From assembly GCA_002839645.1 (NCBI GenBank), contig PGYL01000005.1, positions 1-64,000 on the forward strand: 64,000 nt of DNA, written 5' to 3'. The DNA is from Methanomicrobiales archaeon HGW-Methanomicrobiales-2 (GTDB taxonomy: Archaea; Halobacteriota; Methanomicrobia; Methanomicrobiales; Methanoculleaceae). Below the pieces are notes generated by a model. It had not been told where the DNA came from and made no database searches. It saw nothing but the letters and a program-made list of their open reading frames with translations. Position 1 is the stretch's first letter. The number at the start of each line of letters is the position of its first letter. This document shows, one piece after another, positions 1 through 64,000 of this stretch. The position numbers were made by a program, and so were the translations under genes.

Positions 1-586
1 ACTGTGGCTGTGTCGAAGAGGGGGCAGAGGGGGACTGTGGTTGCGTTGGGGGCGGCGTTGAGCCTTCGGTCAACTCCAGTTTGTAGATCTGCCATCCCGT
101 CTCGTTTTCAGCACTCCAGATAACAACGTTCCCGGAGATCGACGGATATCGTTCAACGACGGTATCGTTGGTCAGCAACACTTGACTGCCGGTGACAAAG
201 TCGTACAGGTTGAGATCCCACTGCCCGTTGAAGTTCTGACTCCAGACCAGTCGCCTGCCGTCGGTAAACGGATCCATTTTCTCCAGAGGATCGTCAGTCA
301 GTTGCTGCAACTGGTCGGTGGAGAGGTTGTACATGAAGAGATCGGTCTGCCCGCTGACATTGTCTACCCAGATGACAATGTCACCACCGGCACTTGGCGC
401 TGTCGGGCCGGTTATCGATGCTATTACCGCACCAGAAGTTCCTAACCAGACGGGACCCCTGGTCTCATTAACCCCCTCCGGGGGGGTCTGGTTACCCGGC
501 ATTTCTCCGATATCTGCAGCTGATACGGCTGCAAGAAGAGCAATAACAAGAAGGCCTGCAAGGGATGCAAGTCCTGTTTTCGGCAT
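1..586 (-). CDS. Secreted TolB-like beta-propeller repeat protein with Pro/Thr/Ser/Gln-rich C-terminus (3' end truncated by window edge)
   Basis: Not in ORF track. Reverse-strand read from ATG at 586 gives MPKTGLASLAGLLVIALLAAVSAADIGEMPGNQ... (signal peptide), then repeats such as DIVIWVDNVSGQTDLFMYNLST and RRLVWSQNFNGQWDLNLYDFVTG, then TPPPTQPQSPSAPSSTQPQ. Confidence 0.85.
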   Translation of the reverse strand, partial: MPKTGLASLAGLLVIALLAAVSAADIGEMPGNQTPPEGVNETRGPVWLGTSGAVIASITGPTAPSAGGDIVIWVDNVSGQTDLFMYNLSTDQLQQLTDDPLEKMDPFTDGRRLVWSQNFNGQWDLNLYDFVTGSQVLLTNDTVVERYPSISGNVVIWSAENETGWQIYKLELTEGSTPPPTQPQSPSAPSSTQPQ

Positions 587-1165
587 TTTCACGTCAATTC
601 ACCTCTGAGTTTCCCTTCTGAGCCAGAGAGTATGTCCGCATGAGGGAAGACAGAACATCTGCATGTGTCCAGGGGGACCGTTGAACGAGATGGAAGTATC
701 AGGCATTATTGAAGCATGAAAGCCGTTTTTTTGACGTTACAGGAGCAATAGACGGCGGTGTAATTATCAGGCATGCGTAGATCACCCTCATACACCCGGG
801 AGGGGAGGACATAATCGTATTTATATTTAACCAACATTATAGATCTAATGAAATCTATACCCGCGGGTCTGCTCTGGACCACTCCTCGGGCGTTTCACCA
901 GTTGCAGTCCTTCGTCGGGCAAAGAGCCGGGGGACTCGGCGTGATGGTGAAAGTAAGCAGCGGCGCCTGTGCAGGCCGGCAGCCTAGCGTCTGCGGCACC
1001 ACTCTCACCCGAAGAGCCGCAGGAGCCAGGCCGGCCCGTTGCCAGGAGTGCGGTCACGCTGAGAAGTGCCTGTCTATAGCCGCCCCGGTGCTGATCCCCA
1101 TTCAGGTCCAGGCAGACGCCGGGAGGTGAGCATTCCCGGCATCCTGTTCTGCCTCTCACCGGTGG

Positions 1166-2359
1166 TCATCCAGCCCTGCGCTGCGGTTCCGGGATCGCAG
1201 GTTCCCCTGCCGATGCCGGGAGATTCCGGAGCGGACGGAAGAATGCCCGGATCTCGCGGGCCATGAGTTCCGGGACCTCCATCGCCACGAAATGGCCGCC
1301 GTGCTCCAGCACCGTCCATCGTCGGATATCCTTTAAGTTGCGTTCCGCATACTCCCGCGGCGGAACCGGGTCGATGTCCTTCGGGGGGAGAGCGAGTCCC
1401 ACCGGGACGTCGATCCTCTGATCCGGCGCAAGCGAACCCGATACCCACTCCTCGCGGTAGCTGACGGCCCTCACCGAAGGGCCGCCCGCCCAGTAGAGCA
1501 TGATATTCGTCAACTGTTCGTCTTTTGAGAAGACCTTCTCCAGGTCTCCGTCGCTCCAGGTGCGGAACTTCTCGATGATCCAGGCAGCGTAACCGGCGGG
1601 CGAGTCGTTCAATCCGTAGGCAAGGGTCTGCGGCTTCGTGCCCTGGAGCACCGCATACGCGCCCTCGGAGAAACCCTGCGCCTGCGATCTCGCGAGGTAC
1701 TCCCGCTCGGCATCGGAGAGATCCGGGAAGTTCGCCATCATGATGGGGAAGCCGATGTCGGTGAGGTGGAGGCCGACGATCGATTCGGGGTGGCGTACGC
1801 CGAGGATCTGCGAGATCGGACTTCCTCCGTCCCCGCCCCCGGCGCCAAAACGCCGATAGCCGAGTTCTCCGGTCATCAGCCGCCAGGTCAACTCCGCAAT
1901 CTTTGCGAGCGGCTGCGCTCTGTCCGATCGCGACATGCCCGGATCGCCGATCAGCGAGGGCACGACGACGTCGAACGAGTCGGCGGCATCGCCGCCATAC
2001 GCCGCCGGATCGGTGAGCATCGGGATCAGTTTGAGGTAGCGGCAGATCGAGTCCGGCCAGCCGTGGAAGAGGACGAGCGGCATCGGGTCCGGCCCCTTCC
2101 CGCGCTCGTGGATGAACCGGATCGCCTTCCCGTCGATATCGGCGGTGTAGTGGGCGAACCGGTTCAACTCCGCTTCGCGTGCCCGCCAGTCGTAGGTGCG
2201 CAGCCAGTAGTCGACGAGCTCCTTCATGTAACGCATGTTCGTGCCGTAGTCCCAGTCCGCACCCTCGACCTCGTCGGGCCAGCGCGTGCGGGAGAGGCGG
2301 GAATGCAGGTCGTCGAGCGTCCCGGCGGGGACACTGATGGTGATCGGCCGTACGGTCAT
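1166..2359 (-). CDS. Epoxide hydrolase-like alpha/beta hydrolase (EHN N-terminal domain), paralog 1
   Basis: MTVRPITISVPAGTLDDLHSRLSRTRWPDEVEGADWDYGTNMRYMKELVDYWL; FHGWPDS, GGGDGGS, HGGHFVAMEVPE. Start trimmed from the ORF-track 560-aa version; ATG overlaps the upstream stop (ATGA). Confidence 0.85.
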   Translation of the reverse strand: MTVRPITISVPAGTLDDLHSRLSRTRWPDEVEGADWDYGTNMRYMKELVDYWLRTYDWRAREAELNRFAHYTADIDGKAIRFIHERGKGPDPMPLVLFHGWPDSICRYLKLIPMLTDPAAYGGDAADSFDVVVPSLIGDPGMSRSDRAQPLAKIAELTWRLMTGELGYRRFGAGGGDGGSPISQILGVRHPESIVGLHLTDIGFPIMMANFPDLSDAEREYLARSQAQGFSEGAYAVLQGTKPQTLAYGLNDSPAGYAAWIIEKFRTWSDGDLEKVFSKDEQLTNIMLYWAGGPSVRAVSYREEWVSGSLAPDQRIDVPVGLALPPKDIDPVPPREYAERNLKDIRRWTVLEHGGHFVAMEVPELMAREIRAFFRPLRNLPASAGEPAIPEPQRRAG

Positions 2360-3534
2360 GTCGACACCCCCGGGGCCTCCCGGTGCTCCGCCCGTAGCGG
2401 CCGGAAGAACGCCCGGATATCTTGAACGAAGAGTTCCGGCTCTTCCATCGCCGTGAAATGCCCGCCCCGCGGCATCTCGGTCCAGCGCTGCACGTTCAGT
2501 CGCCGCTCCGCCCATTCGCGGGGAGGGGGGATGAAGTCTTTGGGAAAGACCGCCATCCCCACCGGGACGTCGATATGCTCCTGGAGGAACTGGAGCGGCA
2601 GAGAATGCATGTTCTCGTAGTAGAGGCGGATAGACGATCCGATCGTCTCCGTCGCCCAGTAGATCATGATATTGATGAGCAGTTCGTCTTTGCTGAAACG
2701 CCGCTCGATCTCGCCGCCGCAGTCGCTCCAGGAGCGGAATTTCTCGATGAACCACGCGGCGAGACCGGCAGGAGAGTCGGCGAGGCCGTACGCGAGCGTC
2801 TGCGGCTTCGTCGACTGCACCATGCTGTAGGCGCCCTCCTGCATCCACAACTCCTGGATAGCAGCAAGGTACCTCCTCTCGTTCTCGGAGAGGTCGGGGA
2901 TATCGGCACCGAGCGAGAAGAAGCCGACATCGGTGAGGTGGAGACCGACGACCTGCCCGGGATGCCTGAGTGCCAGGAGCTGGGAGACCCCGCTCCCGAT
3001 GTCTCCGCCTCCTGCAGCAAAGCGCTCATAGCCGAGCACGTCGGTCATCAACCGGGCCCAGAGGTCGGCGATCCGCGCCGACGTCATGCCGCGTTCGTGC
3101 GGGCGGTCGGAGAACCCGTACCCGGGCATCGACGGGACGATCACGTCGAACGCATCGGCGGGGTCGCCACCGAAGCGAGCCGGATCGGTAAGGAGCGGGA
3201 TGATCGTATGATATCGGTAGAAGGAGTCGGGCCAGCCGTGCGTGAGGATGATCGGGAGCGGCTCTTCGCCCCTGCCCCGCTCGTGGATGAAGTGGATGCC
3301 CGAGCCCGCGACTTCGGTGCGAAAATGGTGATACCGGTTCAACTCCGCTTCGCAGGTCCGCCAGTCGAACCGGTTCTGCCAGTAATCGACGATCTCCTGC
3401 ATATAGCCCAGGTTCGTCCCGTAGTCCCATCCCGCACCCTCGACCTCGTCGGGGAAGCGGGTCTCCGAGAGCCGCTCCCGGAGATCGTCGAGGACGTGCC
3501 CGGGAATATCGATGGTAAAAGAGTGAACCTCCAT
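2356..3534 (-). CDS. Epoxide hydrolase-like alpha/beta hydrolase (EHN N-terminal domain), paralog 2
   Basis: Full-length similarity to the adjacent paralog; THGWPDS, PGYGFSDRP, GGGDIGSGVS, RGGHFTAMEEPE. Confidence 0.9.
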   Translation of the reverse strand: MEVHSFTIDIPGHVLDDLRERLSETRFPDEVEGAGWDYGTNLGYMQEIVDYWQNRFDWRTCEAELNRYHHFRTEVAGSGIHFIHERGRGEEPLPIILTHGWPDSFYRYHTIIPLLTDPARFGGDPADAFDVIVPSMPGYGFSDRPHERGMTSARIADLWARLMTDVLGYERFAAGGGDIGSGVSQLLALRHPGQVVGLHLTDVGFFSLGADIPDLSENERRYLAAIQELWMQEGAYSMVQSTKPQTLAYGLADSPAGLAAWFIEKFRSWSDCGGEIERRFSKDELLINIMIYWATETIGSSIRLYYENMHSLPLQFLQEHIDVPVGMAVFPKDFIPPPREWAERRLNVQRWTEMPRGGHFTAMEEPELFVQDIRAFFRPLRAEHREAPGVST

Positions 3535-3624
3535 GCGGGGATTACTGAAAACAAAGGTAATAGTTCTTTCGCGCAGTCGTTTTGCGTGGTCTGGACGGAG
3601 GAACCAGGCAAAAGGCCCATAATC

Positions 3625-6600
3625 TTATTCCCGGACGGCTGAAGCCTTCTTCAGCGTGAACAGAAATGCCGCCCCCTGCTCCGGATGTCCGGGGACCCGG
3701 TCCTCGACCCAGACCTTCCCCCCGTAGCGGTCGATCAGGATCTGCACCAGGTAGAGGCCGAGGCCTTCCCCGACGCCCCGTCTTTTCTGCTCGTATCGAT
3801 GGAAGATCGCCTCCTTCTGGTCGTCCGGCACGCCCGGGCCGGTATCCTCGACCGAAACGCGGACAAACCCGTCCGCATCTTTCGTCCGGATCGTGATCTC
3901 GACATCGGGACCACCGTGCTTCACGGCGTTGCCGATCAGGTTTGCGAAGACTTCCGGGAGGAGGTCGTCGGCAAGAATCGGTCCAGGGGCACTTTCGTAG
4001 CGGATGCTGCTCCCGGGGTAGTGGCTGATCTCGTCGTTGATGACCGTATCGAGGTCAAGCTGCCTGATCTCCGGCGATCCTGCATGGATCCGGCGGATGG
4101 TGGAGACGGTCCCGAGGATCTCGATGCTCTTATCGATGCTGCGCTTGAGTTTCTCCATATATGTGGCAGCATCCCCCGAGAGCATGCCGAGGAGCAGGTC
4201 GGCATAGAGGTTCGCGACGTTCTCGGTGTTCCCGATATCGTGGGTCAGGATATCGAGGTACAGGTTCGCCTCCCGGTGAGCGGCCTCAAGATCCCGGTGT
4301 ATCCGGGCGAGCTCCCTGGTATGGCGCAGAAGTACTTCCTCCGACTGTTTGCGCTCCGTAATGTCATCAAAAGTGATGAAGACCTCATACGGCCTCTCCT
4401 CCCCTTCCCTGAACTGGGGTACGGTGTTGATGAGGATCCACCGGTAGTCGCGCTCTTCCGGGCGATAGATGCCCATGACCGCGTCCCTGACCGGTCTTCC
4501 GGTCCTTGCCGTCACCATCGAGGGGTGTTCCTCTGCCGGGTATGGTGAGCCATCTTCGTGGACTGTCCGCAGATGTGCGTGGATCGCATCGATATTCCCG
4601 ATCTCTTCCCCCGCAACACCCAGAAGTCTGCCTGCTGCCGGGTTCATGGCAGTCACGGTACCGTCGGGGCTCTGGATGGCGACGCCCACCGGTATGCCCT
4701 CAAAGATGGTCCGGAACCTCTCCTCGCTCTTCTGCAGCGCTTCCAGGGCACGTATACGGTCGGTAACGTCTGTCAGCGAGAGGACAAAACCCAGTATCCT
4801 TCCAGCCGCACCCTTCACCGGAACAAGGCTCCAGTCCCAGTAGGTCACCCCGTCGCGAAAGAGCTCCGGGTACGCGAACGGCATCGCGTAGCACCGGAAC
4901 GGTTCCCCGGTCTCTCTCACCCGCTCAAATACCCCCCGGGTCTCAACATCCGGGAAGAGGTCGAACTGGTTTTTACCGATCAACTCCTCCGCGGTATAGC
5001 CCGAGTCGGAGACATATGCAGGGTTCACCCGGACGAACCGGAACTTATCGTCAAGGTAGGCAATGTGGACATCGGTGTTGTCCATGATGGTCAGGAGCAG
5101 GTCACGCTCCTGCTCCAGGGATGCTGCCAGGCGCCGGTTCTCCAGTAGCAGCCGGCGTTGCTCCTTTTCCACCCGTTTACGCATCAATGCCTCGGCGATG
5201 ACCGGGGCCACGGCCTCTACGGCAACAAGATCGTCCCCGGCGTAACCACCCTCCTTATTCCCAAGCCCCACCATGCCGATGACGGTGCCGTTATAGATCA
5301 GGGGGACACCCAGGAATGCTGTAAGAGGCGGATGGCCTTCCGGCACGCCGATGCTGTCCGGGTGCGAGGACGGGTCGTTCGTACAGAGCGATCTCCCGTT
5401 CATCAGCACACGCCCGTAAATACCGTGAACGGCCATACCGGTCGGAACGGGCATCCGGCAGGCGGACCAGCCCGGATTGCTGATGGTGAGTGTGTCCAGG
5501 CGATCTTCTTTGTTTAACTCGGCGATGAACCCGAACCTGCTGTTCGTAATCTCTTCGGCAACGGTGAGGCAGACGCTCCCGAGTTCTTCTTCCGTATCGA
5601 TGGTGAGCGTCTCCTGTAATATCCGGTTTACCCCTTTCAGGATTGCACTGCTCTTCTGGAGCGCCTCTTGTGCCTGTTTACGCTCCGTGATATCGTGAAC
5701 GAGCCCGCTCCGGAAGAGAGGACGACCCTGTGCATCCCGGGTTACGATGAGATGGTCCGAAAGCCAGCGGTACCGGCCGTCTTTCACCCGGAACCGATAC
5801 TCAAGGTTTCCGCTGCCTGACGCGGCTGCATCTGCAAGTGCCGCCTCAACCGATGCGCGATCCTCAGGATGAATGCGTGCCGTAACCTCTTGGACACTCA
5901 TCGCACGCATCTCGTCTGCGGAAAAACCGGTGATCTTCTCGATCACCGGACTCATGTAGTCATACCGATCGGTCTTGAGGTCGCGCCGGTATGCCGCATC
6001 GAGGGAGTTCTCAAGGACCGCCCGAAACCGTTCTTCGCTCCCCCGCAACGCCTCCTCTCCCCGTCTGCGTTCTGTGTCGTCGTGGATATACTCCACAACC
6101 TCAAACACCTCGCCGTCCGCATCTCTTCGTCCGACCACGTTCTCCACGGCATAGATGAGGGTGCCATCCTTTCGCCTCCGCGTTCCGGTCTTGCTCTCTA
6201 TCTTTCCTTCACCGGTGAGGCGCCTCAGGAGTTCGTCTCTCTCCTCGGGGGATACGTAGGTCTCTCTGATATCGGCGTTCTGCGCCTCATCAACCGAAGA
6301 AAATCCAAATATTCTGGCAAATGCCTGATTACAGGCGAGTATCCGGCCATTGTGGGCCGTGACGACATCCCCGGTTAAATCATCCTCAAAGAGCCGCCGG
6401 TACCGCTCTTCGCTCTTCCGGAGTGCCTCGTGCACCTGCCGCCACTCCCCGACATCCACGACGTGGGCAATGAGCCCCCGGACCTGCCCGGACTCGTCGC
6501 GGTCGGGGGTATACGTCACGTGCACGAGACGCGGTCCACTCACGCGGTACGGGACTTCCTCCTCAAAGGTGACCTCCTCCCCGGAGAGCGCCCGTTCCAG

Positions 6601-7194
6601 ATACGGCCTGATTGCCTGCCAGGCCTCCTCGCCGAGGACGTCCCGGACCTGCCGCCCTTCTATCTCCCCGACAGCGCGGCCGAACCACTCTTCGTAGGCT
6701 CTGTTCACCCGGCGGTACCGGCAGTCGGCGTCGATATACGAGATCGGCCAGGGCTCTACATCCATGATCCGCCGGATCAGGGTCTCCCGGTCGCGGAGTT
6801 CGGCCGTATCCGAAGAGAGGATGACCCTGTACCGGACAACGCCGTCCCGATCCCGGACGGACACCGTTCTCACGGGTAGGGAGGCGTGTGCGTTGCTATG
6901 GATCACCTTCCCCGAAGACGCGTCAGCGATGGCGACACCCACCGGCATCTCGTCGATCACCGCCTTTAACAGGAGCCGCTCCTGGAATTCGCGGTTCTGC
7001 CGGGCAAGTGTCTCGATGCCTTCGGTGAGGGTTCGGACGGCCTCCTCTGTCTCTGTATCTGCCTTATCTCCGGCGAGGGTCCGCAGGCAGTAGTACAGGT
7101 GTTGTATCAGGTCCGCAGCGGCCGGTTCTGTCTCCGACCCCTCTTTTGGGGTTTCACCGGACAGTAATGCTTTTTTTGCCTTATTTCCGGACAT
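3625..7194 (-). CDS. Multi-PAS/GAF sensor histidine kinase (1189 aa)
   Basis: About six PAS-like segments plus a GAF region; C-terminal YLDILTHDIGNTENVANLYADLL (H-box), NLIGNAVKHGG (N-box), VEDTGPGVPDD, GLGLYLVQILIDRYGG. Confidence 0.92.
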   Translation of the reverse strand: MSGNKAKKALLSGETPKEGSETEPAAADLIQHLYYCLRTLAGDKADTETEEAVRTLTEGIETLARQNREFQERLLLKAVIDEMPVGVAIADASSGKVIHSNAHASLPVRTVSVRDRDGVVRYRVILSSDTAELRDRETLIRRIMDVEPWPISYIDADCRYRRVNRAYEEWFGRAVGEIEGRQVRDVLGEEAWQAIRPYLERALSGEEVTFEEEVPYRVSGPRLVHVTYTPDRDESGQVRGLIAHVVDVGEWRQVHEALRKSEERYRRLFEDDLTGDVVTAHNGRILACNQAFARIFGFSSVDEAQNADIRETYVSPEERDELLRRLTGEGKIESKTGTRRRKDGTLIYAVENVVGRRDADGEVFEVVEYIHDDTERRRGEEALRGSEERFRAVLENSLDAAYRRDLKTDRYDYMSPVIEKITGFSADEMRAMSVQEVTARIHPEDRASVEAALADAAASGSGNLEYRFRVKDGRYRWLSDHLIVTRDAQGRPLFRSGLVHDITERKQAQEALQKSSAILKGVNRILQETLTIDTEEELGSVCLTVAEEITNSRFGFIAELNKEDRLDTLTISNPGWSACRMPVPTGMAVHGIYGRVLMNGRSLCTNDPSSHPDSIGVPEGHPPLTAFLGVPLIYNGTVIGMVGLGNKEGGYAGDDLVAVEAVAPVIAEALMRKRVEKEQRRLLLENRRLAASLEQERDLLLTIMDNTDVHIAYLDDKFRFVRVNPAYVSDSGYTAEELIGKNQFDLFPDVETRGVFERVRETGEPFRCYAMPFAYPELFRDGVTYWDWSLVPVKGAAGRILGFVLSLTDVTDRIRALEALQKSEERFRTIFEGIPVGVAIQSPDGTVTAMNPAAGRLLGVAGEEIGNIDAIHAHLRTVHEDGSPYPAEEHPSMVTARTGRPVRDAVMGIYRPEERDYRWILINTVPQFREGEERPYEVFITFDDITERKQSEEVLLRHTRELARIHRDLEAAHREANLYLDILTHDIGNTENVANLYADLLLGMLSGDAATYMEKLKRSIDKSIEILGTVSTIRRIHAGSPEIRQLDLDTVINDEISHYPGSSIRYESAPGPILADDLLPEVFANLIGNAVKHGGPDVEITIRTKDADGFVRVSVEDTGPGVPDDQKEAIFHRYEQKRRGVGEGLGLYLVQILIDRYGGKVWVEDRVPGHPEQGAAFLFTLKKASAVRE

Positions 7195-7595
7195 GACAGG
7201 TCCTTGCAGCCCCGGGGCCGTTACAGGATTCCGGAAAACTGCTGATGTATCAACTGGTGTCCATGACGATCGATTCGGGCGAGCGTGATGCCTTCGGGTG
7301 CTGAGAGGGCAGACACATTATATTTCCTGATGCAAATATTACTATCTGCACGCAATGGCTCTCCAGAGTGCGTTATCTTCGGCGTCCCCTCTGCAGAATC
7401 GGGTGGATACGCTCCTCCTCGGATATTTTATCCTTGCTGGAGACGTTATATCCTTCGGATTTTTCCGCGCGAGCGCCTGACGGTTCACGGTCGGGTGCGG
7501 ACTAGATAGAGATGCGTTTCGACTCCTTGAATTTTAATGAGAAATCGCTAGAAACGCAAATTATCCTGTTATTATGACAATAACAGGGAAACAGA

Positions 7596-7668
7596 CGCCG
7601 CCAACAGGACTCGAACCTGTGACATGCTGGTTAACAGCCAGCCACTCTACCAACTGAGTTATGGCGGC
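7596..7668 (-). tRNA. tRNA-Asn (GTT)
   Basis: Reverse complement GCCGCCATAACTCAGTTGGTAGAGTGGCTGGCTGTTAACCAGCATGTCACAGGTTCGAGTCCTGTTGGCGGCG: 7-bp acceptor stem, GTT anticodon, canonical GGTTCGAGTCC T-arm. Confidence 0.95.
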
Positions 7669-7703
7669 AAACAAGTGCTCTATAATGTCTTGCCTGAATC
7701 GTA

Positions 7704-8003
7704 TTAAACGTTACGGGGGTTTTCCTTCTTGATGGTCTCAAGAAGGCCGATCAACTCGTCGACCTCGCCCTCCAGGCCGTCGAGGAGGTCGTCTGCGAGT
7801 GCTGTCGCCACCGCACCGGCCGGGGACGCGCGGATATACCCCTCCTGCTCGAGGATCCGCAGCGAGTAGCGGACCCGGTGGTAGGGGAGGTCCAGGACCT
7901 CGGAGAGCTTCATGATGCCGATGGGCTGGTGCTCCACGACCGCCCGGATCACCTCAAGATGCCTTGAGACGAGTTCGATCTCGGATTTGAGTTTTGCGAG
8001 CAT
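7704..8003 (-). CDS. Winged-helix/HTH-like transcriptional regulator
   Basis: IMKLSEVLDLPYHRVRYSLRILEQEGYIRASPAG winged-helix pattern. Confidence 0.7.
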   Translation of the reverse strand: MLAKLKSEIELVSRHLEVIRAVVEHQPIGIMKLSEVLDLPYHRVRYSLRILEQEGYIRASPAGAVATALADDLLDGLEGEVDELIGLLETIKKENPRNV

Positions 8004-8037
8004 GCATCCGCCTGCAGAGAGTATGGGTTCACGCGCA

Positions 8038-8274
8038 TTACGGCTGTTCGCGCAGCCAGGCCTTCGTCAGGAAGTAATGCTTCCGGAACGAGAGGGAGAA
8101 GGCCACCCCGACGGCGACGAGGAGGATGCCGATCGCAAGGCCAATGGTTCCTTCAGGCGCGAACCGCAAGAGGACGAAGACGGCCATGGCGAAACAGAGG
8201 ACGATGATGTTCAGCATGACCGTCAGTATGATGAACCTGCCCTTGAAGGCCTGTCTGGTTGCCTCATCCATCAT
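8038..8274 (-). CDS. Small two-TM membrane protein
   Basis: 78 aa with two hydrophobic segments (FIILTVMLNIIVLCFAMAVFVLL; TIGLAIGILLVAVGVAFSLSF). Confidence 0.65.
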   Translation of the reverse strand: MMDEATRQAFKGRFIILTVMLNIIVLCFAMAVFVLLRFAPEGTIGLAIGILLVAVGVAFSLSFRKHYFLTKAWLREQP

Positions 8275-8330
8275 TCATACTTGAACGCGGTGGTAAAAGT
8301 ACTTGTGGTTTCAACGAAAGAGTGGGTAAG

Positions 8331-9458
8331 ATGAACGGACTGGATTCTGCTATCCGGGACGCCGGAGCAGCAGCATACGCGGCATACGGATCGTCTGCGG
8401 ACGCCAACGTGCGCTACCTCACCCGGTTCCACACCACCGACCCCGTGGTCTACGTGGCAAAGCCGGGCGAGCGCGGGATGATCGTCGTCCCGCAGATGGA
8501 ACACGAACGGGCGGTCCGTGAATCGACGGCGGCGGTCGCCACCCGCGCCGATGCCGGCTACCTCGAATACATCAAGGCCGGAGAGCCGCGCTGGCGGGCG
8601 ACCGCCCACATGATCGCCGACCTCGCCGGCGGCCCCATCCTCGTCCCCGCAACCTTCCCTCTCGCCCTCGCCCGGGAACTCGAGTCTTTCCGTCCGGTCC
8701 TCCTTGATACCGGAGCGGTCGAGGGGATGCGGGCGGTCAAGACGCCGGAGGAGATCGAGTGGATACGCTCGGTGCAGCGGGTCACCGAAGCAGCGATGGA
8801 GCAGGGGATCGCGCTCATCCGGACCTCCGTCCCGCGGGGCGGCGTCCTCCACCGGGACGGCCGGCCCCTCACCTCCGAGGCGGTCCGTGCGGAGATGCAC
8901 GCCTACCTGCTCGCCCACGGGTGCCGGGGGACCGATACCATCGTCTCCTGCGGCCCCGATACCGCCCTCCCGCACAGCCCCGGCACCGGACCGCTCCGGG
9001 AGGACGAACCGATCGTCATCGACATCTACCCGCAGGACGAGCTGACCGGTTACCACGCCGACATGACCCGGACGGTCGTGAAGGGCGAGCCGACCCCCGC
9101 GATCCGGGAGATGTACGACGCCGTCCGCGACGCAAAGGCTCTCGGCATATCGATGGTCCGTGCCGGGGCCGCCGGCGCCGACCTCTACCGCGCAACAGTC
9201 GAGTTCTTCCGCGACCGCGGCTACGAGAGCGATATGCGGGGGTTCACCCACAGCCTCGGCCACGGCGTCGGGCTCGAGGTGCACGAAGAGCCATCGCTCG
9301 GACCCCAGGGAGGAGTGCTCGCCGCAGGAAACGTCGTCACCATCGAGCCGGGGCTCTACTACCCCGGGACCGGCGGCGTCCGCCTGGAGGATATGGGCGC
9401 GGTGACACCGACCGGCTTTGACCGGTTCACCCAATACGAAGAGGAGCTCACGTTATGA
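8331..9458 (+). CDS. M24B family Xaa-Pro aminopeptidase-like protein
   Basis: YHADMTRTV, GHGVGLEVHEEPSL, VVTIEPGLYYPGTGGVRLEDMG metal-ligand blocks; start at ATG 8331 (MNGLDSAIRD). Confidence 0.88.
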   Translation: MNGLDSAIRDAGAAAYAAYGSSADANVRYLTRFHTTDPVVYVAKPGERGMIVVPQMEHERAVRESTAAVATRADAGYLEYIKAGEPRWRATAHMIADLAGGPILVPATFPLALARELESFRPVLLDTGAVEGMRAVKTPEEIEWIRSVQRVTEAAMEQGIALIRTSVPRGGVLHRDGRPLTSEAVRAEMHAYLLAHGCRGTDTIVSCGPDTALPHSPGTGPLREDEPIVIDIYPQDELTGYHADMTRTVVKGEPTPAIREMYDAVRDAKALGISMVRAGAAGADLYRATVEFFRDRGYESDMRGFTHSLGHGVGLEVHEEPSLGPQGGVLAAGNVVTIEPGLYYPGTGGVRLEDMGAVTPTGFDRFTQYEEELTL

Positions 9459-10336
9459 TCATGGACGATGAAGTCTACGACGCCTACCGGGAAGCGGGGG
9501 CACTGGCACGAAAAGTGCTCCACCAGGGCGCGGGGCTCGTGAAGGAGGGGGCAAGCCTCCTCGAAATGGTTGAAACAACGGAAGCGATGGTGACGGAGGG
9601 GGGAGCGCTCCTTGCCTTCCCCTTGAACGTCTCCTTCAATGAGGCCGCGGCGCACGACACCGCCATGCCCGGCGACGAGCGGACGTTTGCCCGCGGGGAC
9701 CTCATCAAGGTCGACCTCGGGGTCCAGATCGACGGCTACATCGCCGACACCGCCATGACCGTCGACCTCGGCGACCACGGGGTGCTCGTCGAAGCATCCC
9801 GCGCGGCCCTCGAGGCGGCGATCGCCGCTGTTCGGCCGGGGGTTACCACCGGAGAGCTCGGGACGATCATCCAGGCAACGATCGAGGAGCATGGTTACCG
9901 ACCGGTCGCGAACCTCACCGGCCACGGCCTCGACCGCTACGACCTCCACGCGAAGCCCAGCATCCCGAACGTCGCAATGAGCGGCGGCGCCGTCATCGAG
10001 GAAGGAATGGTCTTTGCGATCGAGCCCTTCGCCACCACGGGGTCGGGGAAGGTCGGCGAGGCGACGCGCGTGGAGATTTACCGGCAGGTCGCGGCCCGCC
10101 CCACCCGTCTGCCGTCGGCAAAGCGGGTCCTCGAAGCGGCACGGCCGCGGCGTGGGCTCCCGTTCTCCCGCCGCTGGGTCCCCGGCGACAAGGTCGAGAT
10201 CGGGCTTATGACTCTCGTCCGGGCGGGGATCCTCCATCCCTTCCCGATGCTGCACGACGAGCCCGGATCGTTCGTTTCGCAGGCGGAACACACCCTGATC
10301 GTCACGGACGACGGGTGCGAGGTCACCACCCGGTGA
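9455..10336 (+). CDS. map: Methionine aminopeptidase, type II-like (M24A)
   Basis: DLIKVDLGVQIDGYIADTAMTVD, NLTGHGLDRYDLHAKPSIPN, EEGMVFAIEPFATTGSG; ATGA overlap with upstream gene. Confidence 0.9.
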   Translation: MIMDDEVYDAYREAGALARKVLHQGAGLVKEGASLLEMVETTEAMVTEGGALLAFPLNVSFNEAAAHDTAMPGDERTFARGDLIKVDLGVQIDGYIADTAMTVDLGDHGVLVEASRAALEAAIAAVRPGVTTGELGTIIQATIEEHGYRPVANLTGHGLDRYDLHAKPSIPNVAMSGGAVIEEGMVFAIEPFATTGSGKVGEATRVEIYRQVAARPTRLPSAKRVLEAARPRRGLPFSRRWVPGDKVEIGLMTLVRAGILHPFPMLHDEPGSFVSQAEHTLIVTDDGCEVTTR

Positions 10337-10380
10337 GTTACGCTTATTGATGTCGCGCGCCTATATGTCTGCTCATAGAC

Positions 10381-11670
10381 ATGACCAGTGACACGGGTAC
10401 GCGTGACGTCCTAGCCATCATGGAACTCCTGCTCACCGCAGAGATATTCAACCGGAATGAGGAACTCGGCATCAACGACCTCCGTCCGCGCTGTCGGGAG
10501 TTCTTTAGCGCCGGAAGCAGCGGGAACCTCGAGGTGAAACGCCCCCTGCTCGTGAGCGAGGGGGCGATCAAGAAGGTGCTCGGCAGTCCGGATGCCGTCT
10601 GCCAGGCTGTTCGCGCAAACCCGTTCGTCGGTTACGACGAGTTCGGGCAGCGCCTGAGCCTGCCTTCGCTCGACGCGGCGGCAGGATGGTTCCTCAAGAA
10701 GGGCGGGGAGGAGAAGATCCGGGAGAACCCCGTCCTTGCATACTTCTTCGAGGGGAAAGACGGCATCACCGTCCAGTACCAGGATATCCGGGCAAAAAAT
10801 CCCCGGTTCGAGGACACGAAGGAGTACATGGAGGCAAAGGTATCCCGGCTCATCGCCGGGAGCGAGGAGATGCGGGAAGCCCGTGACCTGATCATCATCA
10901 GCGCGCCGGACGAGGTCGAGTTCTCGGTTGCAAAGCTGGTCTGCACTCCGCGGCAGGAGGAGATCATCAGAAAGATCGGCGTCGCCCTCGAGCACCGGGA
11001 CTTCTTAAAGGAGCACGGGATCTACGAGTTCGGCCGACTCCTCTTCGTCGGCCCGCCCGGCACCGGGAAGACATCGCTTGCGCTCGCGATGTCCCGGGCG
11101 CTCCACATGCCGGTGCTCGAGGTCCGTCTCGCGATGGTCACCTCCCAGTACCTGGGCGAGACGTCGAAGAACATCGACCGTATCTTCGACCTCGCAAAGA
11201 AACTCGCCCCCTGCATCCTCTTCATCGACGAGTTCGACTTTGTCGCGAAGACCCGGGTCAGCGACGACCACGGCGCGATGAAGCGCGCCGTGAACATGCT
11301 CTTAAAGAACATCGACCAGATCAGCTTCGTCAAAAACGGCGTCCTCCTCATCGGGGCAACGAACCATCCCCGTATCCTCGATGAGGCGGCCTGGCGGCGC
11401 TTCGATGAGGTGGTGGAGTTCCCGCTCCCCGATCAGGCGATGCGGCAGGCGATCCTCGAGAAGGTCGCCGCCACCATCGAGTGCGACTGCGACTTCGCGA
11501 GCCTCGCCGCCCGGACCGAGGGGTTCTCGGGCTCCGACCTCCGGATGATGATGAAGGAGGCGGTGATGTCGGCGCTGATGGAGGACCGGCACCGGGTCGA
11601 CCCGGTGGACATCGAGCAGGGCCTCATCAGAGTCGAGGAGCGCAACATCATCCGCGGCATTGGATACTGA
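10381..11670 (+). CDS. AAA-family ATPase
   Basis: Walker A VGPPGTGKTSLA, Walker B CILFIDEFDFVA, sensor LLIGATNHPRILDEAAWRRFDEVVEFPLPD. Confidence 0.9.
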   Translation: MTSDTGTRDVLAIMELLLTAEIFNRNEELGINDLRPRCREFFSAGSSGNLEVKRPLLVSEGAIKKVLGSPDAVCQAVRANPFVGYDEFGQRLSLPSLDAAAGWFLKKGGEEKIRENPVLAYFFEGKDGITVQYQDIRAKNPRFEDTKEYMEAKVSRLIAGSEEMREARDLIIISAPDEVEFSVAKLVCTPRQEEIIRKIGVALEHRDFLKEHGIYEFGRLLFVGPPGTGKTSLALAMSRALHMPVLEVRLAMVTSQYLGETSKNIDRIFDLAKKLAPCILFIDEFDFVAKTRVSDDHGAMKRAVNMLLKNIDQISFVKNGVLLIGATNHPRILDEAAWRRFDEVVEFPLPDQAMRQAILEKVAATIECDCDFASLAARTEGFSGSDLRMMMKEAVMSALMEDRHRVDPVDIEQGLIRVEERNIIRGIGY

Positions 11671-11671
11671 T

Positions 11672-12400
11672 ATGCAGATCACGCTGCTCGGGACCGGCGA
11701 CGCCATCGGGACGCCGAAGATCGGGTGCGACTGCGAGAACTGCCGGGCAATGACGGCGGCGGGAAGATCAAGGCTCCGGACCTCCCTCCTCATCGAGACC
11801 GAGGGAAAACACATTCTCGTCGAGTCGTCGCCGGACCTGCGGCAGCAGCTCCTCCGGGCCTGCTCGCCTCACATCGACGCGGTCCTCTGGTCCCACGGCC
11901 ACTACGACCACTTCATCGGATTCGGGGAGTTCTACCGGGTGCAGAAGGTGCCGCCGGCCTACGCGCCGCCGCAGGTGATGGACTACTGCTCCGACTACCT
12001 CCACTTCCTGCCGTTCGAGAAGCACCCGGTCCCGGTGTATGAGCCGTTCGACCTCTCCGGCGTCCCCTTCACTTTCTTGGAGGTAACCCCCCCCCCGTTC
12101 TACCCCTGCGGCACCCTGATCGAGCACGACGAGACCCCGGCCCCCTACACCGCCGATACGCGGGAGGATATCCCGGAGGCAAGCCGGGAACTCCTCCGCA
12201 ACGCCGATATCGACCTCCTCTTCGTGGACGCCATCGCTCCTGCGGGCTACAATATCCACAAACACATGAACTACGCCGAGGCGATCCGGTTCGCCCGCGA
12301 CGTCGGGGCGAAGGACTACCGGTGCACCCACATGAGCCACATGGTGCCGCGGGATATGCCGCATGCGGGATACGACATGGAGACGTTCTGCTGGGAGTAG
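11672..12400 (+). CDS. MBL-fold hydrolase (PhnP/phosphoribosyl cyclic phosphodiesterase-like)
   Basis: MQITLLGTGDAIGTPKIGCDCENC; WSHGHYDHFIG; contains a C10 tract at 12087-12096. Confidence 0.82.
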   Translation: MQITLLGTGDAIGTPKIGCDCENCRAMTAAGRSRLRTSLLIETEGKHILVESSPDLRQQLLRACSPHIDAVLWSHGHYDHFIGFGEFYRVQKVPPAYAPPQVMDYCSDYLHFLPFEKHPVPVYEPFDLSGVPFTFLEVTPPPFYPCGTLIEHDETPAPYTADTREDIPEASRELLRNADIDLLFVDAIAPAGYNIHKHMNYAEAIRFARDVGAKDYRCTHMSHMVPRDMPHAGYDMETFCWE

Positions 12401-12461
12401 GCCCGCGAGTCCCACCCACACATATCTATATACCCCTCCCGGAACCAAACATAAGGTGCGT

Positions 12462-12746
12462 ATGCCCATGAAACTCAAAATCCAGGAGCTGACCGACGAC
12501 AAGGCCCGGATCCTCTTTGAAGGCGAAGGGAAGACCTACATAAACGCGCTCGCCGCCGAACTCATCAACGATCCCCAGGTGGACGTGGCGCAGCACAGAC
12601 AGGTATTCCTGTTCGCAGACCCCGAACTCTTCGTCACCACGGTCGGCGGCAGGCCCCCTCTTCTCGCAATAACTGATGCGGCAAAGCGGCTTGCCGGCTA
12701 CGCCGGCGAACTCCTCGGGCAGCTCGAAACCCTCGATACCGCATAG
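12462..12746 (+). CDS. rpoL: DNA-directed RNA polymerase subunit L (Rpb11-like)
   Basis: MKLKIQELTDDKARILFEGEGKTYINALAAELINDPQVDVAQHRQVFLFADPELFVTT... matches the archaeal RpoL pattern. Confidence 0.75.
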   Translation: MPMKLKIQELTDDKARILFEGEGKTYINALAAELINDPQVDVAQHRQVFLFADPELFVTTVGGRPPLLAITDAAKRLAGYAGELLGQLETLDTA

Positions 12747-12752
12747 ACAGAC

Positions 12753-13391
12753 ATGAAGAAGAGCGCCGAAGGCTTCACCCGGATTGCCCGGGAAGTCTTT
12801 GCTCCCATCTACCCCGTCATCGCAGAGCAGGTGCTCGCGTGGTCGGGGATACGGGATGGCCTCGCACTCGACCTCGGGAGCGGCCCCGGCCTCCTCTCTG
12901 TCGCGCTGGCACAGAAGAGCAACCTCTCCGTCATCGCGCTTGATGCCGACCCGGCGATGTCCCGGATTGCCCAAAAGACCGCCGCCGGCTGCCCGGATCG
13001 AGTGACCCCGGTCACCGCCGACGTCCACTGCATGCCGCTCCGCGACGACGCCGTCTCGCTCATCGTCAGCCGCGGCTCGATCTACTTCTGGAACGACCGG
13101 GCGCAGGTGTTTAGCGAGATCGAGCGGGTGCTCCGGCCCGGCGGCGTCGCATTCGCCGGCGGCAGCTTCGGGACCCCCGCACTCCGGGAGACGATCTTTA
13201 TAGAGATGCGGCGGCGCAACCCGGACTGGGACCGGGATGTAGCCCGGAGAAGCGGGCAGGCGACGATTGACGTGCTTCGCCGGGAACTTGCGGCGAGCGG
13301 CGTTGCCCACGCTCGTATCAGGAAAGAAGAAGAAGGATTATGGGTGGAGATCCGAAAGGACCCAAACCCCGTTATTCGGCACGCTCGGTGA
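12753..13391 (+). CDS. SAM-dependent class I methyltransferase
   Basis: [56 protein letters not shown]. Confidence 0.85.
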
Positions 13392-13989
13392 AGATGATCG
13401 TCCCGGCGATCCGGGTGATCTTGACCTTCACCGTCTGACCCGGTTTTGCATTTGCGACATACATCGTGTAGCGGTCGATCTTTACCACGCCATCGCCGCG
13501 CTTCGAGAGGAACTGCGGGGTGACGTCCATGATAGCGCCCTCGACCGGCTTCGCTGCCGCAGTGGGGTCGAACGTCGATTTCCGCTTCCGGACCGGCCGG
13601 TGGCCGCCACAGGCGTCGCACCGCAGCGTCAGGACACGTTCGGTCTTAACGAGGCGGGTATCGGGCTTTCCGCACTCCGAACAGATGACGTAGTCATCGA
13701 CGTAGCCTTTGATGATCGTGTTGATCTGCTCCTGTTCGAACTTCCCGGAGAAGACGGCCCGCGTCCCCTCGATCTTGCCGGCGGTGCCGAGCTCGCCGAG
13801 GAGATGCTTCATCAGGTGGTCCTGGTCGCGCCGGAGGATGCCCGCAATCTCGGCGAAGTTCTCAAGGACCGTGGTCTTCCCCTCGACGAAGGCACGGGCG
13901 GCAGGCACCGTGAACCGATCTTCAAACTCCGTCGGTTCAGTGATATTGGTATACGCCTCCTTTAAAAGGTCTTCATATGACGGGGTCAT
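13372..13989 (-). CDS. Translation initiation factor aIF2 subunit beta with C-terminal TRAM-like domain
   Basis: [38 protein letters not shown] zinc ribbon; C-terminal [29 protein letters not shown]. Confidence 0.9.
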
Positions 13990-14082
13990 ACCCCACTATT
14001 GGTCGCGCGACGTCAAAAAGTGAGTACCTCGTTGGGGCCCTGCACACGCTTATGTAGGCAGGCAACTCACCAGGTTTTCAGT

Positions 14083-16155
14083 ATGCTATCGGCTCAGGAC
14101 CTTGGATTGCTGCGAAAAGCCCTCGGACGCGACTTGACCGACGTCGAGCTCGCCTGCTTTGAAAACCTCTGGAGCGAACACTGCAGTTACCGGTCCACCC
14201 GACCGCTTCTCCGGACGCTGCCGACAGCCGGGAGCGAGGTGCTGCTCGGGCCGGGGGACGATGCCGCGATCGTGCGGTTCAGCGATACCTGTGCCCTCGC
14301 CATCGGGATGGAGAGCCACAACCACCCGAGTTACGTAGACCCGTACGACGGTGCCGCCACCGGCGTCGGCGGGATCGTCCGCGACATCCTCTCCATGGGC
14401 GCCCGCCCCATCGCCCTGATGGACCCGCTCTACTTCGGTCCTCTCGAGAGCGAAAAGAACCGCTACCTCTTCGAGCATGTCGTCGCCGGGATCGCCGATT
14501 ACGGCAACTGCATCGGCGTGCCGGTCGTCCGGGGCGAGCTCGTCTTCGACCCCTCCTACTCGGGCAACCCGCTCGTGAACGTCGTCTGTGTCGGGACCGT
14601 GGACCCCGACCGCTACATCACCGCCCGGGTGAAGAAGCCCGGCAGCCATCTCGTGCTGATCGGCTCCTCGACCGGCCGGGACGGCCTTGGCGGAGCGTCG
14701 TTTGCCTCCCGAGACCTCTCCGAGGATTCTGAGGCCGCCGATCGCCCGAGTGTCCAGGTCGGCGACCCTTATACCGGGAAGCTCCTCATCGACGCGATCC
14801 TCGCGATGGCAGAGACCGGGAAGGTCCTCTCCTGCCGCGACCTCGGGGCGGCGGGTCTTGCCGGGGCGTCGAGCGAGATGGCAAGCACGTTCGGGGCGGT
14901 CATCCACGCCGATCGGGTCCACCTCCGGGAGACCGGTATGGTCCCCCTGGAGATCATGCTCGCCGAGTCCCAGGAACGGATGCTCGTCGAGGTGGCCCCC
15001 GAGGACGTCGCCCTGATGGGAGCGATCGCTGAGAAATACGACCTCCGGTGGAGCGACATCGGCGAGGTGATCGGTGAAGCCCGCTACATCGTGAAGTTCC
15101 ACGGCGAGACCGTTGCCGACCTGCCCGTCGACCTGCTCGTCGGCGGGGCGCCGCTCTGTGCCTGGGAGACGTCTCCCTATTCGGCCGAGACACCTTTCTC
15201 CCGCCCGGAGGGGCAGGTAAAGGACCTCGCCCTCGCGGTGCTCGCGCACCCTGACGTGGCGCAGAAGGACTGGGTCTACGAGCAGTACGACAGGGACGTC
15301 CAGCTCAGGTCTGTCTCACTTTCCCACGACGCTGCCGTGCTCCGCCTGGAGGATAAAGCGCTCGTCCTCTCCTGCGGGTGCAACCCCCGGCACATCTACT
15401 TAAAACCGTTCGAAGGGACGGCCAACGCCGTCATCGAGAACGCAAGCAACCTCGCCTGCCTCGGCGCCGACCCGCTCTGCATCGTCGACTGCCTGAACTT
15501 CGCGAGCCCAAAACATCCCGAGATCGCCTGGCAGTTAGAGCAGAGCGTTCTCGGCCTCGGGGATGCGGCGCGGAGCATGGCGATCCCGATCGTCGGCGGC
15601 AACGTCTCGCTCTACAACGAGAGCGACGAGTTCAAAACAAAGATCAAACCCACGCCCTCGCTCGGGATGGCAGGCCGCGGAGAGGTCCGGGAGTGGACGG
15701 CTCCTGCCGAAGGCGATAAACTCGCCCTGATCGGGAAGACATCGCCCGACTTCGGCGGATCGGTCCTCGATGCCGTAACCGGATGCGGCGGGTCAGCGCC
15801 TGCAATGGCGGACCCGGCCGTCGTCGCCATCGTCCGCGACCTGGTCCGAGACGGCCGCGTCACCGCCGCCACCGACCTCTCGCGGGGCGGGCTCCTTGCG
15901 GCGCTGGTAAAGGTCGCGCCCGGATCGGACGTCACGCTCGCCGGCGACCCCCTGGAAGAACTCTTCGCCGAGACCTACGGCCGGTTCCTGGTCGCGGTCG
16001 GCGACGAGTCCGCCCTCGCCGGGGTGGAGCACCGGATCATCGGTACGGTCGGCGGCGACCGCCTCACCCTCCGGCTGAAGGACGGGACGGTCGTCATCAC
16101 CCCCGACGAGCTCAGGGCTGCGCTCACCGCCACGACCCGGCGGATGCGCTACTGA
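14083..16155 (+). CDS. purL: Phosphoribosylformylglycinamidine synthase subunit PurL
   Basis: [55 protein letters not shown]. Confidence 0.95.
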
Positions 16156-16643
16156 CCTATCCTCTCTTTTGCCAGCGACCGGACGAGATCGACAAGAGGC
16201 CCCACCGCCCCCGGCTTCTCCACGTCACGCGTCGTGAGCGAGATCTCACCCCGGACGTCGGCGCCCCGGTCCGCAAGCATCGCCTTCATCGTCTCAAGGG
16301 TCTTTCCCGGCGCTCCGCCCGAGGTGCAGAAGACGACCGCAGCCTTTCCTTCGATCCCCACCAGGGCGGCGACGGCCGCGTTGACCGCGGGTGTCGGATT
16401 GCCCGCCCATACGGGAGTTCCGACGACGACGGCGTCATAGCCGGAGACGTCGATGACGGCAGGTTCGATATCAGCTCTCTTCCCCTGCATGGCACGGGGA
16501 GCGCCTTTGAGGTACATACTCAGCTTCGAGTAGCCTGCGAGGTCTTTTACTTCCACAAGGTCGCTGCCGGTCGCAGCAGCGACCTGTCCGGCCGCGGTCC
16601 GGGTTGTCCCGGTCTCAGAGTGATAGACGATACAGACCGACAT
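16149..16643 (-). CDS. Flavodoxin domain protein
   Basis: [45 protein letters not shown]. Confidence 0.88.
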
Positions 16644-16699
16644 ACCAGAGAGTAGCGTTGGCGGGTATAAACGGGTATCGGCCGAAGAAAAAAGGGGGA

Positions 16700-17689
16700 T
16701 TATTTCCTGAACTGCGGCATGAACCCGCGGAGTTCCTTGCCCACCTGCTCGATCATATGCTCCTCGTCCGCCCTCGTCAGTGCGGTGAAGACCGGGCGGT
16801 TCACCATATTCTCAAGCATCCACTCCCGGGCGAATTCGCCGCTCTGGATCTCCTCGAGGACCTCCTGCATTGCCGCGTAGGTCTCCGGCCCGATGACGCG
16901 CGGTCCCCGGGTCAGGTCGCCGTACTGGGCGGTGTTGCTGATCGAGTCGCGCATATTCGTAAACCCGCCCTCGTAGATCAGGTCGACGATGAGCTTCGTC
17001 TCGTGCAGGACCTCGAGGTAGGCCATCTCGGGCGCGTACCCGGCGTCCACCAGGGTCTCGAACCCTGCCTTGATGAGCGAGGTGATCCCGCCGCAGAGGA
17101 CTGCCTGCTCGCCGAAGAGATCGGTCTCGGTCTCCTCGGCAAACGTCGTCTCGAGCACGACCGCACGGGTCGCGCCGATCCCCCGGGCGTAGGCGAGCGC
17201 GATGGCGTGTGCCTTCCCCGTGTAGTCCTGGTGGATGGCGATGAGGGCCGGGACACCCTTCCCCTCCTCGTAGGTCCGCCGGACCATGTGGCCGGGCCCC
17301 TTCGGGGCGACCATGACCACGTCGACGGTGGGCGGGGGGACAATCTGCCCGTAGTGAATATTGAATCCGTGCGAGAACATCAGGCAGGCGTTCTCTCTGA
17401 TGTAGGGGCCGATTTCGGTGCGGTAGATAGCACCCTGGTTCTCGTCGGGAAGGAGAATCTGGATGATGTCGGCACGCTTGACCGCTTCCGTCACGGAGTA
17501 GACTTCTAAACCGTCTTCAGATGCCTTCTGCCAGCTCCTGCCGGGCCGCAGGCCGATGATGACCTGACAACCGGAATCACGCAGGTTCAGTGCCTGTCCG
17601 CGGCCCTGGGAGCCATAGCCGATGACGGCGATGGTTTTGCCCTCCAGGGTGCGGGGGTCTGCGTCAGACTCGTAGTACTTCTGCACCAT
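16700..17689 (-). CDS. ilvC: Ketol-acid reductoisomerase
   Basis: [64 protein letters not shown]. Confidence 0.95.
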
Positions 17690-17815
17690 AGGTTCTCACA
17701 TCCGGTTGGACAGCAAAGCAGATAAATATTATATACGAGATGTCTAACTGCAGGAAGGGTCATTTTAAGGTTAATGAAGTGAAACCCTACTCTCATACTC
17801 TATTGAGGATTTGTA

Positions 17816-18757
17816 ATGGAACTGCCAGATGTCCAGTCCAGCCTGCCGGAAGTCCGGATCAACCTGACCAGGGTGGGTGTAAAAAACGTCCAAAAACTCG
17901 TTGAAGTCGCCCGACCCGGTAAGCGGCCAGTCATCTTCATCTCTAACTTCGACGTTTTCGTCGACCTCCCGGGGAGCCTCAAAGGTGCAAACCTCTCCCG
18001 GAACTTCGAGGTGATCGATGATGTGCTGCAGCAGGCCATCGACGGAGATGTAAAGGAGATCGAGGAACTCTGCAGCGCAGTGGCGAGGAAGCTCCTTGAC
18101 CGGCACGAGTACGCGGAGCGGACCGAAGTCCGGATGCGGAGCAAGTTCATGGTCCGGCGGGAGACGCCGGTCAGCGAGACCGGCTGTCACGAGGTCGTGA
18201 ACGTTCATGCGAGCGCAATCGCTCAGAGGAACGATGGGAACCCGATCATCCGAAAGAGCATCGGCGCCGAAGTGACCGGGATGACCGCCTGCCCCTGCGC
18301 CCAGAACATCATGAAGGACCATGCCCTGCACGTCCTCGAGAACCTCGGTGTGGCGGGGGACAAGATCGATGCGTTCTTCGAGGAGGTCCCGATGGCCACG
18401 CATAACCAGCGTGGACGGGGTTTCCTCTGCATCGAGATCGACGACGACCAGCATATCAGTCTCGAGAAGATCATCAAGATCCTGAAGGATTCCATGAGTG
18501 CGCGGATCTACGAACTCCTCAAGCGGGGCGACGAGAGTTACGTGGTGATGGAAGCCCACAAGAACCCCCGGTTCGTCGAAGACTGTGTCCGGGAAATGGC
18601 CCGTAAAGTGATCGCGCAATTCCGGGATCTGCCCGGAGACTCCGTGGTCACCATAAAGCAGACGAACGAGGAGAGTATCCACCAGCATAACGCCTACGCC
18701 GAGCGAAAAGCGACGATAGCAGAGCTCGTTGCAGAGATGGACGAAGACACGCTGTAG
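17816..18757 (+). CDS. mptA: GTP cyclohydrolase MptA (archaeal FolE2-like, methanopterin biosynthesis)
   Basis: MELPDVQSSLPEVRINLTRVGVKNV; SETGCHEVVNVHASAIAQR; TGMTACPCAQNIMKDHAL. Confidence 0.9.
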   Translation: MELPDVQSSLPEVRINLTRVGVKNVQKLVEVARPGKRPVIFISNFDVFVDLPGSLKGANLSRNFEVIDDVLQQAIDGDVKEIEELCSAVARKLLDRHEYAERTEVRMRSKFMVRRETPVSETGCHEVVNVHASAIAQRNDGNPIIRKSIGAEVTGMTACPCAQNIMKDHALHVLENLGVAGDKIDAFFEEVPMATHNQRGRGFLCIEIDDDQHISLEKIIKILKDSMSARIYELLKRGDESYVVMEAHKNPRFVEDCVREMARKVIAQFRDLPGDSVVTIKQTNEESIHQHNAYAERKATIAELVAEMDEDTL

Positions 18758-18775
18758 ACCCGATATTATTTTACA

Positions 18776-18983
18776 TTTTTTATATATAGTTAACACATTT
18801 TGACATTCTGTGTTACATTTGATACATATCGTAACATTCTTGAATTACCTGAAGCGAAAGATATAAACTCTGTTTTCTTCATAACCCTTGTTGACGTACT
18901 CACGTACGTTTTTCAGTACAGAATTGTGTGGTAACACCAGTATAGTGTTTCGAACACCATAATATCGGAATGAGGCGATATAT
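18776..18983 (+). promoter_or_regulatory. Putative frh promoter/leader: AT-rich region with TATA-like boxes and GTAACA/TGTTAC repeats
   Basis: TTTTTATATATA at 18776-18787; TGTTAC (18811-18816) and GTAACA (18831-18836) inverted; AACACCA direct repeats near 18933 and 18953. Confidence 0.55.
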
Positions 18984-20351
18984 TTGTCGAAAGTTGTACA
19001 GATTTCCCCAACAACGAGACATGAAGGCCATTCAAAGCTCGTTCTGAAGGTCAACGATGAAGGCATCGTCGAGCGTGGAGACTGGCTCAGCATCACCCCG
19101 GTCAGGGGTGTCGAGAAACTCGCCATAGGCAAGACGATGGATCAGGTTCCAAAGATCGCATCACGCGTCTGCGGTATCTGTCCTATCGCGCACACCCTGG
19201 CGGGTGTCGAGGCGATGGAAGCGTCCATCGGGTGCGAGATCCCCGAGGACGCAAAACTCCTGCGTTACATCCTGCAGTGTGCCAACAGGATGCACAGCCA
19301 CGCCCTTCATAACATCCTGTCCCTCCCGGACATGTACCTTCCCGGAACCGACGTAAAGATCAACCCGTTCACCAAGGAAGAACCGGTCAGAACCGTTGCC
19401 CTCCGGATCCAGCGGATCCGTGAGATTGCACAGACCATCGGCGAGATCGTCGGTGGAGAGGCAATCCACCCAAGCAACCCCCGTGTCGGCGGCATGTACA
19501 AGAACATCAGCCCCCGTGCAAAGGCAAAGATTTACGACCTCGCGAAAGAGGCCCGGGTTCTCACGCAGGAACAGATGGAGTTCATGATCGCGATCTTCCG
19601 GAACTACCAGAAGCGCGACTGGGCTGAAGTCGGCGGCGTCCAGGTCCCGATCACGAAGGATCTCGGCTACCACAACCAGGGCTATATGGCCACCGCACCG
19701 GTCTACGGCAGCTCGAGCCTTGATGAGACCCCGATGTGGTTCCCCGAGCGGTTCACCGAAGTCCGCCCCTGGGACTGGTACATGGGCGAAGTCGAGATCG
19801 ACGAAGCCGACCCGAACTACCCGATCGGCGGCACCACCCCCGTAGGGGACAAAGCCTGGCCCCAGATGGAAGCCTGCACCGGTGTCCCGCTCTATGACGG
19901 CCAGCCCGTCGAGGTCGGACCGCGTGCACGCCTTGCCCAGTTCAAGAGCTACAACGAGAAGGGCGCCATCGGCCTGCAGATCGCACGCCAGATGGAGTTC
20001 CCCGAGACTGCTTACGGTATCATCGACGCGCTCGACGCGCTCGACACTTCCGCATCGGTGCTCGCGGACAACATCCCGCAGGGCGACGGATCCCTCGGAT
20101 GGGCCGCGAACGAAGCGCCCCGTGGAACCGATGTCCACCTTGCCAAGGTCAAGGACGGCCGGGTGCAGTACTACGGAATGCTCGTCCCGACCACGTGGAA
20201 CTTCCCCACCTGCAGCCGTGCACTGACCGGTGCACCCTGGCGGCTCGCGGAAGTCATCATGCGTGCATACGACCCCTGTGTCTCCTGTGCGACGCACATG
20301 CTGGTTATCGACGAAGACAAGAGACTCGTGGCCCAGAAACTCATTCAGTGA
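18984..20351 (+). CDS. frhA: Coenzyme F420-reducing hydrogenase subunit alpha
   Basis: RVCGICPIAHTLAGVEAME and DPCVSCATHM Ni-binding motifs; TTG start codon after TGAGGCGAT. Confidence 0.95.
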   Translation: MSKVVQISPTTRHEGHSKLVLKVNDEGIVERGDWLSITPVRGVEKLAIGKTMDQVPKIASRVCGICPIAHTLAGVEAMEASIGCEIPEDAKLLRYILQCANRMHSHALHNILSLPDMYLPGTDVKINPFTKEEPVRTVALRIQRIREIAQTIGEIVGGEAIHPSNPRVGGMYKNISPRAKAKIYDLAKEARVLTQEQMEFMIAIFRNYQKRDWAEVGGVQVPITKDLGYHNQGYMATAPVYGSSSLDETPMWFPERFTEVRPWDWYMGEVEIDEADPNYPIGGTTPVGDKAWPQMEACTGVPLYDGQPVEVGPRARLAQFKSYNEKGAIGLQIARQMEFPETAYGIIDALDALDTSASVLADNIPQGDGSLGWAANEAPRGTDVHLAKVKDGRVQYYGMLVPTTWNFPTCSRALTGAPWRLAEVIMRAYDPCVSCATHMLVIDEDKRLVAQKLIQ

Positions 20352-20361
20352 GCGTACACGC

Positions 20362-20922
20362 ATGCTATTCCGTGAGATCGTGATCGCAGGGTGCGGCAAC
20401 CCCCTCTACGGAGACGACGGGTTCGGCCCTGCAGTCGTCGAAGAACTCCAGAAGTTACAACTGCCCGACAACGTCAAGGTATTCGATGCCGGCCTTGGCG
20501 CCCCTCACTTCCTCTTTACGCTGATGGAAGATGCAGAGGCGCCAGTGAAGAAGCTGATCATCATCGATGTCGCCGATTTCGGCGCTAACCCCGGTGATGT
20601 GACAAAGCTCCGGCCCGAAGACCTGCCGCCGGGTGCCTACCGGGATGCCCATTCATGGGACCTTTCCGAGCCACTGCAACGACTAAAAGACATCATTGAC
20701 ATCACGATCATCGGGTGCCAGCCGAAGCGTGTCGCGACCCAGGAGTTTGAACTAGGGCTCACTGAGGAGGTTGAGGGTGCCATACCCAAAACAGTGCGTA
20801 TCGTACTGGAGGAAATTGGGGTAGAATATGGGGCTGCTATCAACCATCAAGGAACGCATCTTTGGGCGTCGCCCGGAGAAACCGCCGGAGAACCCGGAGG
20901 CAAAACCGGAGAGCAAACCTGA
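20362..20922 (+). CDS. frhD: F420-reducing hydrogenase maturation protease FrhD
   Basis: IVIAGCGNPLYGDDGFGPAVVEEL; position between frhA and frhG; C-terminus overlaps the frhG ORF by 95 nt. Confidence 0.92.
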   Translation: MLFREIVIAGCGNPLYGDDGFGPAVVEELQKLQLPDNVKVFDAGLGAPHFLFTLMEDAEAPVKKLIIIDVADFGANPGDVTKLRPEDLPPGAYRDAHSWDLSEPLQRLKDIIDITIIGCQPKRVATQEFELGLTEEVEGAIPKTVRIVLEEIGVEYGAAINHQGTHLWASPGETAGEPGGKTGEQT

Positions 20923-21925
20923 GGTGAAACCAGCGGCGAGCCAACCGCAGACGAAGCCAGAGGTGAAACCTGAGGCAAAACCTGAGGCAAAGCCCGAGGC
21001 GAAGACTGCGAGAAGTAAACCGCACAGAAAACCTGAGGAAAAGCCGGAGGTGAAACCGGAGGCAAAGCCTGCTGCAAGCCAGCCGCAGGCGAAACCCGCG
21101 GTGAAGCCCTCTGATGTGAAGGTAAACGAAAAGGTGGAAGTTGTACAAAAGGAGGAAAAGCCTGTGGCAGAAAAGATTTCGATAGGTGAATTACACCTGA
21201 GCGGATGTACGGGATGCCTCGTGACGCTTGCGGATAACTACGAGGGTCTCTTCAAGCTGCTCGATGATTATGCGGACCTGGTCTATGCGTTGACCCTGGT
21301 CGATGTGCGCCATGTCCCCGAGATGGACGTGTGCCTGGTCGAGGGTTCGTGCTGTCTGAACGACAAACTCTCGGTAGAAGAACTGAAAGAAGCAAGGGCA
21401 AAGTCGAAGGTGCTCGTCGCCTACGGCGCCTGCGCAGCATACGGCAACATCACCCGGTTCTGCCGGGGCGGCCAGTGGAACCAGCCCGGTCACGAAGCGT
21501 TCGTGCCGATCAGCGAGGTCGTCGATGTCGACCTCTACATCCCGTCCTGTCCCCCGTGCCCGCAGCAGGTCAGAAACGTCGCCGTCATGGCCTACCTGCT
21601 TCTGAAGGGCAACGATGAACAGAAGAGCCTCGCGACCGCCTACCTGACGCCGCTGATGCAGCTTGCACAGCGCGGCAACGAGGCCTGCGGCTGCGATCTG
21701 ATGTATGATGTGATCAACCAGAGCCTCTGCATGGGATGCGGAACCTGCGCCGGCACCTGCCCGGTCCGCGCCATCACCATGGAGTACGGCAAGCCGAACG
21801 TCAACCGCGACCAGTGCATCAAGTGCGGCGCTTGCTACGCGCAGTGTCCGCGGAGCTGGTTCAACTTCGACGTCATGAACAACTATGAGGGCATCATGGG
21901 TGCCATCAAGGGAGCCATGCAGTGA
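20828..21925 (+). CDS. frhG: Coenzyme F420-reducing hydrogenase subunit gamma with PEVKP-rich N-terminal extension (canonical body starts near GTG 21164)
   Basis: KISIGELHLSGCTGCLVTL...; two 4Fe-4S motifs LCMGCGTCAGTCP and CIKCGACYAQCP; about 112 codons of PEVKPEAKP-type repeat upstream in frame. Confidence 0.92.
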   Translation: MGLLSTIKERIFGRRPEKPPENPEAKPESKPEVKPAASQPQTKPEVKPEAKPEAKPEAKTARSKPHRKPEEKPEVKPEAKPAASQPQAKPAVKPSDVKVNEKVEVVQKEEKPVAEKISIGELHLSGCTGCLVTLADNYEGLFKLLDDYADLVYALTLVDVRHVPEMDVCLVEGSCCLNDKLSVEELKEARAKSKVLVAYGACAAYGNITRFCRGGQWNQPGHEAFVPISEVVDVDLYIPSCPPCPQQVRNVAVMAYLLLKGNDEQKSLATAYLTPLMQLAQRGNEACGCDLMYDVINQSLCMGCGTCAGTCPVRAITMEYGKPNVNRDQCIKCGACYAQCPRSWFNFDVMNNYEGIMGAIKGAMQ

Positions 21926-21935
21926 GGTGAGAAAG

Positions 21936-22823
21936 ATGGACGTACTCGGTAATTACAAGTCCGCTATCTCGGCACGCTCGACCGACAAGGACATCACAAA
22001 GAAGTCCCAGGACGGCGGTATCATCACGACGCTCTTCGCGTACGCGCTTGAAGAGGGCATCATCGACGGTGCCATCATCGCAGGTCCGAGCGACGAGCCC
22101 TGGAAGCCGCAGCCCATGGTCGCGACCACGAAGGCAGAACTCCTGGCCGCTGCCGGAACGCGCTACACCATCAGCCCGAACCTCTCCCTGATCAAGGAGG
22201 CGACCCGCAGCTACGGTCTCGACCGCGTCGGTATCGTCGGTACCCCCTGCCAGATCCAGGCTGTCCGGAAGGCTCAGCTCTATCCGATCGGCATGCGCGA
22301 CGTCGACGACAAGATCGCTCTTGCGCTCGGCATCTACTGCATGGAGAACCTCTCCTACCAGGCGCTCGAGGCAATCGTCGAGGACCACTGCAACCAGAAG
22401 ATGGAATCCGTCAAGAAGATGGACATCGGCAAGGGCAAGTTCACGGTCTACACCGAGCGCGGTGCAGTCAGCCAGATGCCCTTAAAGCTGATCCACAAGT
22501 ACGTGCAGCCCGGCTGCAACGTCTGCCTGGACTATGTCGCGAACCTCGCCGACATCTCCAGCGGCTCCGTGGGCAGCCCCGACGGCTGGAGCACGGTCTT
22601 CGTGCGGAGCATGAAGGGCAACGCGGTCTGGGACGGCGCTATGGCGGCCGGCCTCTTCGAGACGAAGCCGATGGACCAGGTCAAGCCCGGCCTCGACCTC
22701 GTCAAGAAGCTCGCCACCGAAAAGATCACGAAGAACCAGAAGAACGTGGACGCACGTAAAACGATCGGCCTCAAGGCGGACGGAACCCCCAAGGGTCTCC
22801 GGAACCCCTACGAGTCCCCCTGA
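21936..22823 (+). CDS. frhB: Coenzyme F420-reducing hydrogenase subunit beta
   Basis: MDVLGNYKSAISARSTDKDITKKSQDGGIITTLFAYALE; GIVGTPCQIQAVRKAQ; QPGCNVCLDYVANLADIS. Confidence 0.95.
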   Translation: MDVLGNYKSAISARSTDKDITKKSQDGGIITTLFAYALEEGIIDGAIIAGPSDEPWKPQPMVATTKAELLAAAGTRYTISPNLSLIKEATRSYGLDRVGIVGTPCQIQAVRKAQLYPIGMRDVDDKIALALGIYCMENLSYQALEAIVEDHCNQKMESVKKMDIGKGKFTVYTERGAVSQMPLKLIHKYVQPGCNVCLDYVANLADISSGSVGSPDGWSTVFVRSMKGNAVWDGAMAAGLFETKPMDQVKPGLDLVKKLATEKITKNQKNVDARKTIGLKADGTPKGLRNPYESP

Positions 22824-22946
22824 AACTCTTTTTTTGGCCGTTTCGACCTCCCCTCAATCGAACATCTCCGTTGACTGAGTTCTACCGGGTTTACAGGAGA
22901 TCAGTCGTCCAACCCCGGTCAGGAGGCGCGGGTCGTCGCTGATTGA

Positions 22947-23181
22947 CATATCACCATGCAGCGGGCCGTGGGGATATCGCCACGCACTGCCCCCGCCCCC
23001 TGGGGCGGGGGAGGAGGCCGGGCGGGGTGGGGTTTTCAGACATCGCTATATAAGGTGGAGACAGGGGAGGGGGGATGCTCCCCCTCGCACCTAACGGTGC
23101 TCAAGCTCGCTCTCGCTCGCACTCCCCGTCAGCCCCTCCCCCAATGGCGATAGCCACCACGGTTCACCGCATGGTGATATG
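22947..23181. repeat. MITE-like or structured-RNA element with imperfect terminal inverted repeats and internal GC hairpins
   Basis: Left arm CATATCACCATGC...CCGTGG..TATCGCCA (22947-22982) matches reverse complement of right arm (23145-23181); perfect 10-bp stem CCCCCGCCCC/GGGGCGGGGG at 22990-23011; GAGGGGG/CCCCCTC hairpin near 23070. Confidence 0.65.
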
Positions 23182-23270
23182 CAAAAAGGCAGGTCCCAGG
23201 GACAAAACGGACCCTCACGTAGAGGCAGGGTATACACAGACCCGGAGGTCCGGGCTATATCCTTCTGGAA

Positions 23271-23303
23271 AAATCGAGGGTGGGGGCCGCCCCGCCGCGA
23301 TTT
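23271..23303. other. GC-rich hairpin flanked by AAATCG/CGATTT
   Basis: AAATCGAGGGTGGGGGCCGCCCCGCCGCGATTT is nearly self-complementary. Confidence 0.5.
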
Positions 23304-23383
23304 GCAACTGGATCGGCGGGAGATGGCAGCGGCTCTGCCGTATTAGGTATCGATAAAGCGCGTGCCGGGTGCCGTGTTCGTAT

Positions 23384-23830
23384 TCAGTCCCTGAACAGTA
23401 CCTGGTATTTTACTGATTCTGCTCCAAAAAAGCTCTTGCAAAACTCTGCTGCCTTCGAAGGCTCGTATTCTTTGCAGCTGAAGATATCGAGGTAGGCTGC
23501 ATTGGTCTCGTTCGCGAAGTGGCCGGAGACAAGCGACGTTTCGATGAGCTGGGTCATGGAGAATCCCGCGACCTTCTCGCAGGGGCCGAAGTGGATGATC
23601 TGCGGTTCGCCGAACCTGTGCATATCGATAAGGTCGCAGAGTTCAAGGATGAACTGGTGAATCTTCTTCGCGTCCCTGATCGCCGCCGGGTCGCATCCCT
23701 TCAAGTCCACGCTCGTGTACAGTCCCCAACACCCGCGGTCCTTGAACTCTGCAACGATCTCTGCGTCGCTTACTGCCTCTGCCATAATGCCGCTTGCCGC
23801 GACATTGTTTGTTATTATCTTGCTTGCCAT
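23384..23830 (-). CDS. S-adenosylmethionine decarboxylase (SpeD)-like protein
   Basis: WGLYTSVDLKGCDPAAIRDAKKIHQFILELCDLIDM...IETSLVSGHFANETNAAYLDIFSCKEYEPSKAAEFCKSFFGAESVKYQVLFR resembles the SpeD fold; canonical ESH motif not evident. Confidence 0.55.
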   Translation of the reverse strand: MASKIITNNVAASGIMAEAVSDAEIVAEFKDRGCWGLYTSVDLKGCDPAAIRDAKKIHQFILELCDLIDMHRFGEPQIIHFGPCEKVAGFSMTQLIETSLVSGHFANETNAAYLDIFSCKEYEPSKAAEFCKSFFGAESVKYQVLFRD

Positions 23831-24385
23831 GATCTCACCTTCGAGAGGATCTGTGATCGATTGATCACTGTAATTTTTGATAGTTCAGATTTTAAACCTA
23901 TTCATTCTGCTAATGAGGAATAACGGTTATTTCCCGGTTAGGCCAGAGCAATCCTTGTGTATCGGAAATTCTACGGCGTATTCTTGCCCGATTTTGAAAA
24001 CTGAGACTTTGCGTGGCCTATTTGCCCCAAAGTGTGTAAGATGTGGGTATAAAATCATACTTTGTATTACTATATGGAGTTACCAGATTTTTTCGAAGGT
24101 CCCCGCTCCAGGGGTTCATGGGCAAACGGGGCCATAAAAAGCAACTCTTTTTTCGGTACGGTTTCAAGATTACTTTTCAGGAGTGAAAAACCATTAAGTC
24201 GGGGTTTCAAAATTTCTACTTCCGCACCAGCCAGTATCCCGACCGAAAGGCAGTCGGGCGATGACTACGGCGCCCCCTCCTGAGCCCACAGACCCGGGCA
24301 TATCCACCACCCGGCGCGCACCTCCGGTCCTCCGTCCCACCCCCAAAAAGGGGCTTTGAGCGGGACCTGCCGCAGGCCGGCGCCC

Positions 24386-24538
24386 TCACCGGATCTCCGG
24401 GGGGTGCCGGTGAGCACGCCGAACGTGGGCGTGGAGTTCTTCGAGCGTGGGATACTGTCTGCCGCAGATAGGGCAGATGAACTCACCCATCTCCACGGGG
24501 ATATCGGGAACCCTTCGCCTCCGCGGGGGTTCGCCCAT
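24386..24538 (-). CDS. Small C2H2 zinc-finger protein (50 aa)
   Basis: Not in ORF track. Reverse-strand translation MGEPPRRRRVPDIPVEMGEFICPICGRQYPTLEELHAHVRRAHRHPPEIR*; start overlaps upstream stop (TGATG). Confidence 0.82.
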   Translation of the reverse strand: MGEPPRRRRVPDIPVEMGEFICPICGRQYPTLEELHAHVRRAHRHPPEIR

Positions 24539-25134
24539 CACCCCTCCCTCCCCGCCAGAATCTCCTCGATCGTCCGCCCGGAGACAACCGACCGGGGCTC
24601 CGTCTCGACCGGGTTTCTGCCGGGGTCCGCCCCGGCATCGTTCATCTTCACGAGGAGCCAGGCCTCGCCCTTCCCGGTCCTGAAGCGAGTGAGAGCATAC
24701 CCGCCCCGGACCTTCTCCCCCTCGAGCCAGACGGACACGTGACCCCTTCTCGCGGCCTCGGCGACCCCGACCTCCCGCCCCTCCTTCTCGGTGAGGTTCC
24801 GGTAGGTCCCCCGGTCCCAGACAAGGACCGCCCCCGCCCCGTAACTCCCCGCCGGGATGACGCCCTCGAATCCTGCGTAGTCGAGGGGGTGGTCTTCTGT
24901 GGGGAGAGCGAGGCGCTTCTCCTTCGGGTCGACAGAGGGTCCCTTCGGGACTGCCCAGGACTTCAGGACACCGTCGGCTTCCAGGCGGAAGTCGTAGTGG
25001 AGCGTGGTCGCATCATGCTTCTGGATGACAAAGACGGGGCGGGCAGTCTCCGTCCCCTGTTCGCCCGGCGGCTCCGGCGTCCGGGCGAAGTCCCTCTTCT
25101 CATGATAATCGTCAAGCGTATCCTGGCCGGCCAT
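24538..25134 (-). CDS. Stand-alone LigD-type 3'-phosphoesterase domain protein
   Basis: FVIQKHDATTLHYDFRLEADGVLKSWAVPKGPSVDPKEKRLALPTEDHPLDYAGFEGVIPAGSYGAGAVLVWDRGTY. Confidence 0.92.
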   Translation of the reverse strand: MAGQDTLDDYHEKRDFARTPEPPGEQGTETARPVFVIQKHDATTLHYDFRLEADGVLKSWAVPKGPSVDPKEKRLALPTEDHPLDYAGFEGVIPAGSYGAGAVLVWDRGTYRNLTEKEGREVGVAEAARRGHVSVWLEGEKVRGGYALTRFRTGKGEAWLLVKMNDAGADPGRNPVETEPRSVVSGRTIEEILAGREG

Positions 25135-25177
25135 ATGAGGACTCCGGCGTTACCGGGGATAAGGGTTTTTCCCGGGG

Positions 25178-27577
25178 TCAGGGGTTTCGCCCGGACGACG
25201 GAACAATCCTGACGTTCATCTTCTCCGAGCCGATGATCAGGATACCCTCCCCCGGCTGGAAGTTGAGGAGGTCCTTCTCGCTCACCTCGAAGAACTTGGC
25301 GTTCTCCTGGGCCTGTTTCTTATTCTCCGAGCGCATGCAGAACTTTACGGCGATGTTCGCGAGAATCTCCTCGTTGAAATGGGCGATCAGCTGGGACGCA
25401 AGGATCAGCGAGACCCCGAACTTCCGCATCTCGGTGGCATATTTGTTCAGCACCGCCTTGATCGACGTCTTCGAGCCGCTCTTCTGGCTCACCAGGAGTT
25501 TCGCCTCGTCGACGATGACGAAGAGCCGGAACTTCTCCCGCTCGTCCCCTGCCCCGCGCGGGATCTCGCCCGTCGCCTGGAGGGTGTAGTAGATGCGCCG
25601 GAGGAAGAGGTCTGCAAAGAGGTAACGCAGGTTCTCCGGGAGGGCATTTAAGTTGATGTGGGTGATCCCGCCCGAGAGGATCGTGGGAAGCGAGATCTTC
25701 TCCTCCCCCGAGAAGAGTTTGTAGTCGAAGATGTCCTCGAGGTAGGCCGGGATCGCTTCGTCCTCGCAGCCCATGATCTCGCCCTCGATGTCGTCGAAGT
25801 CGAGCACCCGTGTCCAGGTGTCGGTGTTTCCCGTGATCCCCGAGATCCGGTAGCAGTCCTTGATGATGTTCTTGATCTTTCTGCGCTGCTGGATGCCGAG
25901 CGTCGGGAAGTTGATGGAGATGGCATCGACGAAGTCCGAGGTGGCCCGGAGCGGGGTTATCTCGTCGATGGAGGAGTCGAGTTCCAGCGGGTTGAAGTAG
26001 TACTGCCCGCCCTCACGGATCTTGTAGGACCGGATATCGCCGCTGCTCGCGGCCATGTCCCCGTGGAAGTCGATCAGGACGACCGGGAGCCCCTGTCCTG
26101 CGAGATCCGAGGCGATGCACCGGATTGTCTCGGTCTTGCCGGCACCCGAGCCACCGAGGATGATCATATGGCCGTTGTTGAGCTGTCCCGGCGACCAGTT
26201 GACCCGCCGCCCATCCGGGGCGTGGCCGAGGAATATGTCGAGTCCGCCGGCGCGGGGAACGACTGGTGGAATGCGACTGGCCGCAAGGGCAGGAGCATGA
26301 GCACCGTCAGGCGCGAGTGACGACAAAACCGGGGTTCGAGAAGCCGTCAGGCTTCGGGGAACAGAATTTGCGGCGGCCCGACGGGCCGCGGGCGGCGGCA
26401 CGGACGGGATCGGCTCCTTCTCCTCTTCCTCCTCTTCCTCATCGTCGGCAAAGAGGGGCTCGTCCCACTCGTCCTCCTCCACCCCCTCCTCGGCCTGGGG
26501 CTCGGGCGCTATGGCCGCGCTCTCATCGAGGACGATGGGTGACTCTTCACGGGGGAGGAGGGGCTCCTCCGCTGCCGGGGCCGGGGCAGGCCGCTCGATG
26601 ACGATCTTCGCGGCAACGTCGGCCATCAGCGCCCGCCCGAGGTCGCGGAGGCGCATATCGTAGAGGTTGCGATCCTTGACGATGAACCGGGCGAGGTCGA
26701 CCCCATCGTCCTGAGGCACCTGCTCAAGGACGTAGATCGCGTCGTTGAGCACGGAGAGTATCCGTGTCAGTTCGCGGCGGTGGGCCGGTGATGCCCGGAT
26801 ACGGTCGTAGTCCTCACCGCAGGCGAGGTACCGGAGAACGGTGAACGTCGAGTAGAACGATTCAAGGAGCATATCGTAGTGCTCCCTGACCTCGGGGTCA
26901 ATCCTCTCGAGCATCCCCTTGAGGATGTAGGCGAACTCCGGCGGAAAGGTGTAGACAACGCCGTCGGCCCTGGACCCGTCAAGGTCGTAGGCGTAGGCGA
27001 GGACGGCGCACCCGGCGGCCTTGAGCCGGGCGGCGAACCGCTCGCACTCGGTAAAGAGACTCGGACTGTTGTTGAGGAGGAAACTGACGAACGTCTCTTC
27101 GGTGCGGGGGAGCGTGGAGGGGAAGGTCTTGTTGACAAAAGACCCTTTGACGGTCCCGGCGAGGAGGGCCGGGACGACCTCGTGGATCTCGCGTGCCAGT
27201 CCGCCAATATCCAGCGCCTGAAGCCGTGCCTCCATCAGCGGCCGGGAGATTGCTTCTCCGGCGGAGGTCGCCGTTATCACCGTCGTGCCGTGCCAGGAGG
27301 TGGACTCGATGAGGTCGACCTGCCTGAGGGCAAAGAGCGGCCCCGACGTATAGGCGTAACAACTCTGTTCGACCACGCCCTCCCCTTCTCCCCGGGATGA
27401 CGAGCTGTTCTGGGCAATGTAGATGTAGAGGAGCGTCTCGATGATGTCACGGGCCTCCTGCAGCCGGAAGTCCCGCAGGTATTCGATGACGGCGGGAGGG
27501 AACGACTCCACCAGGGTCGGGATCTCGGCATCTGCATAGCCCATCGCTTCGAGTGCTTCAGTAAGGTCTGTTGACAC
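25178..27577 (-). CDS. HerA/VirB4-like P-loop ATPase (DUF87-type) with large N-terminal region and acidic linker
   Basis: MIILGGSGAGKTETIRCIASDLAGQGLPVVLIDFHGD; FRLFVIVDEAKLLV; FGVSLILASQLIAHF; acidic DDEEEEEEEKEP linker. Likely GTG start (VSTDLTEALEAMGYADAEIP); ORF track extends to 27640. Confidence 0.82.
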   Translation of the reverse strand: MSTDLTEALEAMGYADAEIPTLVESFPPAVIEYLRDFRLQEARDIIETLLYIYIAQNSSSSRGEGEGVVEQSCYAYTSGPLFALRQVDLIESTSWHGTTVITATSAGEAISRPLMEARLQALDIGGLAREIHEVVPALLAGTVKGSFVNKTFPSTLPRTEETFVSFLLNNSPSLFTECERFAARLKAAGCAVLAYAYDLDGSRADGVVYTFPPEFAYILKGMLERIDPEVREHYDMLLESFYSTFTVLRYLACGEDYDRIRASPAHRRELTRILSVLNDAIYVLEQVPQDDGVDLARFIVKDRNLYDMRLRDLGRALMADVAAKIVIERPAPAPAAEEPLLPREESPIVLDESAAIAPEPQAEEGVEEDEWDEPLFADDEEEEEEEKEPIPSVPPPAARRAAANSVPRSLTASRTPVLSSLAPDGAHAPALAASRIPPVVPRAGGLDIFLGHAPDGRRVNWSPGQLNNGHMIILGGSGAGKTETIRCIASDLAGQGLPVVLIDFHGDMAASSGDIRSYKIREGGQYYFNPLELDSSIDEITPLRATSDFVDAISINFPTLGIQQRRKIKNIIKDCYRISGITGNTDTWTRVLDFDDIEGEIMGCEDEAIPAYLEDIFDYKLFSGEEKISLPTILSGGITHINLNALPENLRYLFADLFLRRIYYTLQATGEIPRGAGDEREKFRLFVIVDEAKLLVSQKSGSKTSIKAVLNKYATEMRKFGVSLILASQLIAHFNEEILANIAVKFCMRSENKKQAQENAKFFEVSEKDLLNFQPGEGILIIGSEKMNVRIVPSSGRNP

Positions 27578-27982
27578 GGATTCACCAGCGGATGCGTTTT
27601 CGTGGCGCCGGGGTCTTCCGGGCAGGTGGCGACACGACACGCTGCACGGTTCCGCTTCACGCGATGCGGGCCTGCGGGCAGCCGCAAGGGTGAAGCAGGC
27701 AATTGAAGTAGTTTTGCTCTACGACCTATTAAACATAGGTTGTTTGGAAAAAATCGGCCGCATCCGGCAGAATGCTCCCGTACCGGGGGTAGGCCTCCAC
27801 CTCACCCCTGCGCGAGAAATCGCCGGTTCCATGCTCAACCGGCCCGTGGCGCCCTATCCCCCACGAAGTTGCTCCCTTCACCCCAAATCCCCGGAACATC
27901 CGCCAGAATCGACGGATAATTCACATGCTGATATTTTTATATAATTAAAGATATAAATATAGGTAGTTGAGGTGGACGCTCC

Positions 27983-29419
27983 GTGACTACCCTTACCGAA
28001 AACCAGCGAGTGGCCATCATCATGGTCCTCCTCGCGGTATCCATCTTCCTGACCTACTACTTCCACGCCATCCTGATGCTTGGGACCGTCTTCTCGCACT
28101 TCTTCTACGTCCCGATCATCCTGACCGCGCTCTGGTGGGAGAAGCGGAGCGTCCTGGTCGCCATCTTCCTCGGCGGGCTCGTCGTCGTCAGCAGCCTCCT
28201 GTACAGGCCGGAGATCCTGACGCTGAACGATTACGGGCGCGCCCTGATGTTCGTCGTCATCGCCTTCGTTGTCGCCTCCCTCTCCGAGCAACTCAAAGGA
28301 CGGGAGCAGGAGGTGAAGAAACAGAGGGATCTCGCGCAGCGCTACCTCGACGTGGCGGGCGTCCTCTTCGTTGTCATCAACGCCGACCATACCATCCGGC
28401 TCATCAACCGCCACGGCTGCGAGTTGCTCGGCTACCGGGAGGAGGAACTTGTCGGGAAGGACTGGTTTACAACGGTCATCCCCAAAGCATCCAGAGAGGC
28501 GCGGCGGCAGATCTTCGACGCCGCGATCGCGAGCGGCAGCGCCTTCCACGGCCGACGGGAGAACCCGGTCGTCACACGGAACGGGGACGAACTGATCCTC
28601 GCGTGGCAGGATACGATCCTTACCGGCGATGACGGTCGCCCGGTCGGACTGGTCGGTTCGGGTTCGGATATCACCGACCGGATACGGGCGGAGGAAGCGC
28701 TGCGGGCGGCCCACAACGAGGCAAACCTCTACCTCGACATCATGGCGCACGATATCAACAACGCCAACGCCGTCGCTCTCGGCTATGCCGACCTGCTGGT
28801 CGAGGCGCTGGAGGGGAAGGAGAGGGAGATGATCCGGAAACTCAGGAGCGGTGTCGGCCGGAGCATCGAGATCATCCAGAACGTCTCGACGATCCGGCGG
28901 CTGCATTCCTCTGAGACGGCGACAAGACCTATCGACCTCGACGCCGTCATCAGGGCCGAGCTCGCCCACTACCCCGATGCCGGGATCGTCTACGAGGGAA
29001 AATCGGTCCGCGTCAGGGCCGACGACCTCCTCCCGGAGGTCTTCACGAACCTCATCGGCAACAGCATCAAGTTCGGGGACCCCGAGGTCGGGGTCAGGGT
29101 CCGTGTCGAGGAGGGGGACGGGACGGTCGAGGTCTCGGTCGAGGATACCGGGCCGGGGGTGCCCGATGCGGTCAAACCCACCCTCTTCACCCGCTTCGTG
29201 CGGGGGACGACCGCCCGGAGCGGGAAAGGGCTCGGCCTCTACATCACGAGGATGCTCATCACGCGCTACGGCGGGAGCATCAGGGTCGAGGACCGGGTGC
29301 CGGGGCATCCCGAATGCGGCGCGGTGTTCCGGTTCACCCTCCTCCGGTCCGACCTGCCGCGGGAGCCGCCGGTATCTCCTGCACCAACGACCGGCAGGGT
29401 GATCAGCGCCAGACCCTGA
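27983..29419 (+). CDS. Membrane-anchored PAS sensor histidine kinase (478 aa)
   Basis: N-terminal TM helices; PAS VLFVVINADHTIRLINRHGCELLGYREEEL; H-box YLDIMAHDINNANAVALGY; VEDTGPGVPD; GLGLYITRMLITRYGG; GTG start. Confidence 0.92.
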   Translation: MTTLTENQRVAIIMVLLAVSIFLTYYFHAILMLGTVFSHFFYVPIILTALWWEKRSVLVAIFLGGLVVVSSLLYRPEILTLNDYGRALMFVVIAFVVASLSEQLKGREQEVKKQRDLAQRYLDVAGVLFVVINADHTIRLINRHGCELLGYREEELVGKDWFTTVIPKASREARRQIFDAAIASGSAFHGRRENPVVTRNGDELILAWQDTILTGDDGRPVGLVGSGSDITDRIRAEEALRAAHNEANLYLDIMAHDINNANAVALGYADLLVEALEGKEREMIRKLRSGVGRSIEIIQNVSTIRRLHSSETATRPIDLDAVIRAELAHYPDAGIVYEGKSVRVRADDLLPEVFTNLIGNSIKFGDPEVGVRVRVEEGDGTVEVSVEDTGPGVPDAVKPTLFTRFVRGTTARSGKGLGLYITRMLITRYGGSIRVEDRVPGHPECGAVFRFTLLRSDLPREPPVSPAPTTGRVISARP

Positions 29420-29885
29420 CCGGGTCGATGGAGGCGTCGATGATCAGGTCGAAGTCAAAGGCCTCGAGCCAGCCTGCCTTCTGAAACATCTGCATGAAGC
29501 AGATACCGACGACCTTCGCCCCGGCGTGGGCGCCGACGACCGCCTGCATCGTCTCTTTCGTGACCGGGACGCCCGACATCGCAAGCCCGCCCATCAGGAC
29601 GATCACCTTCGGGTCGACGCGGACCGCGTCACCGGAGACCTGCATGCCGACACCCCCGACCGGGCGGATCGCCTTTGCTGCCGCCTCGTCCGCGTAGGGC
29701 ACATAGACCTGCTCGACGGGGAGGTCACGGACGGCGAACCCCAGGAGTTCGATGAAGGGGGTGCAGGTGCCGGGGCAGCCGTAGTAGACGATCTGGTCGC
29801 CCGCACCGAGCCCGGTCTCCTTGAGGTATGCCTTGAACGGCCGGAGGATGCCGGGGACGCCGGAGAGTTGCTCTTTTAGTTCCAT
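29403..29885 (-). CDS. DUF2124-like archaeal protein
   Basis: QIVYYGCPGTCTPFIELLGFAVRD; VIVLMGGLAMSGVPVTKE; GICFMQMFQKAGWLEAFDFDLIIDASIDPV. Confidence 0.72.
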   Translation of the reverse strand: MELKEQLSGVPGILRPFKAYLKETGLGAGDQIVYYGCPGTCTPFIELLGFAVRDLPVEQVYVPYADEAAAKAIRPVGGVGMQVSGDAVRVDPKVIVLMGGLAMSGVPVTKETMQAVVGAHAGAKVVGICFMQMFQKAGWLEAFDFDLIIDASIDPVRVWR

Positions 29886-30032
29886 AAAGGTCTGGTCGTC
29901 GCCGGGGCATATACCGGTTCTGGATGGGGCAGGACGGGCACAGCCCCTATCGGTTATGCCCGGGCGGGAAGGAATGCGGTTCGCCCGGTACGCAGAGACG
30001 GCCGCCGGCCGGACCCTGCCGATACGCCCGGA

Positions 30033-30380
30033 TCAGAGCACCCCGCACCCGGAGAGGTGGTAGAGCCTGCGGACCTGTTCGGCGGCCTCCACCGATACCG
30101 CACCCTGGATGCGGACGAGGATGGTCTCGATATCCTCTTCGGGCATGCACCTGAGGTCCTCCCGGCCGGAGACGATCTGATCGGTCAGGTAACCCCAGTC
30201 CTCGTCCGAGAGGCGGCCGACCCGCTCCGCAAAATCCTCCTCGTCCGCGGCAATGTGGTTTGAGACCGGCGGCAGGATCGAGTGGAACTCGTGCCCCGAC
30301 TCGGGGCAGAGGATACCGCTGTACTCGGGGGCCAGTTTCCGCAGGATAGCAAAGTCTTTCTCGTCAAGTTCGCGTGCCAT
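30033..30380 (-). CDS. Conserved hypothetical protein
   Basis: Coherent ORF MARELDEKDFAILRKLAPEYSGILCPESGHEFHSILPPVSNHIA... Confidence 0.7.
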   Translation of the reverse strand: MARELDEKDFAILRKLAPEYSGILCPESGHEFHSILPPVSNHIAADEEDFAERVGRLSDEDWGYLTDQIVSGREDLRCMPEEDIETILVRIQGAVSVEAAEQVRRLYHLSGCGVL

Positions 30381-30445
30381 GATTCCTTTCACTCCCGGGG
30401 GTATGAGGCTTTGTCGGGCTAAAAAAATGTTCGCCCGGTGCGGGA

Positions 30446-30631
30446 CTACGACTCCGAGAGGAGTTTTCCCGCCCGTGCAATGTTCTCGGTCTTGAGTTCC
30501 TCGAAGAAGAGGGTAACCACTGCCGGATCGACGCCGAACGTCCTTGTGATCGCGGCGGTGATCTCATCGGCGAGCATCCGTTTCTGCTCAAGTGTCCGTC
30601 CCTCTGCCATACGAATGGTTACTACCGGCAT
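30446..30631 (-). CDS. 4-oxalocrotonate tautomerase family protein
   Basis: MPVVTIRMAEGRTLEQKRMLADEITAAITRTFGVDPAVVTLFFEEL, Pro-2. Confidence 0.9.
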   Translation of the reverse strand: MPVVTIRMAEGRTLEQKRMLADEITAAITRTFGVDPAVVTLFFEELKTENIARAGKLLSES

Positions 30632-30664
30632 GATTCCTCAGAAGAGTGTGGGACGGGGCGGTAT

Positions 30665-31594
30665 TTATCGTTGCGGGGGCCCGTTGGGGCAGGCGGTCAG
30701 GAGCCCTGTTCCGTCACCCGGCATACCCCCCGCGATCGTGAGGTCCACGATATCCCGGACCACCTGCCTGAAGGACTCCCGCATCTCCGGCGGCACCCGC
30801 TGCCGGCCCCCGTCCGTGATCCGGACGGCCGCGCCATCGATCTCCCGCTCAAGTATGGATACCGGTGTCTGCCGGGTGCCGTTGTCTCCGGAGACGCACC
30901 GGAGGAGAAGCGCCTCGGATCCGGGCCGGGATTGGGCCCCCGCCACGTGCGCGTGCAGGTCCGCGATGTCGTCGGCTATCTGCATCGCCTTCCCGGCCGA
31001 GAGACCGTAGTTCGCGAACGCGGCGACGACCGTTTCCTCCTCTCCCGCCGCCATGGCACCCCAGGCGGCCGCAAGCGAGAAGAGACGCCCGGTCTTTCGT
31101 CCGACGATCGCATCGTAGAGCTCGGCCGCCGGGAGCTCCGGCCCCCCGAGCATCTCCCAGGCCACGCCCCGGGCCATGCTCTGCTGGGCCGACGCGAGCA
31201 TCGTCACGTATCCGGCGCCGTAGGGGGCGGCGAGCGCGTAGGGGAGGGCGAGGATGCCGACGGCGTCCAGGATCGCCCGTCCATCTCCCCGGGTGAGGTG
31301 GAGGGAAGGAGCTCCTCGCCGGACAGTATCCCCGTCCAGCATGTCGTCGAGGATGAGGCTTGCGGCGTGGGCGAGTTCGACGGCACAGGCGAGGTCGAGC
31401 GCCTGGCTGGTAAGCGCCGTCGTCCGGGCGAGGCAGGTATGAACGCGGAGAAGAAGTCCGGCCCGCATCCGCTTTCCCCTGACGAGAAGCGGGAGAACAC
31501 CGGGGTCGATTGCATCCTCACCGCCTGTCACCTCCTCGATCCGCCGGTTGACGGCAGGCCTGATTCTCTCCAGGAAATCGCAGAACGGTATCAT
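30665..31594 (-). CDS. Polyprenyl synthetase family protein
   Basis: LVRGKRMRAGLLL; AASLILDDMLDGDTVRRGAPSLH (first Asp-rich motif); GKAMQIADDIADL (second). Confidence 0.85.
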   Translation of the reverse strand: MIPFCDFLERIRPAVNRRIEEVTGGEDAIDPGVLPLLVRGKRMRAGLLLRVHTCLARTTALTSQALDLACAVELAHAASLILDDMLDGDTVRRGAPSLHLTRGDGRAILDAVGILALPYALAAPYGAGYVTMLASAQQSMARGVAWEMLGGPELPAAELYDAIVGRKTGRLFSLAAAWGAMAAGEEETVVAAFANYGLSAGKAMQIADDIADLHAHVAGAQSRPGSEALLLRCVSGDNGTRQTPVSILEREIDGAAVRITDGGRQRVPPEMRESFRQVVRDIVDLTIAGGMPGDGTGLLTACPNGPPQR

Positions 31595-31655
31595 GGCTCA
31601 TCACCCACGGGATCGCCGGTGCATCCCGTTAAGACGCCCGGGCGGTAAAAAAGGT

Positions 31656-32657
31656 GTGGGTCTGGTGCCATGGGTATCTTCATTGCCCTGCGGGGCTCTG
31701 GGGTCTCCCGGGGGGTTAGAGCAGTTGGCCGAGAGAGAGGCAGGATGCCTGGAGGCCGGCGATGCGTTCAGGGACTGGCTCGTGGGCGTCCTTGCCGATC
31801 GGCTGCCGGCGATGGACGGCGAGGTCCGGGTTTACCGGCTGGAGCCTGCATCGCACGTCGTCTGCCGGTACGAGTTTGCCGGCACCGCAATCAGCGTCGT
31901 CGGGAAGTTCTTCGGTGCGCCGACAGGTGCGAAGACCCGCTACAACGCGGATGCGGCGATGGAGAACGAGTTCCGCCGGCTCCGCCGCGTATCAGGCTGG
32001 ATCCGGGTCCCCCACGCGCTTGCGGCGAACAGCCGGTTTCATTCGGTCCTCGTGACCGAGTACGTCCCCGGCCCAACCATACGGGAACTTCTCGCGGCAG
32101 GGGCGCCCCTCTACGAACCCCTGACCGGGGTCGCTCACCTGCTCCGGCGGCTCCACGACGGCACGCGGACCTCCTGCGACCGGGAGCGCGACTTCGCCTA
32201 CTTCCACGCGGTGCTCGACCAGAACGGCCTTCCAGCCCCACAGAGGGAGCGGTTCAACCGTCTGCTCGGGGCATGGTGGCACAGCCCGCGAATTGGCCCC
32301 GACGTCGGGTGCATGGTGCACGGCGACGCCACGCCCGGCAACTACCTCTTCGACGGCAGCACCTGTGCGATCGACTTCGAGGGGGCCCGGGACCATGCTC
32401 ACCCGGTCCGCGACCCCGGCATCCTTGCGGCGGAGATCAAGGCATCGGGCGGGAGCAGCGCGAGGGCCGAAGACTGCATCGGTCACCTGCTCTGGCACTA
32501 CAGCCGGAGCGAAGAAGAGTTCCGGCGTCATACCGCCGTCCTCCCTTTCTTCATGGCGCTTGGATACCTCAGGATTGCCCGGCTGCCCTGGCGGGCGGCG
32601 GAACGCGACTGGCTGCTATCGGAGGCGGAGGCGTGTCTTGCCGCGATCCACCGGTAG
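31656..32657 (+). CDS. Aminoglycoside phosphotransferase-like kinase (start uncertain)
   Basis: GCMVHGDATPGNYLFDGSTCAIDFEGARDHAHPVRD: HGDxxxxN and IDFE motifs. Confidence 0.78.
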   Translation: MGLVPWVSSLPCGALGSPGGLEQLAEREAGCLEAGDAFRDWLVGVLADRLPAMDGEVRVYRLEPASHVVCRYEFAGTAISVVGKFFGAPTGAKTRYNADAAMENEFRRLRRVSGWIRVPHALAANSRFHSVLVTEYVPGPTIRELLAAGAPLYEPLTGVAHLLRRLHDGTRTSCDRERDFAYFHAVLDQNGLPAPQRERFNRLLGAWWHSPRIGPDVGCMVHGDATPGNYLFDGSTCAIDFEGARDHAHPVRDPGILAAEIKASGGSSARAEDCIGHLLWHYSRSEEEFRRHTAVLPFFMALGYLRIARLPWRAAERDWLLSEAEACLAAIHR

Positions 32658-33292
32658 GGGTTCTCTTCGACTGCTACGGGATGCTCATCGATGTCCTGAC
32701 CGACGAGCACGATATCGAGACCTACCGGTGCCTCTCGCGGTGGCTCCTCTACCAGGGGGTCATGATCGCGCCCGAACGCCTGCGGGCGTGCTACGTGAGC
32801 CGGGTACGGGAAGCGGCCCACCGGACCGGAGAGCGCTATCCGGAGGTCCGGGTCGAGGAGGTCTTTGCCGGCATCTGTGCCGAACATCGTGTATGGGAGA
32901 TCGATACGGAGCGGCTCGGCGTAGAGACCGCCCGGGCATTCCGGGCCGCGTCGCTCCGGCGTCTCGGCGTCATCGAGAAGAGCCAAAGACTGCTCGACCT
33001 CTTTTCCACAGAGAAGACCGGGGTCGTCTCGAACGGGCAGCGGGTCTTCTCGGAGCGGGAGATGCAGGCGCTCGGACTCTACGATCGTTTTGACTTCGTC
33101 ATCTTCTCCTCAGACCCTGGCTACCAGAAGCCGGACCCGCGGATCTATGCAGCGGCTCTCGAGAGGATGGGCCTTTCGGCCCCCGACGTCCTCTTTATCG
33201 GGGACAATTTCGAGAACGACGTCGCCGCCCCCCGGGGGCTCGGGATGCGGGCGCTGCACGTAGAGGAGGCGTGGAGGCGCTATGGGGTCTGA
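32633..33292 (+). CDS. HAD-superfamily hydrolase
   Basis: VGVLFDCYGMLIDVLTD; TGVVSNGQRVFSEREM; GYQKPDPRIYAAALERMG; VLFIGDNFENDVAAPRGLGMRALHV; GTG start inside the kinase 3' end. Upstream part of the 540-aa ORF is out-of-frame shadow. Confidence 0.85.
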   Translation: MSCRDPPVGVLFDCYGMLIDVLTDEHDIETYRCLSRWLLYQGVMIAPERLRACYVSRVREAAHRTGERYPEVRVEEVFAGICAEHRVWEIDTERLGVETARAFRAASLRRLGVIEKSQRLLDLFSTEKTGVVSNGQRVFSEREMQALGLYDRFDFVIFSSDPGYQKPDPRIYAAALERMGLSAPDVLFIGDNFENDVAAPRGLGMRALHVEEAWRRYGV

Positions 33293-33306
33293 GGACAGCA
33301 TATCCT

Positions 33307-34131
33307 CTAGGACAACTGTGCCTGGATATGCTGCACCGTCTCGGGGTACTGCCCCCCAAGTCGGCTTTTTTCGAGGTTCTCTCTCACGATCCACCGGATA
33401 TCCGGATCGTCGAGGGTTGCGAGCTGCCGCAGGTACTCAAAACCGATCCCGGGGAGAACGGCGATGACCAGGCTGAGCGTGTAGCCGAGCGCCTCCCGAA
33501 GCGCGAGGAAAGCCTCGGACTTCCTCTCATCTGCGGTATAGACACGGATCAGGGTCTTTCGGTGGAGCCTGAGCGCGGTCTCTGCAATCTCCGGCTCTGT
33601 CAGCAGGTCCGGTTCGGCAATCCCCGCAACCGCGGCCCGCATGGTGAGCCAGGACCCTCCCTGCACCCATTCTTCCAGCTCCGGAACCGCCAGATCCCCC
33701 TGCCGGGAGAGGAGGTCCCGCACCGCCATCGCCACCGCCTCCCGGGTCCGTCGCCGCGGGTCGACCGACGCCTCCGCAAGGTGCGTGAGCGCCTCCTCAA
33801 CGCATTCGGGGAACACGGACCCGATCGCCCCGATGCCCCGAACACCGCAGAACGGGAGGAACTCATGTGGATCGTCCGTCGGTGCATCCTCCGGGGAGGT
33901 ATGGGCGAGCTCGACGCAGAGGTTCCACAGGGCCCGGTGATCGTCGGTATCGGCAACCGCGAACGCCCGCACGGTCCCGGCAAACGCTCCCGCGAGTTCC
34001 AGGTTTTCCCGGGGTCCCGGCAGGCTGCTTCCTGCGACCAGGTAGGCGAGAAGATCTCCAGCGCTCCCGCTCGCGAGGAAACTCGTGAGCAGCCGGGCAA
34101 TCTCCTTGATATAGGTCTCTTTGCGGGTCAT
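33307..34131 (-). CDS. HEAT-like repeat protein
   Basis: Repeated alpha-helical pattern: VEEALTHLAEASVDPRRRTREAVAMAVRDLLSR, VPELEEWVQGGSWLTMRAAVAGIAEPDLL, FEYLRQLATLDDPDIRWIVRENLEKSRL. Confidence 0.65.
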   Translation of the reverse strand: MTRKETYIKEIARLLTSFLASGSAGDLLAYLVAGSSLPGPRENLELAGAFAGTVRAFAVADTDDHRALWNLCVELAHTSPEDAPTDDPHEFLPFCGVRGIGAIGSVFPECVEEALTHLAEASVDPRRRTREAVAMAVRDLLSRQGDLAVPELEEWVQGGSWLTMRAAVAGIAEPDLLTEPEIAETALRLHRKTLIRVYTADERKSEAFLALREALGYTLSLVIAVLPGIGFEYLRQLATLDDPDIRWIVRENLEKSRLGGQYPETVQHIQAQLS

Positions 34132-34173
34132 TGTCTGCAGAAAAGAACGACTTGCAGGCAGTAAAAAGGATCG

Positions 34174-34659
34174 TTACCGGGCGGGCAGGGTTGCCACAAA
34201 GGCGTCAAGCGCCGCATGGACGTTCTCGCCGTTCCGCGCGGAGATAGAGTGCACCATCTCCCCCGGAAGGTCCCGGCGGATAGCCTCGGGGACCGCACCC
34301 GGACTGTCGCACTTGTTCGCCATGAACGCGAGCGGCACCTCAAGGGCCTTCAACTGCCCGTAAAGGTGCCGCGTCATCGCGTCCACCCCCGTGGTAGCGT
34401 CCACGACGATGATCGCGCCGTCCATCCCCCGCGAGAGGATCTGCCGGACAAACTCAAACCGCTCCTGCCCGGGAGTGCCGAAGAGGAAGACCGCCTGGTC
34501 CCCCACCTGCAGTCTGCCGAAATCAAATGCAACGGTTGTAGGCCCCTCCTTTGAGGATGCTTCGATGTGACGGCTGCGGGGGTCGAGTGCCTGGATGAAG
34601 CTGGACTTGCCCGCATTAAAAGAACCGAACACGACAATCTTGAGCCTTCCTTCTGCCAT
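34174..34659 (-). CDS. Small Ras/Arf-like GTP-binding protein
   Basis: VVFGSFNAGKSSFIQAL (G1), FLFGTPGQERFEF (G3), FMANKCDS (G4), ISARNGEN (G5). Confidence 0.88.
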   Translation of the reverse strand: MAEGRLKIVVFGSFNAGKSSFIQALDPRSRHIEASSKEGPTTVAFDFGRLQVGDQAVFLFGTPGQERFEFVRQILSRGMDGAIIVVDATTGVDAMTRHLYGQLKALEVPLAFMANKCDSPGAVPEAIRRDLPGEMVHSISARNGENVHAALDAFVATLPAR

Positions 34660-34898
34660 TAGCCTTGTATTGACACCAGGATGTTTTAGGGTTTCGTTAT
34701 AGTGATGCCGTGAAGTGGATCGATGCGTATTTTGGGTCTCCGGGAAGGATTCTTTCCCGGATCGGTGATCCCATAAACTCCGGATACCTGTCCATCGTTG
34801 CTGCACCTGATGGTGCTCGAACCCCGGCCGCTCGCATCTCCGGCGCGAGCGGTCGTCGTTGCTTAACAGTCATATACCGGGAGGCCCAAGGTACGCGT

Positions 34899-35252
34899 AT
34901 GGAGTCGGAAGAGGCGGATCTTGTCGCGCAGGAGATCATGGTCACCCTGGATAATCTCTTCCTCGCGGAGAAACGTGCAAGGCTCCAGGTGTCTGCTCTT
35001 GAGCAGCGGCAGTATCCCCTGGCCGCAACGTTTGAGATGGTCCGGGATATGGAGGCCGACAGCGCCATCGAGGAGGCCCTTGCCAGGTTTGGCTTCGAGT
35101 TCCATACCATCGACGACGATGCCGAACTCTGGATCTCAGATGAGCACGGGCTGATGGTCTTCCTCTCCTTCACCGCCCCGGATGGACGGTACTACAACTA
35201 CAGGATCGTGGCGTTCGATGTCGTCGCCGAAGAAGAGGAGGAGAACACGTGA
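34899..35252 (+). CDS. Conserved hypothetical protein
   Basis: MESEEADLVAQEIMVTLDNLFLAEKRARLQVSALEQRQYP...FEFHTIDDDAELWISDEHGLMVFLSFTAPDGRYYNYRIVAFDV. Confidence 0.7.
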   Translation: MESEEADLVAQEIMVTLDNLFLAEKRARLQVSALEQRQYPLAATFEMVRDMEADSAIEEALARFGFEFHTIDDDAELWISDEHGLMVFLSFTAPDGRYYNYRIVAFDVVAEEEEENT

Positions 35253-35355
35253 ACCCGACACGCGACGGCGCACCCAACTCCTGTAACGTAGTGAGACGTC
35301 GTACCAGGTGCTATATACCGTAAACAACATCTGATCTGCAGCAGAACCTGGAGGG

Positions 35356-35892
35356 ATGGAGATGGAACGTTCGGTGAAACGCCTGATGGAAGACAGGGAG
35401 AAACGGCGTGAGGAGAATCTCGGAAAATACATCGAGCAGCTCTCGGACGAGAACATCTCCTACCGGTTAAGGGCGGCCGAGGCGCTGGGGGCATGCGCCG
35501 ATATGCGGGCGGTCGAGCCCCTGATCGCCGCTCTCCACGACCGGGAGAACGAGGTCCGCTGGGTTGCGACGCAGGCGCTCGGAAAACTCCGCGATGCACG
35601 GGCCGTCGAGTCACTGCTGCCCCTCCTCACCGACTCCGACCGGTGGGCGCGGCGCGGTGCCGCCTGGTCGCTCGGCGAGATAGGCGACCCGCGCGCGGTC
35701 GACCCGCTCCTCCCCCTTCTTGCAGACAAAAAGATGGATGTCAGGATCGCCGCCGCCGATGCGCTCGGCAAACTGCACGACCCACAGGTGGCCGGCGCCC
35801 TCTCCGCCGCGCTCGAGGGCGAGGAGGAACCGGAGGTCAGGACGGCGATCCGCCGTGCCCTCCGCGAGATCACCGGCGAGGCGGAACTTTGA
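35356..35892 (+). CDS. PBS-lyase-type HEAT-repeat protein
   Basis: YRLRAAEALGACADMRAVEPLIAALHDRENEVRWVATQALGKLRDARAVESLLPLL repeats. Confidence 0.92.
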   Translation: MEMERSVKRLMEDREKRREENLGKYIEQLSDENISYRLRAAEALGACADMRAVEPLIAALHDRENEVRWVATQALGKLRDARAVESLLPLLTDSDRWARRGAAWSLGEIGDPRAVDPLLPLLADKKMDVRIAAADALGKLHDPQVAGALSAALEGEEEPEVRTAIRRALREITGEAEL

Positions 35893-38747
35893 CCGGCGCA
35901 AACGGGGACCCGGAGAGGCTCTTTCGCTACTACCCGGAGGATTTCGGGGCGCTCCGGGTGAGAGTCGTCCACATGGACCTCACCTTCGACGTCTACGACG
36001 GCCACACCCGGGTCATCTCCGCCCTCACCGCAGAGACCCTTGATGCGCCGCTTGCGTCCCTCCCCCTGAACGCCCGGGATCTCGATATTCTCCGCGTCGC
36101 CTCCGAAGGATACGCCGCCACCTACACCTATGACAGGGACGCCGCGGTCCTCACCGTCGCCTTCGATCCTCCCGTCCCGCCCAGGACCCGGTTCACCCTC
36201 GAGACCGAGACGATCTGCCGGCCGAGCGGCCACGTCCTCGAAGGCCTCTACTACGACGGGTCCTGCCCCACCGGGCAGCCCACCCAGATCACCCAGTGCC
36301 AGCAGTGGGGGTTCCAGCGGCTGGTCCCCTGCCTCGACGACATGACCGCGAAATGCACCTACACGACGGCAATCATCGCGGACGACGGGTATACGAACCT
36401 CATATCGAACGGCGATCCTGCCGGGCCGCGGCTCTCTCCGGGGCCCGGCCGCTCCGTCCAGAAGTACGAGAACACCACGACCCCGATGGCCCCCTATCTC
36501 TTCTTCCTCGGGGTGGGGTGCTACGACACCCACCGGCGGGAGTTCGAATACCCCGACGGCCGGAGGTTCACCCTCGAACTCCTCGCGAAACCCGGTTCCG
36601 ACCCTGCGGCGGCGGAGCGGGCGATCGAGGTCCTCGCGGACGCGGTGATGTGGGTCCACCTCTTCACCGGCCCCGCGCAGTACCGCGACCGGGAGGTCCG
36701 GGAGGAGGTGTGGCGCCGGGTCCGGGTGCGGGACGAGGCGAAGCGCGCCGGGGACCAGGCAGCCCTCGAAGAGTCCAGAAAGGTGCTTTCCGGGCTTGTT
36801 GCGCCCATCCAGACCGGCTACACCTACACGGGAGCGGTCTACCGGGAGATCGCCATGCAGAACTCCGACTTCGGGGGGATGGAGAACGTCGGGAACACGA
36901 CGATTGCCGCAAACCGGATCATGCCCGGCCCCCATACGACCGACCCGGCCTTCGAGTACATGGTCGCGGTGAAGGTCCACGAGTACTATCACAACGAGAA
37001 CGGTTCGGAGGTGACGGGGAGGAGCCCGTTCGAGCTCTGGCTCAACGAAGCTGTGACGGTCCAGATCGAGAACCAGCACCATGCCTTCTTCTTCGGCGAG
37101 GCATACTCCCGCCTCCAGACCGTGCTCGACATCCTGGATCCCGTGGCCGGGACGCTCGCCCTCGACCGGGGCGCGGGCTCGATGCCGATCGAGCCGGACG
37201 GATTCAACGACCCCAACGATCTTGTGACGGGCGTCACCTACGTGAAAGCCCCCGAATTCGTCAGGATGATCGAGACGCTGATGGGGAAGGAGAAGTATGC
37301 GGAGGGGCTCGGCCGCTACCATGACCGATTCAGGCACGCCAACGCCTCCCGCGAGGACTGGATCCGGTGCATGGAGGAGGTCTCGGGAGAGGACTTCTCC
37401 GGGATGGCGGCGGTCTGGCTGAAGGAGACGGAGTACCCCGTCCTCACCGTGACCCCCACATACAACCCGGCTTCCCGGCGGTTCGGCCTCGCCTACCGCC
37501 AGAGCTGTTCTCCGGGCGGCCGGACGCGGGAGTTCCCGTTCCGGTTCGCGCTCGTTGACACCGGAGGCCGGGAGATCGCGGACCGGACCGTCCGTATTGC
37601 GGAGGAGACCGGAGAGATCGTTCTCGACGGGGTCGACCGCCCGGCGTTCCTCTCGCTCAACCGCGGCTACTCCTTCTACGGGAAGGTGGCGTACCAGCCG
37701 CCGGAGGACGAACTCTACCTCCAGGCACTCAACGACACCGATATCGTCGGCCGCTTCACCGCGTTTGCGGCGCTCGCCGACCGGGAGCTGCTCCGGCTCC
37801 TCGAGGACACGGACGCGACGGTCTCCGGTCGGTTCGCCGACCTCTGCATGGATCTTCTCGCCGACGACCGCCTCATGGAGGAGGCCGGCGGGCAGTTCCT
37901 GACGATCTTCCCGTCAGTAGACGACGAGCGTTTCCGCCACCACTACCGGGCGCTTCACGACGCGAGAAAGAAGATCCTTGCCGCCGTCGCCGCCCGGCAT
38001 CCGGATGCCCTCCTTCGCGTCTACCGGCGGTCGGCGGCGAACGCTCCGGGCGGGTCGGGCTACCTGGAAAAAGAGGCCCGGGCGATCCGGCAGCGGCAGA
38101 GGAAGAACACCTGTCTCGCGATCCTCGCCACCCTCGACACCCCCGAGATCCACCAGTTGATCGTCCGCCAGTTCCGGGAGGCGACGGCCGCAACCGACCG
38201 CCTCATGGCATTTTCGCTGCTCCTCGAGAGCAGTGCCCCGGAGCGCCGGGAGATCCTTGCGGCGTTTTCTCTCTCCTCGGCGAAAAGTCCTGTGGCGTGG
38301 GAGTCCTTCCTCGCCACGGTCGCCGGGAGCGATTGCGACGACCTTGTCGCGATCCTCCGCGAAATCGAGTCCTCGCCCGCCTTTGCAGTCGAGCAGGCCG
38401 ACCAGCAGCGGGCGCTCTACGGGAGGTTTGCGCTGAACAGAAAGCGGTCGCTCGAGACCGGAGAGGGGCGGGCCTACCTCGCGGAGGCGCTCCGGCGGCT
38501 CGCCCCGGTCAACGAGTACAGCACCGTCCGGGCTCTGGACGCGTTCGCATTCATCGACGGCATGGAACCCCGCCACCGGGTGCCGGTCGTCGCGATGCTT
38601 GCCGACCTCCTCGCCTCCCTCGACCCGGGTGCGTACCCGGCCGTCTACAACAACGCCCGCCGCTTCCTCATCGGTGCCCCGGAGGCTGTCCGCGCCTATG
38701 GGGAGAAGCACGGGGAGATCCCGGCCCTCCGGGGACTCACCCCCTGA
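35889..38747 (+). CDS. M1-family zinc aminopeptidase
   Basis: NSDFGGMENVGNTTI; VKVHEYYHNENGSEVTGRSPFELWLNEAVTVQIE (HExxH-18x-E); TTG start overlapping upstream stop (TTGA). Confidence 0.92.
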   Translation: MTGANGDPERLFRYYPEDFGALRVRVVHMDLTFDVYDGHTRVISALTAETLDAPLASLPLNARDLDILRVASEGYAATYTYDRDAAVLTVAFDPPVPPRTRFTLETETICRPSGHVLEGLYYDGSCPTGQPTQITQCQQWGFQRLVPCLDDMTAKCTYTTAIIADDGYTNLISNGDPAGPRLSPGPGRSVQKYENTTTPMAPYLFFLGVGCYDTHRREFEYPDGRRFTLELLAKPGSDPAAAERAIEVLADAVMWVHLFTGPAQYRDREVREEVWRRVRVRDEAKRAGDQAALEESRKVLSGLVAPIQTGYTYTGAVYREIAMQNSDFGGMENVGNTTIAANRIMPGPHTTDPAFEYMVAVKVHEYYHNENGSEVTGRSPFELWLNEAVTVQIENQHHAFFFGEAYSRLQTVLDILDPVAGTLALDRGAGSMPIEPDGFNDPNDLVTGVTYVKAPEFVRMIETLMGKEKYAEGLGRYHDRFRHANASREDWIRCMEEVSGEDFSGMAAVWLKETEYPVLTVTPTYNPASRRFGLAYRQSCSPGGRTREFPFRFALVDTGGREIADRTVRIAEETGEIVLDGVDRPAFLSLNRGYSFYGKVAYQPPEDELYLQALNDTDIVGRFTAFAALADRELLRLLEDTDATVSGRFADLCMDLLADDRLMEEAGGQFLTIFPSVDDERFRHHYRALHDARKKILAAVAARHPDALLRVYRRSAANAPGGSGYLEKEARAIRQRQRKNTCLAILATLDTPEIHQLIVRQFREATAATDRLMAFSLLLESSAPERREILAAFSLSSAKSPVAWESFLATVAGSDCDDLVAILREIESSPAFAVEQADQQRALYGRFALNRKRSLETGEGRAYLAEALRRLAPVNEYSTVRALDAFAFIDGMEPRHRVPVVAMLADLLASLDPGAYPAVYNNARRFLIGAPEAVRAYGEKHGEIPALRGLTP

Positions 38748-38748
38748 T

Positions 38749-39597
38749 TCACCCGTACTCCAGGTGCAGCCCGACACCCGTCTCGCGAACGTCCGCCACC
38801 TTTGCGAGCGCAATCTTTGCCGCAAGATCGGTGCAGTGGCAGGGGTGAAGGGCGGCCGGCTTCACCTCCGCGAAGTAGTCGAGGATACCCTGTATCTGCT
38901 CCGGCGGCGCGTCGAGGAGATGGAATCCGCCGATGACGTCGACGACCCGGTCTTCGTCGCAGATCTCTTTTGCCTGCTCGACGATCGAGCAGATACCTGC
39001 GTGGGAGCACCCGGTTATGACGACGAGCCCATCCGGGGTCTTGCAGGCGAGCGCCGTGTCGTCGGCGACGGTGTCCTCGCGGATGCCGTCGGGGGTGTAG
39101 ATGTAGCCGCACGAAGGTGCCCGCTCGAACGGGAACCGCCGCTCGATCTCGCCGAGAAAGACCAGGTTCTCGGTCAGCCAGAGGGGGGCCGCGGTGAGGA
39201 GGACCTTGCCGTGCCTGAAGAGTTCTTCGACCGAGAGGTGGCACCCGATCTCCCCGACGCCGTCACAGCTCCGGGTGAGGAATGCGTCGGGATGGGCGAT
39301 GAACGTGGGCTCGACCCGCTCGCGACCCTCGAAGATCGCCTCGGTGTGGAGCCGGACGAGGGCGTCGAGACCCCAGGTGTGGTCGAGGTGGCCGTGGGAG
39401 ATAACAATCTCTTCGACGCGGAGGAGATCGATCCCCATCTTCTGGGCGTTGGGGATGAGGATGCCCGAGTAGCCGGCATCGAAGAGGACGCGGGTCCCGC
39501 CGTCCTCGAGATAGATCGAGAGCCCGGGTTCCGCGAGGAAGTAGCGATCGGTGAGGGTGGCGTTATCCACGAGAACCGTCAGCCTCATTGCCAGCAC
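38749..39597 (-). CDS. MBL-fold hydrolase, MJ0301/RFA-P synthase-like family
   Basis: VLVDNATLTDRYFLAEPGLSIYLEDGGTRVLFDAGYS; VISHGHLDHTWGLDAL; LVVITGCSHAGICSIVEQAKEI. Confidence 0.85.
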   Translation of the reverse strand: MLAMRLTVLVDNATLTDRYFLAEPGLSIYLEDGGTRVLFDAGYSGILIPNAQKMGIDLLRVEEIVISHGHLDHTWGLDALVRLHTEAIFEGRERVEPTFIAHPDAFLTRSCDGVGEIGCHLSVEELFRHGKVLLTAAPLWLTENLVFLGEIERRFPFERAPSCGYIYTPDGIREDTVADDTALACKTPDGLVVITGCSHAGICSIVEQAKEICDEDRVVDVIGGFHLLDAPPEQIQGILDYFAEVKPAALHPCHCTDLAAKIALAKVADVRETGVGLHLEYG

Positions 39598-39711
39598 CTC
39601 CCGGGGGAGAGCCGGGGCCGGGAGACAGCCGGTGCCGCCGTCATACCTGCAGGGATGCGGAACGCTGCTCGCACCACGAACGGATCCATGCAGGTACTGG
39701 GAACGTCGCGG

Positions 39712-40200
39712 TTAAGAAGATATCCCGGCGGTCAGCCGCTCCGCCCGCTCCCTGAGCGCCCGGTTCATCTGCAGGAACCCAAGATGCGTCGCCCTGAAGG
39801 TGCGGGTGAGGTCGACGACGGGCACCAGCAGCCCCGTGAAGACCTCGGCCTGGACGAACCGGGAGCCGTTACCCTCGGGAGCGATGGTGAACCGGTGTTC
39901 TCCGTCGAAGATCCCCGCAATCAGGACCCGGCCGACCCACCGGAGCTCGTGGTCTTTTGCGACCCGGAGCACCATCGGGGAAAACCGCATGCTCTTCATT
40001 CCCGGGGGCCGGATCTCGACCGAGAGATGCGTCCCCACCCAGGGTTTCCCCCCGACCGAGAGGATGAACGGGTTCCACTCCGGGTAGGCGGCGAAGTCGG
40101 TCAGCACCTGCCAGACGACTCCGGGCGGGGCGTCAACGACGGTTTCGGCCCGGAGTTCCCGGACCAGGACCCCGGAAGGTGCTGTCAGGAGGGCGGTCAT
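39712..40200 (-). CDS. SRPBCC/START-like domain protein
   Basis: MTALLTAPSGVLVRELRAETVVDAPPGVVWQVLTDFAAYPEWNPFILSVGG. Confidence 0.88.
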   Translation of the reverse strand: MTALLTAPSGVLVRELRAETVVDAPPGVVWQVLTDFAAYPEWNPFILSVGGKPWVGTHLSVEIRPPGMKSMRFSPMVLRVAKDHELRWVGRVLIAGIFDGEHRFTIAPEGNGSRFVQAEVFTGLLVPVVDLTRTFRATHLGFLQMNRALRERAERLTAGISS

Positions 40201-40283
40201 GATCTCGTCACGATCGCACCGGTGAGCCGCGAGGAAGAAAAGGCTTTCTTCCTCCCGCGAAACCAATCTCTGAGAGTGACACC

Positions 40284-40676
40284 ATGTCGGAAACAGGATA
40301 CGAGACCTTCTCCCCGGGGGAACCCGAAGAACTCGGACCGCTCGGCCTCGCAGCCGGCGCACGGCTCGGGCTCGATCGTTTGAGAGACCTGCAGGAGCGC
40401 CACGAGCTGGAAGTCGTCCTCTACTTCGACGAAGGCCTCGCCCGGAACTCGACGCTCGATACGGACTTCGCGGACTTCCAGATCGTCCCGGTGCAGGCCC
40501 GGCCGTTCATGCCGCTGCAGATCTTTCTGCGAGCGATGGCTGAGCACGATCCGGGGTTTGCAGATCGCATGCACCGGGAGCCCCCGGCAGTCGAAGTCCT
40601 GGAGACCGGGACGATCAACCGCTACTCCGGGTGCGTCCAGTGCACACGGCCGTACGTGAAAGGACTGCTGCTGTAA
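40284..40676 (+). CDS. Conserved hypothetical protein
   Basis: MSETGYETFSPGEPEELGPLGLAAGARLGLDRLRDLQERHELEVVLYFDEG...; no recognised domain. Confidence 0.65.
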   Translation: MSETGYETFSPGEPEELGPLGLAAGARLGLDRLRDLQERHELEVVLYFDEGLARNSTLDTDFADFQIVPVQARPFMPLQIFLRAMAEHDPGFADRMHREPPAVEVLETGTINRYSGCVQCTRPYVKGLLL

Positions 40677-40685
40677 CGTGCCGGC

Positions 40686-41333
40686 CTAGCGGCGGGGAGT
40701 GAGTCCGCCGGTCCCGAGACCGAACTCGGCGAGAAGCCGCCTGCAGGTGCAGTGGCTGCCCAGGTGGCAGATGGCGGCCCTCGTCGCCTCGAACCGGACG
40801 GGAAAGTCGATCCCGGGGATCAACTCGGGAAGATCGCCGAACCCGAGCGTGATGTGCGGCGAGTAGCGCTCATACGCAGAGGTCTTCGGGAACCGGAGGA
40901 GGCAGTCGACGGATGGCGCCGACGCCTCCCCCACGAAGATCGGAGGCCCGACCGGGGGTGCTGAATACGGCGCTAAAGCGTTCATCACGGTCTTGTGAAA
41001 GAGCTGGTGGATCTCTGTCCGGAGGATATGGAAGGCGGAAATGGTCCCCCCCATGCCCGGACGGTGTTTTGCGACGGCGTCGATGGTCATGGCCATGGGG
41101 GAGCACTGCCGGGTGATCCGGTCCACCTTCGCGGTGATCTCCGCTATGTCCCCGCTTCTTGCCGGGAGCATCGCGACCGAGATGTGCGGGAGGCAATTCT
41201 CTCTATCGAGGCGTATCCCTCCGTCCGGGTTGCCGGCGAGCAGGGTCCGGTTCGCGCCGACAGCAAGGTCCATGATCGGCCCGGGCGGCAGGAGGACGAC
41301 ATCGATGGCAATCGTATCGGGAAGTTCGTTCAT
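40686..41333 (-). CDS. 2H phosphoesterase superfamily (2'-5' RNA ligase-like)
   Basis: LPHISVAMLPA and SPHITLGFGDL: two HxS/T motifs. Confidence 0.8.
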   Translation of the reverse strand: MNELPDTIAIDVVLLPPGPIMDLAVGANRTLLAGNPDGGIRLDRENCLPHISVAMLPARSGDIAEITAKVDRITRQCSPMAMTIDAVAKHRPGMGGTISAFHILRTEIHQLFHKTVMNALAPYSAPPVGPPIFVGEASAPSVDCLLRFPKTSAYERYSPHITLGFGDLPELIPGIDFPVRFEATRAAICHLGSHCTCRRLLAEFGLGTGGLTPRR

Positions 41334-41423
41334 GGGGCCAAACAGGCGGGAGAGGTAGAAAAGAGTTTTCCCCCGGGATCATCTGCCCGCACTGTGGCGC
41401 TGCCGGTCCACGCCGGACCCCGT

Positions 41424-41681
41424 TCACCACTTCACGCCGAATATCGGCTCTTCCTCGACGATATTCGTGATCCTCCGGACGCTCGCCTCCACCGGGACGT
41501 CCTCTCCGCTGCAGAGCCCCATCTTCAGCTGCTCCAGGCCTGCAGCCACCGAATCATCCTTCGACCGGACACCGCTCACCGTCACCCTGAACGTCAGCGT
41601 CACCAGCCACTGGGTTGTTTCCATCTCCTCTCCTCGAACGAGGACGGAGTATACCGCCGGCGGGACATAAAGACAGCTCAT
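41424..41681 (-). CDS. Small conserved hypothetical protein
   Basis: MSCLYVPPAVYSVLVRGEEMETTQWLVTLTFRVTVSGVRSKDDSVAAGLEQLKMGLCSGEDVPVEASVRRITNIVEEEPIFGVKW. Confidence 0.6.
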   Translation of the reverse strand: MSCLYVPPAVYSVLVRGEEMETTQWLVTLTFRVTVSGVRSKDDSVAAGLEQLKMGLCSGEDVPVEASVRRITNIVEEEPIFGVKW

Positions 41682-42011
41682 GGCCGGGAGAGTGTGACCA
41701 AAAAAGGTGGTGGCCTGATGGGTGAGAACGGAGAGGCAGCACGGCGTTATGAGCACCCGGATTGTGATGACGTTTGGGGAGGTATAGAGCGTTACTGAAT
41801 GGAGGTATGTGACCACTCATCCGGTCAATCGATCCTGTACTGGCCCGGCCGTATCCCGGACACAGTATAATTCGAAAACCATAAAAATGTTTTCGGGGAC
41901 ATCGGCTATATCGTGCTGTCCTGAGCCGGCGGGAGCAGCCATGCACAACGGTTATATATAAACATCAGGGAATCTCGGGCTCCGAAGATCTCTATCCAGG
42001 AGGGAAGAGAG

Positions 42012-43289
42012 ATGGTCAAGAAGTCCGTGGCTGCTCCCCGAGGGGGCATAAGGAGGCGAGCGATCGGTTGCATCGCAAGCGCACTCATTCTCATTCTGGT
42101 GCTCATCCCGGCAGCAGCAACCGCACAGACCCCCACGGTGATCGTCTCCAACTACACCGTCACCCCCGCCATCCTGATGCCCGGGGACGAAGGGACAATC
42201 ACAGTGGTGCTCACGAGCACCGCTTCCCCGGCCACGGGTTCGCCGCTCAACATCCAGCTGGACCCCGGTGCCGGAGGGGCGAACACCTCGACGGAAACGC
42301 AGGAGAACGCCTACATAGAGAATGTGCTCTTAAACGGCGAAGGGGTCGATGTCCTCTCCGGGAGTTTCCAGGATATCGGCGAGATCGGCCCCGGCCAGTC
42401 CTTCCCGCTCACCTTCCAGATCCGTGCTCCCGGCAAGGCGGGGATCTACTTCCCGGAGGTCTGGGTCAGCGTGCGGAATGCGGCCGGTGTGCGATATCCC
42501 GTACCGGTGAACGTCAACTCCGCATACGCCCTGATCAAGAAACCCGCGCTCCGGGTGGAGAGGACCGTCCCGGCATCCGTCGACCCGGGTGATCCCTTCA
42601 ACGTCACGCTCACCCTCTACAACGAGGGCGGGGCAAGCGCAAGCGACATATCCGTCAGCATCAACGCAACCTCCGGGGCGATCACCGCAGGCAACTCGGA
42701 GAACTACTTCATCTCCGAACTCGGGGCAGGGGAGGAGTCGGTCCTCGACCTGACGTTCGAGACCGATACCAGCGCACCCCTCGGACTTACACCGATCCTC
42801 GTCACCATCGACTACCGGAGCGCCGATCTCGCAGAGTTCCAGCAGGTGGCGACGATCGGTGTTCCCATTGTCGGCCGCGCCGAGATGGGCATCGCCTCCA
42901 TCAGGACCGAACCTTCCCGGATCACCGCCGGCGACCCTGTGGACCTGACGATCCGGCTTGAGAACACCGGGACGGCGGACGCGGAGTCGGTCCGGGCAAC
43001 CGTCGAGGGTCTCTCTCTTCCCGGTACAAAAGAGGCGTTCCTCGGAACAATTGAGCCCGGCAACGACGGTCCCGCCGTCTTCTCCCTGCAGGCCAGCGAG
43101 GCGGGAGAGTTCGACTACACCCTCGTCGTACAGTATACCGACGACTACGGGGCGCACACAACCCGGCAGGCCCTGCAGGTCGTCGTTGCGGAGTCAAGCC
43201 CGATCCTGGCTATCGCCGCCGTGGCAGTGATACTCATCATCGTCATCGTGGCCGCGGTCTTCTGGTACCGGAGACAGAAGGAGGAGTGA
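42012..43289 (+). CDS. Secreted, membrane-anchored NEW3/CARDB-repeat protein (COG1361-like)
   Basis: Signal peptide IASALILILVLIPAAATAQ; PSRITAGDPVDLTIRLENTGTADAESVRATVEG repeats; C-terminal TM ILAIAAVAVILIIVIVAAVFWYRRQKEE. Confidence 0.88.
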   Translation: MVKKSVAAPRGGIRRRAIGCIASALILILVLIPAAATAQTPTVIVSNYTVTPAILMPGDEGTITVVLTSTASPATGSPLNIQLDPGAGGANTSTETQENAYIENVLLNGEGVDVLSGSFQDIGEIGPGQSFPLTFQIRAPGKAGIYFPEVWVSVRNAAGVRYPVPVNVNSAYALIKKPALRVERTVPASVDPGDPFNVTLTLYNEGGASASDISVSINATSGAITAGNSENYFISELGAGEESVLDLTFETDTSAPLGLTPILVTIDYRSADLAEFQQVATIGVPIVGRAEMGIASIRTEPSRITAGDPVDLTIRLENTGTADAESVRATVEGLSLPGTKEAFLGTIEPGNDGPAVFSLQASEAGEFDYTLVVQYTDDYGAHTTRQALQVVVAESSPILAIAAVAVILIIVIVAAVFWYRRQKEE

Positions 43290-43290
43290 C

Positions 43291-44499
43291 TTGCCCGTGC
43301 TTGCAGGCCTCAGGGTCTCCGCGTTCCTGGCGTGGAAGTCCATCCAGCGCGGGAGCAGGGGGACGCTCGCCCTCACCATCATGATCATCGCCCTCATCTT
43401 CGTGAACTTAGTCTTCCTCCCCTCCATCATCTCCGGAGTCGTCGAGACCTTCAACACCCAGTCTATCGACTTCGACCTTGGAAACCTGGTCATCGAGCCC
43501 CGGGAGGGGAGCCAGTATATCGACGGCGTCGGATCTCTCCAGAAGACGGTCGGGCGGATCCCCGGGATCACCGGCACATCGCCCCGGATAGCCGCCGGGG
43601 TGACCTACTTCTACAAGGGCAGGAACGCCGCAAGCACGCTCTACGGCATAACGCCCGAGGATGAGCGATCGGTGACGAAGATTGCCGATTCCATGACCGA
43701 GGGGGAGTTTCTCTCGAACGGAGATACCGACGCAATCGTCATGGGCACGACCCTTGCGGGGACGGAGGGGGAGGAGGCAGGCGGCCTCCCCTCGCTTGAG
43801 GGGGTCGGGGTCGGCGACTCGGTGGAGGTGGCCTACCCGAACGGCGAGATACGGACCTACCGGGTGAAGGGGATCTACGAGACCCAGTCCTTCAGCGTCG
43901 ATACGTCGGCTTTCATCACCAGCCGCGAGATGAGCGGGGTGCTCGGCCTCCAGGACCAGGCGTCCATCATCCTGGTGAAGACCGAGGTTAACGGCAGGGA
44001 GGAGGAGTACAAGACGGAGATCCTCTCCTACGGCGTCCAGGAGGAGGTCCGGACGTTCCAGGAGAAGTCGGGAGGGTTCGTCGACCAGGCGATCCAGAGT
44101 TTCAACATCATCAACGCCATCTCGACGCTCGTCAGCCTGATCATCGCCATCGTGGTGGTCTTCATCGTGATCTTCATCAACACCGTGAACCGGCGGCGGC
44201 AGATCGGGATCTTAAAGGCGATCGGGATCGACCAGCAGATCATCATCAACTCCTACGTCCTCCAGGTGCTCTTCATCACCACCGTCGGGGCGCTGGTCGG
44301 GATAGTGCTGAACGCCGGCGTGACGACCTACCTGACCGCCTACCCGCTCGTCTTCCCCGGCGGCCCGGTCTACCCGGCCGTGGAAGCGTCGGCCATCCTC
44401 CGGAGCATCGCAAGCCTCTTTGGGGTCTCGGTGGTGGCGGGCTACATCCCGGCATGGCGGATAGCACGGGAAGATATCCTCTCCGCAATCAGGGGGTGA
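43291..44499 (+). CDS. ABC transporter permease, FtsX/MacB-like
   Basis: AWKSIQRGSRGTLALTIMIIALIFVNLVFL; VVVFIVIFINTVNRRRQIGILKAIGIDQQIIINSYVLQ. Confidence 0.93.
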   Translation: MPVLAGLRVSAFLAWKSIQRGSRGTLALTIMIIALIFVNLVFLPSIISGVVETFNTQSIDFDLGNLVIEPREGSQYIDGVGSLQKTVGRIPGITGTSPRIAAGVTYFYKGRNAASTLYGITPEDERSVTKIADSMTEGEFLSNGDTDAIVMGTTLAGTEGEEAGGLPSLEGVGVGDSVEVAYPNGEIRTYRVKGIYETQSFSVDTSAFITSREMSGVLGLQDQASIILVKTEVNGREEEYKTEILSYGVQEEVRTFQEKSGGFVDQAIQSFNIINAISTLVSLIIAIVVVFIVIFINTVNRRRQIGILKAIGIDQQIIINSYVLQVLFITTVGALVGIVLNAGVTTYLTAYPLVFPGGPVYPAVEASAILRSIASLFGVSVVAGYIPAWRIAREDILSAIRG

Positions 44500-44503
44500 A
44501 GGG

Positions 44504-45211
44504 ATGATCGTCGCAGAGGACCTCAGGAGGGTCTACACCATGGGGAGGGTGGAGGTCCGCGCCCTCGGGGGCGTATCGCTTGAGGTCGCAAAGGGCGAGT
44601 TCGTCGGGATCATGGGCGCGAGCGGCAGCGGCAAGTCGACGCTCCTCCATATTCTCGGGCTCCTCGACCGCCCCGACTCCGGCAGGGTCACAATCGACGG
44701 GACCGATGTCCTCGCCCTCTCGGATCACCGGCGGACCCTCTTCCGGCTGAACCGGCTCGGCTACGTCTTCCAGGACTACGCGCTGATCGGGGAGCTCACG
44801 GCACTTGAGAACGTCTACCTAACCTCGCTTGTCCGGGGGGCATCAAAGAAGGAGTATCTCGACCGGAGCGCCGATATCCTGGAACGGGTCGGCCTCGGAG
44901 ACCGGATGAACCACCGGCAGAGCGAACTCTCGGGCGGGGAGCAGCAACGCGTGGCGATAGCCCGGGCGCTCGTGAACAACCCGAGCATCCTGCTCGCCGA
45001 CGAGCCCTGCGCCAACTTAGACAGCCAGACCTCGAAGAGCATCCTCGACCTCTTTGCCCGGCTGAACGAAGACCTGGACCAGACGATCGTGATGGTCTCG
45101 CACGAGGAGTGGCATAAGGAGTACTTCTGCCGGGTCGTCACCCTGCAAGACGGGTTGATCGCGGATGTAACGGAGTGCAGGAAGGGGCCACGCCCGGGGG
45201 GCGGGGAGTAG
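44504..45211 (+). CDS. ABC transporter ATP-binding protein, LolD/MacB type
   Basis: GIMGASGSGKSTLLHILGLLDRPDSG; LSGGEQQRVAIARALVNNPSILLADEPCANLDSQ. Confidence 0.95.
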   Translation: MIVAEDLRRVYTMGRVEVRALGGVSLEVAKGEFVGIMGASGSGKSTLLHILGLLDRPDSGRVTIDGTDVLALSDHRRTLFRLNRLGYVFQDYALIGELTALENVYLTSLVRGASKKEYLDRSADILERVGLGDRMNHRQSELSGGEQQRVAIARALVNNPSILLADEPCANLDSQTSKSILDLFARLNEDLDQTIVMVSHEEWHKEYFCRVVTLQDGLIADVTECRKGPRPGGGE

Positions 45212-45308
45212 CCCCTCCCATCATCGGGTGAGGCAGGCCAGAGCCGGAAAAAGATGGCGGCGATATTTTTATATCACTCACGGCATACAACCCCGGCCGG
45301 TGAGAAGT

Positions 45309-45485
45309 ATGCAGGAGATGAAGACGTTCAGGTGCAAGGACCTTGGCCTTGCGTGCGAGTTTGAGGAGAAGGCAGAGAGCGAGAACGAGCTGATCAAGCG
45401 AGTCGAGGGGCATGTCCAGACCGCCCACCAGATGAACCCGGAACAGCCGGAAGTGCAGGAGAAGATCCGCAAGGCGATGAAGTGA
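45309..45485 (+). CDS. DUF1059-like small protein
   Basis: MQEMKTFRCKDLGLACEFEEKAESENELIKRVEGHVQTAHQMNPEQPEVQEKIRKAMK. Confidence 0.85.
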   Translation: MQEMKTFRCKDLGLACEFEEKAESENELIKRVEGHVQTAHQMNPEQPEVQEKIRKAMK

Positions 45486-45506
45486 GGGGCGGCAGGTTCA
45501 TCCGCG

Positions 45507-46106
45507 ATGCATGCCACCGGGACAGGTATGGTGCAGCACAGGCATTCCTGGAGACACTCGCCCGAAGATGAGGCCGCCCGCCGGCTCTGGCAGCACCCCG
45601 AATCTATCCTGGAGGGGATCGGGCTTGCTCCCGGGGCCACCTTCATCGATGTCGGGTGCGGGGACGGGTTCTTCGCACTCCCTGCGGCGCGGATCGTCGG
45701 GCCGCACGGCCGCGTCTGCGGGATCGATCTCGACGCCGAAGCGCTGGACATGCTCCAGGAGAAGGCTTTTGCCGGGGGGCTCGACAATGTTGTTCTCCAC
45801 CAGGGGACGGCCGAGGAGAGCGTCCTCTGCGACGGATGCGCAGATATCGTCTTCTTCGGGATCGACCTCCACGACTTCGCCGACCCGGTCCGGGTCCTTG
45901 CGAATGCGAAAAGGATGGCGCTCGACACCGGGGTGATCGTCGACGTGGACTGGAAGAAGGAACCCCTTCCCCTCGGTCCGCCTCCTGCGAAGAAGTTCAG
46001 CACGGAGCATGCAGCGTCGCTGATGGCGGAGGCGGGGCTCCTGGTTACGACGGTGGCTGAGTCAGGGCCGTACCATTATATCATCACGGCCGTGCCGGGG
46101 CGCTAG
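45507..46106 (+). CDS. SAM-dependent class I methyltransferase
   Basis: GATFIDVGCGDGFFALPAARIVGPHGRVCGIDLDAEAL. Confidence 0.9.
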   Translation: MHATGTGMVQHRHSWRHSPEDEAARRLWQHPESILEGIGLAPGATFIDVGCGDGFFALPAARIVGPHGRVCGIDLDAEALDMLQEKAFAGGLDNVVLHQGTAEESVLCDGCADIVFFGIDLHDFADPVRVLANAKRMALDTGVIVDVDWKKEPLPLGPPPAKKFSTEHAASLMAEAGLLVTTVAESGPYHYIITAVPGR

Positions 46107-46137
46107 CCCTTGACCGGTGAAAAAAAGGGTTTTTGGG

Positions 46138-46761
46138 TTACTTAAGGTTCGCAAGGCCACCGTAGTTGATAGCATTTACGAACGCGTCGAGGTCCTGCTT
46201 GGAGCCGTCTTCGACGCTGACAAAGACCATGAACCGCTCATTGACGCCGATCCAGGTCCCGTAGGACGCAGGTTTCGTGAAGTACTCCCAGGAGGGGTGG
46301 CCGCTGACCGTGCCCGACTTGTAGTAGCCCTCGCTCGTCTCGAATGCGAAAAGCGAGTCCCACGACTCCCAGTAGCCCACCTCCTGGTAGGCCGAGTCCT
46401 GGATCAGGATCGTTGCCACGGCGTCGCCCTTAGCGTATTCCCGGGTAGCCCAGGTCCACTGGCCTTCATCGGCCGTCCAGGTAGCCCCCGCCGGCTCATC
46501 TGCAGTCCAGCCCGCAGGAGCGCCGGGCAGGTACGAGATCAGGGTCGCAAACGGTACCGCAGATACGCTTCCCTGGGCAGCTCCGGAGACGGTGGTGCCG
46601 GCAGCAGGGACCGTCGTGGCCACAGCGGTGGCCACAGAACTGGTTCCATAGGGGGTCGTCTCTGCGGGGGTCGTATCCGATGTACAGCCTGCAGCGAGCA
46701 TGCAGATCCCAAGCATGACAAGAAGCGCCGGGAAGATCGTGTTTGAAGAGAGTGTTCTCAT
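46138..46761 (-). CDS. Secreted lipoprotein-like protein
   Basis: MRTLSSNTIFPALLVMLGICMLAAGCTSDTTPAETT lipobox; GWTADEPAGATWTADEGQWTWATREYAKGDAVATILIQDS. Confidence 0.82.
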   Translation of the reverse strand: MRTLSSNTIFPALLVMLGICMLAAGCTSDTTPAETTPYGTSSVATAVATTVPAAGTTVSGAAQGSVSAVPFATLISYLPGAPAGWTADEPAGATWTADEGQWTWATREYAKGDAVATILIQDSAYQEVGYWESWDSLFAFETSEGYYKSGTVSGHPSWEYFTKPASYGTWIGVNERFMVFVSVEDGSKQDLDAFVNAINYGGLANLK

Positions 46762-46976
46762 AATGATGCCCTCAGAGAGACCAGATTGATAGAATCGTAT
46801 TTATAAATTGCTATTTAATGATACGGAGTGGTACGGTCGAACTGAGTGCGTTTTGAAGCGCTCACCAACCTCATTCGCGATGACTGAGCGGAAAACGGCC
46901 GGAACAAGGCGGATCGGCGGGCACCATTATAAAGGGTTTAAGAAAAGTATTTAACAATTCTAAGCGACCTTATCGC

Positions 46977-47468
46977 ATGGTTCAGAAAAAGAGTATCTAT
47001 GGTGTCCTGATCGCAGGACTCCTGGCACTGTGCCTGCTCGGTGCCGGTTGCACGTCGCAGCCGGCGGAACAGCAAAACGCGACCGCGACCCCCACCCCGG
47101 TGGCGACCACGGCCGCTCCGACGGCGAACGTGACAGCCACGCCCGCCCCGGCGGAGGAGTACGTCTTCAACGAGACGAACAACAACGAGACGGTCACCCT
47201 CCCGGCCGGGAGCGAGATCACGATCCGCCTTGATGAGAACCCGACGACCGGATACGAGTGGAACGTCACCTCAGATGAGGGGCTCCAGCTCGTGAATGAG
47301 ACGCACGACGCACCCCAGACCGAACTTCTGGGCGCTCCCGGAGTCCACATCTGGGAGTACATCGCGGCCGAGAAGGGCACCGGAGAGTTCTCTGCGATCT
47401 ATACCCGATCCTGGGAGAACGTGACCGGAAACGAGACGGCATTCTCGATGGCATTTACCATCGAGTAA
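46977..47468 (+). CDS. Secreted chagasin-like (I42 family) protease inhibitor
   Basis: Lipoprotein signal LALCLLGAGCTSQP; IRLDENPTTGYEWNVTSDEGLQL with NPTTGY loop; GTGEFSAIYTRSWE. Confidence 0.88.
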   Translation: MVQKKSIYGVLIAGLLALCLLGAGCTSQPAEQQNATATPTPVATTAAPTANVTATPAPAEEYVFNETNNNETVTLPAGSEITIRLDENPTTGYEWNVTSDEGLQLVNETHDAPQTELLGAPGVHIWEYIAAEKGTGEFSAIYTRSWENVTGNETAFSMAFTIE

Positions 47469-47561
47469 CTTTGCACGCTCTCCCCTGCCCGCGGGCAGGG
47501 GGGAGGGCAAAACACCCACTCTCTTTTAGCCATCCCCTTTCCGGCACGCCGGAACCCCGGG

Positions 47562-49019
47562 TCACCCCAGGAACTTGCGCCGTTGCGCCGCCTGCAAGAC
47601 GAGCGAGGTCAGTTTCCCGGTCTCGTTCTCACGAAGCGCCCGGGCGATCGCGGCCGTGATCCGCGTATGCTCCTCGTCCGGCTCGACGTCCGTCAGATCG
47701 GTCACTCTGGCCGCGAGTTCGGACGGGACAAAACCGGTCTCCGTGTTGAGGAACCGGCAGGCCGCCCTCAGGTCCTCATCGAAGTTGACATAGACCTCCC
47801 TGATATACCCTATGTCAGCATCGTCCAGCGCATCCAGGCCGAGAATCTCGGGAGGGAGACCAATCGAGTAGAGAGCGGCAGTGAACTTGATCGCTCTGGG
47901 CAGGGTGATCCCGCCAGTGCTCCGCGCATACCCGAAGAGGCCGATATGCAGTTTCCGTTTCCGTCTTTCGGGAACATATCGGGCAACCCGGTTGATCAGG
48001 GGGGCAAGCGGGCCGAGCTGCCGCTCGTACGCTCCCGTATACCTCTCGATCAGGTCAAGCGCCGCCTCTTCGTCGATGGGCAGGGGCCTCGTGGGCCACC
48101 GTTCTTCCAGTCTTCGAACGGCATTCCGGACGTCTTCGAGCGGGTAATCATACTTGAACGCCGATTGAACGGTGAACGTGTGAGCGCTCGGGTACTCGGC
48201 GGTAACCCGGTCGACGGTCAGAGGAGAGAGGCCGCCCCTGAAGGGCGCCGAACCGACGCCGATGATCGGGTATATCCGGGTTCCTGTCTCTTCCGAGACC
48301 TCCCGGAGGTGCCGGAGCGCGATCTTGTTCAGGAGGACCGCACTGACAAGCCCGTAGTTCATTGCCGGGTCGGACCGGGCAAGGAAGACACGCTGATCGG
48401 CGATATCCTTGCCTTCGAGGTAGCGCCTGACCACATTGTGCGCGTCCAGCATGTGGTCCATCTCCTCAAAAAGCGGGATGACGTTGATCCGGTCCGGCCG
48501 GAACCTCCCGATCCAGTCTGCGATGGTCTTGCTCCCCTCCCCGAGGCGCCTCTCCTGTTTCCCGACGACGATATCCGTGTAGTAGCGATAGATGTTATCG
48601 ACGGCGGTATGAGACGCCGTCATCGGCAGGATCACCTCATAGATCGGGGGGCACTCTTCCCCGTAAAAAAGGCACGCCGTATCGAACGACCGCGGGATAC
48701 TCTCGAGGGTCTCCAGGAGTATCTTTGCCTCGGCCGTCTCGATCTCGGGGTTCGGGACCCGCATCGTCAGGAAGACGTCTCGCCCGAGCTGCTTCTCCCG
48801 GAAGAACGTATCGTACCGGGTCAGCAGTTTCCTGACCACAAAATTGTCGACCTCTTTTCCTTCGCAGTCCCACATCTGTTCGCTGCATCCCAGGTGGGAG
48901 TAGGCATAGTATGCCTCCTGCACCTCGTCTTCACCGCCGAGTTCCGGACTCTCGGCAAAAAACGGCAGATTGACGTTGTCAGGGTGCTGGGTGCTCATGC
49001 ATTGCGGTATTCGTACCAT
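47562..49019 (-). CDS. ppcA: Archaeal-type phosphoenolpyruvate carboxylase
   Basis: MVRIPQCMSTQHPDNVNLPFFAESPELGGEDEVQEAYYAYSHLGCSEQMWDCEGKEVDNFVVRKLL; start trimmed to ATG 49019. Confidence 0.93.
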   Translation of the reverse strand: MVRIPQCMSTQHPDNVNLPFFAESPELGGEDEVQEAYYAYSHLGCSEQMWDCEGKEVDNFVVRKLLTRYDTFFREKQLGRDVFLTMRVPNPEIETAEAKILLETLESIPRSFDTACLFYGEECPPIYEVILPMTASHTAVDNIYRYYTDIVVGKQERRLGEGSKTIADWIGRFRPDRINVIPLFEEMDHMLDAHNVVRRYLEGKDIADQRVFLARSDPAMNYGLVSAVLLNKIALRHLREVSEETGTRIYPIIGVGSAPFRGGLSPLTVDRVTAEYPSAHTFTVQSAFKYDYPLEDVRNAVRRLEERWPTRPLPIDEEAALDLIERYTGAYERQLGPLAPLINRVARYVPERRKRKLHIGLFGYARSTGGITLPRAIKFTAALYSIGLPPEILGLDALDDADIGYIREVYVNFDEDLRAACRFLNTETGFVPSELAARVTDLTDVEPDEEHTRITAAIARALRENETGKLTSLVLQAAQRRKFLG

Positions 49020-49177
49020 GTCTCCACGCTCCATGTAGCGGGGGTCGGGCCCCCATGTCAACCTCATCTTTTTCTACGGTCGACACGAAAAACCCTCCGG
49101 AATAAACCTCCCTAAATCGCCGGTTGCTGCCAAGAGCTCTCCCTGCCCGTCGGATTCAGGGGGCGGGACATCGCGGG

Positions 49178-49966
49178 CTACTCCCGGCCCTTACCCCTCA
49201 CCCGGTCTCCAAACCGCCTCCACACCTCTACCCCCGGCCACGGTCCTCCGTGTGCTGCACAGACCCGTTCCGGCCCAAACGCGAGGAGCGTCCGGAGGCT
49301 CCTGTGTGCCGCCACGGGGTTATCCATCCTGAAGGGTAACCGGGGCCTCCCCCCGGCAAAGAGAGCAGAAAGAAGGTCACCGATGATAACGGTGCCGCCG
49401 GCGACAAGGACCGAGACCGAGCCGGGAGTATGCCCCGGCGTGGGGAGGACCCTGCCCCGGACCCCGAATGCCGCAAGGTCGGCGGGACCCCTGATGACGA
49501 TGTCGGGCTCAACGCCGCCAGAACCGGGAATGGTCTTCCTACCACCCGCAAGCCCGATCAGGTGCGGGATGATCCTGGCGGGGAGACGCAGCCCGTCAAA
49601 CCCAAGACGCATAGCGTCGGCATCGGCCTCGTGGACGGCGACCGGTGCGCCCGTCAGCTCCCGGAGCGCGTCGGCGCTCCCGTAGTTGTTCGGGTGGCCG
49701 TGCGTGACCAGGATCAGGGAGACCTCGTCGGGACTGATGCCGGCTTTCTTCACCGCGGCCAGGATGGCCGTCTCATCCCCGGGGTTGCCGGTGTCGACCA
49801 GAAGCACGCTGTGGTCCCTGACGATGAACGCGGTGGTCAAGCCGAGCGGCACGGGGATGACCCGGCAGGTGGCAAACAGCGGTGCGCTCCGTCTTTTGTG
49901 CCGGAGCCCGGGCAGCCCCTCCACTCCCGGCAGAATCCCCCGGCTCCGATTCGATGGTCCTGGCAT
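49178..49966 (-). CDS. MBL-fold hydrolase with atypical metal motif (start uncertain)
   Basis: VLLVDTGNPGDETAILAAVKKAGISPDEVSLILVTHGHPNNYGSADALRELTG; TPGHTPGSVSVLV; GDLLSAL. Confidence 0.82.
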   Translation of the reverse strand: MPGPSNRSRGILPGVEGLPGLRHKRRSAPLFATCRVIPVPLGLTTAFIVRDHSVLLVDTGNPGDETAILAAVKKAGISPDEVSLILVTHGHPNNYGSADALRELTGAPVAVHEADADAMRLGFDGLRLPARIIPHLIGLAGGRKTIPGSGGVEPDIVIRGPADLAAFGVRGRVLPTPGHTPGSVSVLVAGGTVIIGDLLSALFAGGRPRLPFRMDNPVAAHRSLRTLLAFGPERVCAAHGGPWPGVEVWRRFGDRVRGKGRE

Positions 49967-50129
49967 CTCCACTGTGAGATACCCTCTCTCCACATCAATG
50001 ATTCGGTCGGGGAGAACAGGCGGAGCCGGGTGGGAAGCAGGCGGCCCTCCGACGGATTCCCCCGGTAAAGGGCGATATTTCCGGCGGCGTTTCAATACGC
50101 ATATATATTGCGAAAACGAGGTTGAAACC

Positions 50130-50669
50130 ATGGTGTATGAGAAAACAACATCCCGGCATCTCCTCGTTGTCCTCGCGGTCCTCGCCCTGGCGCTCGTCGT
50201 CCCGGCAGCCGCACAGGAAACCGGCAAACTGGTGGTACAACCCGGCGAGACGATCGAGGTGGGGGCCGAACCGATCATCCTCGACCTCATCAACCTCCGC
50301 AACCAGGATACGCTCAACCCGATCACGGAACTCCGGAAGTACCGGGGCGACGATCCCAGAAAAGAGATTACCCTGGTTCTCGGCGTGCCGAACGACGACT
50401 ACTACAAGATCAATATTCACACATTTAAAGGGAAATACGGCAGATATTTTGCGTATAGTCAAAAGGACGGCCTGATCGAACGCAGCAGCATCGTGTTCGT
50501 CCAGGCTGCGACACCTACGGCCACGGAGACCGTGGTTACAGTCACGGAGACGCCCACAGAGGCACCGCCGGCCACGACCACGACGACCCCGACGCAGGCG
50601 CCGCTCCCGGGACTGATCGCGATCGCCGCTCTCGGCATCTGCGGGCTGTTCGCGGCGCAAAAGCGGTAG
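50130..50669 (+). CDS. Secreted DUF3821-like protein with Thr-rich linker and C-terminal TM anchor
   Basis: MVYEKTTSRHLLVVLAVLALALVVPAAAQETGKL...; TATETVVTVTETPTEAPPATTTTTPTQAPLPGLIAIAALGICGLFAAQKR. Confidence 0.75.
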   Translation: MVYEKTTSRHLLVVLAVLALALVVPAAAQETGKLVVQPGETIEVGAEPIILDLINLRNQDTLNPITELRKYRGDDPRKEITLVLGVPNDDYYKINIHTFKGKYGRYFAYSQKDGLIERSSIVFVQAATPTATETVVTVTETPTEAPPATTTTTPTQAPLPGLIAIAALGICGLFAAQKR

Positions 50670-51079
50670 GCACGCCCCGTGCGGTGAGGGGGGGCTCCCT
50701 CACCGTCCGCCGGGAACGTTCATAAAACTCCATCGATTCCGGAAAACCTCTTCTGAGCTCGCTCGATAGGCCGGCGGTTCCCTGTAAGGACGCCGAAGGG
50801 TGGCCTTGCCGGGGTCTCCCGGCCGGCAGGTCTTATATACACCCATGCATACTCCCCGCCCGAGGAAGGATTGCCCGTGCAGGATCGTTCCCGGCATCGC
50901 CCCCACCATCATCTCTCCCGGGTCATTTATCTCATTCGATCGACGTCGGCACAGGAGAGAACGTGCGACCATGCCTGCCGGAGAGCTGTCCGGGAACCTT
51001 TCTCCTTCAACAAGAGGGGTTTTCGGGCCGACGCACCGAAAGGGCGGCGGTCGCGGGAACCCCGCTGGAGGCCCAAACA

Positions 51080-51955
51080 ATGAATGAACGTTACCTGTAT
51101 GTACCGGCGCTGGTCCTGATCGCCCTCGCGCTCGTCGTCGGGGTTGCATCGGCAGAAGAGCGCCAGATTACGAATGCTTCGGTCGACCAGGTCTATGCAA
51201 CGGCCCTTGAGGACCGCATCCTCTGGTCCGACAACCGGACCGGCGACTACGACGTCTACCTCTACAACCTGACCGAAGCAAGCGAACGCACCCTCTCGCC
51301 GGCGGGCACCGACCAGTTCGCGACGGCCCTTCCCGCCGGTATGATGATGACCGGCAACCGGGTCGTCTGGGAGGACAACCGGAGCGGCAACCGGGACATC
51401 TACCTCTACGACCTCGCCACGGGGGAGGAGAGGCAGATCACGAACGGGACCGGCCACGAGATCAACCCCGCCATCGCCGGAGACTGGATCGTCTGGCAGG
51501 ATGACCGGAGTGGCAACTGGGATATCTACCTTTACGATCTCTCTACCAGCGAAGAGACCCGGATCACGGATAACGAGAGCATGCAGATGACCCCCGCCGT
51601 CACGGAGAGCATGGTCGTCTGGAACGACTTCCGGAACGGCAACTGGGACATCTACGCCTGGACGCCTGATGGGGCGGCGCAGCCCGCACCATCTACGCCG
51701 TCTGCCCCCTCCACGCCGGGGCCGGGCCTGACCCCCGCCTCGCCCGGAGTGCCCGGTGCAACCACCCGTCCGACGGCCGCAACGCCGACGGCTACTCCGA
51801 CGGCAACGGCCACACCGACGCCGGAAGCAACGGTGACCATGCCGCCCGATGACCTGACGGAGACCTTGACGCCGACAAGAACCCTGCCGCCGAGAACCTT
51901 CCCGCCGGTGACCTTCGTAACCCTCGAACCAACCCAGACACCGTTCCTCCTGTGA
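51080..51955 (+). CDS. Secreted TolB-like beta-propeller repeat protein with Thr/Pro-rich C-terminus
   Basis: MNERYLYVPALVLIALALVVGVASAEERQITNASVDQVYATALEDRILWSDNRTGDYDVYLYNL; repeated RVVWEDNRSGNRDIYLYDLATGEERQIT; TPTATPTATATPTPEATVTMPP. Confidence 0.88.
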   Translation: MNERYLYVPALVLIALALVVGVASAEERQITNASVDQVYATALEDRILWSDNRTGDYDVYLYNLTEASERTLSPAGTDQFATALPAGMMMTGNRVVWEDNRSGNRDIYLYDLATGEERQITNGTGHEINPAIAGDWIVWQDDRSGNWDIYLYDLSTSEETRITDNESMQMTPAVTESMVVWNDFRNGNWDIYAWTPDGAAQPAPSTPSAPSTPGPGLTPASPGVPGATTRPTAATPTATPTATATPTPEATVTMPPDDLTETLTPTRTLPPRTFPPVTFVTLEPTQTPFLL

Positions 51956-52131
51956 CGGGGCGGGGCATGCCGTGAGGCTGTCCCGGATACGAGGGGTTCC
52001 TCACCACAACCCCTCGCTTCAGAGTCTCCGGCGCCATGCTCTCCTGTATCGCAAGACGGACCCCGCAGGCATCGGCCGGAGGCTTCCGCTCGCGGGGGAA
52101 AAAGAAAAAAAGGAGGGTATCGAGGGGGTGA

Positions 52132-54324
52132 TTACGCCAGGTAGTCGTCCGGCCGCGGGATCTGTTCCTTTAAGCCCTTGCGCTTGCGGATGGCCTTGAC
52201 TACATCGGTCACAATGCCGGCGGGGACCAGTTCGAACCCGACGAACTCGGTGCTCCACATCGCACGGCCTTCGGTGGCGGACCGGACATCTCCGGCAAAC
52301 CCGAAGAGCTCGGCGACCGGCGCCCTGCCGACGATCGTCATCGTATCCCCTTCGCTCAGCATATCGAAGACCTGGCCGCGCCGGCCCTGGATCTGCGAAG
52401 TTGCCGCACCCATCTGCTCGGTCGGGACCGTGATCTGGATCTTCTGGATAGGCTCGAGAAGCGAGTCGCCGCCGAGCAGCAGACCTGCCTTGACGGCACT
52501 CCTGACTGCCGGGATGACCTGTGCAGGACCGCGGTGGATGGCATCCTCGTGGAGTTTCACATCCACCAGCCGGATCTTTAAGTTCTGAACCAGCTCGTCG
52601 GCGAGCGGGCCGCCGCGGAGCGCTTCACGCCAGCCGTCGAGGACCAGTTCCATCGTCTCGTTGAGGTACTGGATACCCTTCGTCATGTCGATGAACAGGT
52701 TGGTACCCTCGATCGCCCTGATGTTCTTGGCCTCGTCCTTATCCATACCGGCGGCAACGAGGGCGTCACGCCGCTCCACCACCTGCTGGGTCATCGAGAT
52801 CTCGCCGTCCCGGATCATCTTCACGATCGCGGGGTCGACCGGCTCAAGCTCAAGGTAGAACCGGTTGTGGCGGTTCGGCGACTTTCCTTCGACCGGGCCT
52901 GCCCGGCCCGTGATCGTCTCGCGGTAGACCACGATCGGCGGGGAGGTGATGATATCGACACCCTTATCACGCTTGATACGGCCAGTGATGATCTCGAGAT
53001 GGAGTTCGCCCATGCCGCTGATCAGGTGCTCGCCGGTCTCCTCGTTGATCGAGACCCGCACCGTCGGGTCTTCCTTACCCACCTGGCGGAGAACCTCGAC
53101 GAGTTTCGGGAGATCCTTCATGCTCTTCGCCTCGACGGCGACGGTCATGACCGGCTCGGAGTAGTGCTTCAGCGACTCGAAGGGAGCCATCTCAATGAGC
53201 GACGTGACGGTCGAGCCGACGATGGCATCCTTCAGACCCGTCACGGCGGCGATGTTGCCGGCGGTCAGCCCTTCCACCTCAATCCGCTCGGCACCCATGA
53301 AGATGCCGACCTGAGCGAGGCGGTTCGAACGCTTTGCCGCACCCATGATGTAGCACTCGGTGCCCCGGCGGAGCGTTCCCGAGAAGAGACGGCCGGTGGC
53401 GACCTCGCCTGCATGCGGATCGAACGATATGTCGGTAACCATCAGGCAGATGGGTCCGTTCGGGTCGCAGTTGAGCATTGCCTTGCCCTCGGGGGTGCTG
53501 TAGTCGCCGTGCCAGATGATGTGGATACGCCGGTCCTGGGCCTGGAGGGGGTTTGGAAGGTGCTTGACCACCATGTCGAGGAGGACGGCGTGCAGCGGGC
53601 TGTTCTTTGAGAGCCACTTCATGTCGCCGGATTTGCACTTGTCAAAGACGTCCTTGAACGAGACCCCGCTGTTCTTCATGAAGGGGACGGATACGGCCCA
53701 GTTGTAGAGCGCGGAACCGAAGGCGACGGTGCCCTTTGCGGCATCGAGCTTCCAGCCATCGTTGTACATCTTCTCGTTCATGCCCTTGATCAGCTTGTTG
53801 ACCTTGTCGATCACCTTCGCAAGGCGGATCTGCATCTCCTGCTCGTCCACCTTCAGCTCGTTGATCAGCCGGTCCACCTTGTTGATGAAGAGAACCGGGC
53901 GGACACCCTCCTTCAATGCCTGACGGAGAACCGTCTCCGTCTGGGGCATGGTTCCCTCGACGGCGTCGACCACGACGACAGCGCCGTCCACCGCACGCAT
54001 GGCGCGGGTCACGTCACCGCCGAAGTCCACGTGGCCGGGGGTATCGATCATGTTGATCAGGTACTCTTCGCCGCCGTACTCGTGGACCATCGAGACGTTG
54101 CTCGCATCGATGGTGATACCGCGTGCCTGTTCCTCCTCGTCGGAGTCCATGAAGAGCTGCCGGCCGGCGAGCTCCTCGCTGATCATGCCTGCGCCGGCGA
54201 GCAGGTTGTCCGAGAGTGTTGTCTTTCCGTGATCGATGTGGGCGACGATACCGATGTTCCGGATCCGCTCCGGCTTGTCCATCAGCTCCGTCACCCGTTC
54301 AACCATCTTCTTTCGTCTGGTCAT
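52132..54324 (-). CDS. fusA: Archaeal elongation factor 2
   Basis: [70 protein letters not shown]. Confidence 0.97.
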
Positions 54325-54354
54325 GAATTACACCAAAAAAAATAATAGGGGGTT

Positions 54355-54963
54355 TTAACGGGCTGCCTTTGCAATACGTTCTCTTTCTTCTTTCTTCGAG
54401 ACGGCGTATGAACGGGTGTCGCCGTTCGCCGCAGAGATCAGCTCTTCGGCAAGTGCCTCGCTCACGCTCTTCTTCTTCTTGTGGCTCGCCTGCCGAACGC
54501 CGGCAGTGATGAACCGGAGCGCAGTATCGACACGGCGCTGGGGAGCGGTATCGACCGACTTCGGGACGTTGATACCACCGTACTTCAGCCGGACGGTCTC
54601 CTCACGGGGTCCGGTGTTCGCGACTGCGTCCACCAGCACCTGAACCGGGTTCTTCTTGGTCTTCTTGTTGACGATCTCGAAGGCGTCCCGGACGATGCGG
54701 ATGGCAAGTTCCTTCTTGCCGGTGTTCTTCTCGGTCTGCATCAGTTTGTTGATCAGACGCTCGACGATCAGCATGTTGCTCTTGTTGAACTGCTGGCCGA
54801 CGAGCTTGCCGCAGGAGTGCGGCACGATCATCGTGTGCAGGTTCACGTAACGAGCGAGGCTCGGATCCTGGATCTCCACCTCGGTCATGTCCCAGCGGTT
54901 AAAGAGGAGCTGATGTGTCCCTTTTTCTTCCGGCTGCGTAGTACCTGCTTCTGCTTCTACCAT
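54355..54963 (-). CDS. rps7: Ribosomal protein S7
   Basis: [66 protein letters not shown]. Confidence 0.95.
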
Positions 54964-54968
54964 ACTGC

Positions 54969-55397
54969 TTACCTCCGCGGCTTCTCTTTGCGGCCCGTGA
55001 CCATTTCACGCAGGCTGACGCTGTTCACCTTGGTCACAACAAACCGGACACCGGGGATATCACCCTTCGACCTGCCCAGCCTGCCGCCGATGCCCTCGAT
55101 CTCGACCTCATCGTGCTCGTCGATGAAGTTGATGGCACCGTCGCCGACAGCGAACGCTGTTACCTGACGGCCGTTCTTGATCAGCTGTACGCGGACGCAC
55201 TTTCTGATCGCAGAGTTCGGCTGCTTTGCTTCAACACCCACCTTCTCGAGAACAATCCCGCGGCCCTGCGGTGCTCCCTCAAGGGGGTCAGCTTTTACAT
55301 CGAGCCCGAGCAGACGTCGCGCGTAGACAGTGTCGTGCCATCTGTTATTATTTGCGTCGCGCTTCAGTTTTCGGGCTGCAAATTTTCCATTTCCCAT
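54969..55397 (-). CDS. rps12: Ribosomal protein S12
   Basis: [56 protein letters not shown]. Confidence 0.96.
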
Positions 55398-55570
55398 CGA
55401 ATACCCTCGTATCTGTTGAATTTGTGGATAGGAGCAACTCCTGGTGTGCTATAAAGCAACGCGCGTTACGGATTTATATATTGTGGAACCCGCCCGCGCA
55501 TCGATCTTCCGCCTTAGTTATTGGATCGGGAGCTGATATAATATTATATCCTGGCGGGCAACCTTCATTG

Positions 55571-55984
55571 ATGATAACCCGGATATACAAAGAGGTTTTT
55601 TTCGAGGCAACCCATCGTCTGATTCACTATCAGGGGAAGTGTTTCCGGCTGCACGGTCACCAGTGGCGGGTGGAGGTCTGGATAGAGGGTACGGCCGATG
55701 AGCGCACCGGCATCGTCCTCGACTACAACTGCATCAAAGAAGTCGTCGGGCGGTTCGACCATCAGGTGATCTTAAACGCCGACGATCCCATGGCGGCAAG
55801 CATCGAGGCGTTCCACCCGGTCGTCACCACCCCCGGCGACCCGACGAGCGAGCTCCTGACCGGCCTCATCGCGGAGATGATCGATGCTGAAGCCGCACGG
55901 CAGGGACATGATGCCCGCGTGGCGAAGATCCGGGTCTGGGAGTCGACGTCCTGTTACGCAGAGCGCACCTATGATCGTCAGTGA
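55571..55984 (+). CDS. queD: 6-pyruvoyl-tetrahydropterin synthase/QueD family
   Basis: [63 protein letters not shown]. Confidence 0.9.
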   Translation: MITRIYKEVFFEATHRLIHYQGKCFRLHGHQWRVEVWIEGTADERTGIVLDYNCIKEVVGRFDHQVILNADDPMAASIEAFHPVVTTPGDPTSELLTGLIAEMIDAEAARQGHDARVAKIRVWESTSCYAERTYDRQ

Positions 55985-56579
55985 GATCTTCCGGAGCCTC
56001 CAGGGAGAGGGAAAGAGTCAGGGGCGGCCCTGCACGTTCATCCGGCTCACCGGGTGCAACCTTCGGTGCGCCTGGTGCGACACCTCCTACGCCCGGGAAG
56101 GCGGGGAGGAGATGAGCATCACAGAGGTCCTCGACCGGGTCTGGCTGCAGAACGGGAGGCAGATCTGCATCACCGGCGGGGAACCGCTCCTGCAACAGGA
56201 AGGGGTTCTCGAACTCCTCAAGAAGTTCAGCCTTCACGGGTATACCGTCGAGATCGAGACGAACGGCACCCGCGACTTCCGGGAGATGCAGCCGTACGCT
56301 ACCATCTGCATGGACGTCAAGTGCCCATCGTCGGGCGAGAGGAGCGATCTCACGCTCCTCCCCTTCATCAGCCAGCGCGACTGCGTCAAATTCGTGGTGG
56401 CGGACGAGGACGACCTCCTCTACGCCCGGGCGGTGATGACCCGTTACGATATCCGGGGCGAGATCTTCGTCTCGCCGGTGGAAGGGTCGGACTGCCGCGC
56501 CATCGCCGACTACATCGTCGAGGAGAACCTCCCGGTGAGGTTCCAGCTGCAACTGCACAAGATCCTGGGAGTAAAATGA
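55971..56579 (+). CDS. queE: 7-carboxy-7-deazaguanine synthase
   Basis: [41 protein letters not shown] (radical SAM CxxxCxxC); overlaps queD. Confidence 0.93.
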
Positions 56580-57244
56580 TGAAAGCAGTCTGTCTTCTCT
56601 CGGGCGGCATGGACTCCACCACGCTCGCTTACGTCGCAAAGGATATGGGTTACGAGATCGTCGCGCTCCACTTCACCTACGGCCAGCGGACCGAGGAGAA
56701 GGAGCGCTCATGCGCCCGGGCCGTCGCCCGGATGCTTGATGCGGGGGATTTCGTCGAGATCAGCCTCGAACACTTCAGGAAGATCGGAGCCTCGAGCCTG
56801 ACGGATGAGAGCATCCCGGTCGAAGAGTACGCCGGCGAGGAGGAAGCGATACCGAACACCTACGTCCCCTTCCGGAACGCGAACCTCCTCGCCATCGCGA
56901 CCAGCCTCGCGGAAGCCCGGCGGGCGGAGGCGATCTTCATCGGTGTCCAGACCGGGGACTACCCGGGGTACCCCGACTGCCGGCCGGAGTTCATCGAGGC
57001 GTTCCAGCGGGCGATCGACCTCGGGACGGCGGCGGACCCCCGGATCACTCTTATGACGCCGTTTGTCCGGATGACGAAGGTGGATATCGTCAGGAAGGGC
57101 CTTCTCCTCGGGGTTCCCTACGAGCAGACCTGGTCCTGCTACCAGAACAATGACCGGGCATGCGGGGTCTGCTCCTCCTGCCACTACAGGAGAGAGGCGT
57201 TCCGGCAGCTCGGGCTGAAGGACCCGATCGAGTACGAGAGGTAA
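56576..57244 (+). CDS. queC: 7-cyano-7-deazaguanine synthase
   Basis: [54 protein letters not shown] zinc site. Confidence 0.95.
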
Positions 57245-57246
57245 CT

Positions 57247-57741
57247 ATGGAGATCTACCGTGGAGGAAGGCTTACCGTCGAGAAGAAGGAGATCACCCTC
57301 TCAAGCGGGGAGAAGAAGGAGCGGGTGGTCATCCACCCCGGCGGGGCGGTCGCGATCCTCCCCGTCGTCGGGGATGACTGCTACCTCATCCGGCAGTACC
57401 GCTTCGCCATCGACGAGTACATCTTCGAGGCGCCGGCAGGCACCATCGACGAGGGCGAAGAGCCCCACGAGACCGCCCACCGGGAACTGATCGAAGAGAC
57501 CGGGATGAAAGCGGAGACGTTCGTCCCGAAAGGCTACATCTACCCCTCTCCCGGCTACACCGACGAGCGGATCTGGCTCTACCGGGCAGAAGGTCTCTCC
57601 CCCTGCTCCGACTACGGGATGGACGAGGACGAGATCATCGAGGTCGTCCGAGTCCCTATCGCGGACGTCGGGTCGATGATCGCGGATGGGAGGATCGTCG
57701 ATGCAAAGACGATCTGTCTCATCTGCCGGTGCCTGTGGTGA
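57247..57741 (+). CDS. NUDIX hydrolase (ADP-ribose pyrophosphatase-like)
   Basis: EAPAGTIDEGEEPHETAHRELIEETGMKAE Nudix box. Confidence 0.92.
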   Translation: MEIYRGGRLTVEKKEITLSSGEKKERVVIHPGGAVAILPVVGDDCYLIRQYRFAIDEYIFEAPAGTIDEGEEPHETAHRELIEETGMKAETFVPKGYIYPSPGYTDERIWLYRAEGLSPCSDYGMDEDEIIEVVRVPIADVGSMIADGRIVDAKTICLICRCLW

Positions 57742-57849
57742 GGGAGCACACCGGGACCGGCGGATGTGCGCAGATTTATGCCCTTCCTCAGAGAAACATA
57801 TAGTAGCTTCGACAATTGAACAATATTCAGCTGGCCTGGTGAACGTCCA

Positions 57850-59121
57850 ATGGAAGAGACGCAAGAGATGGATACGCCGCGAAAGCGCTACGAATTTAAA
57901 AAGATGCTTGAGAGGCTTGCGGAGAAGGAAGGGAGCGGCACCGAGCTGATCACCCTGTATATACCTCCGGATAAGCAGATATACGACGTGACCGCCCAGC
58001 TCCGCGACGAGTTCGGGCAGTGCGCCAACATCAAGAGTAAGCAGACCCGAACAAACGTCCAGAGTGCCATATCCTCTATCCTCTCCCGCCTGAAATACTA
58101 TAAGCGCCCCCCGGCGAACGGCATAGCGGTCTTCTGCGGCACGATCAACATCGGCGGCGACCGCACCGACCTTGACTGCGAGATCATCGAGCCGCCCGAA
58201 CCGCTCAACACCTACATGTACCGGTGCAGCTCCTCGTTCGAACTCGAACCGCTGCAGCAGATGCTCGGGGAGAAGGAGGTCTACGGCCTGATCGTCCTCG
58301 ATCGGCGAGAGGCCTACATCGGCTTCCTGCGAGGCAACCGTATCGAGGCGGTCCACGGCGTCACCTCGACGGTCCCCGGCAAGCAGCGAAAAGGTGGTCA
58401 GTCGAGCGCACGTTTCCAGCGGCTGCGGCTGATCGCCATCAACGAGTTCTACAAGAAGATCGGCGACCGGGCAAGCGACATCTTCCTCGCCGAGAAGGAT
58501 TTTTTCGAGCGGTTCAAGGGCGTGCTGATAGGCGGCCCGACGCCGACCAAAGAGGAGTTCGAGGCGGGCAGTTTCCTCCACCACGAGCTGCAAAAGCGGA
58601 TCCTCGGCCTCTTCGACGTCTGCTACACGAACGAGTCCGGGCTTGCCGAACTCGTCGAGAGTGCGTCGGACGCCTTGAAGGACCTTGATGTCATCAAGGA
58701 GAAGAACGTGATGAACCGGTTCCTCCAGGAACTCGTCAAAGATGACGGCGCTGCCTCCTACGGCGAGGAGAGCGTCCGGAAGAACCTGGAGATCGGCGCC
58801 GTCGACACCCTCCTCCTCTCCGAGAAACTCCGGAGGGCCAGGCTGAAACTTGCCTGTCAGAATAACGACTACACCGAGGAGCGGACGGTCAGCATCGAGC
58901 CGGGCAAACATATCAAGGACCTTGACTTCGGCACCTGCCCAAACGACGGCGGGTCGCTCTACGTGACGGAAGAGGTCGATATCATCGACGAACTGACCAG
59001 ACTTGCAGACCAGAGCAGCGCGACGGTTCGGATTATATCGGACGACTTCGAAGAAGGCTCTATGCTCTACAACGCATTCGGCGGGATCGCAGCGATCCTG
59101 CGTTACAGGACCGGATACTGA
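57850..59121 (+). CDS. prf1: Peptide chain release factor aRF1
   Basis: CANIKSKQTRTNVQSAISSILSRLKYY (NIKS); RKGGQSSARFQRLRL (GGQ). Confidence 0.96.
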   Translation: MEETQEMDTPRKRYEFKKMLERLAEKEGSGTELITLYIPPDKQIYDVTAQLRDEFGQCANIKSKQTRTNVQSAISSILSRLKYYKRPPANGIAVFCGTINIGGDRTDLDCEIIEPPEPLNTYMYRCSSSFELEPLQQMLGEKEVYGLIVLDRREAYIGFLRGNRIEAVHGVTSTVPGKQRKGGQSSARFQRLRLIAINEFYKKIGDRASDIFLAEKDFFERFKGVLIGGPTPTKEEFEAGSFLHHELQKRILGLFDVCYTNESGLAELVESASDALKDLDVIKEKNVMNRFLQELVKDDGAASYGEESVRKNLEIGAVDTLLLSEKLRRARLKLACQNNDYTEERTVSIEPGKHIKDLDFGTCPNDGGSLYVTEEVDIIDELTRLADQSSATVRIISDDFEEGSMLYNAFGGIAAILRYRTGY

Positions 59122-60785
59122 TGTTTCAGGAGAAATACCAACAGATTGAGCGCATGCTCCGGGCATGCACCGGTGAAGAGGACGTCCTCCTCACGACAGG
59201 GGGGGATCACGCCGATCTCGCCTCGACCGTGGCGTTTAGACTTGCGAAGAGAGAGAAGCGGGCACCCGCCCTGATAGCCGCCGATATCGCCGGAAAACTC
59301 TCAGAAAATCCCGAACTCGGGGATATCCAGGTCGAGGCAACCGGCCCTTACGTCAACTTCAGGTTCGGGCCGTCCCTCCTTTCCGAGGTGGTCAGGGAGG
59401 CCGTTCGCCCCGGCTACGGGAGCCTCCCCCACCGCTCCGGGCGGGTCGTGCTCGAGCACACGAGCGCGAACCCAAACGGTCCCCTCCATGTCGGCCACAT
59501 ACGAAACACCGTCATCGGGGATACTCTCGCCCGGGCGTTTCGGAAGGCCGGTTATCCGCTCGAGGTCCAGTATTACTTAAACGACATGGGTCGCCAGATC
59601 GCCATCGTCTCGTGGGGGTTCGACCACCTCGGTCTCGCCCGCGAGGAGGGTGAGAAGGAGGATCACTACGTCGCCCGCGTCTACATCGCGGCGAACCAGG
59701 AACTCCAGAAGGACCCGGAGATCACAAAGGAGATCGACCACCTCATGCAGAAGGTGGAGCGCGGCGATGCGGAGACCGTCGCAAAGTTCAGGAAAGCCGT
59801 CTCCCTCTGTGCAGAGGGGATCAAGGCGACCCTTGCCGGCTTAAACGCCCACCACGACCGGTTTGTCTGGGAGAGCGATTTCGTCCGGATCGGCGACGTG
59901 GACCGGATCATGGAACGGGTCCGGCGCCTGTCGCAGGCCCACGAGGACGAGACCCTCTGGGTCGACCTCACGGAGCAGGGTTTCGAGAAGAAGTACATCC
60001 TCCGGCGCAGCGACGGCACCTCGGTCTACAGCACCCGCGACCTCGCCTACCACACCTGGAAGGGGCGCAACTACGACCGGATGATCGATGTCCTCGGGGC
60101 GGACCACAAACTGATCGGCGCCCAACTCCAGGCCACCCTCAAACTCCTCGGCGAACAGCCGCCCGAGATCGTCTTCTTCGAGTTCGTCTCCCTCCCCGAG
60201 GGCTCCATGAGCACCCGGGCGGGCAAGTTCGTCTCGGCGGACGCGCTGCTGGAGGAGGTGGCCGCGAAGGCGTTCGATGAAGTGACCACCCGCCGCCCGG
60301 AACTCCCCCTTGAGGAGCGGTGCGCCATCGCAAAGTCGGTCGCCATCGCCGCCATCCGCTACGACATCGTGAAGGTCTCCCCCGAGAAGAGCACGGTCTT
60401 TAACTGGAAGGAGGCGCTGGACTTCGAGCGGCAGAGCGGCCCCTACATCCAGTACGCCCACGCCCGCGCCTGTAGCATTCTCGAGAAGGCCGGCGAGTTC
60501 GAGCAGACGTATCGCTACGAGACCGACCACGAGGTCGCGCTCGCCCGGCACCTGGCCCGGTTCCCCGCTGCTATCGAGCAGACCATAGAGGAACTCCGCC
60601 CGCACCTGCTTGCCTCCTACGCCCGCGAGCTCGCCGACCTCTTCAACGCCTTCTACCACTACGACCCGGTCTTGAAAAGCGAGGGCGAGACACGGAGCAG
60701 CCGCCTTACGCTCGTGGAAGCAGTCAGGAACACCTTACAGGAGTCCCTCGCGACTCTCGGGATCGATGCGCTCAGAAGCATGTAA
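59121..60785 (+). CDS. argS: Arginyl-tRNA synthetase
   Basis: VLEHTSANPNGPLHVGHIRNTVIGDTLARAFRKAGY; YLNDMGRQIAIVSWG; VLGADHKLIGAQL; FVSLPEGSMSTRAGKFV. Confidence 0.96.
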   Translation: MFQEKYQQIERMLRACTGEEDVLLTTGGDHADLASTVAFRLAKREKRAPALIAADIAGKLSENPELGDIQVEATGPYVNFRFGPSLLSEVVREAVRPGYGSLPHRSGRVVLEHTSANPNGPLHVGHIRNTVIGDTLARAFRKAGYPLEVQYYLNDMGRQIAIVSWGFDHLGLAREEGEKEDHYVARVYIAANQELQKDPEITKEIDHLMQKVERGDAETVAKFRKAVSLCAEGIKATLAGLNAHHDRFVWESDFVRIGDVDRIMERVRRLSQAHEDETLWVDLTEQGFEKKYILRRSDGTSVYSTRDLAYHTWKGRNYDRMIDVLGADHKLIGAQLQATLKLLGEQPPEIVFFEFVSLPEGSMSTRAGKFVSADALLEEVAAKAFDEVTTRRPELPLEERCAIAKSVAIAAIRYDIVKVSPEKSTVFNWKEALDFERQSGPYIQYAHARACSILEKAGEFEQTYRYETDHEVALARHLARFPAAIEQTIEELRPHLLASYARELADLFNAFYHYDPVLKSEGETRSSRLTLVEAVRNTLQESLATLGIDALRSM

Positions 60786-61659
60786 GGCCCTCAAAAAGCA
60801 GGGTTACCAGTTCATCAGCCCGAACTCTTCGGCGGCCGTCAAACCCTGCATGTGGAACAAGCGGGCGCTCAAGGGCGGGGAGATGTGCTACAAAGCGCAG
60901 TTCTACGGCATCGAGAGCCACCGCTGCGTCCAGATGACCCCGACCCTCCGGTGCAACCAGCAGTGTCTCTTCTGCTGGCGGTCGTTCGAGCACGAGGTGA
61001 CGGAAGAGGAGGAGTGCCCGCCGTCCGCGATCATCGAAAACCTCCGGCGCATCCAGAAGAGGGCGCTCTCGGGCTACAAGGTCTCCCCCTATGTCACGCC
61101 GGAACGGTTCGCCGAGGCCCTCGCCCCCACGATGGTCGCGATATCGCTCTCGGGGGAGCCGACCTGCTACTCGCACCTCCCGGAACTGATCGACGGCCTC
61201 AACACGGAAGGGTATACGACGTTCCTCGTCTCGAACGGCACCCGGCCCGAAGTCCTCGCCCGGTGCCGGCCCTACCAGATCTACGTCTCCCTGGACGCCC
61301 CCGACCGCGAGACCTATCTTCACCTCTGCCGACCCCGGGAAGACTACTGGGACCGGATCCACGAGAGCCTCGCCGGACTTGCCGGCCGCCGGTCCGCCAT
61401 CCGCACCACCGTGGTGCGTGGCTACAACGACTTCTCCCCGGAGGGGTATGCGGCGATCTATCAGGACTCCGGCGCCCGGTTCGTGGAGGTAAAGGGTTAT
61501 ATGTATCTGGGTTACAGTAGAAATCGATTGCAGAGGGACCAGATGCCCGAACACCACGAGGTGAGGGCGTTCGCGGCGAAAGTAACGGAACATTGCGATT
61601 ATTTCATCAGGGACGAGAGCCCGGTGAGCCGGGTCGTCTGTCTGGAGCGAGACGTATGA
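60766..61659 (+). CDS. taw1: 4-demethylwyosine synthase (TYW1/Taw1 radical SAM)
   Basis: [66 protein letters not shown]. Confidence 0.94.
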
Positions 61660-63251
61660 GATTTGATGTGGAAGAGTTCAAAAAGAGAGCGAGAGAGGAC
61701 TTCGAGCACACCTGGCACGAAGGGCCGTCGGTGCTGACCCCGCCGGGGGTCTCGGACCGGTACCCCCGGCTGAAGTACACCCGGGCTACGGCGCACCCGA
61801 TCTTCGAGATCGTGCAGCGGCTCCGTGAGACCTACCTTGCAATGGGGTTTGACGAGGCTATGAACCCCCTGATCGTTGAGGAATCAGACATCTACCGGCA
61901 GTTCGGGCCTGAGGCGATGGCCGTCCTCGACCGGGTCTTCTACCTCGGCGGCCTGCCCCGCCCGAACGTCGGGATTGCAAGAAAGCAGATAGAGGGGATC
62001 GAGGCCATTCTCGGACGGGCGGTTCCTTCCGAGATCGAGGAGAGACTCCGCGAGACCCTCCACGGCTACAAGAAGGGGACGATCGACGGCGACGAACTGA
62101 CCCACGAGCTCGCGGTCGTCCTGGAGGCCGATGACGCCGTCGTGGTGCACATCCTTGACTCGGTCTTCCCCGAGTTCCGGGCGCTGGCCCCCGAGTCGTC
62201 GCGTAACACCCTCCGGAGCCACATGACGAGCGGCTGGTTCCTGACGCTCTCCTCCCTCTGGGAGAAGCACCACCTCCCGATCCGGCTCTTCTCGGTGGAC
62301 CGGTGTTTCCGGCGGGAGCAGGAGGAAGGCCCCACCCGCCTGATGGCCTACCACTCGGCCTCCTGCATCGTCGCGGGGGAGGACGTCACCCTCGAAGAGG
62401 GCAAAGCCATCAGCGAGGCCCTTCTCTCGGCGTTCGGGTACACCGAGTTCCGGTTCCAGCCGGACGAGAAACGGTCGAAGTACTACATGCCCGAGACCCA
62501 GACGGAGGTCTACGCCCGCCACCCGGTCCTCGGCTGGGTTGAGGTGGCTACCTTCGGCATGTACTCCCCCTCGGCGCTCGCCGAGTACGGGATCGGCGTG
62601 CCGGTGATGAACCTCGGCCTCGGGGTGGAGCGTCTCGCGATGATCGCCTACCAATCAAACGACATCCGCCAGTTGACCCACCCGCAGTTCTTCCCGCAGG
62701 CCCTCTCCGACCACCAGATCGCCGGCGCCGTCCACCTCCGTGAGGAGCCGGCATCCGCCGCCGGGAAGCGGATGGCGGAGGCGATCCATGATACGGCCGC
62801 ACAGAACGCCGCCGCCCCCGGACCGTGCGCTTTCTCCGCATGGAAGGGTGAGATCGCGGGAAGAGAGGTGGAGGTCATCGTCGAGGAGCCCGAGTCCAAC
62901 ACGAAACTCTGCGGCCCGGCCTGTTTCAACGAGGTCTTCGTGCACGACGCCTCGGTGCTCGGGGTCCCGGACATCGAGAAATGGGCACAGGTCCGGCGCG
63001 AAGGGGTTTCCACCGGCATCACTTACCTCGACGCCGCATCAAGCCTCGCCGCCGCCCGGATCGAGGAGGCGGCAAGGTGCGGTGAAGCGACCCGCGTCCA
63101 GGTGAAGATGGCGAAACTCCCCTCAGACGTCAACTTCCGTATCGAAGAGTACGCGATGCGCTACATCACCGACCACAACAAAAAGGTGGACCTCCGGGGA
63201 CCGGTCTTCCTGACGGTCAGGTCCGTCATACCGGAGCCACCGACTCAATAA
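61656..63251 (+). CDS. sepS: O-phosphoseryl-tRNA(Cys) synthetase
   Basis: [109 protein letters not shown]. Confidence 0.95.
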
Positions 63252-64000
63252 GTTTCTTCTCCCGTCCCGGTTTCTCTTTTTTCCCGGCTATGCCGTCTCT
63301 ATCGCTCTCGATGCACTTTCGGAGCAGGGGCAGCACGTCCCGCTGGGCTACCAGGTTGAAGCGGGCCCTGCTCGGAGCGAGCCCGACCTTGACCGAGTAA
63401 GCCTCGGGCGGCATCGCCGCAAAGAGATCTTCATCGGTCCTGTCGTCCCCGATGGCAAGGACGAAATCCCAGGCCCGCCCGGATATCCAGTTCAGCGCTG
63501 CCCTTCCTTTGTTGACGACGTTGTTCTTGATCTCGATGACCTTGTTCCCCTCCATGACGCCGACGTCGAGGTTCGATGTCAGGTGCAGGAGATCGTCTTT
63601 GAGATCCTTTGCTCGCTGTGCGCCGAGCACCGGCTCGGTCCTCCGGTAGTGCCAGACGAGGGAGTAGTCCTTCTCCTCGACGAAGGAGCCGGGCGTTCGG
63701 TCCGTATAGAGCTCGAGGAGCGGGTAAATCTCTCCTTTCCACTCGTCCGAGAGTGCTTCGGGCATCCGCCACTCTCCGGAACGCTCCTTTACCCAGACGC
63801 CGTGCTCGGCGATGATCCCGACATCCATCGCCCCGAACCAGGCATCCAGCGTAGACCGGTCCCTGCCGCTGATCACCACCACCTCGTTGCCCGGTCTTTG
63901 GGAGAGGGCCTCGAGGACCTCCCGCGTGGCGTCGCCGGGCACCGCCTTCTGCGGTTTTGCAGCGAAGGGCACCAGGGTGCCGTCGTAGTCGAGGAGGAGC
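63226..64000 (-). CDS. otsB: Trehalose-6-phosphate phosphatase (5' end beyond window)
   Basis: Frame continues past the ORF-track start: [90 protein letters not shown]. Confidence 0.9.

Follow-up and report, generated by a model that had tools for sequence, protein, structure and literature searches.

Results

The gene for the small subunit of the F420-reducing hydrogenase, frhG, appears to carry two translation starts in one reading frame. The internal start is marked by a ribosome-binding motif and a GTG codon that are kept as nucleotides, and the upstream start opens a long frame that begins with a conserved short peptide. We favour, as the probable explanation of this dual-start gene as a whole, that the longer product serves to tether the hydrogenase. 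The locus lies in a window, that is, the whole analysed stretch of 64,000 nucleotides, from Methanomicrobiales archaeon HGW-Methanomicrobiales-2 (PGYL01000005.1).

Two candidate starts in the frhG frame

The genes are arranged in the order frhADGB on the + strand (18984-22823; Table 1), as judged from the order of the open reading frames, with frhA backed by PF00374 and frhD and frhB named by position. Direct reading of the sequence places the frhG ATG at 20828, the beginning of the FrhG body (KISIGELHLSGCTGCL) at 21173 and the end of the stop codon at 21925. The body is thus preceded by 115 codons, and 112 codons separate the ATG from an in-frame GTG that follows the motif AAGGAGG after a spacer of 8 nt. 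An earlier, sequence-only reading of this DNA had described the 112-codon in-frame extension, the AAGGAGG (21149-21155) and the GTG (21164), and all of its coordinates are right. The upstream part reads MGLLSTIKERIFGRR, followed by a K/P/E/A-rich stretch with PEVKP and KPEAKPE units and then by VQKEEKPVAE. The body (residues 116-347) scored 367.8 bits against TIGR03294, the equivalog cut-off of which is 245.5, and the hydrogenase body was the sole match in a fold search. The closest relatives of this frhG belong to Methanoculleus, with body identities of 92-97%. The 3' end of frhD overlaps the start of the long frhG frame by 95 nt (20828-20922); the overlap amounts to 14-164 nt in most relatives, so that the C-terminus of FrhD is extended in many species, and there is none in Methanocorpusculum.

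Table 1. Positions of the frh genes and of the frhG elements in the window
Feature	Position	Strand	Basis
frhA, large subunit of F420-reducing hydrogenase (predicted start)	18984..20351	+	ORF list; PF00374 matches C35:19104-20297
frhD, maturation endopeptidase	20362..20922	+	ORF 20230-20922; named by position
GGGGT, a weak SD-like motif preceding the upstream ATG	20818..20822	+	Sequence; upstream SD pairing mean -7.4 kcal/mol
frhG long frame, 365 aa	20828..21925	+	Sequence, ORF list, TIGR03294
Start peptide MGLLSTIKERIFGRR, conserved; helix predicted for residues 3-12	20828..20872	+	Conservation; AlphaFold2
Linker rich in K/P/E/A, disordered, with PEVKP/KPEAKPE repeats; its length varies greatly among relatives	20873..21148	+	Sequence, relatives, AlphaFold2
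AAGGAGG, internal Shine-Dalgarno (SD)	21149..21155	+	GAG 128/128, 0 changes; AAG 122/124
Putative internal start codon (GTG) for short FrhG, 253 aa	21164..21166	+	GTG 129/129 with Val here, 0 changes on tree
FrhG body, hydrogenase small subunit and ferredoxin domain	21173..21922	+	TIGR03294; solved relatives 6qgr, 3zfs, 4omf, 9r51
frhB, F420-binding subunit	21936..22823	+	ORF 21885-22823, internal ATG 21936; named by position in frhADGB

The internal start is kept at the nucleotide level

Codon changes were counted on a tree of 131 distinct frhG bodies. At 21164, 129 sequences encode Val, every one of them by GTG and with no synonymous change on the tree, compared to 16-31 changes in each of 11 other conserved Val columns of frhG and a median of 20 over 135 conserved columns. 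Val is missing in the remaining two, L178 and L123, both of them divergent second copies of the gene. This conservation is convincing because GTG is a minority Val codon, used for only about a quarter of the Val codons of the body. The Glu codon within the internal SD is likewise invariant (GAG in 128/128, 0 changes), the Lys codon of the SD is AAG in 122 of 124 sequences, and the Pro codon in the spacer between the SD and the GTG is solely CCT or CCA. It should be noted that a few other columns are near-invariant through frequent codons (Gln CAG, Phe TTC), so that the conservation of AAG alone would be unconvincing. The internal start is predicted to pair more strongly with the 16S tail (-9.9 kcal/mol) than the upstream starts do (mean -7.4 kcal/mol), and both starts are predicted to be weakly folded, with means of -4.5 kcal/mol for the GTG and -5.7 kcal/mol for the ATG versus -10.6 kcal/mol at random body positions. 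From these sequence comparisons, we conclude that the putative internal start is under selection as DNA.

Codon bias and protein constraint were rejected as reasons for the retained GTG, given the changes in the other Val columns and the Methanosarcina loci where the frame is shifted but the nucleotides remain. An internal promoter in place of an internal start was also rejected, the linker DNA being unconserved and the promoter scan empty, but with bacterial models only. No Rfam family was found.

Regarding Methanosarcina, the upstream part of the gene is decaying there, and MGLLNSxKK... is still in frame in some species. The motif AAGGAG and the GTG are kept in L106 (the same gene as L159), where a stop stands just ahead of the SD, in L109 (L158) and L110 (L162), which have lost the start peptide, and in L167, which has an in-frame stop upstream; the start nucleotides AAGGAG...GTG are also kept in L161 and L164, where the upstream frame is shifted. 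At the M. barkeri-like locus (L150) the start peptide is lost through an upstream frameshift, and the annotated form, MVVMENKAEATKEKKP, is the one carried by PDB 6qii. There are Methanosarcina copies in which the internal GTG is the only usable start. The chain of the M. barkeri structure 6qgr begins with TNKIKIG, its Thr directly following the GTG-encoded residue, and for M. marburgensis the authors of the structure put the FrhG start at an internal GTG, 38 codons in (PMC3591093). Taken together, the Methanosarcina losses with AAGGAG...GTG kept, 6qgr and the M. marburgensis assignment indicate that the internal start works in relatives. These observations suggest that short FrhG is the standard subunit, and we have little doubt that the product of the internal AAGGAGG-8nt-GTG is an ordinary small subunit and probably the bulk product. 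The proposal of two starts made by the sequence-only reading is thereby strongly supported, both by nucleotide-level selection on the GTG and its SD and by the natural loss of the upstream part in Methanosarcina.

The upstream frame is retained throughout the order

The search covered 150 Methanomicrobiales genomes, and loci were read in 131 distinct sequences, 108 of which lie outside Methanosarcina. Long open frames stand ahead of the FrhG body nearly everywhere in the 150 genomes, and all complete main copies share a common anatomy, namely a start peptide of the MGLLSxLKxxxFG type, a variable linker, KEEKPV(GTG)AxKI and the body. The start peptide (consensus MG(L/I/W)LSxxK...) measures 13-15 residues, the linker about 20-110 residues and the whole extension 34-124 residues across relatives, with a KEEKPVAxKI-like junction. 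When FrhG N-termini were compared across Methanomicrobiales, the upstream frame was unbroken in all complete main copies. An upstream in-frame start is missing in just 2 of the 108 non-Methanosarcina sequences, far fewer than chance would leave, one at a contig end (L006) and the other a divergent second copy (L178), and frames that seemed short were contig ends where checked (G075 as L052; G057). As no complete main copy in Methanomicrobiales has a broken upstream frame, it is very probable, on comparative grounds, that long FrhG is made in this order. The predicted two-start layout is universal in Methanomicrobiales; among relatives that serve as laboratory models it is partly lost.

The f14 genomes (Methanocella-like) combine peptides of the MGIFDKVKGI type with an internal GTG. 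In the f7 relatives (L117-L120) the frame opens with another peptide (MSPFWKK), and GGAGGTGA is followed by an internal ATG; this may be a two-start plan of the same kind built from other parts. Divergent second frhG copies were observed in family f3: L123 (G008; 61% identity) has the start peptide and Thr in place of the internal GTG, L178 (G056; 61% identity) has an ATG at the internal-start position and is without the extension, and L180 (G032) has a different peptide (MQRISNIFKK) and keeps the GTG.

A conserved start peptide on a fast-evolving linker

The start peptide and the internal start are the conserved elements of this region and the repeats are its least conserved part; the peptide is an element that the sequence-only reading had not singled out. 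Synonymous differences exceed nonsynonymous ones in the start peptide (pS > pN) in four separate groups, with pS and pN of 0.121 and 0.046 in Methanocorpusculum and of 0.275 and 0.129 in the Methanolinea/Methanoregulaceae-type group, a pN/pS that is moderate in a peptide partly overlapping frhD. Conservation merely through the frhD overlap was ruled out by Methanocorpusculum, where the peptide is kept and the overlap is absent. Some families have a very short version of the peptide (MGLLSRIFGKK), and the mean hydrophobic moment of the peptide (0.34) is not significantly above that of shuffled sequences (0.29; median p 0.32).

A model of the start peptide matched FrhG alone in this genome (next best E 0.5) and nearly FrhG alone, in 47 of the genomes, when 61 were searched. 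A tag common to many proteins is ruled out by these near-exclusive matches, and no clear gene was found at two weak extra ones (G008:C40 and G041:C26).

For long FrhG, AlphaFold2 predicted a helix over residues 3-12, with a low pLDDT of about 59, then coil without predicted structure over residues 13-116 and the known fold from residue 117. The linker consists to 91% of K, R, E, D, P, A, Q, S, T and V, and its net charge is near zero. Such an anatomy is that of a peptide carried by a flexible arm. Its repeat, a local Methanoculleus expansion of the linker, is weak in the DNA (period 12, 13.9 copies, 62% matches). In 15 Methanoculleus relatives the linker frame is open, the other two frames holding 44 and 32 stops, and its dN/dS is 0.55 versus 0.09 for the body, a poor conservation that fits a spacer. 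As had been remarked, most differences between the two PAASQPQ copies are synonymous, and the claim drawn from this, that the repeat is translated and selected, holds in its first half: translation is well supported by the conserved frame and start peptide, whereas the repeat as a selected element is not supported and was rejected, this being the fast-evolving part (linker dN/dS 0.55). Similarly, the tail had been described as unusual; this is true when the solved model enzymes are the reference, but the order as a whole shares such a tail.

Discussion

We propose that initiation at the internal AAGGAGG-8nt-GTG would give short FrhG, an ordinary hydrogenase small subunit, and that initiation at the weaker upstream ATG, located in or just past the end of frhD, would give long FrhG, i.e. 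the same body with a hydrophobic/basic helical start peptide of 13-15 residues on a flexible arm of 20-110 residues. Twelve FrhABG units make up the hollow shell of Frh (PMC3591093), and with two forms of FrhG a few arms per shell would be expected. Long and short FrhG may co-assemble in this 12-fold shell, a minority of arms then displaying the peptide, and the start peptide would tether the whole soluble complex to a fixed place. The object held is most likely the 1.2-MDa Frh shell, at the membrane or at a partner. The most likely target would be the inner face of the cell membrane, a choice that we make tentatively; otherwise a partner such as the HdrABC-MvhD complex may be the target, with a lower probability. 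Frh has long been recovered in the membrane fraction, a finding that the same review credits to the size of the complex (PMC3087415). The membrane assignment stays tentative because the amphipathicity of the start peptide is not significant, and the need for a tether is questioned by several Methanosarcina species that live without the peptide.

Long FrhG might instead be a docking arm for electron bifurcation that couples Frh to MvhD-HdrABC in Methanomicrobiales without MvhAG. A FrhAG-MvhD-HdrABC complex, for which the docking element is not known, has already been proposed (PMC6019823; PMC3087415), the arm is found throughout the order and is being lost in Methanosarcina, and in the present genome MvhD adjoins the HdrA and HdrB genes apart from any hydrogenase gene. 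However, a divergent VhuA/VhuG-like pair in this same genome (C62) makes the premise of a missing MvhAG less clean, and the taxonomic coincidence is confounded by descent; we regard this role as unlikely, though worth keeping in mind. That only short FrhG matters, the upstream frame being a leader for translational coupling with frhD and the long protein incidental, would agree with the much tighter constraint on the internal start and its stronger SD, with the M. barkeri and M. marburgensis enzymes starting at or near this start, and with the repeated loss of the extension in Methanosarcina. Yet coupling requires neither an open in-frame stretch of 35-125 codons nor conservation of an MGLL..K..FG peptide. 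Every complete main copy in the order still has the frame intact after many changes of length, and the start peptide persists in Methanocorpusculum, where frhD does not overlap. A mere leader is therefore quite improbable in our view. Least probable of all is an assembly or interior scaffold, in which the arms of long FrhG would lie inside the shell and aid assembly or hold something: a long flexible arm would suit the dodecameric hollow shell (PMC3591093), but Methanosarcina and Methanothermococcus assemble Frh without an arm, and filling space calls for no short hydrophobic/basic end peptide.

Extended to the order, the tethering explanation would mean that Methanomicrobiales, and probably the f14 genomes too, build Frh shells of mixed composition, a few long FrhG subunits bearing a dedicated address peptide on arms of species-specific length, that Frh is fixed at the membrane or at heterodisulfide reductase, and that the long:short ratio set by the two starts tunes the site of H2 oxidation. 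We put forward this wider picture with reserve.

Several known systems can be compared to this arrangement. In CcmM of beta-carboxysomes, the short form M35 arises by internal initiation. As proposed for FrhG, one protein occurs here in two lengths (M58/M35), the short form being more abundant and the long form bearing an extra attachment region (PMC8580825). CcmM is nevertheless an unrelated protein of another complex, and what M58 has in addition is a folded domain rather than a short peptide on a disordered arm. SepF, MinD and FtsA have a short terminal hydrophobic/basic membrane-targeting helix on a flexible linker next to a soluble body. Long FrhG resembles them in its short hydrophobic/basic terminal helix, flexible linker and soluble body, but it is not homologous, its amphipathicity is not significant, and only part of the FrhG product would carry the helix. 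FRHG of Methanothermococcus thermolithotrophicus likewise has an N-terminal addition, seen in the structure, which differs in being a short folded beta-hairpin on FrhA, without start peptide, linker or second start (PMC12596923). FrhG of M. barkeri (6qgr) and M. marburgensis (3zfs/4omf) is the same subunit with the same body and an internal GTG start in both; these differ in the start peptide lost by frameshift at the M. barkeri-like locus and in the 38 upstream codons of M. marburgensis that the authors judged to be outside the protein (PMC3591093). Internal in-frame starts that give two isoforms are of a kind already known; the case of FrhG appears undescribed, and no earlier description of a dual-start FrhG was found in searches of an open-access library, although one may exist elsewhere.

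Frh feeds F420H2 into methanogenesis, and the two-start gene touches on two questions in the literature, the electron route from H2 to Hdr in Methanomicrobiales without the standard Mvh and whether Frh is located at the membrane (PMC6019823, PMC3087415). If some of the Frh subunits bear an address peptide that is conserved and can be removed, both become directly testable. If the dual start is true, the annotated FrhG N-termini mix two products, and the solved Frh structures would have missed the arm, either through the choice of species that are without it or through its dismissal.

Two other loci of this genome encode related components. The genes for HdrB, an HdrA2-like protein and MvhD lie together on G000:C59 (L195:610-4112); the HdrA2-like protein is without the C-terminal MvhD part, and the next gene supplies MvhD. 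The divergent [NiFe]-hydrogenase pair lies at G000:C62 33456-35738 (L194:1957-4238) and encodes proteins of 455 aa and 306 aa with an unassigned 187-aa neighbour; the best matches of the pair are VhuA and VhuG, both below the cut-offs.
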